Assembly: GCA_963855995.1 (NCBI GenBank)
Contig: OY979717.1
Location: forward strand, 17,277,460 to 17,341,459
DNA: 64,000 nucleotides
Direction: 5' to 3'
Origin: Muricea muricata
Lineage: Eukaryota > Cnidaria > Anthozoa > Malacalcyonacea > Plexauridae
Made by a program: the position numbers and the translations under genes. Positions within the stretch are counted from its first letter, which is position 1. Every line of letters starts with the position of its first letter. Below are positions 1 to 64,000 of this stretch, piece after piece. The notes under the pieces are model-generated. The model ran no database searches, was not told the DNA's origin, and saw only the letters and a program-made list of their open reading frames with translations.

Positions 1-1393
1 ATTTAACAGCGCAATATGCCCCGTAATGCCGTGGAATTAACTACAAATTTTAACAACGGGGAATCAAACCGGGATTTAACAGCCGGTCTTAAAATGGCGT
101 CCCACAAAACTACTTGTAGAAAGTATGATTTTTAATATGTTTTTGTATCCTTAGCAATTCATAAACTTACAGTAGTTACACATTAAATCAGATTTTACCT
201 TATTTATTTCAGCAATATTAAAAGATCCATTTGAAATTTGATATGCATAATTGAACGCAATTTATAAACATGAGCTTTATATATTTTTTATATTAACTGT
301 TACTATTTTCTTGTTATATTGGCGTAATATTTTTAACACTTCATAAGGTTTTAAATTAATGTGTGATCTGGTTGATTTGGATGGTTTGAGGCCCTGCCAT
401 ACCGGGGGTTTAACAAGTAACTTTGCACCAGGGGTGGAAAAATTAACAGTTTTTAACACTTGGTTAGTGTTAAGTTCCCCGCTATGTCCCGGGGGTGGGG
501 TGGGGGCCGTGGTTACAAATGACTGAGGCATAAGTCTTCTATCAGTCTCTAGATGATTGATGTTCATATTTTGGTTAAAACTGAATCTATATGCATTCTC
601 CCACACAGAACATTTTGAAGATTTCAATGGGGGTGGGGGCACTGGTCTTTTTAGGGAAATTTCTGAGTGCCGAATTTATTCAATTTAACTGAGCACAATT
701 TGTAATCAGGGAAATTTTATGCCATGCAACTTTAAATTATATTACAGATATACATCGCCTCAGAAACCTCTGATATTTATAATTAATTACTACTAACCTG
801 CTGGCTGCTGGTAATCAAAACACTTAAGTTTAAACTAAACAGGATATATCATATCACAGCCCACTCACGATAAAAACGAAAATAAATTTTGAAATTTTTG
901 TTGCCGCCTTAGACCGCCCAAAAAGTGCGCGTAAAATTTGTCGCGAGCCGCAAGCGCCATTCAGGAAAGTCTATGGGAAAGTCATTGACCGGAATTTGTA
1001 CCTAAGGTTGGCAACTTTATTCCAGTTTACGAACATATGACTTTGAACAAACACAAAATACTTCGCACAGGTAAATAAAACATGATAAAAAATATACCAC
1101 ATAGAACCCTGATAATTTTCCTACAAACTAATACTAACTAATAAATTTGTTCTCAATGCCACCACAAAGCTGAAATATTTGCATGTATTTTTTTGTTTTG
1201 AAAAAAATTTTTGATGTCCTGATGACGGAAGCGAGAGGGTTTCCTACGCGTGATATTTCTTAAATGATTTCTGTAATCCAATTGGTTGAAAAAAACCCAG
1301 AACCGTGAAGCGTTTATTTTTTCAACCAATTAAATTACAGCTAAAAACTGAATATCACAAAATGCTCTAGTTTTCTTAACGTTACAGCTATTA
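1..1393. other. Non-coding stretch with repeat fragment
   Basis: I see no supportable gene here. A minus-strand open frame at 277-642 (121 aa) matches no family I know. Its upstream end lies in a segment (about 603-655, ending in G-rich tracts) that recurs in the same orientation at about 2665-2714 inside CHMP5 intron 6. This points to an interspersed repeat, not an exon. Confidence 0.4.
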
Positions 1394-1678
1394 CAGTCGA
1401 TTTCATCAAACTTTTTATTGCTATGTTTCGAACTTCGCAACGAAGTTCGGAAACTCGTTGCGAAGTTCAACAGTTCATTTCCGAATTCAAAGGCCGGTGG
1501 GTAAAAAAGGCTGTGATTGGCTACTGATTTGGCCCCTGATCTTTTCCGAACGAAGCAAATGCTTAGTTCGCAAACCGGCTTGCGAATTCTGAAATGAACT
1601 TTTGAACTTGGCAAGGAATTTCCGAACTTCGCAACGAATTTTAGAATCTTAGAGTGAAAAGTTGGCTGAAATCGACTG
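1394..1678. mobile_element. MITE, Tc1/mariner-like, TA target site
   Basis: This 285-bp element has terminal inverted repeats starting CAGTCGATTTCA and is flanked on both sides by TA, the target duplication of Tc1/mariner transposons. Its interior is made of short inverted motifs around TTCGCAACGAAGTTCG and has no coding capacity. A second, more degraded member is at about 49947-50189, which supports a mobile family. It lies just downstream of the CHMP5 stop codon. Confidence 0.7.
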
Positions 1679-1961
1679 TACTGAAATGTTGCAACTCGCA
1701 CAATGCGCAGACACTGATTCCTTTTGGAAGCTCTTTCTACTGTAATTCCGTTTCTCGCATTTGCATGGTAGTCTACAAAAGACATGCAGTAAAACGATTG
1801 AGTTTCTTTACTTTGATCTGTACATGACGTACTTCTGATCGCCAAAATGTACAAAAATTACATTCTTGAGACACCAAGACTAAGAGAGACTAAGGAATAA
1901 GTATAATAATTATATACAATTTGTCTTCGTAACTTCGTAAATGTTGTGGAAACTTTGCAAT

Positions 1962-4900
1962 TCAGTTAGTTTGCTGAGGAAGTTCGGGCAAGCCAAATTC
2001 ATCGACTTTAATTCCATCCTATCAAAAGAAAGAAAAAAGTTAAGCAACTGTACTGTACATAAAGTTAATTTAATTTTCAAAAATACTAGCAATTACTAAA
2101 TTGGTCTGAGATACAGTACAATATGTCGTCTACTTGTAACAAGTCTAGTGTTTCGTTGGACTTTCCACTAGTTAACCAAAAATTATCCTGGGAGCAATAG
2201 TGTACAGGATTAACTACCTTCTAAAATCATAGTGTAATGCTAATAAAGTCCAGAAAAAAGATCAACAACACTTTACTTTATTTGCACTAGGCTCAGGAAG
2301 ATCGGTATTTGGAACAGTTGGCGCTTTCTCGGCCTCGTCAAGGTATGACGTATCTTCATCAAAAGCCAGGTCATCACCCAAAGCATCCAGTTCTAAAAAG
2401 ATATTGAAACTCGATATAATTTTATCTTTTATATGTCACTGACTTTGTGCTTAGTTTGAGATGTAGGACGCAATTGTCAACTCCAAATGAGAATAACATG
2501 ACAGCTAATGCAATCATAGTATTTTAAGTGTGGGTAAACGCCATAACATCGCAGAGAAACTATGGTTAAGATTCTATGGAATATATGAAAAGTAAGTTTT
2601 CTGTCGATTCAGAGATTATTGATGATGGTATTTTCGTTGAAACGGGAATGTTTACGCTTTTTGCCACAGACCATTTTAAAGATTTCGAGGGGGGGGGCAC
2701 TGCTCTTTTTACGCTTTCAGTTCTGAAAAAGATTGAAATCAATGTTCTTTTTTTCAAATACACCTAATTCAAATAAGGTTGACATCAACAATAGTCAAAT
2801 GGCAAATGTGCAATATGCATGAGCATAAAAAAATGATGGTAATAATATAGTTTTAAATAAGATCAACGCATCAGCAGCCTTGCTGGATTATAAATGTGGT
2901 ATCTATATAATGATATCTTTTACATTCGCATGTAAAGAATCATCATTCTTTTGGCACTCGATCGATCATACTGCACATTCGACTACTGTCATTGTCAACC
3001 TTAATTGAATTAGCTGTATACGTTGTATATTTTTAAGCGTACGTTGTACTTGTTCATATTAATCAGGAAGAGCAAAGATGAAAAGTTTGGCAGTGCGAAC
3101 TAGGCTACTAAGCACTACTATGTATATTATATAACAAATAATAGAAAAACATATCGTGCACAATTCACCCGTACCAGCTTCAAGATCATCTTCATCCAGT
3201 TCTGGTGTGCCGTATTGCCTTCCAAGAGCTTCTTGTACTTCATTGGCTTGGTCAAGAAGGTCTGATAAATCGTCTTGCAAGTCCTGTAGGAAAGGATGAG
3301 TGACATTGGTAAATTGCAGCCTCGCCTAGCGTGGAGCTTTCCCGTTCGTTGTCCGGCCTCGCGCGACATCCCGCGTCGTACACGCAACAGTATTTCGCGC
3401 AAGAAAAAGCAATCAGAGCGCCTGGGGACTGTAGTGTTTAAATAGTTAACATCATTCAGTCACGTGGTTTAGCGGACTAACCCGGATGACCGCATGGAAT
3501 CGGAGGTCCGCAAGCGTAGGTAAATAGTATGGCAGTCTTTCATTAAATAAAGCATCGAGTAAAACACTACATTGGCGACGAGGATGGGATCTGTCTCCAC
3601 AACAGCATGTGGTAATCCACAAAAAGAGACAACACCAAAATCGAAAAAAAATAAAGAAATATGGCAGCAGCTTTACCGAATTTTGCTGAATTTGATGTTC
3701 ACTCGGACGGGGCAGTCGATACTCGATGGAAGAAATGGCTCGCTCGTTTTCGAAATCTTCTGCTAGCATTAGCTGTAGACAACACCAAAAGACAAAGAGC
3801 TCTTTTGCTGCATTATGCTCGAGAAAGCGTGAACGAAATATTCGAAACACTGCCCGATACGGATGCTGGCGAAGACGAAAACCCATTTGAAAAGGCAGTT
3901 ACGGCTCTTACGAACTACTTTACGCCCAAAAAGAATCGAGAATACGAGGTATACGTGTTTCGTCAGGCTAAACAAGAAAGCGATGAAAGTATTGCTGCAT
4001 TCCACACTCGTCTACCAAAGCTAACTATGACCTGTGAATTTGAAAGCACGGACAGAGAAATCAAAACACAGATTGTGCAGGATTGTTTGTCGCACAAACT
4101 TCGCATGAAAGCATTACAGAATCCTGATCTAACCTTGACTCAACTCCTGGACGCTGGTGAAGTCATGGAAATGTCAAAATCTCAAGCAGACAACATCGAA
4201 GGTAAGCAAGATGTAAACAAATTGTCAAAAAAGCACAATACAAGACCCATCTCGAAGCCAAACAAGGACGGTGGACATATTGACTGGAAGTCAAGTAGTT
4301 CAAAGTCACGCGACCGGAATATCACACCCGGCGAAAGTCGCAAGTGTCGGAACTGTGGCAAAGGGTATCCACATCCGGGAGGAAAAACGTCCTGCCCTGC
4401 CTATGGAAAATCTTGCCGTGGGTGTGGCAAACAAAACCATTTTGAAGCTGCATGCAGATCCAAAAATCCTAACAAGAGAAATGACCTCAAAGCTCGAAAA
4501 TGGGACGTTCAAAACCTAGCGTATGACGACTCCAGCTCCGAAGAATCCGACGATATTGCTTATACATTCTCTGTTAGAACCACTGGGAAAAAGAAGTCGC
4601 AGCCTATGTTCCAAGTCATCGTTCATGACATTAACAATCATGGCGGACTCGGGTGCAAGTGTGAATGTGTTAGATGAAAAAGACTATCAATCGTTGACCA
4701 AGCCCCCTACGCTTCAGCAAACCAAAGTAAAAATTCACGCTCACAAGTCAAGCGAGTCCCTCACAGTTCTTGGAAAATTTACCACTATTTTAAAATTCAA
4801 ATCGACATGCGTTAAAGACAAAATCTATGTAGTCAAAGAATCCGGTGATTCGTTACAAAGCTGGAAAACTTCCCAGGACCTCGGACTATTGAAAGCAGTA

Positions 4901-7900
4901 CACCATGTTCACGACAGTAGCTCCACAAGAGTCGAGGAATTAGTAAAAGAGTATGATGAGCTATTTCATGGTCTCGGAAAGTTAAAGGGATACCAAGTAA
5001 AATTACACATTGACGAAAGTGTCAAGCCAGTTGCTCAGCCTCATCGAAGAGTTCCCTTCCACGTGCGTTAGCAGATAGAGGAACAATTAAAACGCGATGA
5101 AGACCTTGGAGTTGTGGAGCGAATCGAAGGCCCTACACCATGGGTATCCCCCATAGTGGTTGCACCCAAACCTAAATCCCCTAGACAAGTCCGCGTTTGT
5201 GTGGATCTGCGCCAGGCAAATCAAGCCATTAAACGAGAACGACACGTGACTCCCACCATCAAAGAAATCATTTGTGACTTAAACGGGGCTAAAATGTTTA
5301 GTAAGTTGGATCTTAACCAAGGGTACAACCAACTTGAGTTAGCGCCGGAATCACGGTACATCACTACATTTGGAACGTACCTTGGCTTGATGAGATACAA
5401 AAGATTGAACTTTGGCATATCAAGTGCAGGCGAAATCTTTCAAAACGTAATCCGAGAAACCCTAGAAAACATCCCAGGAACCCTTAACATTAGCGATGAC
5501 ATCTTGGTGTTTAGCAAGACACAGAGTGCCCATCATCACTCCCTTGAGGCAGTCTTTCGGCGGCTTAAAGAACGTGGCCTCACCCTCAACGAACGAAAGT
5601 GCGAGTACAGCAAAGACAAAGTAGAGTTCTTTGGCTACACCTTCTCTGGAGATGGCATCACATCAGACCCGAAAAAGATTGAAGACATCATCAACTTGCA
5701 AACTCCCACATCTGCATCTGAGGTCCGAAGCCTGTTGGGGATGACTAACTATTGTTCCAGGTTCATTCCGGATTATGCCACCAAGACAGAACCGTTACGC
5801 AAGCTTACCAATAAAGACAAACCATGGGAATGGACACCACGACACAATAGCGCAGTCAACGAGCTAAAAGATGTCCTAGTAAAGGCACCTGTCACAGCGT
5901 ACTTCGATCCAGTTAAAGACACCGAGTTGTCAGTCGATGCCAGCCCTGTTGGATTAGCAGCCATTCTCTCGCAGAAAGGTCAAGAAACCGGAACTTCCCA
6001 CATCGTCACCTATGCCAGTCGTTCTTTGACCGAGACTGAACAACGCTATAGCCAGAGTGAGCGAGAAGCCCTCGGTATTGTTTGGGCCTGCGAGAACCTG
6101 CATCTGTACATTTATGGCAAACCCCTAACCGTCTACACGGATCACAAGCCGCTAGAATCCATTTTTTGTAATCCGAGCTCTAGCCCCCCCCCCCCCCCAA
6201 ACGAATTGAGGATGGGCTCTCAGGTTACAGCCGTATCAACTTACAGTGCGTTATCGGAAAGGCGACGGAAACCCGGCAGACTACTTATCACGTCACCCTT
6301 CCAAACAGATCACCGCTGCCAGCCGAAAACAAAAAATTGCCGAAGAATATGTCAATTACATCGTCTCTACATCAACGCCCAAAGCGATGACAGTTGCAGA
6401 AATCGAAGAAGCTACCAAAGCAGATGCGACGTTACAAGCTGTATCCAAAGCAATCGAAACAGGCAACTGGTATAAAGGATCTCAGCAGTCAGGCGTAGAC
6501 ACAGCAGTTTTTGCTGCCTGGCAAAAATTGAAAAATGAACTGACCGTCGGTGTAAACCCCCAAGTAGTCCTTCGCGGGACGAGAGTAGTCGTACCCAGCA
6601 AGCTCCAACAATGCGTGGTAAACTAGGCACACGAAGGTCATCAAGGGGTCGTCAAAACCAAAACACTTTTTCGTGAGAAAGTTTGGTTCCCCAGCATTGA
6701 CCAGATGGTGGAGAAGAAAGTCCAGTCATGCTGTGCGTGTTTGGTCTCAACGCCTGAGGCTAAACGTGAACCACTATTGATGTCTCCGCTCCCAAAAGCT
6801 CCGTGGTCAGAAGTTAGCAAGGACTTCGCCGAGCTTTCGGCAAGCGAGTACCTTTCGATAATCACAGATGACTACTCAAGATATTCTGTGGTCGAAACGG
6901 TCAAATCGACGTCAGCAAATACTGTCATTCCAAAAGTTGATAAAGTTTTCTCAGAGTTTGGCATACCAGACGTGGTAAAGACGGACAACGGTCCGCCCTT
7001 CAACAGCAGTGCATTCAAATCCTTTGCCCAGACTCTTGGTTTCCAACACCGTAAAGTAACCCCTCGGTGGCCAAGAGCAAATGGGGAAGTCGAACGATTC
7101 GTAAGAACCGTGAAGAAGGTGATCAAAACCGCGAATCTTGAGCGAAAAAGTTGGAAACAGGAAATGTATCGGTGCCTAAGAAATTTCAGAGCAACTCCTC
7201 ATACAACAACAAAAATTGCGCCGGCGACTGCACTCTTCAATCGAGCAATAAAGACCAAGTTACCAGAGTTTAACGAAGGCCAACAAGCATCAACACTTGA
7301 AGAAAGTGACCGCAGGGCAAAGAAGAAAATCAAGACATATGCTGACGCGAAGGCGTATGTTCGAAAGAAGACGTCCTAATAGATACGGAGCACAGTTCCA
7401 GTGGTGAAGCTATGAACGGTTAAAACATTTACTCAATAGACACTCTACCTCTTATTCGTAATTAGAACATTTATTTTTGATGTTGCGTTAAAGCTGAATA
7501 ACATATTGCACGGCAATTATTGTCGTGTTTTGTTCAGACTTTTATCACCGAACACTTAACTAAGAATTAGTCTAACATCCAACTGACTTTCCTTTTAGTA
7601 AATTTTGGGAGGGATGTAGTGTTTAAATAGTTAATAATATTCAGTCACGTGGTTTAGCGGACTAACCAGGGTTGGTAGATTGCCTGCATAAATAAGCCAA
7701 TTTTTTAACAATGCTTATTATTTTCCTTTGTACTCGCCTTTTGTTCTCTTTGTTATTTTGATGGTACTAATGACGGTTTGGCTTATTTATTCATAAAATC
7801 TACCAACCCTGGGACTAACCCGGATGACCGCATGGAATCGGGGGCCGCAAGCGTATGTAAATAGCATGGCAGTCTTTCATTAAATAAAGCATTGAGTAAA

Positions 7901-10900
7901 AAACTATAGGGACGAGGCTGGATAAATTGCCACCAGATAATTATATCAGAGTTCATAAAAAATTGCCATCTACAGTCCACAACGGTATATTTTATTAAAG
8001 AAAATATATGGTAGGATCTTAAGGTCACAGGACATGATACACAGCAAAAAATGAACAATCTGTTCTGGCCTGATGAAAACAGCATTGAACAATGTTTTGC
8101 TGCCCACATTGTTCAAGGTTGTCAACAATATTGTTCAACATTGTTACAACTGATTGCAGGCTATTCTACACGCACTACCGAACCTTTGGTGAAAAACTGC
8201 GGAAAATTTGATAAAAATCGGACTTATGTCATTATTATAATCTTTATTAGGGTCAAATTAATTTACAAGAAATATCACTTAAAACGTTAATATATATAAC
8301 GTTAACATATGGACCCTAAATGGGTAAGGCACAAACGGGACTTAAAAGAACCATGCGAGGAACCTTCCCAAATTTAAAAAATGGGCTACACTACAATACA
8401 ATACGTTACTTGTATTGTAGTAATACACTATAACTTGATAAATTTACATTCTATGACTGGAACAATCACGAAACAAGGACCACGAACAAGCCATTTAAAT
8501 GTCATAAACAAAATTAACAATACTAGAGTATCTTTGTTTAAGCAAACCTTTAAACGAACTGGGACTAAACACAGTGTTGATACAAGGGGCTATATTCCGA
8601 AGAACGCGGCTTAAGTGTCCTGTAATTTTAAGGTTGTAAGGTGGTATGTAGATTCACTTGGAGACTGGAGGCAAGCTTTGTCCATTCTCCTATCCAAATG
8701 GATTTCAGCCATCGATTGATTAAAGGAAACATTTAGTACCATATATTTTTTCTTGCCAGCATGTGCCTAATATATCGTTCCTGTACTAAGCTGTTTTAAA
8801 TTAATTTACACAGTTTACATATTAATAAATAAATATTCACAGACTTACCTCAATTTGATCTATATTGACTTTCTTGTATTCTTTTTTCATGTCTTTTAGC
8901 CCAGTCTTCATTGCATCAACCTTTTAGGAGAAAAATACTATCAGCACCGGTATTGTACCTTAACCAGTGCATGGTGCACAATCTGATCAAATGCTACTAC
9001 CATCAGTATAGACATTTCAGAAAGGGCTCTTACTCTTACTCTTCTTTGAAGCATGATAACTATTTTATCAATCCTCCCTTCTAAATTCCAGAAAAATTAT
9101 ACAGTCATACACCCAAGACATATTAGTTTGCTGGGACTCCACTAACAAAGCACTTCAGTAACTTTCACCTCTAAGATCACGGGTTTTACTCAATCTCAGC
9201 ACTAGGGGGTTCCTCATGGCAACTCAATGCTTATGTAAAGAGACTGTACGTCTACAGCAGAAAAATCTGCTTTTTTACGTTGGTCAGGTTGTTTTGTGTG
9301 TAAAAAGGCAGTAAATTTTCAACTATACAATATACATATGTGTTAGCATAATTACAGTAGTTTTAGTATCCTTTAATGTTTGGGTAGCATAATTTGTCTG
9401 TTCCATATTAAATGATTGCTGTCTAAGATTCTCCAGTTGACTCTCATACCTAAACAATAGAAAAATAAGGTTTTATTTGTTTATTATTACTGGTAACTTG
9501 ATTGTTATGCAGCACTGATGCTGTAAGATATATCGTTAAGGCTTAACAAGCAATAAGAAATCATTAATATATATAGATCAAATTCATTACAACTGACTTA
9601 ACAATAATCAGTACTTTAAATTATGCATGACTTTGTCTAAATATGCGGCTCGAAAACATGGTATAATATTGTACAAGTACTAAATGGCCGAGTCAGGTGC
9701 AATTAGCAAGAAATGCGGAAGCAAATTGTTTTGTGGAATGTTTAAATCAGCCTAGTTCAAAGCTCTTGATGTATTCTCTGTATTCGGCTTTAAGTTTTAT
9801 GCCTGGGTATGCCGTGCCAAATTTTTTATATTAGATCTTCAAATTTGACTCGTTACCAGTCTCATACTACATAATATATCTACGTTTTTCTCTGCATCTC
9901 TGTACTAGTTTAAAAACAACTGAGACTACTACACTGCATTTAAATGTAGAGTCTCTAAAATGCCACATCCTGGCATTCCTCTTCTGATCCAAAATGACTT
10001 CCTAACATTTTTGTTTGGCCTTAGTTACAGACAATTTGTTTTGGTGTAATTGTTTACAAAACGGGGCCCATTTATTTAGGGCTCCCAGGTCTTGCTGGTC
10101 TGAACCCATGGTAGTTTTTCCACTGGCTCAAAAGAGAGAAAAAACCCACATAGAGTAAAAACTATTATTTCTAAAAAAATCAGATATACTGTATGTAAGT
10201 TAGTTAACAATTAAAATGAAAATCTTTGTTTCTCACATTTTTTTCTGCTTCAAAACTCTCATGGCTCTCTGTTTGACCATATTCTATTAATGAATTAATG
10301 GACAATATTATTGGACAGTGTGCAATATAAGTTTAATTATGTTAATTATGTTATTTGCAGTGCAGGCAGATATGCCCCTAATCAGATCATTGGCAATTTT
10401 GTATCAGATTACGGTAATTCACCATGGCAAAAAAGATGGTGGTATGTTAATTTTAGGGAAAAGATGATTTTAAGAAAAAGATGGACAAGAAACAAAGCTG
10501 ATGCATTGAAATCTTAACATGCCAAGGGAAAAACATATCGTCTTCTTAAGAGACATTAATTTGCCTTTTTAAACAATTTCAGACCACAATGCATTCTGGC
10601 TAAATTGTCATTCCCCATCTGTTTTCTTACTATACAGTGAATTATTTAGTGGTGCACCATAGATGAGAGGGAGAAGGTGGGGGACAATCACAGGAAGTTT
10701 GTAATAAGGGATGAAATTTACTTTGACTCCTAAATTCGTAAGTATTCTTCATCTCAATTATAATACAATATTTCACCATAATATACACATAACACCAATA
10801 TTTCTATGACATTTCACCTTGGATGGTCCTTCTCTCATTTTCTTCATCTGATCTTTATACTTTTTCAGCTCCATATCAAGCTTTGCGATCTTCTTTTCTA

Positions 10901-11114
10901 TGGACTCACCTCTGCTGTCCACCTTGATGTAGAATTAAAATATAGAGTGCATTAAACTTACACCACGATTTAACTGCCCCCTACAAAACACTGACAACTT
11001 CATATATGCATTAAAACATCATATACGAAAGAGCAAACGACTTACATTAGCTATGCAGTCTGTTAAGTTCGGTGCAGGTTCTTTAGGCTTCGATTTACCA
11101 AAAATCCTATTCAT
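1962..11114 (-). CDS. CHMP5: CHMP5, charged multivesicular body protein 5 (ESCRT-III)
   Basis: This is an eight-exon gene for an ESCRT-III subunit, a Snf7-family helical protein that works with Vps4/LIP5 in endosomal sorting and membrane scission. Exons (minus strand): 11114-11046, 10922-10818, 10283-10237, 9449-9356, 8920-8849, 3283-3175, 2392-2277, 2018-1962. All junctions are GT-AG, the phases agree, and the joined product is 222 aa; vertebrate CHMP5 is about 219. The N-terminus [20 protein letters not shown], the [13 protein letters not shown] helix region and the C-terminal DEFGLPELP are typical of CHMP5. No frameshift or internal stop was found. Intron 5 (3284-8848) is swollen by an antisense Gypsy element, and intron 6 holds a repeat fragment. 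The start codon is the only one giving the conserved N-terminus. The family call is very secure; exon edges were placed by eye. Confidence 0.96.
2665..2714. repeat. Interspersed repeat fragment in CHMP5 intron 6
   Basis: This segment, with a G9 run followed by GCACTG, is a diverged copy of about 603-655. Both copies lie in the same orientation and share the motif ATTTT-AAGATTTC before the G-rich tract. The element boundaries are not clear. Confidence 0.4.
3430..3571 (+). repeat. 5' LTR of Gypsy element
   Basis: This is a 142-bp LTR starting TGTAGTG and ending CACTACA, an inverted-repeat border typical of LTRs. It holds ATTAAATAAAG near its 3' end as a likely polyadenylation signal. The 3' LTR at 7615-7908 is the same sequence interrupted by a 145-bp MITE plus its duplicated site. 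Confidence 0.92.
3573..3590 (+). promoter_or_regulatory. tRNA primer-binding site (tRNA-Ser GCT)
   Basis: Two bases after the 5' LTR comes TGGCGACGAGGATGGGAT, complementary to the 3' end of metazoan tRNA-Ser(GCT) including CCA. Serine priming is usual for the Mag/SURL branch of Ty3/Gypsy elements. Confidence 0.8.
3661..4677 (+). CDS. gag: Gypsy Gag polyprotein
   Basis: This open frame of 338 aa encodes the structural capsid/nucleocapsid protein of the retrotransposon. The N-terminal two thirds have the helical, charged look of retrotransposon Gag. Residues about 228-265 hold two zinc-knuckle-like motifs, CRNCGKGY...C and [14 protein letters not shown], for RNA binding. The start is the first ATG after the primer-binding site, with a G-rich context. 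The frame ends just after it overlaps the start of the protease, which is read in the +1 frame. In many relatives gag and pol are continuous, so I infer a one-base change near 4630-4645, though programmed shifting cannot be excluded. Confidence 0.88.
   Translation: MAAALPNFAEFDVHSDGAVDTRWKKWLARFRNLLLALAVDNTKRQRALLLHYARESVNEIFETLPDTDAGEDENPFEKAVTALTNYFTPKKNREYEVYVFRQAKQESDESIAAFHTRLPKLTMTCEFESTDREIKTQIVQDCLSHKLRMKALQNPDLTLTQLLDAGEVMEMSKSQADNIEGKQDVNKLSKKHNTRPISKPNKDGGHIDWKSSSSKSRDRNITPGESRKCRNCGKGYPHPGGKTSCPAYGKSCRGCGKQNHFEAACRSKNPNKRNDLKARKWDVQNLAYDDSSSEESDDIAYTFSVRTTGKKKSQPMFQVIVHDINNHGGLGCKCECVR
4640..7379 (+). pseudogene. pol: Gypsy Pol polyprotein, broken into pieces
   Basis: Pol is readable in pieces: up to the TAG at 5069-5071 (protease, catalytic motif DSGAS), then to the C-run at 6184-6198 (reverse transcriptase and RNase H), then in another frame to the TAG at 6624-6626, then to 7379 (integrase). 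The reverse transcriptase has LDLNQGYNQ and the active-site motif ISDD near 5490, the variant usual in Mag-like elements. RNase H shows [11 protein letters not shown] and [11 protein letters not shown]. The integrase core keeps its acidic residues in KDF, TDNGPPF and GEVERF. With two stops and one frame break it cannot make a full polyprotein, although every catalytic motif I can see is intact. Confidence 0.9.
6184..6198. repeat. C-homopolymer at pol frame break
   Basis: An uninterrupted C run lies between the RNase H coding part and the rest of pol, and the reading frame changes across it. A slippage indel here is the simplest explanation. Assembly error in a homopolymer is equally possible. 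Confidence 0.8.
7603..7614 (+). promoter_or_regulatory. Polypurine tract of Gypsy element
   Basis: The purine-rich TTTTGGGAGGGA lies directly before the 3' LTR start TGTAGTG. This is the expected place for the plus-strand priming tract. Confidence 0.75.
7615..7908 (+). repeat. 3' LTR of Gypsy element, split by a MITE
   Basis: This copy matches the 142-bp 5' LTR once the insertion at 7667-7811 and one copy of its 8-bp duplicated site are removed. It ends AAACTATA, compared with CACTACA in the 5' LTR, followed by the element's target duplication GGGAC. Confidence 0.9.
7667..7811. mobile_element. hAT MITE nested in the 3' LTR
   Basis: This 145-bp insertion has terminal inverted repeats CAGGGTTGGTAGATT and an exact 8-bp duplication GGACTAAC (7659-7666 and 7812-7819). 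Both are hAT hallmarks. It is absent from the 5' LTR, so the duplicated site is directly proven by comparison. It arrived after the retrotransposon. Confidence 0.93.
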
Positions 11115-11959
11115 ATTTCCGTCTAGTATCGGCAAAACACTCCCAGCGAACTATGTATAAAAGTTGTTTCAACCAATGTTGATTTTACATTTAGTGACTT
11201 CAGAAGAATGAAAATAAACTTATACGTCATTTTGAGTTTCTTGTCGTGTCATTTCGGGTTAGTTTCGTGACAAACCCGTGGGCTATCGGAATCATTGATC
11301 GGAATTGGAAAGGAATGTTTGTCACTGACCCAGAAGACACACTGGAGTGAGAAAAACGGGAAAATACGCAATCTCGTACCCTGAGCCTGCGTTCTTTTTG
11401 ACAAGGACGAAAGGCTCTGGATAACGCCGATGAGATATGTGATATGATTGGTTTATTATTTTTCCTGCCCCAGTACCCCAGAGCCTGTAGACCTCTGTCC
11501 AGGGCTTCGTAAAACAACTGTATTCTTTTCATTTCCGGTATCAAAAATATTGATCAATTCCAAATCGATACACGGTCATTGGAGAGAATTAATTTTTCAC
11601 TGTATGTGTTGACAGCAAAAATTGGCAGCAAAAATTTTTTCACTCCAGTACAGTTGGGTTGACCCCACTGAGATTTACTGCAAAATGCGCAAGTAAGAGG
11701 GGGGACCTATTCTGTCCGGGGAGGAAGCAGGAGCGCACCGAGCCCACACATCAGGGAGGTTGGGTGTTTACTTTTAGGCTCACATTTTAACAGATATTTT
11801 TTATTGGTCAATTTAGCAGCCATTTTTAATAAATTTATCAACCGAATGCGTGTTGTTCAATCAAGAGAAGGGGCAAGATTTTTGTCGAGGGTTCTTGTCC
11901 AGTTCAAGGGCTTTGCCAAAAACTGGAAGTTGCGTGTCAAGACGATTCTAGGTTCACTG
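11115..11959. other. CHMP5 upstream region
   Basis: This holds the presumed CHMP5 promoter and 5' leader on the minus strand. I see no TATA box near the start codon and no other gene. A minus-strand open frame at 11227-11544 has no recognisable domain. Confidence 0.3.
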
Positions 11960-12396
11960 TTAAAGTGCCACTGCAACGAAAAAATTTTTGATCCAATTTT
12001 AAACACAACAGAACAACATTTCTAGATGATCCGACATAGTAAGTGCTACTCTGGTTTTGTTAAATGAATGAAGTCACCGAACAAAGATTACATTCACGAC
12101 CCAACGTTTCGACACTCCGGTCTAGTGTCTTCATCAGGGGTGGTCTGATGTTGAAACTCACGAGGAAATTTCTGCCTGCTATTTACAGAGATATTCACCA
12201 GTTGATAAATGTAATTTATTATTTGTGAGTAAATGACGTCAGAAACACCTCATTTGCATGTTTCAAAAAACCTTAATATCTCTAAAACGAAAGAAGATAT
12301 CGAGAAATTGAAAACGCCATTAAGGCTCGTATGGAAATGTTGTTCTGTTGTGTTTAAAATTGGATCAAAGATTTTTTTGGTGCAGTGGCGCTTTAA
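11960..12396. repeat. Inverted repeat with 64-bp arms
   Basis: The arms at 11960-12023 and 12333-12396 are inverted copies with a few mismatches, enclosing about 310 bp. The spacer contains a Penelope-type ribozyme-like motif at 12106-12137. Whether this is a foldback transposon or a chance rearrangement of a repeat is not clear. Confidence 0.65.
12106..12137 (-). ncRNA. Hammerhead-like motif (imperfect)
   Basis: On the minus strand, CTGATGA is followed by the 6-bp arms GACACT and AGTGTC around a short loop, then GAAAC. This is the order of a hammerhead core: CUGAUGA, stem II, GAAA. One extra A between CTGATGA and stem II breaks the canonical geometry, and I cannot identify a clear stem III. 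Penelope-like elements are known to carry hammerhead motifs, so this may be a relic of one. Activity is doubtful. Confidence 0.35.
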
Positions 12397-12402
12397 ACAA
12401 AA

Positions 12403-13311
12403 GCCGCGAAACAATCTGCCGGCGGCTGGTGGGGAACCAATCCAAGTTCCCCATCATTTACGGCATGTTGATGAAAGGAGGGCAATAGGCTCCTTCTTTC
12501 ATGAACGTGCCCGAAGGAAAGCCACCCATAAAAACCGCGATAAAAAACACTATCGCCAAAAAATTGTGAATCACACCATTCCAACAACCTCGATTTCTCA
12601 CCCCTCAAAATTGGGTAGTAGTAGTATCAGGAACTACCACGCTAAGAAAAGAATTTTTAACAAGTCAAGACAATTAATTTCAACAACTATAAAATGTTAC
12701 AAGCCAAACAACTAACAGCAAATTCGAAAGTTGTGTTAAACGGACAATTTCGCTTTACACAAATTACTTTGTACTTATATGCTAACATACAAATATTCCT
12801 CTATGAATTACTATAAACTTGTAGTACAGGAAGAACTAAGTACTAGACGTTACAACACTTGGTTATGAACACCTACTAATATTTCCTTGCTTACATACAA
12901 AATCATACCATATTATACCATATCATATACATACATAATTTATTATATATTACAGTTTGTTTATAGTAAAAAAGACTTTAGAGTAAATATTCAAGAAGTG
13001 TGTGAAAACCCCAAGTGAAACACAAGTGAAGTGTGGACTATGTGGATGTCTCGTTCGTTCTAGCAAGGTGCATGCAAGTCTTCGAGTTTTGTTCTGGGCG
13101 CAAAGGTTTCTCATTCGGAATTTTGGAACTGATTATTCCATTTACGTTTAGCAGTTTAGGTTCGCTGTCCTTTTTAAATGCGACACCAAACCACTAAACT
13201 TTAACAATAGTGATGTTTAATAGTTTAGAGTTTTCATTGAGTAACAAAACAACCAGTTTTACGAGTCCAAATGAAAACGAACACAATTTATGTTTTCAGG
13301 CCCATTTTAGC
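12403..13311. other. No gene recognised
   Basis: A plus-strand open frame covering 12233-12715 overlaps the inverted repeat and shows no known domain. The rest is AT-rich with no signal I can support. Confidence 0.3.
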
Positions 13312-13414
13312 CTAGACTTGCGCCAAGTCTCGCTCGAAAGGGTTTTGATAGGGTCTATATATTCAGCTTAGACGATATCAAAACCCTTTCGAGCGAGACT
13401 TGGAGTAAGTCTAG
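13312..13414. mobile_element. Short palindromic MITE
   Basis: This 103-bp element is nearly all inverted repeat, starting CTAGACTT and ending AAGTCTAG, with arms of about 40 bp. TTTTAGC occurs on both flanks (13305-13311, 13415-13421) as a 7-bp target duplication. The superfamily is not determined. Confidence 0.7.
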
Positions 13415-14287
13415 TTTTAGCCAAGATGAGTTAAGGAATATATCAAAAAATGATGTTCTTTTATTGGTTTCAGGCAGAAACCAACTTGGCTGAAACTCTA
13501 TGAAATGCATCGAAACACAATGTTTTTCACTCTTGACAGCTTAAAAATATATTAAAAACTGTCAAACACCAATTATGAGTGCACATATACCACGCACTAT
13601 CATGACTAAAGTCAAAAGTCCACTTGACCTTATTACAACTATTTCTGCGTTTAAAAACGTTCTCGATGTTTCCAAGGAATCAAGGCAATGCTCCCTTCTT
13701 CAGTAGTAGTGGGGATCCTATAATCTCATCCTGTACATAGTAAAAAAGTGTGTAAATTGTGTTGTTAAGTGAAGAGTGTACAAGTCTTAGAAAATAACAA
13801 AGATAGAGCAACTAATCTGTGATTACTCAAAGTTACGCACATTTTTGATGGAGACGGTCTTCAGAGATGAACGTCAAACTTGTATCTTGGGATTAGTATT
13901 TTGAATGACCATTCATCCTATGTAAAAAGAGGAACAAGATTTCAATTGAAACGTACAAAAAGTTATGCAAGAAAGTTTATCCAGGTACACAACATGAAGG
14001 CTTCTCTCCAAAACTTTGGAACTGCAATCTGAAAAAAAGATTCAAAAGAAGCTAAATTCATATTAAAGACAGTGTCAGCTATATTCAGTTTAACATCGTA
14101 TCTTGATAGAAGAGCAACTACAGCAAAATGAAGACCTGTTTAAGCTATACATACAGGTAAACTATATTACAAAAACAAGGTAAACTATATTACAAACACA
14201 AGGTAATTATTATTAGAAGTTAATTACAACGTTTAAAAAATGAAATGGAGTTTGTAGCCAGTGTCCCCCTATATTCATCTTTAATAC

Positions 14288-15890
14288 CTGAAAGAAATAA
14301 ATTCTGGAGAACTTTTAGTCAAGAGAATTGACGGTTTAAACGAGGGAAGGTTTCCAAATTAATCGCTTCAGGAGAAGCAGCCCACGTTCTGTAGTAAATG
14401 TAATATATTCCTGAAGAAGACTACACACAGGAAGGGAAAATATCTATTTATTCAATTTATGTCTATCGATAAATTAATATAGTTACAAGTAATCAAGGTT
14501 TGGCTCCAAGATTTGATTTCACCGGAGCATGGTTATATATATGAGCTTTTGCTTAATGAGATACTGTATATTGTTAAAATTATTTTACAATTTGTAAAAG
14601 AAAGATCTTTACATCAAATAAGTTGGTCACTTTAATAGCTAGTCGATATTTTGCCACTCGCATGGGCTCCTATATAGAAGAAATAAACTCTGGAGAACTT
14701 TTAAGTTAAGGGAATTGACGGTTTAATAGGGAAGTAACCCACGTTCTATAGTGCAAGTAATATATTCCTAAGAAAAACACACAGGACAGAAAAACAAGTT
14801 GCTTTATTCAATTTATGTCTACAGATAAATTAAGATAGTTACAGTAAATCACGATTTTACGGCTCCAAAGTTTTATATTTTGGAGCATAGGGTCTTAGAA
14901 TCAAATACAGTGTATATCTTAAAAATTATATACAATTTGTAAGAAAAATTTGAGATCAAATTTGATGTTTTAAATTAATAATCGATATTCGTCCACTCTT
15001 AACTTTATAGCACCTGCACGGCATAAATTCTGGAGAACTTTTAGTTAAGAAAATTGACGGTTTAACCGAGAGAAGCGTCTTAAATTAATCGCTTCAGGGA
15101 AAGCAACACACGTTCTATAGTACAAGTAATATATTCCAAAGAAGAAAAAACAGGATGGAAAAAATTAGTTGCTTTATTCAATTTTTGTCTATATATAAAT
15201 TAAGATAGTTACAGTAAATCAAGATTTACCGGCTTCAAGTTGATTATTTTGAAGCATGGTGCCTTCAATACAACGTATATTTTAAGAATTATTTACAATT
15301 TGTAAGAAAAACTTGAGATCAAATTTGATCTTTTAAATTAATAGTCGGTATTCGTTCTCTTACTTTAGCATCTTACAAGACAAATTCTGGAGAATTTTTA
15401 TTCAAGGGAATATACGGTTTAAACGAGGAAGCTTTCCAAATTAATCGCTTTAGGAAAAGCAACTCACGCTCTATATAGTACAAGTAATACATTCCTGAAG
15501 AAGAATACACAAGGACTGAAAAATAGTAGCTTTATTCAAATTAATATGTCTATAGTTCAATTATAGTTACTAAGATAGTTGCAATGAATGAAGATTTGGC
15601 TCCAAAATTTGATTTTTTGGAGCATAGTTATGGCTGCATGATATCTGCCTTAATCATACAGTTATATTTCAAGAATTATTTAGAATTTGTATAAAGGAAA
15701 TATTAAAATCAATCAGCTTATCTCTTAAAAATAAATAGTCGAAATTTTCCGCTCAACTTGAGCACCTAAGAAATAAGTTCTGGAGTTTCGTTAGCTCAGA
15801 CAATAAAGGAATGTTCTCAAATATTCATTTGAGAAAATCTGCAACATGCAACTGTGTTAGAAGAAAGACAAGAGACAACAATTTCGGCCA
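14288..15890. repeat. Tandem array of about 350-390 bp units
   Basis: At least four units, plus a partial fifth, repeat head to tail. The conserved start TTCTGGAGAACTTTTAG recurs near 14301, 14687, 15028 and 15385, with a diverged copy near 15778. Each full unit then holds a GACGGTTTAA segment, a GCAAC-CACGTTCTATAG segment, and TTTATTCAATTTATGTCTA. The units differ by many substitutions and small indels, so the array is old. No open frame is conserved between units. On the minus strand each unit carries AATAAA. Confidence 0.75.
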
Positions 15891-16140
15891 TTTTATTTTA
15901 AGAAACAAATTATCTATTTACATTGAGTGATAAAGTAATCAAAATCCAGAAGCGCTTCCAAGTGCCTCGTTAGTGCATACGCTAAGTATGTATCACGTGA
16001 AAGAAGACAGTAAGAAGAAGTAGTTACGCATCAGATCAAAAATACAAGACGCAGGAGTAAATTTAACTTTATTTTTTCCATACTTATTTACATTCAAGAT
16101 TGTCAGAAACGCTTCCAAGTGCCTCGTTTCAATGCACGTT
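15890..16140. repeat. Two-copy diverged direct repeat
   Basis: GCTTCCAAGTGCCTCGTT occurs near 15955 and near 16111, each preceded by a TTTATTT and TATTTACATT context. The two copies are about 155 bp apart. They sit directly next to the larger array but do not obviously share its unit. Confidence 0.5.
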
Positions 16141-19100
16141 TGTTCTTCTTGAATCTTTAATACTCGACGACTCCGCAATTATGGTACAATATTTGTTCTG
16201 TGATAATTTTGGAATGTTCGAAAATAAAATTCGACACAGATGGTGCCAAATTTTAAGTTTGTTTGCCTTTTGAGCTAAACATGTGTACATGTATGAGTTT
16301 GTGAAATTAAAATTTGACAAATATGCCAAATTTTCTAATGTCTTGCATTGACAATTTTTTACATATATGCGTTTTATTATTTGAAACAAAAATTCGACAA
16401 ATGTGTTGTCGAATTTTGTTAGCTTGTACGTCATGCAAAATCTGTGCTAAATACGCATCCTTAGCCGAAAGGGACCCCTAAATATCAACCTAACTTTATA
16501 ACGAAATTGTCTTTAGTTATATGCTTACAAAAATGTCTACACCGAACTTATAATTTTATCACATATCGATTTAGGTTTAAATATTGTTATGGTAATTATG
16601 TATATTTATCATTTAATTGTACGTTTCGCGACAAACGAAAGCAGGGCAACCCCCAATTTGTCAACCTATATTAAGACATTACGTATAAGCTACAGTAACT
16701 CATTTCCTGGTGATCTCCTACTTTGGCTCTGAAGGCATGCACTATAGCCGAACAAACGTTTTGCAGAACTGAGTAGTCTGATACTTAAGAACTTAACGGA
16801 ACCAGTAAGAACATTACTCTAGTTCAGTGTCTGCCACTGGCAGTAAAGCACTTCTCCCTTTGTCATGCGGGGGCCCAGGGACCCAGTGAAATTTACTGCC
16901 AGGGGGGGCACTCATTGGCCAGACGAAAATGACTAGCGGAAAACCTAAGCATGCACATTTGTGACCACCAGGACTACTCTAACCTTACGACGTCTTCTTA
17001 CTTGTGATGACGCTTCGACTTTAATCCCTCGTGTAAATATAAAGCCATTATAATCCATAATAAATAATCCATAATAATCCACAATATATAATCCATGATA
17101 ATCCATGATAATCCATATAGTAATCCATAATATATAATTCATATGTAAGTAAATCCATTTTAAAGTCCATTCATTCACAACTAAATCATAAAGTGAGTAA
17201 AATGAGTGCTTCATTTTTACAGCCTATGGGCAATGGCATTGTGCTTTAAATGCCCCCCCCCCCCAATTTCATGAGATAGAGCATAACTAGCAGCACAAAA
17301 TACAAATGTATAGCCAGACGTGAAGCCTAGGTCCATCCCACACACCCCACTCACCCCTTTGCAGGATTGCTGCTCCCTTTCCCTGAAAAACTAGCAATCT
17401 AACTCTAAATTATTTTCTTCCCCTCTCCTGCGAATTATTCTTGCCTTCCGCCCATAAATATGTAACCAGGGCATCGCTTTTCTGTTCAGCACTTTATAAT
17501 TTGTTTTTCTCTGAAACATCGACTCCCCCCCTTACCACTTCCGCTGCCCTGAAATTATCAACAAAGACAAAATGTAATACCTTCAATCGGTCCAATAGAA
17601 ATCATCAAGAAAGCAATTTTGCTATGCTCTTGAAGCGCACCCAGCTTAATACGATATCAAGTATTGCTGATAACAGCACATTAAGTGCACCAATACACTT
17701 AGTGTCTGTGAAAAAGAAGAGGAATTAGTTATCATTTTAGCAGGAATATTCCTCCCATCCCTAAAGCAAAGACAAAGTACAGCAAAGACGAAGTCAGAAA
17801 AATTACCTAAAATCTGCTCCACATATTCCATCAGGAAAGCAATTTTACTATGCTTTCGAAATGCACGAGGAACACTTGGCTGACATTGCCTTAGAAACTT
17901 TAGGATAATTCACTGGTGCATGTATGCCAGGACAGAGTCGGCTGATCAACACACGTTTTTGGTCACACCTGAGAGACTTGAATTTGCTACCTGAATGTCT
18001 CTTTTCTGATTGGCTGTGATGTTAACGGAGGATTCTCGTTGGCAGGAATGGTCCGCCCACGTTTAGGCTTGAGCAATACGACTACGTTTGAGCGACTTCG
18101 TTTGAGCGACTACGTTTGGGCGACTACGTTGGTCGGAATTTCGCACAGCTGAGCGTCTTACTTTCCATGCTGAATTAGATGGAACAAGAAAAATTATTCA
18201 TAGCTAATCTGGAAGGGCATGTTTATACCATTCAGGTACAATTCAATGACCTGATCTATAGCATGCAACCGTGAATAAAAAATAGAACAAAATTTTAAGG
18301 GAAGGAGAAGGTTTTGCGATCTAAAACATCCTAGTCAAGAACTGAAAATTTTAAAGTATGCATGGTAAATTCCTTCAGCTTTAATACACGAGTAATTAGT
18401 AATACCACATGAAAGCTTGAAGATACAATTTGATTAAATTTTGACTGTTTGCCAGTTTCAGAACGCGATTACGATCCATCTCAATCCTCGCTAAATTATA
18501 ACCATCCGCACTTTTGTACAAACTTGTTGTACTTGTTAATGATTTATTTTGTCCTTACAGCCATTCTTTTTCTATTTTGTGCAAAATTTCAAGCGTAGGA
18601 AATGTTCAAAATCGTCTTTGATATGTACTGCCTGAGCGAACGAAGGGACCTTAAAGTTGCGAATTACATTTTAGAACACCTCAATTTCTAGCAGCAGGCC
18701 GGTGGCAAGTACAAGCGAACATGTGGCTTAGCAAAATATTCGTCTCAACTGAATTTTAACCCAAGAAGCGAAAACGTTTTCAAGAAAACTCTGCATCGTG
18801 TTTTACTGTAGGAACAAATAAGCGGGAAATGTATTTAAAACGACAAACATAAGCATTGCAAGATTTCAAGATAGCAAACTTACCTTACGTGTAAAGCCCG
18901 AAAGTCGAACATATGATACACTTGAAAAATTTTGACCAATTTAATTTCCCGAGCGAGTTTCTATACCTAAGATACGACAAAACACCACGGTTAGTAAGTT
19001 GAGAGTTAGTTGAGAGTGTAACGAAGCTACAGGTCGAACAAAAGTAAGTACAAATACACGAGAACTTGAAAGGCGAAAGAGACTAAAAGTGGTTCGACCC

Positions 19101-20530
19101 GGTTCGGCGCAGAGTTGGCCACATTTAACTTTGTATCGCTCGAATATTCACAAACTTTATCGCTTAATGCACACACAATACCAAGATAAGCACAAACCTG
19201 GTAGCTTCTCAAAAGGTGCAACCAAAGCACTTGACTTTGTTTTCGTTGCAGAAAATGTTTCGCTCAGAACTTCTTCGTAATTTAGCTTTTAATCCACTCG
19301 TGCCAATGACGAGGACAAACTGTTTGGGGCGTTTGAAAAAGCAGTATATTTGAATCAGTCTCGCACGTGAGAAACTAATATCACATTCTTATTGGCTGCA
19401 CGATTCTTTGATTCTAATTGGTCGAGCTACAAATGGGATGAGTTTGATTGGCTAAAATGGTTCGAATTAGATTGGCTCGAATCCCCTTGGGAATTGAAGT
19501 TAGACGAGCAACAAAAGGAAACAAAAGTATGAATATTTAATAATCTTTCAATAATACTACGGCAAATAATGAGTTGGGCGTGTTTTGTACGTCGCATTTC
19601 CTTTGCGTCAAATGTTTGAACTGCATTTAATCTTTCAGTCTGCTATCGCCATGTTATCGCAGTATGATCGCAGACTATGGTTCAATGGTTGAAACACCAT
19701 AGAGAATAGAGGGGGCATCGCAGGATAAATTCAGTCAAACGAAAGGGGCAAATTGAAGCTAGCTGATGGGGGGCAAATTTAAGACTTGGATGTATGGTTG
19801 TGCGCCTATTGGCTGGTTATTGACATTTCACAACAAGAGATCGCGAAAGCTCGAGAAAAGTCTTTTCAGATTTTTTCGCACTCAAAGTTTTTTTATGTAA
19901 AAACAAAGGCAAAAATGTTAAAGATTAGTGCGGCATGGCCTTGAACATTTTGAATTTTGAGTTTTGAATACTGGATAAAGTTGGGTATGTTACTATGTTT
20001 AATATTGAGTATTTATGAGCGAAAATGCAATTTTTGTATTCAAAAAAACAGATGAACACGCTTAAAAAGTCTTTAAAGTTAAATAGATAGATCTTAAATA
20101 AATCGCAGTATTGTGGTCGTACACCTTGTTGCACAGCTCTAAAACAACTTTGATAACTGCCTGAAGGCAAAAAAGTTCAATTTGTGTCCAAATGTGAGAT
20201 ATTTTGGCAGATATTTTGCAAACCCTCACTGCGAAAAGTCGGTCAAAAACTGGTTGCTATGCGTTGCTAGAGAGAATCTAAGGTTGAAAAACTCTGATAT
20301 TTACTGTTTTCTGTACCTAAAATTCCAAAAACTAGAAAGCTAAAAACATCTTTTCCTAATATAGTCAGTATCTGTGTGCATACTGGTCATAAAAACAAGC
20401 AAAAATTGACAAAAACAGTATGCTTTCATCGCTATACATCCGGGACCTAAATTTGCCCCCATTAGATTTGTCCAATTTGTCCCGCGGTTCGTCCCGCAAC
20501 GCCGACTCTATCCTGTTATAATCTCTATGG
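16141..20530. other. Long non-coding stretch
   Basis: No gene is supported. It contains a TAATCCATAA-type microsatellite (about 17047-17155), a C11 run near 17251, and a short tandem repeat built on GACTACGTTTGAGC (about 18078-18140). A possible orphan splice donor lies at AAAAGTAAGT near 19041. Segments around 16870 and 17240 rich in G or C runs look like fragments of hAT MITE ends, but no pair with a target duplication was found. Confidence 0.35.
17047..17155. repeat. TAATCCATAA microsatellite
   Basis: Imperfect repeats of TAATCCATAA and TAATCCATGA run for about 110 bp. They cause the repetitive minus-strand open frame here, which is not a gene. Confidence 0.75.
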
Positions 20531-21262
20531 CACGTCCAGGCATCCCAGCGCACCTTACGTCATTGCATACATTATTATATAAATATCCTAAGGCTGGCAA
20601 CTCTTTCACCATATTAAACTAGCACACGTTAGAATTTCGCTTCAAAAAAAAATAACACAACTTACTGCAAAAAAACTAGACACAAATGACCTTGACTATC
20701 TCTTCTACATTTCTAAATAGTTTTTAGACAGAAACAAGATTTGGAAATACTTAAATTTGTTCAATAAAAAGTGTTTTTTTATCGAAATTTTCCGTGTAGA
20801 TAGGCGGAATGAAAATTGCCCTACAAACATCACTGTCGGAAACAACTTCGGCTATGAAAATCTAAGTTCCTATTGGCTGCTAATGAATTCGTCTTTTCTT
20901 TGGCGCTTCCGAGTTCTCATCAGCCAATAGCAGCTTAGCCGAAGTTATTCCCGATAGTGACGTTTGTTGGGCAATTTGCATCCCGCCTATATCTACAGGG
21001 AAAATTTTGATAAAAAAACACTTTTTATTGAACAAATTTAAGTATTTCCCAATCTTGTTTATGTGTAAAAACTATCTGAGAGTAAGAGATACTCAAGGTC
21101 ATTTGTATCTAGTTTTTTTGCAGTAAATTGTGTTACTTTTTTGTTTGAAGCGAAAGTCTAACGTGATGTTCCAGTTTAATATACTGAAAGAGTTGCCAGC
21201 CTTAGGATATTTATATAATAATGTTGCAATGAGGTAACGTGTGCTGGGATGCCTGTGCTCAC
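20530..21262. mobile_element. Foldback (snapback) element, copy 1
   Basis: This is almost entirely one imperfect palindrome: arms of over 300 bp meet at about 20900. Each arm runs from CAGGCATCCCAGC through TATATAAATATCCTAAGGCTGG to AGCCAATAG near the centre. A second family member is at about 35399-36051. It has no coding capacity, and I did not find a convincing target duplication. The transcript of either strand would fold into a long hairpin. Confidence 0.75.
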
Positions 21263-21956
21263 GTTGGTCAATTTCGCCTAAAGTTTTCAAAGTTTGTAGG
21301 TGGGCTTAAATTGATCCGGTCTATAAATTGAAAGGATTTGCGTTCACCTACTTTGTAAGCCGATCAATATTTCCAATTTTGCATCCAGTGAATTATTGGG
21401 ATTGTTAGTGTAATGGTCCGGGTTTGAATCATTTTGTACGCATTAAAAAACAATCCCAGTAAGTTATTGGAATTTTTAATTGTTGTCACCAATATACTTA
21501 TTGAATTACAACGCCCGGATCAGTTGTTGGGTTTCGTCAGTAAATTTTGTAGTCTGCATTTCGTACGGTTTCCGTTGACAATAGAAGTTCACTCCGCCAG
21601 AATGAATGACTGATAAATGAGTAAAATTTAAGGATGTAAGGAAAATGTCCAGCGTACGAGAAACTAACCTCGTAGCTAGGGAGTACTTGTTAACGTTTAA
21701 TACATTACCTGTATGGAGTACTTGTTTAAAACAAAAACTATTTAGGCCAATTTAGGCTCTGATACTCAGGGAATTACCTTTGTAGCAGGTAATTTTGCCG
21801 TCGTAATTTTCCTCTGTGTCCTAGATGATATTTCAATGTAATAAATCCGTATTTAGAGTTACGGTAAACATGAGCAATAATCCGTCACCCATTGCGGGCT
21901 CATAGTTTAATTACGCTTTTGGAAGGATCGACGTCCTTTATTAAATTAGCTGTATA
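21263..21956. other. No gene recognised
   Basis: AT-rich sequence without supported features. A short GGTCCGGGTTTGAATC segment near 21416 resembles a tRNA B box, but no matching A box or tRNA fold was seen. Confidence 0.3.
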
Positions 21957-22508
21957 TATAATTTGCGTGGTCATTTATGCAATCAGCGAAAAACATTTCC
22001 ATTTATTTAATACTTATCGTGTCTGTAGTGCCTCAGCAATAAAATTGTTCTTCGACATTAGATTTAAATAGTGATCTGTTTAGTTCAATGATATATATTG
22101 AACGTCATATAGCTGGGTCATTAAATTTGGAAATGTATGTTTGATCAGAATTTACATGGTCTTCTCCGAGTATAAGAGAAGGCTGATTTCAACACACATT
22201 TATCTTTCAAATGTTCTACTTACAAAAATATGGGATTTTAAAATTCGTAGCACCAGAAACCTACTGTATGCTCAAGTTGTGATCTTACCCATTTTTGTTA
22301 TTGTGATATTGCAAAAGACTCAATTGGATTTATTTAGAAATAAATTTGTGCATATAAATGTAATTACACTCAAAAGCAACTTCAAGATCTTCCTCGACAG
22401 AGTATGAGTAAATATTATTCGATGAAATGCGAACAAAAGCTCGCGAATGGCTTCGAATAACTTTGATTTAATCTAGCGTGTATATTTATAATAATTCTTA
22501 CCCCAGAC
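21957..22508. repeat. 550-bp direct repeat, left copy
   Basis: This matches 23574-24136 in the same orientation at a high level, with scattered substitutions and small indels, from TATAATTTGCGTGGTC to TATAATAATTC. The pair flanks a Penelope-like relic. They could be the pseudo-LTRs of that element or a local duplication. Confidence 0.85.
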
Positions 22509-22869
22509 AAAAACCTATGGGGTTTGTGACAAGGGCAATTAGGTTTGACCAAAAACTCGTTGACTTGAGACATTTTGCATTGGCCACTAGACTATATATG
22601 TTTGCTATCACGCGCTTGCCACTTAAATTGTTTAAGCGGGCTTTTCTCTAGCCTATAATTAATTCTAAAACATGAAAAGAATTCAGAGCAAGGGAATTAT
22701 CGTTCAGCTGCGTTGTTTATTTACCGCCACTTTGCCTTACCACCAGACCGCGTTGGCTATTACACTCGCCCTATTTTACCCGTTTTTAACAGAATGAGCT
22801 TTAAGAAATGGTTAAACAATATAAACCACTAAAAATCGTAGATGTGTCAATTAGACATAAATGAAAAGG

Positions 22870-23305
22870 GTGAGACGTTCTCTGACTAAAATATAATTAT
22901 TTGTTTACGAGCTTTCGGCCACCAGTCTGTAGCCCAGTTCAACGGGTATAGTTATAATGATTGCAGTAAACTGTGAAAGTGTGAAATGAAGCTAGATATG
23001 ACGTGTATACATGTGCACTGTGAAATACGATAAGGTGATACTATGTTTTCTTTATTAAGATTGTACATTGTCGAGGAAGCGGTTTTGAGTTGTTATCAGC
23101 ATTGCTGTGTTTGGCAGCTGTATGCCATGATTCTAGACTTTCTAGTGTTAGGCGACTACGGAAATTCCCTGTGTCAATGATTTTCGCGTTGCACGTTTTT
23201 CGATGTTTGAACCATTATTATGTTCCTTAACGTTTCTGATGTGTTCAGCCTTTCTTGTTTCCAGAGATCTGCCTGTTTCCCCTGAGTACAGGCAGATATT
23301 TTAAG
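22870..23305 (-). pseudogene. Penelope-like element relic, GIY-YIG endonuclease end
   Basis: Minus-strand translation near 23300-23220 reads YSGETGRSLETRKAEHI, and in another frame near 23190-23070 reads GNFRSRLTLESLESWHTAA followed by ADNNSKPLPRQ. These are the conserved C-terminal motifs of the Penelope-like reverse transcriptase/GIY-YIG endonuclease. A frameshift separates the two parts and the reverse transcriptase is missing. Downstream, at about 22918-22942, an inverted GGCCACCAG/CTGG-type hairpin followed by GAAAGC resembles the hammerhead region found at the ends of such elements. The relic cannot be functional. Confidence 0.75.
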
Positions 23306-23325
23306 AGAAGAAAAGCAAATGATCA

Positions 23326-23507
23326 CGCATGGCAATAGTGCCTACCTGGTCGTAATTCAACCACAATTAGTGCAACAGCAAAGCATGACGTATATAAATA
23401 CAAATCGGTGATACTATAGTACGACCGATTTGTATTTATATACGTCATGCTTTGCTGTTGCACTGATTGTGGTTGAATTACGACCAGGTAGGCACTATTG
23501 CCATGCG
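23326..23507. repeat. 180-bp near-perfect palindrome
   Basis: Two arms of about 85 bp read CGCATGGCAATAGTGCC inward to CACCGATTTGTATTTATA-type sequence, with only a few mismatches and a short spacer. The right arm plus the next 65 bp is repeated at about 25117-25272. Confidence 0.85.
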
Positions 23508-23573
23508 CACATGCATCTATATATAGGCTGCTGTTATTAACGTGCTGTGTAAGTTTTATCATAAACATCAAAA

Positions 23574-24136
23574 TATAATTTGCGTGGTCATTTATGCAAT
23601 CAGCGAAACACATTTCCATTTATTTAATACTTATCGTCTCTGTAGTGCTCCAGCAATAATGTTGTTCTTCGAAATTAGATTTAAATAGTGAACTGCTTTG
23701 TTCAATGATATATATATTGGACGCCTATAGCTAGGTCATTATATTTGGAAAAGTATGTTAGATCAGAATTTACAAGGTCTTCTCCGAGTATAAAAGAGAA
23801 GGCTGATTTCAACACACATTTATTTTTCAAATGTTTTATTACTCACAAAAATATAGGCTTTTAAAATTCGTAGCACCAGAAACCTACTATATGCTCAAGT
23901 TTTGACCTTACCCATTTTTGTTATTTGTGATATTGCAAAAGACTCAATTGGATTTATTTAGAAATAAATTTGTACATAATTTAAAAATGTAATTACACTC
24001 AAAAGCAACTTCAAGGTCTTCCTCGACAGAGTATGATTAAATATTATTCGATGAAATGCGAACAAAAGCTCGCGAATGGCTTCGAATAACTTTGATTTAA
24101 TCTAGCGTGTATATCTATAATAATTCCTAACGCAGT
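23574..24136. repeat. 550-bp direct repeat, right copy
   Basis: This is the partner of 21957-22508. The two copies keep the same order of landmarks, including GTCTTCTCCGAGTATAA and CAACTTCAAG-TCTTCCTCGACAG. Confidence 0.85.
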
Positions 24137-25116
24137 CAAAGTGGTAACTAACATAGAAAGTGGTAACTAACATAGTCCAGTGGTAAAGACAATGTGTATC
24201 CCTTCAGAATCAATCACTGAGTCCGGGAGCAATACCTACCTTTGATAAAAATCGTTCTGGATTTCGTCAGTTTCAAGAATTAAGCATAGGCTAGAAGAAC
24301 GTATAGACAACTTAAACCAACTTGCCGAAGCCTCATAACCAACGTAATGCAGTGGTCAAATACAAATTACCCTACAAAAGTGGGTAGGATCAATTCCTGC
24401 CCTTGCCATGCATTAAATAGTTTTCGTCTTGTGTAAGAATTAATAACCCTTTCCAAAGTGTCTTTTCGTCTATTTTGCAAATTTTTTTAGAAAAAAATTC
24501 GTCACAATTTGACAATTACTTCTTTTTATCATACAGTCTGATAAAGAAAAATTTTTATTTCCTTGTTAACCGCACTGGCAAAATTTTTGGTAAATGGAGA
24601 AAATAAAAGTTCTAAAAAACCATCGAAAAAAATTGAACAGAAAACCGTGCTCAAAATGCTATAGTTTTTCTTAACGGTGGGAGCCATCTTTTTTGGCGAA
24701 AAAACCCCAAATAAATAATTGAAAAGAATCACGCTCTACCACTTACATTAGGGCTATTGAAAAGCGTCATAAGAGATTGTACGCCAGCGTAATCAATTTA
24801 AATTAAAAAGTTCCAAAAGGTGTCAGGAATTCTGTCACATTCAAAGGATTAGCCTTGGGAATGTATAACGATGGTAAAAAGGACCGGGGTATTGTAATAA
24901 AAGTTTGCACACGGATGGCGCGCACGGGTGGCTTCGCACAATTGGCCTCGACAACCCACCAAATGCGGTTGCCTTTCGACAACGACATCGAATTGACTGC
25001 CTCAACCGTCTGTGTCATAACTCCACCACCTCTGGTTCGAAATATAGGGGAGGGTAGAAGCGGCCCCCAGACCGTAAGTGCTAAAACCCTGTATCTTCGA
25101 ATCAGACCATCAAGAT
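24137..25116. other. No gene recognised; SINE-like patches
   Basis: The segments at about 24165-24240 and 24345-24420 contain GGTAGGATCAATTCC and GAGTCCGGGAG, which hint at tRNA-derived repeats. No complete box A/box B pair or target duplication could be set. Open frames on both strands at 24803-25166 overlap each other and show no domain. Confidence 0.3.
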
Positions 25117-25272
25117 ATAGTGTCACCGATTTGTATATATATACCTCATGCTCTGCTGTGCAGTGATTGTGGTTGAATTACGACCGGGTAGACACTATTG
25201 CAATGCGCACATGCATCTATATATAGGCTGCTGTTATTAACGTGCTGTATAAGTTTTATCATATCAAAATAT
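25117..25272. repeat. Diverged copy of the palindrome's right arm
   Basis: This matches 23420-23575 from CACCGATTTGTAT through ATTGTGGTTGAATTACGACC to GCACATGCATCTATATATAG, with scattered changes. The left arm of the palindrome is absent here. Confidence 0.8.
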
Positions 25273-25355
25273 ATCCCATATAATCGCCTACACGTGATCA
25301 CGATTCAACCTTTTAATTTATTTACTGGAAAATGATCATCAATGACTACAATATA

Positions 25356-25361
25356 TTTATT
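25356..25361 (-). terminator. Polyadenylation signal of the MFSD6-like gene
   Basis: On the minus strand AATAAA lies about 80 bases after the stop codon of the MFSD6-like gene, a normal spacing for a short 3' UTR. Confidence 0.55.
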
Positions 25362-25440
25362 AAGAAACAACTCATTTTCTATGTATATGTATATAAAAAA
25401 TATCTCTGCTGCATGCACTCAAACCAAAAATATAAATTGA

Positions 25441-28400
25441 CTACTTTTCTTCATTCAACGATTCGTAAGGCGCTACTGGGGAGTAATCCCACATTGTAGA
25501 CCAAATTGGTTCAACTTCATCGTTTCTGCGGTAACGAATTAAGAAAACAACTGTGACTACCACTACGATTATAAGGCTAAAAGATCGAAACAGTTCATCA
25601 AATCCATACTGAACCAATATCAGCCCCCCAAATAATCCGCCGATTCCTCGTCCTAGACCACCGTGCAGCGAGTGAACAATTCCTTGCAGTGTAGCTCCAA
25701 TTTTGGGAGGTGCACCAACATAACTGACGAGTGCTGCCCACACGCATGAATACGAAATTCCAGAAAGAAGTTCAATGGGCACCACCATCCAAGGTGAAAC
25801 CAAGAATGAATAATACAAGAAGGTGATCACGCTGGTCAGCATTCCAGCATAAATAACCCGAAAGTAACCGTACTTGAGTATCAGCATTGGTGAAAGATAA
25901 AAGAAGATCACCTTGGAGATACTTTGAACCGTTGTCGTGACAACAAGTATCAATGGCGTGGCACCAAGTCGAATCAAGTGTACGAATAGGAAACTGTCTG
26001 TTAATCCTGCGCCAACACCAGTAAATAACGCCAAGAACGCAAATAAGAAGTATTCAACGTTATTAAAACGTTTAATGCAATCGAAGAAGGAACAGCTGGC
26101 ATTTTCTTTTCCTTCGTAGGTTTTAAACTTGAATTTAAATGTTGTGAAAAAAGCAAGCAACAACAGAGCACAACAACTGTAGAACACCGGCTTGTATCTT
26201 TCTGCCATTTTCTCCGGACAATTATTGATCTCATCTTTCTTGGATACGGTGTAATGTAAGACACTTCCAGTTATAATAGACATCAGTCCAAACCCAACCG
26301 CAGCCCAAGCTAATTGATGTCCATATCTATACGGTTGCTTCCTCAACGTTTGCAATGTAGCAGTGTCTGCAAGGCTGAGGATTGGAGCACCGATCAGTTC
26401 AGCTGCCAACATTAGGAGTAACAGGATCAAGAATATGTGATCACGAATTTTCGTCTCTTCTGCTCGGCTATTTTGACGCGGTTCGTTCCGATAGACATCA
26501 ATTGGCCACGTGTCTTCGCCTGCTATCTCGGGTGCGTATGGCCAATATTCCTCGTATTCGCCCGCTCCCTGAAGGTATAAGATGTAAATATGTCTATTAA
26601 CTATATTTTCCTTCAGTACCATAATTGATGAAGTCAATTATTTAGTTGATAAACTAAATTAAATATATTGACCGACACTAATCAGGATTTCTGATCAGAA
26701 ATACATCGCCGGAGTAAGAATTGACAGAAAAACTTTTGATATTAATACCATGTAACTTTTGTCATTACATTCGTTGATACGAATTTTCAAGAAACTGAAA
26801 TTCATATTCATGCTTAAGAGAAATATACATAAAAATGTATCGCACTTGGTGCTTGAACACCCCCTCCCCCAGTCGTGCCCGCATTCCTTTATATACTTCT
26901 TCTGATTGTACCAACAGCAAATACGCAATCAGAGGAAAGGATTGGAAACACGGGCAAACATTTCCCACTAAAAAGACAAACATTTAGCGTGTGTTTTTAG
27001 CCTTATTACACCCAAGAAACTTGTAAAAGTCCAATAGTTAGTAATGACATTATGACATAGACATTTATTGCTGTTCTTGTTGCTGTAAATTGACAAAATG
27101 CTGGTTATGTAAATTGAACTTGCATGCAGAGTTCCATTTCAAGGAAAGTGTATCAGGCGCTTGACTGTATCAAAACTCGTCCATTCCTCCGATTGTCTAT
27201 GCATCGTTTAAAGCTAATTGGTATTAAGTTATGAGGTATTAAAATATATGTACCTGACTATTAATATTGTTGTTCTGATATAACTTTAATTTGTTTTAAA
27301 TCATTTTAGGTCGGCATATTATATGATGTTTTGTTGACAAAATGCTTAATATAGTTGTACAAATCTAGTATAGATGTCCATATTTTCGAGATTCAACTGT
27401 ATAGAAGACCCAAATTAAAACAATGCCTTGTATAGTGAAAATATATTTCCGCCAGTTCTTCGCTGGAGCCGCACATGCACGGTTTCGTGTAATTAATTTC
27501 AGAATATATACACTCTCAAGAAATTAGTAACGAGTTACTAATATAAATTCAAAGTTTCTCTCTCAATTTCCACTTCAGATGATTCGCACTTTTGAGTTCG
27601 TACTTTTAAAGTGGAAATTGAAAGAGTTATAATCTCTTATAATCAATACAGTGTTTACTTAATTGCCATGCATATCTAGTATAATTTGAATAATGTAAAT
27701 ATATAGCTAATCAATTTCATACCCGAGTAAAGTTGTCAACAGTATTCATTTTAAGCCCCTCGTCAATCTGGTGGAACTTCTCCCTGAAAATAACTTTTCC
27801 AGGAGGTAACTCTTCATCATCTTCACTAAAGTACACCGGTTTGTCTGCGAATTTTATTTTTCCTTCGTCAGATGATTCTGGAAGCAATGATCTAGACTGT
27901 TGCCGACTCAACCTGACATCATTTCTTCGGCTTACTATATTCGCCAAGTGCAGAGAAAATTCTTCCGTATTGTACACTGTTAAAGTCGGTGCTTTCCCAT
28001 TCAAATTCTCAAAATTCGTTTTGATAGTCCCAGGCGCTTTGTGTGTCGCATTGGTGCGATTTAGTCTGGTTTGAATATCACAATCTTTTGGTATTCCGTT
28101 TACGAAAGTAATCGACAGATAAACAATGATGTACGTTAAAAGACCAGTGTATAAAGTGCATTTGTACTTGTTAAATTTATCGGCGAAGCTTCCGAGCACA
28201 GGCGCCCCAAGGAAAGCGCAAAATGGTCTGATTCCCATCAATATACCGACACGACGATGATCTAACAAAAGCGAGTTTTTGTAGTACAGAGGAAGATAGG
28301 CGAACAATGATGTGGCCGCGTAAAAGAATAAGTAAAACAGTTTGTATACGACGAGTTCAGGGTCACCATACCACGAGGAACACCTTAACGACATTTTTTT

Positions 28401-28532
28401 TCTTGTTAATCCTGAGCCTTCGTCGTCTTCGGCGTTCTCAAACAGCTGTGAAATGTCATCTTTGCCATTTGTAAAGTCAGGGCTTCTTGTAAATTTAATT
28501 GGATGTAAATTTGGCGATTGCCGACCGGCCAT
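25441..28532 (-). CDS. mfsd6: MFSD6-like major facilitator transporter
   Basis: This is a two-exon gene: exon 1 is 28532-27723 and exon 2 is 26568-25441, joined in phase 0 with donor CGG|GTATGA and acceptor TTCAG|GGA, giving 645 aa. Hydrophobic segments in exon 1 (near residues 60-140) and exon 2 add up to about 11-12 membrane spans, separated by a long hydrophilic loop of about 110 residues after the third. The loop, the GIRPFCAFLGAPVLGSFAD segment and the glycine-rich LHGGLGRGIGGLFGG fit the MFS_1-like MFSD6 family; human MFSD6 is about 790 aa. Its substrate is unknown. The start ATG has a strong context (ACCATGG) and a TATA box lies 67 bases upstream. Orthology to MFSD6 rather than MFSD6L is inferred. 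Confidence 0.88.
26569..27722 (-). other. Intron of the MFSD6-like gene
   Basis: This 1,154-bp GT-AG intron has no gene inside. It includes a small inverted repeat near 27560-27625 (TCAATTTCCACTT and its complement). Open frames on the minus strand near 26700-26980 are not supported as exons. Confidence 0.75.
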
Positions 28533-28598
28533 GGTCGGTGAACGTTATGATTTATTGTAACACTGACTGTATTCGAGCATAGTTTGAACTTTCAACGG

Positions 28599-28606
28599 TA
28601 TATATA
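28599..28606 (-). promoter_or_regulatory. TATA box upstream of the MFSD6-like gene
   Basis: TATATATA lies 67-74 bases upstream of the ATG. This would place transcription start about 40 bases before the start codon. No other core element was recognised. Confidence 0.45.
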
Positions 28607-29280
28607 GCGTTGCTCTTTGTCACGTCACGAACACACTGTTCAACAGAAGGACTACTAGTTTCTATGCGAGGAAAAATTTGTGTCACGCTCCAGCCAATAT
28701 CAAAACAATTTGAATAAATTACATAAAGAACTTTTTGTAGCTGCAAGTGTCAGCTGTCGAAAGCGAATATGCAGTTAGTTGGTTATCATTAAAGAATCTA
28801 TGATAAAGATAAAGAACGCTTTCCGGTTCATTCTTGGCTGTGAAGCGATATAATTAATGCTGAAACTCTAAAAGTCTTATAGCAGGAGTTTAATGAACAA
28901 ATAAATGTGCGATTTTTGAGAGAGAGAGAAAAGGAGAGAGAGAAGCATATTGCGTTTATAGTTAAGCTGTAATAAGGGTAATCATGTGAAAAGACAATAA
29001 CAATTATGTATAGCATATTCAAATATTGTTATTTCTAATTACAATGGCTGAAAAGAAACAAGCCAGTAATCGAAAGTATATTTGGAAGAAATGTCCTCAA
29101 GTTAATAGACCTTAGAAGTGCTTACGTCACGCGGTTTTCAATGCATATAAATACAAGGTAAATTTTTCCCACATGTTTCCCACATGGCATTGCTATTCAT
29201 TGCTTAACTCTGGCGTGACGTAAGGACTTCAAACGTCTATTAATATGCGTCTCAACTGGGACAGTGAAAAATACTTTAAC

Positions 29281-29340
29281 CGCGGTGTAAATCGAACTCA
29301 CGATCTTGTTGTTGCTAGCGTTATGGGGTTACCGTCGTGT
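29281..29340 (-). repeat. Possible tRNA-derived SINE fragment
   Basis: On the minus strand AAGATCGTGAGTTCGATTT resembles a tRNA T-arm/B box (GGTTCGANTCC with mismatches), preceded by AACGCTAGCAAC. No full cloverleaf or second end is visible, so this is only a weak call. Confidence 0.3.
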
Positions 29341-29933
29341 GTGTGTGCGTTTATGTTTTCGGAAATTTCGTAATAGACAGGAGCATTTCCCCGGGATAGT
29401 TTCCGGGTAGCACAATTCCGTGGACTAACATAGCGAGTACATTGTCGACAGCGTTTCCACTTTGAAGGAAATTTTCGAAGGAAATTTGAGCAAAATAAAG
29501 AAAATGAAAAGGAAATGTAATTTTGAAGGAAATTTGAAGGAAAAATATTGGTATTGCGTAAAAAATGGAATCTGCAAGATTGTTTAGCAGAAAGGATGGG
29601 TTTATAGCAAATTAGCAATAGCTGGGCAGTGTATCTGTGCTAGATGTTGCCATTTCATCATGACATTTCAGAATTCTTTGTACTTCCAGTTTCTGTACGA
29701 ATGTCTTTCATTGATTTCCGGGCATTTTAGCCTGCACACCAGCCTGAGTGACTGACTACCCTATTTTCCAGTTGCCATGACGCCACCTGCGCGCACGTCA
29801 CCCCATTGCGTCACCCGCACATTGCACAAGCTGTCAACTTGTCATGTCGAAATCGAACAGTTATTTTTGAATTTTTTGCTTCATTTCATGCGAATGTAAT
29901 TGCTTATAAACGTTTATAACATTCATTATAAGT

Positions 29934-31992
29934 ATGGATATTGATACTGATGAATCGTCTAATGACGAACTAGATGACGAAGATGCCTCCGACGACGGAA
30001 CTAAAGTAAGAAACGAAACGGCAACAGCGAAAAAACGCAAAAGACAGCAGCCTTTTATTGAAAACTGGTTACAGCTTCCACAGTTCAAGAAATGGCTCGT
30101 GAGAAGAATAGGCAAAGATCAGAAACCCAAACTGTTAACTTATTTCAATACTGGCATAACCCGACATGCAAGCAGCAAGAAACACCAAAGTCAGGAGAAA
30201 TTATCTATGTCAACAAAATCCATCAGTGACATGGTGGGTCATAGAAGTAATGATAATATCGCCAGCTCTATGGAAGTGAAAATTTGTGCATTTATAGCAG
30301 AGCATAATTTACCCTTGTCAAGTTCGGACAGTATGGTTGCATTTCTTTCTTCTATGTTTCCAAATGATGTTTCGTTAAAGAAAGTAAAACTTGGAAAGCA
30401 AAAGGCTACCAATATGCTACGTAAAGTGCTTGGCTTTGATTATCTTCAAGACGTGGTAACTTTGTCGCAGTCGAACATGTTTAGTGTCATAATTGACGAA
30501 GCTACTGATAGAAGTACACAGAGACAACTAGCAATTGTTGCTGTTTTCTTCGATTTAGACAAATTTGAGCTGCAATACTTCCTTGTAGACTTGGCTGAAA
30601 CAGAGGATGGAACTGCTTATGGGATTTATTTCAAAATGAAACAAACATTTAAAGGCTTGAACACTCCTATTACTAACATAGTCGGTTTTTCTTCGGACAC
30701 AACAAATGTGATGTTTGGACAAAACCACTCCATCTCTCAGTTGCTCAAATGTGAAATCAGTTATGTCCAACTTGTTAAATGTTCCTGTCATCTAATCCAC
30801 CTAGTGTCCTCACAATATGCTTTAAAGCTACCAAAAACGGTCGAGGACCTATGCAGAGACATACTTGCTCATTTTCACAGGTCTTCAAAAAGACAAGACA
30901 CATTCAAAGAATTTCAATCTTTCTTTGAAATTGAACCACATAAGTTATTGTCTCCAGCACAGACCCGATGGCTTTCCTTACAAGAATGTGTCAGTCGTCT
31001 ATTAGAGCAGTATTAAGCCTTAAAACACTATTTTATCTTTGTAGCCAATGACGACCCGTCTCACACAAATGACAGAATCCTTGCTTCACTTCAAAATTGA
31101 TTCATTCAAGCATACTTAGAATTTTAAGTTATCAACTTGAACGATTAAATGGATTTAATCGTTTATTCCAAAGCAAATACCCTCTTCTTCACTCCTTAAA
31201 AACAGAAGTTGAAAAACTCGTTAAGTCAATTGCCAGTGATTTTATGGATATCCCTACCATAAAAAAATGCAAGCTTAGGATATTGACCCTATGAACACTG
31301 AACTGCATATTCCTTTACATCAAGTTTACGTCGGACTGGAAGCTTCAGCTACTCTTCAGGAAATTAAAGAGGGTGCAAGCAAAGAAGAAATTGAGAAATT
31401 TTTAACAAGTTGCAAGAATTTCTTAATTGAATGCATTCTGCAAATCCAAAAACGTTTTGACCTGAAAGCAGAATATCATGAAATTGTCGAGTGTCGTTTG
31501 CCTAGCATCGCTGCTTCATTGACACCAAGATCACTAAAGGGCATTTGTGAGAAGCTGCCTTACCTATGCAACATTCTTGATCTAGGGAAGCTAGATATGG
31601 AATGGAGGCAACAAGCCCTTGAAGAAAAGTCTGGTGCAGATCTTCAGTGGTGTGATTATTGAAAGATTATTCGAGATTGTAAGACGACAACTGGAGAACC
31701 TTATGAAATTTGTTGGGATACTGCTATCGGTACCTTTTTCAAATGTATCGGTTCAAAGAATTTTAGCCAGCTTAAGTTTGTAAAAACACATCACAGAAGC
31801 AACCTGAAATCTACCTCACTAACTTCACTTCTTCAAAGTAAAATGGCAATGAAAAATGGACACTACTGTGCTACCAGTCTTAAACCAGACAAGAAATTAT
31901 TGGGGCTAGCATCTGTAATGAAGCCCAATGCAACTGATGAAGAAGTAAAAATGCTAAGGAAGGATTTCCTTAGCAAACTGAAGAGTGACTGA
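29934..31992 (+). pseudogene. hAT-like transposase, broken
   Basis: The first open frame (29934-31016, 360 aa) begins with an acidic, lysine-rich tail. It then has a remnant of a TTF/BED-like zinc finger whose histidine part (RHASSKKHQ) is present but whose CxxC part is missing. The hAT catalytic region follows: IIDEATDRS (D188), FSSDTTNVM (D255), CSCHLIHL near 283, and QTRWLSL near 343. The frame stops at 31014-31016, but homologous-looking coding sequence continues in pieces at 31097-31294, 31291-31662 and to about 31992 (KDFLSKLKSD). Several stops and shifts make it non-functional. No terminal inverted repeats were found, so it may be an isolated or domesticated-then-lost copy. Confidence 0.72.
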
Positions 31993-32503
31993 GTGGGTGA
32001 AGGTCTAGTTAAACTTGAGTAGTTAAGTAGCATATGTTTAAGAATGAGAATATCTGCTTTGGTTATAAATTACAAACTGAAGCTAGACCATTTAACAATT
32101 AGTCATGGAAGGTGATTTACATGATTACGCCTTTAATTAATAATTTGTAATTTAAATGAGATTGGGGACAATTTTTACCACTTCATATTACAATTTGCAA
32201 TAACCAAAAGTAAGAAAACTTTGAATTATTTCATAAAAGACTGAAAAGAGTTAATTGATAGTCAATAAGTGGTATATTTCTAATTTTCAATACTGATAGC
32301 GTGTTATGAATGCTTGAAATAGTATTAATTCTACCTACCCATCTGCAGCAAAGTATATTATTCCATGCTCAATTGCCTGGCTATGAAATGATACAGTAAC
32401 TTTTATATGCCAGCATCCAGCTACTCCTTGTTCTTTATGTAGCTTCATTCGGATAGAAATGAGGTGGTTGAACTGAAACCAAATGAATCTACTGGGGTAG
32501 ACG
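31993..32503. other. No gene recognised
   Basis: AT-rich sequence between the transposase relic and the solo LTR. It may include the 3' part of the hAT element, but no inverted terminal repeat could be paired. Confidence 0.3.
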
Positions 32504-32890
32504 TGGTGCGTTGAATAAATCGAACTCGACGTTAGAATTTTGACAACAAGGTTATAACACTTTAATAAACAGATAACAGGATATATATACAGGTGTGAAA
32601 TATGTACAATACAATGATATCACGATACGACGACTTGTAGGAAATAGGGTGTCGAAATGTAGACCAATGTTGAAGGTTTTGTTGGTAGGATCAAGTCCAA
32701 TATCAATAATTTGAATCTTGACGAATCGCGGTTTTAGATCGTTTGAATTGTCGTTTATCGCGGTATATTGCCCTTGTAGATTGTATTTAGTCGATATAGA
32801 TTATAGAATCGCGCAGAATCGAATCGGTTAGGATGACTGAATCGAATCGAATAAGTAAAGTCGGTTCGAATTTGGTTTGCTAACGCACCA
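32504..32890 (-). repeat. Probable solo LTR
   Basis: This 387-bp segment starts TGGTGCGTT and ends AACGCACCA, an LTR-like inverted border. Read on the minus strand it has a TATATATAT box followed by TTTATTAAAGTG, the order expected in an LTR. No internal coding region and no second copy are in the window. I did not see a target duplication, so an LTR of a deleted element is only the likeliest reading. Confidence 0.5.
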
Positions 32891-34435
32891 AACTTTAACC
32901 TTTTATATATAGCGTAGATTTATATACAGCTTCTTCTTTAAGCCAGGATAGTAAAGGTAGACAGTCTTCTTAACGTGGATAGAACTTGGCCAATACGCAG
33001 CCGGCAGCCCAAAACAACTACAGACCGGCCAAGTTTTCCGCATTTTGCGTGAGAGTTACGCATTCTGCTTTTGTTCCCGCTGTCCCGCACGCATCATTAA
33101 AATAATGCAAAAGTTACGCATTTTTATCATTTTATGACGTTCCATTTTTCATGCCATGTAACCTGAAAAATTAGTACTAACAATAACTCACTGACACCTA
33201 CTGTGTGCAAAAGGTAATATGACGCCAATGTGCCAATATTTACAGGTAACCATAGCAGACAGCAGACATGTCCAGTGTCACGCATTTGGCGTGATTGTCG
33301 CACATTTTTTTCCACAATATTGTTTCACGCACACAAAATAAATTTTTAAAATCTTGTTAAAGCAGATTTAAAGCGGATTTTGAAGTTCATGGGGGGAGTG
33401 TCACGCATTTTAATTTTGCAACCTTGACAGGTCTGCAACTACTGCTTAGTGCTTACTCACAAGCGTCCATGTTAAAGACTTATTGCAGAATGAAGTTTAC
33501 AAGCTGGGTAGATTGTTTTTGTGCAAGAACAAACCGGAATTTACTGCGTAATCAAAACAAACCTATGTTTTTCGCAAGTGACATAGTGTGGCTAGGCTAG
33601 GCTAGGCAACCGCATTGCGCATTTGCTGACCAAACTTTGATGGGAACGCATTTTGATGGGAACTTTGCTAGCAGCGGAAAATAACAAACTTGTTTGTTTC
33701 CCATTTAACTTTTCGAAAACATTAATTTGACTTTCCGTTTCGAAACCAACACTTTATATGTAACTTTGTTAGAATATTCTTGCAGTTATTACCCAGGTAC
33801 AATTTACATTGATTTTTCACATGCAGTGTACCATACTACCATGTAAATACACATATATGTAGGGTGGTGTATAAAAAATTTTAATGTATGCATTTATTAA
33901 TTAACAATGACTGTTGAAATGTTTCCCTGTATATGGGTGCAAAGCCTTGCTAGCCTGCGTACAGACGGTAATACAGTGATATTATGTCTGTATGCAGCTA
34001 AGCTTTGCACAATTGTCAAGGAAATTTGGAGGAAATCATATCTCTTTCCGAACGGAAATTTTCAGAAAAAAAGGAAATCAAAGCTTTTTGAAAGGGAATT
34101 ATGTTTTCCGAAAGTGGAAACACTATGTCGAAGCGAGAGATATGTACCATAGAAGCGATCAGAGATTTGTGATATATTTAGATAGATCGTTTAATAAAAA
34201 TGATGCACCTTGCAGTCACATAGCCGGACTGAATTACATGATCATGTACAATAATTACAAGAAACATTTCAAAATTATTATTCTAAACTAAACTACGTAA
34301 AACTTAAGACAATACAAATATTTACCCACTATAATCGCTACAATATCTAGGAATAAACGAATATCTCGGTCGGTTAGTTCTCAGATTAGGTGTTATAAAA
34401 TCTCGGCTTCCTTGAATGTCTAGTGTACGAACTAG
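32891..34435. other. No gene recognised
   Basis: Non-coding. It includes several GTTACGCATT / CACGCATTT motifs between 33040 and 33420, suggesting an unnamed repeat, and a short GCTAG tandem (about 33590-33606). Confidence 0.3.
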
Positions 34436-34440
34436 CTTAG

Positions 34441-34578
34441 GCCTACTCTGGGCCCCAATGTCGCCTAATATCGCCTAATATCGCCCAATATCGCCTAATG
34501 TCGCCCAATATCGCCTAATGTCGCCCAATATCGCCTATTATCGCCTAATATTGCCTATTATTACCTGACATCCCCTAA
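34441..34578 (+). repeat. AATATCGCCY minisatellite, copy 1
   Basis: About twelve imperfect 10-bp units AATATCGCCY follow AGGCCTACTCTGGGCCCCAA. The array decays towards its right end. An inverted partner with the same unit and the same flank is at 48780-48933. Confidence 0.85.
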
Positions 34579-34987
34579 TACTGCTTATGTTACTTGGGAG
34601 TGGAGAAGGTTGGTCAGTCACTTGGTTATGGTTTACGATAATATACTAACACTTGTGTCAATAGTACTCTTTTTGCTATGAGTGTGTAATTGTTTACAGA
34701 CCTTGGCTAAGGCAGCTGTCTCTCTTTTAGAGCACAGTGATGATTACCACAAGGAGTACCATTTTTCATACATTTCACTTCACTCTATTAAGGCCCATGA
34801 CTTGCCAATTGTGCTGCATATTTTTTGTGAAAGCAATTACATTTGAATTTTGGTTACACCAACTATATAGACAGAGTCTGAAATGTTATCTAGCTGTATT
34901 ACCAATACTAATAGTAGACCATAGTAATACAGCTAGAGAATCAGGTTTTGCAATCAAATATGGTACCATGCCTCAAGGTATGATTGT
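34579..34987. other. No gene recognised
   Basis: The plus-strand open frame at 34737-35024 runs into the terminal repeat of the next element and has no known domain. Confidence 0.3.
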
Positions 34988-35050
34988 CCATAGGCGGCCC
35001 AATTCAGTGTGTAGTTTCATATAGAGATCAGTGCGCACTACTTTTTACTT

Positions 35051-35240
35051 AACAAATAGATTTCATTTTTGCGTGCGTCTGTACTGTAATAGATCACAGA
35101 TGACGTCATAGCGTGTGAAGAACAAAAAAGTACGCACGAGACGCAGTCGAGTGCGTGACTTTTTGTTCTTCACACGCTATGGCGTCATCTGTGATCTATT
35201 ACAGTGCAGAAGCACAAAAAAATGAAATCTATTTGTTTTA
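35051..35240. repeat. 190-bp palindrome inside the TIR element
   Basis: Inverted arms of about 85 bp share AACAAATAGATTTCATTTTT at the outer edge and GTGTGAAGAACAAAAAAGT near the centre. It could be a nested MITE or part of the host element. Confidence 0.75.
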
Positions 35241-35398
35241 TGTTATAATAAAGTTGACAAAAATCATGCGAAGACCCGCGAAATAAATTAGCTAAATTAG
35301 ATCACGCCATCAGCTGACGTCATCCGTGCGTGTGTACTTTAATAACACACAGCTCGCGACCAATGAAAATGCAGAATGAACACGTATTATTATATAAA

Positions 35399-36051
35399 TT
35401 ATTATATAAATATCCTAAGGCTGGCAACTCTTTTACAGTAATAAACTGACACATATTAGACTTTCGCTTCAAACAAAAAAATTGTGTTAATTTACCGCAA
35501 AAAAACTAGATACAAATGATCTTAGATATCTCTTCTACATTTGTAGATAGTTTTTAGACAAAAACAAGATTCGAAAATACGTAAATTTGTTCAATAAAAA
35601 GTGTTTTTGATCAAAATTTTCCGTGTAGATAGGCGGGATGCAAAGTGCCCTACAAACGTCATCTTCGGAAATGACTTCGGCTAAGCAAATCTAAGCTCCT
35701 ATTGGTTGCTATTGAATTCGTCTTTTCTTCGGCGTTTCCGAGTGCTCATCAGCCAATAGCAGCTTAGCCGAAGTCATTTCCGAAGATGACGTTTGTAGGG
35801 CACTTTGCATCCCGCCTATCTACACGGAAAATTGTGATCAAAAACACTTTTTATTGAACAAATTTACGTATTTTCGAATCTTGTTTTTGTCTAAAAACTA
35901 TCTACAAATGTAGAAGAGATATCTAGGATCATTTGTATCTAGTCTTTTTGCGGTAAATTAACACAATTTTTTTGTTTGAAGCGAAAGTCTAACATGTGTC
36001 AGTTTATTACTGTAAAAGAGTGGCCAGCCTTAGGATATTTATATAATAATG
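35399..36051. mobile_element. Foldback (snapback) element, copy 2
   Basis: This 650-bp near-perfect palindrome is of the same family as 20530-21262. The arms run from ATATAAATATCCTAAGGCTGG to the centre near 35725 and are more alike here than in copy 1, suggesting this copy is younger or gene-converted. The left edge carries a short duplicated TTATTATATAAA. Confidence 0.78.
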
Positions 36052-36766
36052 TATGAACAGTGCTGCCAGATGAAATCTCAAAATATTCATGTATGCTTAC
36101 GCCAAAAGTTCACAAAAAGTTCATGTCCCTAAATTTTAAGATCGAAACTCGTCGGAATTTATTGGAGATCGTCTGAAAATGTCGGAACTTATCAATATGT
36201 CCGAAAATCCTTCACAGACTATGTTTAAATGCTAAATAAATTGCTGAAAGAATTCTGTTTTAAAATTGTATTTAAAAAACAGGAGTGTCATTAGACTATA
36301 TTTTTATGCGAGCAAATCCATTATCATCGCTACTATTGCTTTCCGACCAATCCGAGATTTTGATTTTTTAAAAACACAGCGAACAGCACAAAAAAGGCGG
36401 GAAATTTAATTTAACATAAATTATACAAATTGTGTTCTATACTTCTATTATGGCACCTATTGTTTCTTACAGCCACTTCAAGTCTGCAAGACATATTTCT
36501 AAACATATTACGGGTTTTTTAGTTGAATCATTGAACATTTTCATCTTGAAAAAATGAAAATATCAAAGTTCATGGAATTGTTCATGACATTTTAAAAAGT
36601 TCACAAAAAGTTCACAAATTTTCAATGTTCAAAAAAAGTTCATGCAGAGGGTAAAAAGTTCACAAATTTGTGAACTTTGTTCACGATCTGGCAACACTGT
36701 GTATGAAGCAGTGCGCACTGAACTCTATATGAAACTACACACTGAATTGGGCCGTCTATGGATTGT

Positions 36767-37513
36767 CATGCATTCCTAATATCAGTAATATATATCCAAT
36801 TTATTATCACTATAAAACAGGGCTGTAAGCATCATTTTTGCATGTTTTCAAGTAGAAAACGAAAGGTTAAGTTAACAAGGCAATTGATTTCATCTATTAT
36901 TTGAAATGCATTTCATATTTGACATTTTGATCAAGCATGTTTAAACAAAGTAACGAAAATTTGATCTGCTATTAATTAATATGTACAGTACTCACCTGAT
37001 CTATTAAGTTGCGCTTTATATTACATTGATGCACTGGATTCAAATGAATTGTCTGTTTCAAATATTTTACGGTTATGCCCAATTGATGGGCCATGTTTAT
37101 TTCAACTGAAAGAATTTTTTTATAACACACTTCCCTCAGAAATTACGGAACTTAGGGTCCTTTTCAGGCTTTTCTCACACACGGGGGCTGGTTGGGTTTA
37201 ATTTTCAGGAACCTTGTAGTCCTGTGGAGGGATAGCAGGCATCTGTGGAGGGGAACACCTTTTTACAAAATATAAACTGCTGATTTTAATGAATACATAA
37301 ACGAGCACAGCTCAGTTATTATTAACTGATTATTATTATTGCCAATGCCTGTTAATATAAATCTGGATAAAGATCATAACAGAAAAACACAGAAGTAAGA
37401 TTTGCCAAATATACAGTATTGTTTATGAATTATGCAATTCAATTAGGCAAGTATTATTGAGACTGGTGATAGAGTTATGTCACATCTGCCCTGATTGGTC
37501 AGAAGTGTGTTTA
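36767..37513. other. No gene recognised
   Basis: AT-rich, non-coding. It could be the interior of the element whose terminal repeat lies at 37514-37551. Confidence 0.3.
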
Positions 37514-37551
37514 TGTGCGCACTGATCTCTATATGAAAGTACACACTGAAT

Positions 37552-37627
37552 CCACGCTTCACGCGATCTGTCTGTGGGGGGTAACACGTGTCCACGCAAA
37601 GCAACTTTTCGGACAAACAAATCAGCA
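37552..37627 (+). repeat. Left terminal inverted repeat (76 bp)
   Basis: It begins CCACGCTTCACGCGATCTG and contains CACGTGTCCACGC. It matches the reverse complement of 43429-43504 with two mismatches. The nuclease gene's ATG lies 109 bases inside, so the promoter is probably in or next to this repeat. Confidence 0.95.
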
Positions 37628-37735
37628 TATTACATAAAATACTATTAGGAAATATGTAATCACGTCCGTTTGTCGTTGTATCTCTCTGCTTTGAAATATG
37701 TAAAATCCAAACAACTGCGAGAAAAAGGTTCAATC

Positions 37736-40700
37736 ATGAGTACTCAAAATAAAAAAATTAAAGATATGACGATGTTGGAACTGAAAGAGTATCTTCAAGC
37801 TCGCGGCGTTACTGTAACTGGCTATTTGAAGCCTGCTTTGGTAGAAATAGCGAATGCTGTACAAAAGATGATGCTCCCCCTCGATCCGAACTTTGAATGC
37901 CGTGACGATTCGGAAAGAAAATTAATTATTCATGAAAACGAAATCGAAGACCCCTTTGTGAACTCTCACGATGCGCTTGACTATTTTAATGACTCCCCAC
38001 CGTTCGGACTTTATGATATATTCAATCATCTAATTTACCACACCACAGATTACGACAAACAAGGTCTCGCCGCGTACAAATCTTTCGACGACTATCGCCT
38101 TTTTGAGGAAGGTTATGTAGAATCCTTACGGACTAAGAAATTAGCTGCAGAAGGAGTCCATTTGTATATTGATAGGGTCAGACCCACTATGAAAGAAAAA
38201 ACTAACCAAGGCAAAAAATTCTATGACCTTTGGTTTATTTTAGAAGGGACGGGTCCAAATAGAGGGAGCGTGTTGAAAGCGAAATGTCGTAGTAAAGGTG
38301 GGCAAGATGGAGGGTGCAAGCATATTGCGGCTACAATGTATTCTCTCGAAGAGACGCTTAATACTCGTGACAAGGACAGCGTAACAAGTGCACCATGTAA
38401 GTGGGTAAAAAGACCAACGGCAAGTAGTAAACCATGCGAGATAAAAGACCTTGTCATTGGTCACCAAAATTCGCCTACAAAGAGAAAGAATGTTAAAGAA
38501 TCAATTAGTAACTCAAAGGTTCAAAATAAAAAAAAGGAAATCTGGCTTTCATGTTTATTGTGAAAACATGGAAGTGGACGTAAGAAATGAAGAAGATAGA
38601 AATCCCCCAAGTCCAGAGTCTTGTACAAAGTTTATTCAGTCATTATCTGCAGATGGTTTCAAAAAACCAGTTTTGCTTCCTTTGTTGCAAAAGATATACC
38701 TGCCTAGTGCTGGAACACAAAGTAATGTGGAAATAGACAGCATTAAAGAGAGCATTGGAGGGTCAGATGTTAATAGCATTAAAGAAGAAGTTGGTTGTGA
38801 ACACAAAGAAAATTGCCCAACAAAAGCCAGAATTAAAGATGATGAGAGCACTACAGTGAAAGTAAATTGTGAAGTCCCTATAATGAAAAAGAAGCTGGAA
38901 GACTTGCTCAATGAAAATGATAATGATGTCGAAAGAGTTTCAAGTAATATCAAAAATGGCAATTTATTTTTTACCACAGAAGAAATAGAGTCCACCAGCA
39001 GTAGTACATTAAAGCAATGGAGATGCAAAGAATGGTTTATTCAAAAGTCTGGTTTTATCTCTGCATCAAAAGCCAAGAGAATACATTCAATTCAAACCAG
39101 TTTGGAACAAGGCAAAAATAGAGATGTCAGCAAAGTTGTTACAGAAATTGTTCACCCAACCATCCCACCCTATTCATCCTCTCTCCCAGAACAACCAAAG
39201 AATGCCTGTGATTGGGGGCTAAAGCATGAACAAAGTGCCAGACATGCATACCAAACAATTGAAAAGAAGCAGCATCATAACTTAAAACTTCATTCAAAGG
39301 GCTTTCTCATTTCAAATAGAAAACCTTTTCTAGGGGCAAGTGTTGATGACATCAAGACATGCTCATGTAGAGATTGCCACCCAGTTGTGATTGAATACAA
39401 ATGTCCTTGGAAGCATAAGGAAAAATCAGCAAAAGAAGCCTTCCTGACACCAGAAGTTGGTGGAAAACAGGTTGGAGACAGCTTCCTTTTGAAACCAACA
39501 TCAAGATATTATCACCAAGTGCAACTACAAATGTTTGTGTGTAACTTAATGTTGTGCCATTTGGTGGTTTGGACAAAGCTTGGTGTGTTTGTTGTCAAAG
39601 TGCCATTCAATGAAAATTTTATGAATTCAGTTACTGCTAAATTAGAGGTGTTCTGGATATCCCATATATTACCCAAGATGATGCTTGAGATTCAAGTGAC
39701 TGCAGGCTTGGACACTACAACACTGACAGGTAAAAATTCATTTATTTATAACATTTATGCTTCACTCTGCTATTTATTAAAATCCTTTTTCTTTGAATTA
39801 ATAAGATGTTCCATCTCAAAATGAAAACCCTGATGATTCTCAAATACTGCCAAAGGATATGAATAATCTGCTCAGCTTACAACACCAGCAACAAGAAGTA
39901 TTAATATTTTGGGAGTAGATATCTACCAGGAACGCATTGATGGCCTTCTTCCTCGCTCAATGGTCAATGATAATATTGTTTCATATCTACTCGAGTAAGT
40001 AAAACTGAATTCGCATGCACATATAGCTACAAAGATTTGAAAATGTTTATTTTCTGTGCATATGTTACATGTTGATTTTGACAATTTTAGACAAGTAAGA
40101 TGCATTTTTCCTGTGATAAGTACATTCTTTTTCACTGCATTATCTGGTGAACAGGAAAAAAAGAAACTTTCTAGGTATAAAAATTCCTTAGCTCTTTTTG
40201 CAATGTTTCACAGAAACAAACAAATTGTTACTGACATTCTGTTCATTTATCATACACTAAACAGATATGAAAGAAACAGTACTGCTGAGATGTTCTTTAA
40301 GCCCCATTTATTGTTGGATGAATACATATTTATTCCTATAAATAGAAGGTGATTAATGCTGGTTGATCAATAATAAATGTTGTCAGTGATGTGCATGTAC
40401 CATTATGTTGAGTATTATGATAAACTTATATGTATTATATCTGGGTTTTTTCTGTCACCTGTTATGTAGGCATCATTGGTTATTGGTTACATTGACCCCA
40501 TGGTAAATAGATAATTACAATTATTGCTTTGTTTTGTCTGATGCTTACATGATCTTTCTCAGTGAAATGCAAAGCTGGTTAAATATGTTGTTTGTTACTC
40601 TAAAACCCTACCATCTTACAGGCATATAATTCTAATGGATTCTCTCACATGGGATGTTGCAAGCCGAAGAATTGAAATTAGTCTGATTTTTAAGTAAGTG

Positions 40701-41274
40701 GACAAATTAGGTTTTTGATTGTTATTAATGTTTAGTCCAATACCTTGCTTACTATTTTTATTTTGTAGTTACCTGATTCGCTTAACTGAAAAATATGCAC
40801 TTCCAAATAAACACCAAAACATGGAAGTCAAGGTTTTGAAGGTGTGGTATTTAATTTTAAATGAAGGTTTTATTTTGTCTAAGCATATTTGGTAATTGTT
40901 AGAAATTACCAATAATCATAATTGTGTGTTTAGGTCCCACAGCAAGAACCTAATAGCAACAACTGTGGAATTTATGTTGTAAAGTTTGTGAAATATTTTA
41001 TTCAGGTACTGTACATAAAGTGCATATTTTGTAGTAATGTTGTACAGGCTGTTTACAAGCACAAAAGTTTGAAAATGTCATTTACCTTATATAACATTTT
41101 CAACTCATCATTAAACACCATTCCATACTAATTTGATTTCAGGAGTTGGATATGTATGAGTCAGCACCAGAAGAATATTGTACCAAAGAACACAAATGGT
41201 TCAAACACGCAGATGCAGAAGAAAAACGCAAGACAACAAGATCCTTTTTGCTGAGTAGAATGTTGCACAAATAA
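37736..41274 (+). CDS. SAP-SWIM-YqaJ nuclease fused to Ulp1 (C48) protease
   Basis: Exons: 37736-39729, 39806 (or 39889)-39994, 40091-40174, 40265-40348, 40470-40502, 40622-40693, 40769-40841, 40934-41004, 41143-41274; GT-AG throughout. Domains in order: SAP-like helix pair (near 37766-37860), SWIM-like zinc motif (CRS...GCKH, 38285-38322), YqaJ exonuclease with GASVDD (39333), IEYKCPW (39389) and YYHQVQLQMF, then a Ulp1/SENP-type cysteine protease: RSMVNDNIVSYLL, HHWLLV (His), ILMDS (Asp), QQEPNSNNCGIYV (Gln, Cys at 40964). The frame shifts by one base in an A8 run (38528-38535). Starting exon 2 at 39806 also gives a stop; acceptor 39888/39889 restores the frame. The ATG at 37736 has A at -3. 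The copy is probably disabled by the A8 indel, or this is a sequencing error. The protease role is inferred. Confidence 0.85.
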
Positions 41275-41351
41275 TAATGTACATAATTTATTCAATTATT
41301 CAATATTTACACTGCATCTAAAATTCAAGAGCAACATGTATTAAAATGTTT
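41275..41351. other. 77-bp gap between convergent transposon genes
   Basis: It holds AATAAA on the minus strand at 41287-41292, a likely poly(A) signal for the transposase gene. Both transcripts probably overlap here. Confidence 0.5.
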
Positions 41352-43381
41352 TTACTCATCTCCAAATTCATCACTGCTATTGTCATCAATAAAACCATCA
41401 TCACCACCATCTGTCTCTTGGTCAAATATACTTGGCTGTAAATTTACCACAGCTGCACACACTTTGAGAACCGAACTCAGGTATGGTTTGCACGATAATG
41501 GGATCACACCTCTTAGAAAGCAGAAGCATTTCAGTTTTCTTATTATGCGTTCCACGTGAATCCTTACCTTCGCTATTCGTCTTGTGGCTGTAGCTGCTTT
41601 AGCATTAATGCAGCCTTTTTTCATAATCGGTGGTGCAAGAAGTCTTGTTTGATGTATTGCTAATAAGTCTTGCATGTTAAACCCTTTATCAGCCATGATC
41701 ACATCACCTGGGTTTAATAGCTGAAGAAAACCACTCTGTCTTACTATTTCTTTGTCACTAATACTTCCTGTGTATAGCTTGGAGATGAAATTAATATGCA
41801 GGAGTGGAGATATTGAAATAAGTGCTTTAAATGTATTTCTGGACTTATATGAACTATAGGTAGATCTTTGCGAAGCTACTCTGAACGGCGTTTCAATGTA
41901 GAATTCAGTGCAGTCAATAATTCCACGAAGATTGCTGAAACTTTGAAAAGGCTTGGGAACTCGTAAGTCTGACATTTCTTCAACAGTTGAAAAGGGAAGC
42001 AAAAACGTGAGCTCTTCTTTCAAGAACATAATCCACGAAATGAAAATCCTGCTGGCAGATCCTCTTGATATGCCAAAAATGTCTGCCAGCATAATTATGC
42101 TAGGTGCACGCTTTAACCTCACAAGGACCATGATCATTTGCTCCATCACTGTCAACTTATTGAATGCATATTTATGCTGGAATTGAAAAAAAAAATCATC
42201 GAGATGATAAGTGACCCAACATTATAAAGAAAATCAAATGATCATATTTGTGCATGTAATTTTATCACCTTTAAATAGTGATTTTTCACACTGTTATTTC
42301 TTGTCATTTTTGTTCCTTTCCATGTGTATAGCCTGGATGCCTTTTCTTTGATTAATTCAAAAAGAGAAAGAAACACCTGCCTCTCAAGACCTACAAAAAA
42401 ATATGTAAATGAAAATTACAATCATGTTACAGTACCAGAAAATATCTTTTACTGTGATTTTTAAATAGTGGTATATAAAAATATAAATGAACACCAAGTG
42501 AACAGGATGCTACAATTTCAGAAACATTGGATATGAAAGATACCTGTATAATGACAAGTTTTTTTGGGATCCATAATCACTTCCACAAACAATGTCCTTC
42601 TCATGTTATTCTTGTTAGTCAGTGACATATCTGTGTAAGGACTCAGGTGACTTGTCTCAATGGTAGTCTATTGAAGACAAGAAATGCATAAACTATAAAG
42701 TAAGTCACTAATGTCTGAGCGCAGAGAAGAAATATATTTACCTGAGTTTCATTGTTGACTATTGTACGAATATCATCGGTTGTAGAACTGAGAGCTTCCT
42801 TCTCGTGCTGGCTTGAATCTGAGCATATGGCTTTGGCTGAACCATCCTCATTGCTTGACTCGACAACACAACCATCGTGAGTTTTCACTGTTCTGGTATT
42901 CGACAACAATAACAACGCATCTGCAGCCGAATTTTCGTCTGTTCTGCGGATTCGTTTTGGTATTTGTGCCCGCTTCGTTGGTGATTTTCGCTTTCGACCC
43001 AATCTCACAATCTGTAATAGTTTATATTTGAACAAATATTTGATAATGGAATAAGTACTCTACTTTTCGTTCAGAATATTAAAAATATTTTAATCTATAA
43101 ATAGCTACCTTTTCTTCACTGGCATTTGCTGGAAAAGGATTTGGGTTCTCTTTTGTTGGTCCTTGTTGGCCAATGAAATGTAGACTGCATATATAGCTGT
43201 CCTTTTTACATTTGAAAGTATCACCTCGACAGCATGCCCTAATCCATGTTTCTCTCCTTTCCTTGAACTTTTTTACCGATGGGAAACTGTGAAAGCTTAT
43301 AATTTTGCCATCTTCCGTTTGCAGCCTTTCCGGATAATGACTATCGGTTTTACAAGTGCCCCAAGAGCACCGTTTGACCAT
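41352..43381 (-). CDS. THAP-domain DDE transposase of the ISL2EU-type element
   Basis: Five exons: 43381-43109, 43011-42742, 42667-42544, 42390-42269, 42176-41352. All are GT-AG with consistent phases and give 537 aa without an internal stop. Exon 1 is a THAP zinc finger (CSWGTC near residue 5, W in ETWIRACC, YICSLHF) for binding the terminal repeats. Exon 2 is a basic, serine-rich linker. Exons 3-5 contain a helix-turn-helix-like part (SIIMLADIFGISRGSASRIF) and the DDE_Tnp_4 nuclease: D351 in IIDCTEF, D426 in MADKGF, E472 in HVERIIRKLK. The tail is acidic. The start ATG lies 48 bases inside the right terminal repeat, so the promoter is likely within it. All catalytic residues are present, so it looks competent. 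Confidence 0.92.
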
Positions 43382-43428
43382 TATAAAGTCGCATACAAAC
43401 TATACAAAACCTATTAAACGTTCTACTT

Positions 43429-43504
43429 TGCTGATTTGTTTGTCCGAAAAGTTGCTTTGCGTGGACACGTGTTACCCCTCGCAGACAGATCGCGTGAAGC
43501 GTGG
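43429..43504 (-). repeat. Right terminal inverted repeat (76 bp)
   Basis: This is the reverse complement of 37552-37627 apart from two bases. It abuts the AT target duplication at 43505-43506. Confidence 0.95.
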
Positions 43505-43506
43505 AT

Positions 43507-45975
43507 TGGGCCGCCTATGCAGATACTTCATTGTTGTGTTAGGTTTGTTAGTTGTTAACTGGTTTGTCAAGACATCTTATTTGTGAAGGTGTCAAGATGT
43601 TAAAATTGTTTAAGTGAAACAGGTTTTCAATACAAGACTGGCAGTTATTTTATTTACACAATTTCTATATTGGTCAATGGATGTGATCATGGTGTACAAG
43701 ACATCTTTGACAAATTACTGGAACCAATAGTGTGCTATGTATATGTGGCTATGTTATGTTTTATTTTACCACGGTGTTGGGAACCACTTACGAAAAAGAA
43801 TTACTGTAGGCACTAGAGAAGACACCACACAAACTAGACAAAGTGATTGTTCTTGTATATATATGATCTTTAGTGCTTTCATTATTAGAATACATTTAGT
43901 TTTCACCAATATGCTGCGGCAGCATTACAAACATGAAGTAGTAAACATCTTGTTCATAAGAAAATATAGTGTCCTTGCATTTCCTTGCTGAATGACCTTT
44001 TTGAAGAATAGGTATTGTTGCATAATCGATAACTGAACATTGCCATAACAACTAGTCAATAAAATAATGCCATATGAGAACCATGTTTTGACAGTCTCAA
44101 CAAAGAATATCATAGTACATTGTTAATTATTGACAGTTGCACAAATGACAATTCATACAATGGCACTTTTCTTCTGTGGTGCTTTTATCATAACAGTACA
44201 CACTGGCCTTAAATTTCATGTCATAATTCTGGTGGAAAAATAAGGTGTTCAAAGCTTTTGTTGGACATGATTGACTGATTTGCCAGAAGTACAAAGTTGC
44301 AACCAGGTGAATTGTGAAGTTCCTTAAATTAGTTGTAGCATCGTCTAATCAAGAAATGACTCTAAAAAAAACCACTGTGTCAAGTAATGCACAACTCCAA
44401 GGCAGAACATTTGAGAGAATGTAGTAGAGTGTTAAACCCAACAGTTAAAGGCAGGTTACAGTCCCTTCTGCACATTGGTTCTTTTTGAATCTAAACACTA
44501 GTTTACATTCATTTATGAGCAAAGCAAACCAGAACAGTGCCAGGCATTCAGCTAGTAAATCATATTTTACAAATATAGCAGTTCAACATATAAACCAAGC
44601 ATTTGTTTACATTATGGACTGCAACCTACCTTTACTTTAAATACTGTATATATTAATTGAGTTTCTGGAAAATGAAATACAGAAATATGTAATGAAATAT
44701 CCATAATTGCTAACCAAATTAAAGGAAAATTCCATAGTTCCCTGTTTATTCAGATTTACCGCAAACAACAGTAATTTGCCCGAAATAGAGCTTTAGAAAG
44801 AAGTGAAACAAGAAAATTGCAGCTAACTCTTTGACGTCCGCCATATTGAAAATGAGCCCGCTGTCCAAAATTGGGAAGTCATACTTGCGATCACGGAAAA
44901 AAAACGAAGAGAGAAAAGGGCCATTTTAAGACACTGGCTCTTTCAGTCCAGGGTGAAAAGTAACCAGAAAATACCAAAAACAAATATATATGTACATAGT
45001 GACCACGTATCCCAAAGTAAACGCAAGTAACTAGGAAATTCACAGAGGTTCAGACGTACAGGCTTTTGTACATTGTTGACATGAAGTATTGCTTACTCTG
45101 AGCCCGCGTTATCGCGATGGAAAGTCGATTTCTCGTCACTGACCTAAATGATATCATTCAGGTCAGTGTTTCTCGTTGACGAACGACGAAGGGGTGGATT
45201 TAAGACACTTACCCTTCGGGAAGTGTAATTAAGATTTTAGAGTGGCCATCATGGGAGTACTCAGCCGGAAACTAGGCATCGACCTTTGACCATCGTATCT
45301 TTATCTTCTAGCGCAATTCATGTAAAGTTGCATGTCTATTGTTGACTGAGCAACAGTAACACCACTAAAACGTAATCTGGCACAACTTAGCTGCCCCATT
45401 CTATGAAACTACAACAATACGTTCACAGAAGCAGTATGAAATAAAAGTATGTAATTATAAATGTAGAAGAAATTTCTGGCAGTGGATTCAATTGGAATAT
45501 ACTTTGAGTTTCCAGGAGACAGTTGCCAGCAGGTTGGGTGGATACTAAAGGGCAAGTTAGCTACGTGGAACAAATGAGGAAGACATATATATGTATGGCC
45601 ATATGGAGGCGTTCATTTCTTCAATTAATATGGTGTGGTCTATATCATATACAAAACTGTCCATATTGCTTGAGATAAATGGTGCTTGAACATTTTGTAG
45701 TCATGAAAAACACCTAGTAACTATGCAATGACCTACTGTTGTTTGTATATGCCAGTATGAGGTTTGTGACACAGTCTTAATATAATATCTCTACGTAGTT
45801 TTAGTTTTTGAACATTTACTGCAGATAAATATGGAGCATTTTGATGTTTCATACCTCGTTTCATACAATACCGTATATTTGCTGATTTTTTGCAGTCGTT
45901 CTTATTTTAAACAAAAGCATAAATATAAAGGCTTGAGTCTTACAAGTCATAGTCAATTGCAGGCAGTGCGTAGTC
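43507..45975. other. No gene recognised
   Basis: The first 20 bases complete the interrupted terminal repeat of the target element. A 32-bp palindrome CACTGACCT...AGGTCAGTG lies at 45137-45168. On the minus strand near 44846 an ATGGCGGACGTC context looks like a translation start, but its frame closes after 32 codons and no further exon was found. Confidence 0.35.
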
Positions 45976-48391
45976 CAGGGGCGGATCTAGCGGTTCGGCT
46001 GACTGATGCATAAGGCCTCGCTAATTAGGGGGGTCCGGGGGATTGTCCCCCGGAAAATTTTGAAATCTAGGAGCCCGGAAACACGATTTCCTGCATTTTG
46101 AGCAAACTTTTAATCCAAATTTTACGTCCAAATACCGTTCGAAATTTGCCGAATTTCAAATAAAATACGTGAAGATATTGGTTAGTATGGTAAATATACT
46201 ATGTTACTTCTGAAATTAAATTACGATACTTTTCAAATTAAAGCCACATTGAGACAAAACACGGTCTTTACTTACCTTATTTAAGCAACCAACAAACATA
46301 TGCTATGTTACTGCAATGTACTTACGTGAAATCCATAAGGAAATAATAGAAAGTAGAGGCATGGCAATTGTTCTACAGTGCAAAGATGATAAAAAAATGG
46401 TCATTCACAAAAACAGGAGTATAGCAACTAGCAAGAAAAAATGTGAATGATATTTTTGTCCAAATTAGTTGCAAATTTTGTACACACAGATTTTATTAAT
46501 TCCATGGCTAATAAAATACTACAAATACCAGTCAACTCATTATGCTGCAATGCAACCTTTTGTGGCCTATATTATTATTACTAAATTATTAAGCCTAAAA
46601 ATATGTATTAATTTATGGAAATTTATTTACAATAAACACATACATCTGGTCAACCTCAACAAGATTAATGTTATTGATAAGTGTAATCATATTGAGAAAT
46701 TAATGAGTCATGCAACAGTAAAGTGGTACAGGCTGATAAGTGTTTAGGCTGAAAGTTATCACTCATTCCAGGAAGAGTATAAATACCATCAGTATTCCAC
46801 ATCAGAATTAATTTAACTTCCTGCATGAACAAGTTTGTAGAATTTCTGATCACTTCTCTTTTTACAACCATCCTCTGCTGCCAGGAATCCTTCCTGTAAT
46901 ATCTATCATGAATCACCCAATGCAGAATCAGATACTGTGGCAGAAAATGCACTGTTTTTATTGGAATATGTTAGACTTTTAATTCATGTATGGTTGGAAA
47001 GCATACAACTTTTGATTGTTGAAAAAATCGATACTTGTCAAATCTCTAACATAACCACACAGATCTTCCTTGCCACAAAGTATCTTTTAGAATGCTCTAT
47101 ACAGGCAATTCCCATCACCTTTAGTTCTTTATAAGTGAGTACAAAATAAAATTGATGATGAAATCATGAGCCTAAATTTATAATCAACACTATAAAAATA
47201 GGGCTAATTAACATACTGCCTATGGTCCCTGGATGAAGCATACAGCCCCATATAATGGAACTGAACTCATGCTTACAAAACCTCACTGATTTATTTAATA
47301 TGATTGCCTATTTTCAAAACTTTTGCCTATAATTTATAATAAAATAAATTATCAGAGACAATCCAGCAAAATCCCAAACTAAGGCACTATTAAATTGTCT
47401 AGCAGGTAAATCCAGGATCCCCCCCCCAGCTATAGAGAATATTTTTGCCAGTAATTTTATATAGTGCACAGATAAATAACATTATATATAGAATAAAGGG
47501 AATAAACTACAAAGGAACCTTGACTTACTTTAGAGCCTCAGTTCTCCACACAGCTGCCAATCCTGGACAATATGTTTGGGAATCAACAATTCAGTCAATT
47601 TATCCCTTCCATTCTTGCCCCTCAAGAATGGATTCCAAGCTTTGGTTTTCGAATGAATCAGTAACTTTCATTTCACATTGTCTTCTTACCGCTCCGATTT
47701 CGAAGGCTTTTTCGTCTCGAAGTAAGTACAATAGATCGTACTTCATTTGCATATCTTTGTTGCGCCATAACTTCGAGAAAGCGTGGGTCGAAAGAACAAG
47801 CTTCTTGTGGCTTCGGTGATCGTTGACTACTTCCTACGTCACAGCAGATTCATTGCAAATATGCATCAGTGCACCGATGCGAGCGCCCGCAACCTGCACG
47901 CGATGCATCGCTCAGCGGACCTAAATCTACTGTGACGTAGGCAGAAAAAGGCTATAAAACAATGGTTTTGATGATGTCACAGTAGATACCGCGCAGAAAA
48001 AGACTCGGGACCGATGCATTCACCGATGCATACCAGATCAACTGTGACGTAGTGATGCATTCGCTTCTACTGTGACGTTTCACTCGCCGTATAATACAAC
48101 AGGCAAAACATGGAAAATATTTTCGCGAATTATTTTACCTTAATTTAATCTGGCGCAAAATGACATAAACAAACGATTTTGTATCGCTCTGATGGTATAT
48201 TTACGAGTTGAAGAGAACTTTAATGAATGATCTGGGCATTCTGGGGTTTGGAACCACACACATTTTAGTTTTATCGATTAATAGCTCTGTATAGCTCTGT
48301 GTAATGTAAATTTAAGAAGAGTAAAGATTCAAATTTGAGTATTTCTGACTGACGCATTAGCATCGTTCGCATCGGTCTAGATCCGCCCCTG
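45976..48391. mobile_element. 2.4-kb hAT element, apparently non-autonomous
   Basis: It is bounded by CAGGGGCGGATCTAG inverted repeats with an exact 8-bp target duplication GCGTAGTC (45968-45975 and 48392-48399). The left end continues with a G-rich/C-rich hairpin near 46027-46063, common in such elements. No transposase fragment was recognised in either strand. Its size suggests an internally decayed or replaced autonomous copy. Around 47830-48075 several GTGACGTA / TACGTCAC motifs and GATGCAT repeats form an internal inverted block. Confidence 0.9.
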
Positions 48392-48779
48392 GCGTAGTCA
48401 GTGTTATGCAGTTGAGTTGGCGATATGTTCTGCGCTATTAATTTCTTTTGAAATTGGTTGTTTTTAAAGTTTGTAAACATAAACATTTCAATATTCACAC
48501 CCTAATTATTGAAACTGGTATGCCACTGGTTGCATGTGCAAGTTGTTGGTTGCTCTTAACAGTTTGCAAGTCAACGACTTGCTGGAAAAAATGCAAAGCC
48601 TTGCCATATATGTTAGTTGGAATTGGATAAATATTTGATTTATATTATGCTTAGATATTAACTAGTGAACATATTTATACTAAGTGGATAGTACATTGTC
48701 TTAAACAATGGTATACAATGGTATTCTGTGGAAACTGTAATCATTGTATCCCATGCTAATACCCAAATAATATAACCTA

Positions 48780-48933
48780 TAATGCTTAATATCACTCAAT
48801 ATCGCCCAATATCGCCTAATATCGCCCAGTGTCGCCTAAAATCGCCATGTATTTTAAAGATTTTTTCTAATATCGCCCAATATCGCCAAATTTCGCATAT
48901 AATCGCGGCGACATTGGGGCCCAGAGTAGGCCT
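48780..48933 (-). repeat. AATATCGCCY minisatellite, copy 2
   Basis: Imperfect 10-bp units, partly interrupted by a non-repeat stretch near 48847-48868. The right flank GGGGCCCAGAGTAGGCCT is the reverse complement of the left flank of the 34441 array, so the same compound repeat occurs in opposite orientation, although the units read in the same direction. Confidence 0.8.
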
Positions 48934-49946
48934 TAGCTTCAGGTGGTATGATGTCTGCAAGTTTTTGTTGACTGTTGATGAGAAGAATATTGCTACATAA
49001 CATTTCTCTCCGGGAAATCTCTCTCCAGGTACAGCGCAGTATTTAGCGCTAGCTAGTAAGTAGTTCAACCTAAAACTTATGCACCATAATATTTGTACGA
49101 AAAAGTAAAAACAACTTAATCAAGCTGGGTTCACTGAGAACCTTGTTGCCGTTTAGGCGTATAAGCAAATCAATTTTGCTCTTAAATTGTCCGTTGGATG
49201 CCTAATATCACAATTTTGAATGTTGTTTGGCCCGATTTATCTTGTGGGCTTCGGTCAACACGTTTTTCTTCAGTTTTATTATAAAACTATTATATGTGGT
49301 CAAAAATAGTAAACTTTCAAATTCGCTCATTTGAAAAATAACTTGTATCATAATAAGAAAGCTTTTAAAAAACAACATATATAAGACATCATTACGGGCA
49401 CCCTTGTTTTTCAAGCCGTTTTTGAGTTATTGCTACTTCAAAGTGGGAAAGTGTCCTAATTCCTGGGCATTGGTCGGAAAATAAGTTTTCAAACGCTAAT
49501 TTCCTGGGCACTAGTCGGAAAATAAGTTTTCAAACGCTCATAACTCAACAGAATGTGGAAAATAAAAGTAACTATAATAATGTGTTATATGTAATTTTTT
49601 ATTACCTTTTTGATAACGTAAGTGGTTTTTCCTAGAAATAAATCTGAAATTTCGCCTTTTTTGACAATATAGTTTTATAGAAAATTTCGAGAAAAACATG
49701 TTGGCTGGAGCCCACAAGAAATTTTATCGCGTGCAAACATGCAGTAATATGTTTATCAGACCTAAAGGTACAATATAAACATAAAATGAAATTGCTCCTC
49801 GGTATGGTAAGTCAACATACATTTTTGTACCTCTGTCTCCCCGACTAAATTTTGGCTTGAAAACGTCATTTGGTGTACAAAATATGCTTTTATTTTTTAG
49901 GTTGCATTTACTGGGAGTCGGTTGTTCAAAAGCCGGTTAGCTTATC
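48934..49946. other. Non-coding, with a two-unit tandem repeat
   Basis: A unit of about 41 bp, TTCCTGGGCA-T-GTCGGAAAATAAG..., is present twice in tandem at 49458-49538. No gene is supported. Confidence 0.5.
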
Positions 49947-50189
49947 GTCGATTTCGCTAACTAATTAAGTTCGTGACAAAGTTCAAAAGTTTCTTTCAGA
50001 ATTCGCAAGCCGGTTTGTAAACAAGGACTGTGATTGGCCCCTGAACTCAAAGAAGCCAATCAAATGCTTAGTTTTACAAACCGGTCTGCGAATTCTGAAA
50101 TGACGTTTGAACTTCGCAACGAACCTCCGAACCTCGCAAGTCGCTACGAAGTTCAGAATATTAAGTGAAAAGATACAAGAAATCGACTG
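49947..50189. mobile_element. Degraded copy of the mariner-like MITE
   Basis: It shares with 1394-1678 the right end AAATCGACTG and internal motifs such as GAATTCGCA-GCCGGT and CTGTGATTGGC. The left end is mutated (TCGTCGATTTC). TA follows the right end. Confidence 0.6.
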
Positions 50190-50782
50190 TAATCTAGCTG
50201 GGTTAACGGACAATTCGAACGAAATTTCTCAGCAGCTTGTTTAAAAGCTTGGAAATATATCCTACTTATCCTTCTATACCCAGGTTAGCGCCAACACAGT
50301 TTTCGACAACTAAATGGCCCAGGGATTTAATGTCTCTCAAGCCAATCTTTTTAAAATCCCGTCTTTTCAAAATTTTCAGTTGCAACGGACAAGTTAGAGT
50401 TTGGAAGTGTAATTGAAAGTCCACTTAAATTTGTTTAACACTTTATTAAAATTATTCATCACTGAGTATACTTATATTATCATTACTAACAATCATTAAA
50501 AAATTCATGCGTCTATATAGCCGCCTACAACTTTGCACTATGTTGTAATACATTCGAGAAGAAAAATAGTCTTTTGCTTGTTTATTTAGGCGCAATCAAT
50601 GGTTTCAGAGCAAACTCAGTTGTTCCAACCCATTTATTTTCAGATGATCTCAGACGCCAATATTTAGCAACGATTGGTTGTTTCAAATCGTACGAAATCA
50701 TCCGTTTCTCCACAGGCGTTGGGAATGATGCAGCGTGAAATTAAAATAAATATGACTGTATCTTTAACCCTTTTGACAAAAT

Positions 50783-51497
50783 TTTGAAAAAATATTACCA
50801 CAGCTTGAAAGAGCATCCTAAACATAGTAAAATTGCAAAGTTTGGTTGTGAAATGTTCTAAAATATGGAAAATATAGTCTTGCGAATTTGGCAAATTTTG
50901 TATACATTTGTACAGGGTGAGTAAAAAAAACTGATGCTCTTTCAAATTCAAATTATTAGCTGCGAATTTCATTACGGTGTATTCTCATGGGTATACAGAG
51001 AACAGATCGAGATTTAGTACACAGTACGTAAACCAATTCTGACAATTCTTGCACGGCTAAAATTATGCATTTTAACTTCCACTTTATGGGAATTAGATTT
51101 TGTTTTAGATCAATGTCTGTCAAATTGCAAGAATGCAATGCTGCTAGTTTGAATTTCAATAGTATCAGTTTTTTTACTCATCCTGTACTGTGTACTTAGT
51201 CACGATCTGTTCTCTGTATACCTATGGGAATACTTAAAGTCCCGTAATGAAATTCGCGGCTAATTTGAATTTGAAAGGGCATCAGTTTTTTTTTACTCAC
51301 CCTGTATTACGGGTGGAAAAGAACACGCAGTTGATACCTTTGGGTATTCATTTCTCGCGGATAATACATAACTACAGAAAATTTGCCAACTTCGCAAGGC
51401 TATATTTTCTAAAGTTTGCAACATTTTACAACTAAATTTTTCAATTTTACTTAGGTTTAGGATGCTCTTTCAAGCTGTGGTAATATTTTTTCCTATT
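50783..51497. mobile_element. Foldback element with about 250-300 bp arms
   Basis: The left arm (about 50783-51030) is the inverse of the right arm (about 51190-51497), sharing CACAGCTTGAAAGAGCATCC, ACAGGGTGAGTAAAAAAA and GTATACAGAGAACAGATCG. Inside each arm ACAGGGTGAGT resembles a mariner-type terminus. A further inverted copy of the outer 40 bp at 51545-51602 makes a second small palindrome. Confidence 0.7.
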
Positions 51498-51602
51498 TCG
51501 ATTTTTTACAAAATTCCAATAGACCTTTAGCCTTTTAGATGAAATTGTATAAAAAATTGAAATAGGAAAAAATATTACCACAGCATGAAAGAGCATCCTA
51601 AA
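51464..51602. repeat. 139-bp palindrome
   Basis: TAGGATGCTCTTTCA-GCTGTGG and its inverse frame a 139-bp stem-loop. It shares its left arm with the right edge of the foldback at 50783-51497. Confidence 0.75.
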
Positions 51603-51675
51603 TTAACAATTGATTACTTTATACGAGCTTGGGATTTAGTGCATTATACCTTTGACCAAGACGTGCGATCTATTA

Positions 51676-51954
51676 AGAATACTCCAAATCTAGGTCGCCA
51701 ACCCCTGATTTGAGGTCTCGATGCCAAGACGGTATGAAGCCCCCAGCTACTGTAACTGATGCGACGTAGACAGGAATAACATACGTTGCCTCGATGTAGT
51801 TCCCAGTCTTTTTTGTTGCACTACCCCAACCAGCAGTGTCTGTTCTACCGTCAGTTAATTCACGTGACTTCACTCTGTAGAAATTGTCGTGGCGATCATT
51901 TTCAGCCACATAGTAGTTATTCAGTATATATAGCTCCAAGTCACTTTCAATCTG
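51676..51954 (-). CDS. Discoidin-like exon, single
   Basis: The minus-strand frame after a candidate acceptor (CCACTTTCAG|ATTG) reads about 92 residues to a TAA. GWGSATKKTGNYIEATY, VASVTVAGG and a final LEYS resemble the middle and end of an F5/8 type C (discoidin) galactose-binding domain: a tryptophan-containing start, alternating hydrophobic strands, and the L-YS end. I found no other exons of a parent gene nearby. It could be an isolated exon, a terminal exon of a gene with a distant 5' end, or a gene fragment. The domain call is by eye and should be treated as tentative. Confidence 0.4.
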
Positions 51955-51959
51955 AAAGT

Positions 51960-53336
51960 GGAATTGTCTGAGTTTGTTTTACGAGTCATACGTCTGTAAG
52001 TGTGATTCAAATTTGTATTGATTTGTATAAACTTTTACTTTGATTATCTCGCCTTGTCACAGACTTTTTTTGTTGACAAAATTACTTCGCTAATATATCT
52101 ATAAGTTGGCGAGCTTCACAAGTAACTTGCGTCCGTGTTGTATTCGATATACAATTATCGCCTTTTGTTCCAGTTTGTATACTGTGTCCGCTCAGTGTAA
52201 ATAGTAAGACTGCGAAAAATCAAAGGGTAGCTTCAAAATATATATTGTACATTGGTAAGAAGATTTTTCTTATTTTAAGATTTTTTGACCCGTCGTGAAA
52301 CATTCCGACCCAATATTTCTTAGTCCCAGTTAGCGAGAGTACCTTAGATATAATACTTTTTTATTTAATTCAGGTTTAAATTGACATGTCATTTTGCGGA
52401 AATTCTAACATTTCATTTTTCTCGCTGAAGTTCCATATATAAGCGTTGCGCGTCAAAATTTTTAGTTTCCTATACCTACATCCTTTTTAATTGTGTGTGT
52501 GTATCTCTATATCTCTCATTTTTTTTAAATATAAAAAAAATTAAATAAGGGGAACATAGAATCGGGTGTGTAACCCGCATATACAAGTATAGTAAAGGTG
52601 TGAAAACTTTGGACGTCCAAATCGTGTAAATGGGCATTCTCGCCCTTCGGGCTCGCCTATTTAAATCAATTTGGTGAAGTAGATGTACTCCCAGTGAGGG
52701 AGAAGGTTGAAGGGGTATAGAGGAAGGGGAAAAAGTTGGGGGAGGAGGGTGATGGAAAGAAATAAAAAGGCACGGGGTTTGAAAGTAGACCTTTAATGGC
52801 ATTTAATTGTTTGGCTTAAAGGTGATTAAAGGTGATTAAACTACATAATATAAAGTATATTAAGTAACTTTTGTAGTAGTCATTTTTTTTTATTTTATTA
52901 AACCGCAGGACTAACTAATTCCAAAAAAGTATTTTACCCATATATATCAATAAAATTTGATGTCTGAATAGCCTATTTTGTCGTCGATTTTAACACTGTT
53001 CGCGAGGTCACAAAGGTCAGATTTCGAGACATCTAATTTTAAACATCTGGTTACTGTCTGGAGTAGTGCTACTTTTGAACTGTGTTGCAGTGACGTCATT
53101 CCTGCTCTCTAAATTCCAAGCGCCGCTGATTTTTTAACTTTAATATTTCTCAATAAATTTTTGTGATATTACATGTTACTCAGTTACTTATACACCAGGA
53201 GTTGGTTGTTCGAAGCTCGTTTGGCTTAAAAGGTGGGTTACTCAAAATTTGATCATCTCTCGTCCATTTTGCGAACAACAATTGCAATCAACGAACTGAA
53301 ATTTGTGACTATAACGCAACCAATTGCAATCAAATA
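51960..53336. other. No gene recognised
   Basis: AT-rich. A purine-rich tract lies at 52686-52755 and a small hairpin CGCCCTTCGGGCTCG near 52640. No splice-consistent coding exons were found. Confidence 0.3.
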
Positions 53337-53635
53337 CAGGGACGTAGCCAGGGGGGAAGCCGAGGGAGCCGCGGCTCCTCCCTTTCGTTAATAGAGAGGT
53401 TTAGCAAAGACGACACAACGCCAAAGCGAGGTAAAAACGATGTGGAAATGCCGTGAGCAAATCTGGAGATGGGTAATCACGGCATTTTACGTCGCATTGA
53501 CGTCACGTCTCTTTGCTAATAATTAACCTCCCTAGTATTTAACGCGATAGGCGCGTCAAACCTATCATAATTATTAGTATCTGCAGGACTCCCCCCCCCC
53601 CCCCCCCCCCTTTGAAAGTTCTGGCTACGTCCCTG
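53337..53635. mobile_element. hAT MITE, 299 bp
   Basis: Terminal inverted repeats CAGGGACGTAGCCAG and an exact 8-bp duplication ATCAAATA on both sides (53329-53336, 53636-53643). It contains a C20 run near 53591. Confidence 0.93.
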
Positions 53636-53643
53636 ATCAAATA

Positions 53644-55740
53644 TTAAATACTAAATATGTAGTTGCATAAACAAGTGTTATTTTCAGATAAATTTTTAAT
53701 TTGATCGTTCAAAGAATGCACAGACTTGGCTGATATTCTTTAGCATAATGCGGGGCAAAACGAGACACTTAAGGATTTCACTTGCTATAAAAAAGCATGA
53801 AAGAAAAATCAAGTACTTTTTTCATAATGAATATGTTAAATAGACTCATGACTAGCAATACAGAGAAGAAAAACTCTTTTGGAGACACGGCTGTCGTGTT
53901 ATGAGAACAAAAACAACAAGTCATTATTGTCTCATTTTGGCCCAGCATGTGGGGCAAAATGAGACAGGCAAATAAAATGCCACAAAAATGTTGAAAAAAA
54001 AATAATCAAATGATTGAACTAAATGTAACAATACATTAACTATCAGTTTCTTAATATATAAACAAATCACATGCAGGTTGTATTTCAGACGACTAACATG
54101 GATTGACAGTTTTCCTGTTACCTGTTACCATAATGTTCAAACAAGGAGCATTTATCTCACTCCTTGCCTGCAGCAGACTTGGACCAGAACACATCACACA
54201 CATGACATTTGGTATATCTTGCACACGCTCAGTGTCAAATCTTAGGAACATTTTGCAGGCTAGGGTTAAATAACAAAATGTTGATGAAACATCAGAAACC
54301 AGTCATAGTCTATTCACTCATTGGAAAACAGAGGCCAGCAGGGTCTGAAGCATGGTCGATCAAAACAGACTTGTTTTTTCTTTCAAGTTCATCACTGGTG
54401 GAACAAACTTAACACCACTGACACATGTCACTGAATACAAATAGAATAATATTATGGTTGTTCGACCATGTCTACCACTGGTCGCTAACAAGAGACATGC
54501 CGCTTTATAACATCTTCGAGACTATAACAATTATAACTGACATGTGTACACTTATTAAACTATTTTCACAACATTTGAGTATTTATAAGGTACTCACAGA
54601 CAGCTTATTTAACACAGTTGCCCCAGTATTATAATACAGTGGACAGGAAGTTTTAAATCATCGCAAAAATATTAATTTGAAAAATTAGTTTTTGACGATT
54701 TCTTACCTAAAATAGCTCAGCATCAAATTTCGATGCTGTATTTGCACTTGTTTGTTGAATCATTTTCTCCCGTTTGTTTAATTTCGCAAAAAGTATGAAA
54801 CATCAAAACAAGGCAACTCATTATATAGAACTTGTCATTTACAGCTGCATTGCTGCATTTTAAGATCACACGCAAAGTTTTCTCTTCCTTTTTCCAAGGA
54901 GAGAGGTTGCTATAATGCGCCCAACCGCGAGGTATTTGGTATTTTTTTCGTCACGAGTCTAATAATTATATCGCCCAATCAAACATAATGTCAAAACTGA
55001 ACTAACAAGGCGTTTTTATTTTTGGAATAAATTTTCTCGTTCTAGCTGTGATGTCATCTACTCACTCAGATTAAACAAACCAGAAATACATTTCGATTTT
55101 CGAAACAAAGATGTAGAATGTCTTCAAACTTTATAAAAGGATGGTAATGTTGTAGGTGCATAATCGTGCAAAAGTTTGATAAATTCTGCCTGTTTTTGTA
55201 AGAGGATTTTTTTACCTAAATCCGTTTCGAATGCGTGAGTAAATGAAATGACAAATTATTTTGACAAAAAGACGAGATATTGAGGAACTGAAAGCGATTT
55301 CATGCTTTATTTTCAAATTACCGTTCGTTAATAGAGATAAACATAGTAGATAAACAAATTTTTCTCATGACACTGCCCCTTCAGGTAATTTACCAATGCT
55401 AATTAACCACAATGCAGTGCGCGATCTAAATAAGACTATATAAAAATGATCAAGTGGCCTTTGGAGTAAGATCAATTGGCATGGTGACTGCATATATACA
55501 GCGTGAAAATTATCGCTAGGCTATATTGACATAATTTACCCGTAAATGATGCTATGCATTTATGTCTGCCAAATAGTTAATACAACACTGAAACAATTTC
55601 ATTCCAAACTTTGCGTTCGAATACTAGTGCGAATAAAACAAATATCATCCAGTGATATATCATCCGATATATAATTTACTCAGACTACGCCATTTCAATT
55701 AACTTTTGTTTTCCTCTCAGATATGCGCGAAAGCTATGAT
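53644..55740. other. No gene recognised
   Basis: Non-coding. The repeated motif GGGGCAAAA/CGAGACA near 53750 and 53950 is a short local repeat. Open frames at 54209-54634 show no domain. Confidence 0.3.
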
Positions 55741-56065
55741 ATGTTAAGCCCCGTACAGACGAGCAAGTTTTCCTTGACAAGTTTCTTGACGAATTCACTC
55801 ATCTGACAAGTTGTCCTTGACAGGCTTAATTTGTTCCTGTCTGCGCTAAATTTTAAAATATTTTTTCTGGACAACTTTTACGAGGTCGTATGCATTAAGT
55901 ATGTAAACAAAAATTCCCTTGTCAAGTGTTCCTTGTTGCGCGTACACACGAGCAAGTTTCCTTGTCGAAAAGCTGCTACGAATAGCTTTTAAACCAGGTT
56001 CCTTGTCAAGAAAAAATTGTCAATAGTTTCGCGTACACTCGAGCAAATAAAACTTTTCAAGGAAA
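55741..56065. repeat. Repeat with CGTACA-CGAGCAAG motifs
   Basis: CGTACAGACGAGCAAG (55752), CGTACACACGAGCAAG (55939) and CGTACACTCGAGCAAA (56032) recur, with CTTGACAAG and CTTGTCAAG in between. It looks like an old MITE or tandem fragment, but ends and target duplication are not clear. Confidence 0.45.
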
Positions 56066-58322
56066 ACGTTTAGAGCCTTTTCATTAGTCTTCCATTACGT
56101 TTCCTCAGCTATTGAGGTACACGGCGAAGTTAAGTGGTATGAAAGAGTGAAGGTGACTTGTCTATGGTGCGAATTCTACCCATACTGGCCATACATGTAC
56201 AGGTCATATCGAATAATAACCACATGCAGAAGTATTGTACAATTTACAATTTACAATACATTTATTTTTATGCGACAATTCCTGAGATTACGGCATAACA
56301 TGAGAAACTAGAAGCATATTTTTGCAAATAAAGTTTTGCAAATTCCGTTTAGGATATATTACCAGAATATATTCCATATTTGTCAGTCTTGAATGTATTC
56401 CACCAATCTTGGATACATTTCAATTCCTTTCAAAAATGGGAAAAAATCGTAAATTTACCTCTCAGCATCAATGACCTCAATCAATGTGTAGCTGTGAAGG
56501 TTACTCAAATTATAGTGACCTCACACCGTTTTCGTGACATGTTGAAGCAGGTATGAACGATTGAATTATGACGACATAATCCTTCCGCGTTGGCTCCGGA
56601 TGCCCCCTGCATTCTGGCAACACGCAAGTGTTAGCACTGCATGTTAGAGATCTATATGAGTAACAAACAGCAATAAACAAGTTCATTTTTGTCCTACGGA
56701 TGCCAAGTGCTAGTTGCGACATCATGTACAAAGGTTCTTTTGTCTATGTAGATAGGCTTTAGTATTTTCAAGGACCGAGCCTTATACATCTTAAGTCATT
56801 TTTTTCTTTTAGTATGGATTTTAACTGGCCCTTCTAAAAGTAACCTGACTTTGTTATGCTTTCTTGTTCACCTCAACTTGTCCCCCAGATGTAATGCGTG
56901 CATGGGCTGGACAAATTGATTAACTGCATGCAATGATATATCACATACATTGCGGTATTAACTGAAATTATTCACCCTTGAAGAATAGACAGTATAAACC
57001 ACTGTGTACAGTGGTAATTAGTATGCTGCATCATCAAACTCAAACCATGAAAGCACAAACAGACATATGTATGTTTTGTTTGGGTGCATCATCCAAACTT
57101 TCAGATATATGTTTGTGGCTAGCACAGCGAAAGCATGAAAAATTGCGTACAATATTACAAAATTTGCGAAATAATGTCACGCATGCATTGATTGTAAATT
57201 TTGTAAATTTCTGCATGCAAAAATATAATTTAGAATTTGTCGACGATCGTGGATGGCATTATTTAATTTTGCAGTTGATACCAAATATCTTATATCTCGG
57301 TCCTCTTTCCTCGACTCTCTTCCCACGATTCTGTTTATATCAACAGGACGCAATGATGTAACTTGCTTTTACTAATTCTCGATAATTCAATTAATGAGAC
57401 GTGAGCGCTACTACGTGAGCGCTATTTACTGTCAACTCGAGATTTATATACGTTGACAACTGAAAATAATCGAATTTACAGTAAAAGAACGAAAAATGCG
57501 TTTCATGGCACACGAAACATATAAGTCACGGCGTCTATGACCAACATATAATTATGATAATTTATATTGTTTTTCTTGTAACTTTTCTTGTTACCTTCTA
57601 GTGGTAATAAAAAAAATGTAGAATAACTAGAAAAACTTCAATACGCAGGGGGAGGGATGTCTTTTTCAACAAGTTTAATATTGCTTGGCAACAACACTAT
57701 AATGCTTAGAGGTAAATTGCTGTGCGAAATTGCAGAAAAATTACTTGAGTCTAAGCTGTTTAGCTGTTCAAATGTTTATGCATGATTAATTTTGATTTAC
57801 CTAATTTGCATATAAAACTCTCAAAGGACAGTCATTAAAAACATTTCTTAAAAAACCGATTCTGAAGAGCTTTACCAACATACTTTTAAACTTCATAACT
57901 TCAAGTTTTTTATTTTTTATGTTTATTCTACATTATAAGTGACAAAACAATTTATCTATTCTAATAAAAGAAAAAAAAAACATCGTACATCGAGGCGCTT
58001 CACGAAGAAGAGAGCGATTTCTGATTTTGTGTGACTTATTTTGATTCACCCTGTAATTGTATGAACGTCATCTCTTCCATATTTCCTGGTTTAAAAGAAT
58101 ATTTTGCACTTTGCTATTTTAGTGGTCAGGAGTCATGCTGATTAAACGGAGCAACAACAGGAAGTTCGAATTAACTTGTTAAAACGGTTTTCCACACACG
58201 TCATTTCACTGCATGACCTTGTCACAGCACATCAATTGCAGATTATCAAAAATTTCTTCCTATGAATTGTACTTTAAAGTGATTCGTACAAATAGCTAGT
58301 CTGCACTTTGTGTTCGTTCATC
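56066..58322. other. No gene recognised
   Basis: The plus-strand open frame at 56978-57361 (127 aa) has no known domain and no codon or splice support. A CACCCTGTA mariner-like terminus near 58048 is unpaired. The last 60 bases are the presumed promoter and leader of the collagen-like gene. Confidence 0.3.
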
Positions 58323-61300
58323 ATGAAGGGGACTGGGGTGTTCGTTTTCCTTGTAGGTCTTTCTGTGGCATTTCCAAAATTATTGGTGAATAAGCTGGAT
58401 GAATCAACTGTTTGTATTAAAACGGATAAGGTACTAAAACTTATAATGATAGTTCAACACTGAGTTTACATGCATAGTACAAAAATTTGCGCTTATAAAC
58501 TTTCAAATTGAGAACAATTTACTCTGGAAATTAAACAAGCGCGCACAAGCGCGACAATGGCGCACGAAATGTGCATGGGGTATTTTTTGGCTTGAGAAGT
58601 ACGAAGTATATACTGAGTTAATTTAATAAAAATGTCAGCTGATAGATAATATTAACAATATATAGGAAATTATTCAATAGTTTTTTAACTTTTCTATTGC
58701 TCTCGTTTGTAGACATTGGCACTCACAATATTGCAAGGACAAGATGGGACAGTTGGGACACCTGGTGTAAAGGTACATTGAATTACAATTATCACTGATA
58801 AAAGGGTATGCTCCGCACTTCAGTACTTTAATCAGATAATTATGCAAAACGGTAAATTTGCACACACAATACAATGCACATGCACTCAGTTACAAAGAAA
58901 GCATAGCTAGCCGTTGACACGTTAATAAGAATTAGGTTGAGAAAAAACTTGTTCACTGGGTCACGTTTCACTGCAGGAGATAAAGCAGTTTTACAATTCA
59001 TGTGTCTTAAAAAATCAGCTTCACGTTTCTCGAAACGTGTGGGTATAATATTTACGTTTGAGTGACGAGAACGTCCGACGACCTCTGAAAATCTTACGAA
59101 GATATTTTCACTCTTATTTGAACAATGGAGTTGCAGTTCACAAGACTAACATCTATTACTTTCATTTCTGCGAGGTTGGTATTGAGAATCACACCTAATG
59201 GTCGTAGAACAAATCACAATTCACGACATTAAAATCAAGCATTTCACATACACAAATATTAACCAATCACGGCTCACGAAAATACCTTTTACTCTCTTGA
59301 AGGCCACGGGTAGGCAAACAAAGCAACCCTAAGATGTATAAACATCTCACAGTTTTGCCCCCCTTGCAAGGAAATCTGAATAGAGTGCAAATGTTATTTC
59401 TTTTTAATATTTGTGAAATTGATGTCTCTAAAAAAGGAATTTCCAGAGCACTTACCAACTCACCTCTGAGCAAAAACAGTCGGTGTTGCTAGGAGATTCA
59501 TATCTTCAAGTCAGCTTTCCGTTTATCGTATGATTATGATGACCAACACGGATTGTAGTGCCAACTGATATAATTTAAGATATATTTTAGCAGTTAATTT
59601 GGCTAAATATTTCAACAATTGAACATGATTGCGTTGATATAAATATAGCTTCAAAACATTTTGATAAATTAATCACCCCAAAACATTTTTGCTGAAAATT
59701 ATTCAGTAAATATTTTAGGAAGCTGCCATAAATTCCATCTGTGGTAAGAAAAAGTGGTAGACTATGAAACTATTACTGAGAACTTTGTAAGGTTATGTAA
59801 AAAAATTAAAAACTCTTTCAAATTTGCAATTTTCAAGTTTATTCATTTTTACTCGGCCATATGTGGTAAACGCTATCCAACCCCCAATTTTGATGCAATT
59901 CATCTCAGTATATACACATGTTTTTTTTCAGAGGCTGCATCTCCTACATTTATAAAGCCAATACTAGTGTATATGAGAGGATTTTTGCTTTTGCAATCAA
60001 AGTAGCTATATTATATTTTAAAAGAAATAATGCAAGGAATTGCTCGAGATGTTTTTTGTGCTAATATAGGCTATGAAACCGAACGTACATATTTGGTAGA
60101 GTCATGCGTGGAGTAATAGAGCGAGCTGGGACAAAGTTAATTTTTACGTTTCCTTTCCGCCTCCTCCTGATGGAACTTACACTGCAATTATATTAGACGT
60201 TATAGGTATATTCGATTAATATAGTTCTTTTTAGGGCGAGATGGGTGACAAGGGTGAACAAGGAGAGAATAACAATATCAGGGTAATTACAAGATGATTT
60301 TTGTTTACAACATTTCTTTTGTGATATTTTGATGTATTATTTAATAATATTAAAGGAGCGAATACTTTTTAGCATTTTATTATTAAAATTCGCAAAGCTA
60401 TCTTTCTGTAGACCATTTCTTCCCTTCTAGTTTGGACTCTTCATCTTAGCTACATTTTAGTTGATATTCTTACTCTGGGATGAATAATTTAAATCTTTAT
60501 GTGGACGGTAATAAGTACTTTTTAAAATAAGTACTTTTTGAGAATAATTACTTTTAAAATCATACAGTATTGTGCAAAGTGTCATGGTGTTTCATAAATA
60601 AATAAGCCTTAAGTAAGAAACATGATTGTAAATTCGATCACTAATCTCATAAAATATAACGCTTTATAAATCTATTTATTTTGAGTGGCAGTTATCGATA
60701 TTTGTCCTAGAATTAAACTTTCTTGCTCCTTATAATGTGCACATGCAAAAAAGTTTAAGAAAAATGGTTCAAATGAATTAGCACAAGGATTCGAGAGTGG
60801 CTTTTTTAAGACGACAAGATGTAAATGAAAACTGAATGTCTCATCAAAAGTTTTTACTTTTTCTAGAATGATTTAATCACTATAGTATTACTGTGAAAAA
60901 GTTTAATTTTTCATGAGCTATGTAATTTTTGGGGCAAATAGTGAACCACGCTTCAGGTTATAGCCGAACTCTATTTAGCAACATCCATTTTTAAAGCAGC
61001 AATTGCTGATAACGTTTTCCATGATCACATGCTTGTAAAGCTTTCCATGTAATTGGTTCAAATTTGAGTCAGATATGGCCTATGTCTTAAAAGCAAAAAA
61101 CGGTATGACCTAAAACTTTTGCACAGTACTGTATTGCGAATTGCATTTCTGTACTGTGTATAAATGAATTTTGCTAGGCCTTTTCTGGGATTCTGGAACC
61201 AAAACCGATCCGCGTACGAGAAAGCCAGGGCTGAGGCTACACTATATCGTTGTTTTCATAACATGGTACTGAAATTCAACTTTGGTGTCGAATTTTCCGC

Positions 61301-63432
61301 TAAATCAAAATCGTTTGAGAGGCATAAAACAAAACACCTCAAAGTTTGTGCAAAAATCTCAGCTACCAAGCAGCTTCTTTTTCATACATACCTTTTGGTG
61401 TTTTATAGGACATGTTACTTCTTAGCGTGTATAAAAAAGGTAATTGTACTTTGGAGTGATCTAGGGAACTCAATATTCAACTTACAGAAATAATTCTTTC
61501 ACATTTGGAACGACCAGGCTTTTAACTCTTGAATGTCACCGTTATTGAAAAATTTGAAAAAATACGAGTTAGATAAAAATAGCCGGTCAAAACCGTTTTT
61601 TTCTTCGTATTCGAAATTTATTGAAAATCTGTTTAAATTTAGAGAATTAAAATATGGGAATTCAAATTAAAATATTTTCAGCTTAACAAGTAGCAAAATT
61701 AATGCATCTTATTGGCAACGTAGTTGTTTCTAGAGACAGGGTAATTAATGATCAATGGAATTTTCTTTTTCGAGCGTTTATTTCATTTGATTTGTATTTG
61801 CTCAATTTTTTTTTTAAATTTCACATAAATGACTACAATCCAAAGCCGAAAGCTAAGCCTTCCTGCCTGTGAAAGAATGATTTGGGATTTTGGGTAAGTT
61901 TAATAATGAACTCGCCAGAGCACTTCCAAAGTTCGATTAACTTTTTTAATAATCCTGTCTTAGTAATAGAATTGGTAGTATTCATGCATTCATAACTAGA
62001 ACAAGTTTGTTTGTTCCTTTTTGTTTTTCTTTGTATCGGTCTTTTGTTTTCTCTGTTTTATTGAAAGAACTTATGGTTTGGCAATCCTAAGCAATGGATT
62101 GCGGGCTCGAAAGGAACGAAACGCACATCACAGCTTGCCCCCATCCATCATTTAAACGCTAGTTTATACAGCACATGTATGTCTGTTTATTACCGTCCAT
62201 TGATCAATTTCATTGCACGGACCATCTCCAGCTATCGTGGAAATGCATTGGTTACCACATCAGCTTTAGTAAACCACGTGCCAAAATATGAGCCACCGCT
62301 GAACCGAAAGTTGTAAACAACAAGATTATTGGTGACAAGCGTTATTAATTAAGCAATTACAGTAACTTATCGGCATTGTAATTCCTTGCATACAAAAGGA
62401 GCCCTGACCGGTAATAATTCTGTGGTCTCAGTATGGCGAATATAGATCTTAATCCAAGCCCTAACCCAAACCCAAACCCTAACCAACGTTTTATTTGTCA
62501 TATTTTAACTTTGATGGACTGAAGATTTAAAAATTTGATTTGATTTAGGGCTTGGATTTAAATTTAATTTCGCGTGCTGAGAACACGGAATTATTACCCC
62601 CTAACCCAAACCCAACCCTACCATAACCGTAACGATCCCATTATTTACTGGATGCAATAATCTTATCAGGTCACAAAGTGCGGAATTGGATGTGGGAATA
62701 TAGCGTGTGATTTATTTGTAAATTGTGTAAAACTAGTGTAAATCCCATTGATAATGTACCTGTACATTGGCGTAAAATGTAAATTTTAAAACAACTTGTA
62801 AATTTTATCTGCAACAAATTGGAAATAGTCCTAAAAACTTAATAAAACTTGTAAATTATTTGTAAATGACTGAAATTTTTAAATCACAATTTACATGCTA
62901 TGTAAGAAAATCAAGAGAATTTGACTTTCTTGCATACTATAAAAATTCTGGTTGAAAAACTATCGCCAGCATTTGACAAAAAACATTTAACAATTAAGCT
63001 ATTTTGAATTTGCGCGTCATGTCAATGCACATTTAGTCTCTAAATGTGATATATACATCCAAAAGTCTATTCACGGATAATGTGCACACTGTTTTCAAAA
63101 AGAAAATATTTTCAAAACGGGATACACGAGACAGAGTACTTCATTTCACGAGCGTGAAAGTGGTTCCGCACTACTTTTATGATTTATGATAACATATGCA
63201 CATAGAATATGCAAGAATCAATGCACCTGCGACTCAAACTTTATCATCTCTTTGATTGGCTACGAAAAAAATAAAAAAATTGCGGTGCAAGGCGTTGCGG
63301 TCATATTTTTCTGTTTTTCTCTTCACAGTGACGATTATAAGAAGTTTTGCTTAGTTTTTTTCTGCATGTGTGTAGGGTGCTTCAGGACATCCAGGTCGTA
63401 AAGGTATACGAGGACTAATTGAAGGAGAAGTG
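58323..63432 (+). CDS. Secreted collagen-like protein, 5' exons only
   Basis: Four exons, all phase 0 with GT-AG borders: 58323-58430, 58713-58772, 60235-60282, 63376-63432; the gene runs on past the window. Exon 1 starts MKGTGVFVFLVGLSVAFP, a signal peptide, followed by a cysteine. Exon 2 ends in GQDGTVGTPGVK, exon 3 is GEMGDKGEQGENNNIR, and exon 4 is GASGHPGRKGIRGLIEGEV. This is the Gly-X-Y pattern of a collagen triple helix in short exons that begin with or contain glycine codons. The N-terminal leader is too short for a fibrillar collagen, so a short collagen-domain secreted protein is likely; the C-terminal domain that would name it is not in the window. Additional tiny exons in the long introns may have been missed. 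Confidence 0.75.
60283..63375 (+). other. Large intron of the collagen-like gene
   Basis: No exon was recognised here. It contains interstitial telomere-like CCCTAA/CCCAAA stretches (62457-62483, 62600-62618). The open frames at 61164-61493 and 63186-63401 are not supported as coding. Confidence 0.45.
62457..62618. repeat. Degenerate telomere-like repeats
   Basis: CCCTAACCCAAACCCAAACC and CCCTAACCCAAACCCAACCC are about 140 bases apart, each near GGAATTATT or AGCCCTAA-like sequence. Too short for a telomere; likely part of a repeat. Confidence 0.5.
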
Positions 63433-63590
63433 GTGAGTTTTGAGAAAAGCGTTACACTACATGTACTTTGATGGTTCGATAGTCAACATTTTCTTAATTG
63501 GAAACATCGTGAATTTTATCTAGTTATCTCATTTAAATTATGTGATTGAGAATCTTATTTACAAGATATAGATATTTTTTGCTTCACCGG

Positions 63591-63760
63591 CATAGGCGTA
63601 GGAACCGGGGGGGCATTGGGGGCATGTGCCCCCCCCCCCAATTTTTCCCCAAAGTGCCCTTTTCTCAAGATAAAACAATGGGAAAATGCCCTTTTTTAAT
63701 GAAAAAGGTGCCCTTATAATGTAGTGCCCCCCCAACTTCACGTTGCTTCCTACGCCCCTG
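63591..63760. mobile_element. hAT MITE, 170 bp
   Basis: An exact 8-bp duplication TTCACCGG (63583-63590, 63761-63768) flanks termini CATAGGCGTAGGAA and TTCCTACGCCCCTG. The left end carries a change from CAGGG to CATAG. The interior has long G and C runs around GTGCCC motifs. It lies in the intron after the fourth collagen-like exon. Confidence 0.9.
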
Positions 63761-63926
63761 TTCACCGGTATACTTCACAATATTCCAAAAGAGATCAGAA
63801 AAGCACGAATCTCTGAGGAAGATAAAATCCTGGTTAGCACTATGGAAATTAATTAAAGGTGATTTTTACTTAAAATTTTAAACACATGCGATTTTTGGGA
63901 ATGGTACATAAACCATGTCCTTTATA

Positions 63927-64000
63927 CAGGGCCGTAGGTAAGGGCGATCGCCCCCACCAATAGTTTGACAATCCTTTTTCAAACCTTCAAATCCAGGTAA
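63927..64000. mobile_element. Left end of another hAT-type MITE, cut by window
   Basis: CAGGGCCGTAGGTAAGGGCG followed by ATCGCCCCC is the usual look of a hAT MITE end. The right end and the target duplication are outside the window. Confidence 0.5.

Follow-up and report, generated by a model that had tools for sequence, protein, structure and literature searches.

The element and its second gene

The window, by which is meant the whole stretch of 64,000 nucleotides from the cnidarian Muricea muricata that was analysed (contig OY979717.1), contains a transposon with two convergent genes, namely a minus-strand transposase and a plus-strand gene in which SAP-like, SWIM-like and YqaJ nuclease parts are, on our reading of the sequence, followed by eight exons encoding a protease (Table 1). 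Passages of a published account of ISL2EU elements, which belong to the PHIS superfamily, give as their features an AT duplication in A|AT|T, a THAP-HTH-DDE transposase, a YqaJ gene, inverted repeats of 6-259 bp that usually start with GG, and an average length of approximately 4840 bp, and state that the job of the second gene is unknown (PMC4482050). The assignment to this group in the initial annotation was borne out, since the window element has the AT duplication, the transposase with all three domains, the YqaJ gene, and inverted repeats of 81 bp, within the published range. The element differs in being 5953 bp long and in its ends, which read CCACGC...GCGTGG (CC...GG) and thereby lack the GG start that the literature states as usual but not as required. 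Moreover, its YqaJ gene does not end with the nuclease but extends through the spliced exons of an Ulp1-family protease, by profile score nearest to SENP7 and Ulp2. The AT duplication with flanking A and T fits in three of the four near-full copies (window, L010 and L011), and the left flank of the fourth (L012) is GT.

Table 1. Features of the ISL2EU element, its genes and the related empty sites, in window positions
Feature	Position	Strand	Remarks
ISL2EU element	37552-43504		5953 bp
AT target-site duplication, left copy	37550..37551		within A|AT|T; basis: empty sites in the same window
AT target-site duplication, right copy	43505..43506
Left terminal inverted repeat	37552..37632	+	81 bp, 77/81 matching
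Right terminal inverted repeat	43424..43504	-	81 bp
Paralogous empty target site	36732..36761	+	single AT; 3 mismatches/30
Second paralogous empty target site	34988..35017	-	single AT; 2 mismatches/30
Exon 1 (SAP-like, SWIM-like, YqaJ)	37736..39729	+	one frame change near 38.5 kb in the window copy
SAP-like DNA-binding motif	37757..37846	+	E 0.0079, 16.3 bits; Pfam cut-off 23.9
SWIM-like zinc motif	38267..38347	+	position taken from L011 match; under cut-off
YqaJ nuclease domain with D...ExK	39030..39542	+	PF09588, E 1.2e-12
Exon 2, linker and protease start	39806..39994	+	extent from sister copies
Protease exon 3	40091..40174	+
Protease exon 4	40265..40348	+
Protease exon 5	40470..40502	+	catalytic His
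Protease exon 6	40622..40693	+	catalytic Asp
Protease exon 7	40769..40841	+
Protease exon 8	40934..41005	+	Gln and Cys
Protease exon 9	41143..41274	+	includes stop
Transposase DDE_Tnp_4 domain	41442..41918	-	Pfam E 1.2e-39
Transposase HTH_Tnp_4	42006..42161	-	Pfam E 6e-12
Transposase THAP domain	43166..43369	-	Pfam E 3.6e-10

The initial annotation had read a YqaJ domain followed by exons of an Ulp1/SENP-type protease, and this agrees with the profile searches, in which the spliced downstream exons matched Peptidase_C48 (PF02902, E 3.6e-14, 53.5 bits, cut-off 20.7) with the motifs HW, MDS, PQQ and NNCG, holding His, Asp, Gln and Cys, in that order; matches in three other families also exceeded the curated cut-off (46.3-59.2 bits). 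Splicing was read from the sequence, and as first described, GT/AG is found at every junction with matching phases. Two details had to be revised. An exon start had been placed at 39889, but in L010 and L012 the exon opens at 39806 and its frame continues directly into the protease; in the window copy the later start stays in frame only through a short change in length. The frame had been taken as intact, but besides the shift in exon 1 there is a second break near 39.86 kb. The proposed DNA-binding motifs stand in part: SWIM exceeds the Pfam cut-off in family L037, but in the window family both motifs fall below it. SAP did so wherever it was scored (16.3 and 12.9 bits versus 23.9), and SWIM did so in L011 and L049.

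Nuclease and protease in one gene

The window element has two copies that are 99% identical over its whole length (L010 and L011) and one that is 97% identical (L012), as well as partial copies (L013-L015). Each of the four near-full members of this family carries at least one lesion, which in exon 1 of the window copy is the frame change between the SWIM-like and YqaJ parts. The counterpart of this exon in L011 is a single 664-aa frame, and in L010 the spliced frame, with 8 introns removed, has no interruption between the YqaJ region and the stop of the protease. The intron that links the two parts is in phase 1 in three families (that of the window, L032-L034 and L037), as read by eye, the spliced alignment having placed it oddly in L032, L033 and L037. 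In L032 no Met lies between the linking intron and the protease domain, so that a separate start is not conserved. A separate downstream protease gene was rejected on these two grounds, the conserved linking intron and the lack of a conserved start, and it is nearly certain, judged from the sequence, that nuclease and SUMO-type protease are joined in one gene.

Recurrence of the fusion in the genome

In the 453-Mb, 74-contig assembly, at least 17 of the best 150 of at least 151 YqaJ places are followed within 6 kb by an Ulp1 match on the same strand, compared with one that has it upstream on the same strand, one downstream on the other strand and none upstream on the other strand for the same list. 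The window element and its near copies account for four of the 17 pairs. The Ulp1 matches counted comprised full lists of 55, 120 and 47, plus 27 of 102, and 17 is a lower bound because the exons of the spliced fusion, here called type B, are short and the YqaJ places are the best 150 of at least 151. Chance or a mix-up of paralogues was rejected on the recurrence of the fusion together with the orientation control.

Nine further loci (L032, L033, L034, L035, L037, L048, L049, L050 and L051) combine YqaJ with protease exons and with a transposase in convergent orientation. At L036 both protease exons and transposase are present, with the YqaJ match absent from the fetched stretch, and L052 has YqaJ and protease, with the transposase match absent from its fetched stretch. 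The search for further genomic copies thus found the type B fusion in seven families of this genome, in our own grouping from sequence identities: the window family, L032-L034, L035/L036/L052, L037, L048/L049, L050 and L051. A separate place, G000:C1:37266864-37270261, pairs a YqaJ match with a type B Ulp1 match that lies downstream of it but on the other strand, and is a rearranged or different element.

Conservation of the type B fusion

All seven protease introns lie at the same codon and in the same phase, with no stops and no frameshifts, in L010, L032, L037, L048 and L049, which are five of the nine spliced-aligned loci and span four families. Six of the seven introns are kept in L050 and in L051, the latter with one frameshift, and five and four are kept in the degenerate loci L035 and L052, respectively. 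The spliced alignments of L033, L034 and L036 carry lesions; overall, the alignments of L033-L036, L051 and L052 show stops, breaks in frame, gaps or unusual introns, and all of these except L051 count as degenerate support. The catalytic His, Asp, Gln and Cys are retained in all seven loci compared, and in the nine-locus spliced alignment the Asp is missing from L052, and the motif in L050 is PRQ.

Between four families (window, L032-L034, L035 and L037), protease pN is 0.32-0.35 versus a pS of 0.75-0.85, and a like contrast is seen at the YqaJ end. Within the L032 family, protease dN/dS is 0.35-0.65, a range consistent with copies that decay once inserted. Mean protein identity between the seven families is 44% for the protease and 46% for YqaJ. 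Family distances of the protease correlate weakly with those of YqaJ (rho 0.49, from 21 non-independent pairs) and not significantly with those of the transposase (rho 0.30). At the YqaJ active site, E and K are present in 12 of 12 rows and D in 11; the window copy has D, E and K, and the exception is L010, which has Glu at the Asp position. Open copies include L049, where YqaJ lies in an open frame of 644 aa that also gives a SWIM match below the cut-off, and where the spliced protease is open (C48 E 1.5e-12).

Given its recurrence in related families in the same spliced form, the fusion looks like a working part of the transposon. The lesions in the four near-full copies of the window family and the dN/dS within the L032 family count against a working role.

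Relatives of the protease

The solved relatives of the window protease product are SENP7, Ulp2, SENP5, Ulp1 and SENP2. The type B profile found its best solved structures in SENP7 and Ulp2 (E 2.5e-13 to 4.3e-13), SENP7 standing at 2.5e-13 versus 5.5e-8 for SENP2 in a ranking by score, not by tree. It has the same catalytic order as the SUMO-chain proteases SENP6, SENP7 and Ulp2, and differs from them in being a predicted protease within a transposon protein that also has nuclease and DNA-binding-like parts. Single-protein genome searches pointed to no host SENP gene as its source. A viral origin was considered and set aside, as two scans of a collection of viral contigs with the A2 and A1 protease alignments returned no relative.

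A second YqaJ-Ulp1 architecture

A different arrangement, called type A, is represented by L029, an uninterrupted, intronless 931-aa frame with YqaJ (E 3.7e-13), a Cys-rich stretch and C48 (E 5.5e-6), and with THAP and DDE_Tnp_4 on the opposite strand. In L030, the counterpart of the Cys-rich stretch gives a single PHD-type match, below the cut-off, and a second finger was read by eye. Six relatives have broken frames (L030, L031, L038, L039, L040 and L044). A transposase match was found at two of the seven loci (L029 and L031), was absent across 8.3 kb of L030, and was not found in the remaining four stretches, which are short. Protease dN/dS is 0.08-0.10 for L029 versus L030, L038 and L039. 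The nearest solved proteins are SENP1 and some bacterial proteases. The type A protease was modelled with AlphaFold, but the model was poor (mean pLDDT 52.4), and hence no claim on the fold is made.

In trees of YqaJ and DDE, types A and B each form one clade, separate from each other; these trees have 23 and 14 rows with long-branch warnings, cover loci of this genome with L048-L052 left out, and include type A by two rows in the transposase tree. Comparison of the A1 and A2 protease alignments with hhalign gave a probability of 3.3 and an E of 0.013. A common origin of both protease types was rejected on the basis of this comparison, the differing nearest solved proteins and the separate clades, and the sequences suggest that types A and B are probably two separate protease gains, with one early gain common to both as a lesser possibility.

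The Ulp1 of L029 shares 39-43% identity with the Ulp1 of three MULE transposons of this genome (L043, L045 and L046), which carry SWIM (below the cut-off in L046) and Ulp1. They differ from type A in having a MULE transposase and in that no YqaJ match was found in the fetched stretches. The type A module may have come from such MULEs. L046 also has a PHD match below the cut-off. In L041 (731-1792 and 2574-3615), a DUF4371 match below the cut-off lies upstream of a PHD-Ulp1 module, with no YqaJ match found, and such a module may be present in other types of transposon as well.

Besides both fusions, the genome holds ISL2EU families with transposase and YqaJ but no protease. At the eight best YqaJ places (L001-L008), tblastn at 1e-3 found no protease within 1.5 kb beyond YqaJ, and in five of them (L002-L006) the approximately 345-392 nt between the YqaJ and transposase matches are too short for a protease domain. 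The plain arrangement therefore coexists here with both fusions, and transposition need not require the protease.

Relation to known systems

Ulp1 domains have been described, in passages of a report on other transposons, at the C-terminus of the Ginger1 transposase and in Mutator elements, with a PHD in one Ginger1 family (PMC2836005). The elements described here have in common with Ginger1 and Mutator that a cut-and-paste transposon carries Ulp1, sometimes with PHD, but the protease is here on the nuclease partner in another superfamily, and the DDE transposase is on the other strand.

The initial annotation cited no earlier description of such a fusion, and this is in line with the ISL2EU literature searched by word, in the portions covered by the search, where Ulp1 is nowhere mentioned and the genes given are the transposase and YqaJ only. 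Main texts naming both ISL2EU and YqaJ mention neither Ulp1 nor a protease. No co-mention of YqaJ and C48 was found, and broader searches gave nothing among the matches listed. The co-mention of YqaJ, Ulp1 and transposon concerned Mimiviridae, by title, and that of YqaJ and SUMO concerned African swine fever virus. The literature was the scope of these searches, with Repbase and protein databases outside it, and the YqaJ-Ulp1 fusion may already be catalogued there. What appears to be new here is the protease on the ISL2EU YqaJ gene, Ulp1 on other transposons being already known.

Proposed role and alternatives

The explanation preferred here, given a probability of about 0.5, is that the second gene of these ISL2EU elements encodes one protein, with SAP/SWIM-like parts, a YqaJ nuclease of the lambda-exonuclease kind and a SENP7/Ulp2-like protease at the C-terminus, that would act at DNA breaks. 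The DDE transposase would cut at A|AT|T, and the SAP/SWIM-YqaJ part would sit at the broken ends, where the nuclease may bind, trim or guard them. The tethered protease would then strip SUMO, probably in the form of chains, from proteins assembling at the break, so that repair factors would not be removed too early and excision or insertion could be completed. SENP6 and SENP7, which are related to Ulp2, are described in parts of a published paper as clearing long SUMO2/3 chains and as acting in double-strand-break repair and chromatin relaxation (PMC11088880). A repair role has already been proposed for the Ulp1 and OTU domains of other transposons, in the portion of that report concerned (PMC2836005). 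The weak or non-significant correlations of family distances and the Glu at the YqaJ Asp position of L010 count against the break-site explanation, and the role at breaks, taken by itself, is proposed at slightly less than even odds. More tentative is the generalisation that ISL2EU gained a SUMO protease on its nuclease protein at least twice (spliced and SENP7/Ulp2-like; intronless, PHD-linked and SENP1-like) because end processing with local deSUMOylation would be a general way to steer host repair. DeSUMOylation, at breaks or of silencers, is the function that we infer.

Silencing is the subject of the main rival, in which the DNA-bound fusion would de-SUMOylate host repressors on the element and keep the transposon expressed, with SUMO-dependent heterochromatin or piRNA-guided silencing, and not repair, as the target. 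SUMO takes part in animal piRNA silencing. SUMOylated KAP1 in heterochromatin is named as a SENP7 substrate in the passages cited above (PMC11088880), and sections of another study propose removal of silencing marks by TET/JBP enzymes of fungal transposons (PMC12730594). As the union with an end-processing nuclease is more readily explained by a role in repair, this rival is considered rather unlikely, albeit a serious contender.

Viral cysteine proteases related to Ulp1 process their own viral proteins, and this precedent speaks for self-regulation, in which the protease would act on the SUMOylated transposase of the element or would cleave the fusion and free the nuclease; the translated linker exon of L010 contains no diglycine, and such a role appears improbable. 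Equally improbable is that the gene gives two products, the YqaJ frame reading through the first donor to yield nuclease alone and the protease exons belonging to an alternative transcript. The unspliced window frame does stop approximately 31 codons past the donor, but the phase of the linking intron is common to three families, a separate conserved start is absent, and type A L029 is a single uninterrupted frame. That the protease is a captured fragment of a host SENP-like gene riding along without a role would suit the damaged window copy and the dN/dS within the L032 family, but is very unlikely in view of the constraint between four families, the conserved introns and the second, apparently separate gain in type A.

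A protease on the second gene hints that the partner protein may act where SUMO controls chromatin or break repair, a hint that rests on the conserved protease, its apparent gain in two clades and its presence on MULEs of the same genome. Open-frame copies for each part exist in the genome, which makes expression and enzyme assays feasible.

Other features of the window

Nested inverted repeats occupy 34975-36774, with pairs of arms at 35394-35686/35762-36054 (98%), 35051-35142/35146-35237 (89%) and 34975-35048/36701-36774 (86%); the ISL2EU element inserted into a sequence similar to the outer unit. By eye, short tandem repeats of the ATCGCCTAAT kind can be seen at 34454-34570. Genes resembling those of an LTR retroelement lie in several frames at 3655-7379 on the plus strand, comprising a PNMA-like gag (below the cut-off), reverse transcriptase, RNase H and integrase. 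At 25441-28544 on the minus strand, MFS_1_like transporter matches in two frames likely mark a host gene. Finally, 29910-31992 on the plus strand contains long open frames, the first without a Pfam match at E 0.01, which resemble a hAT-type transposase.
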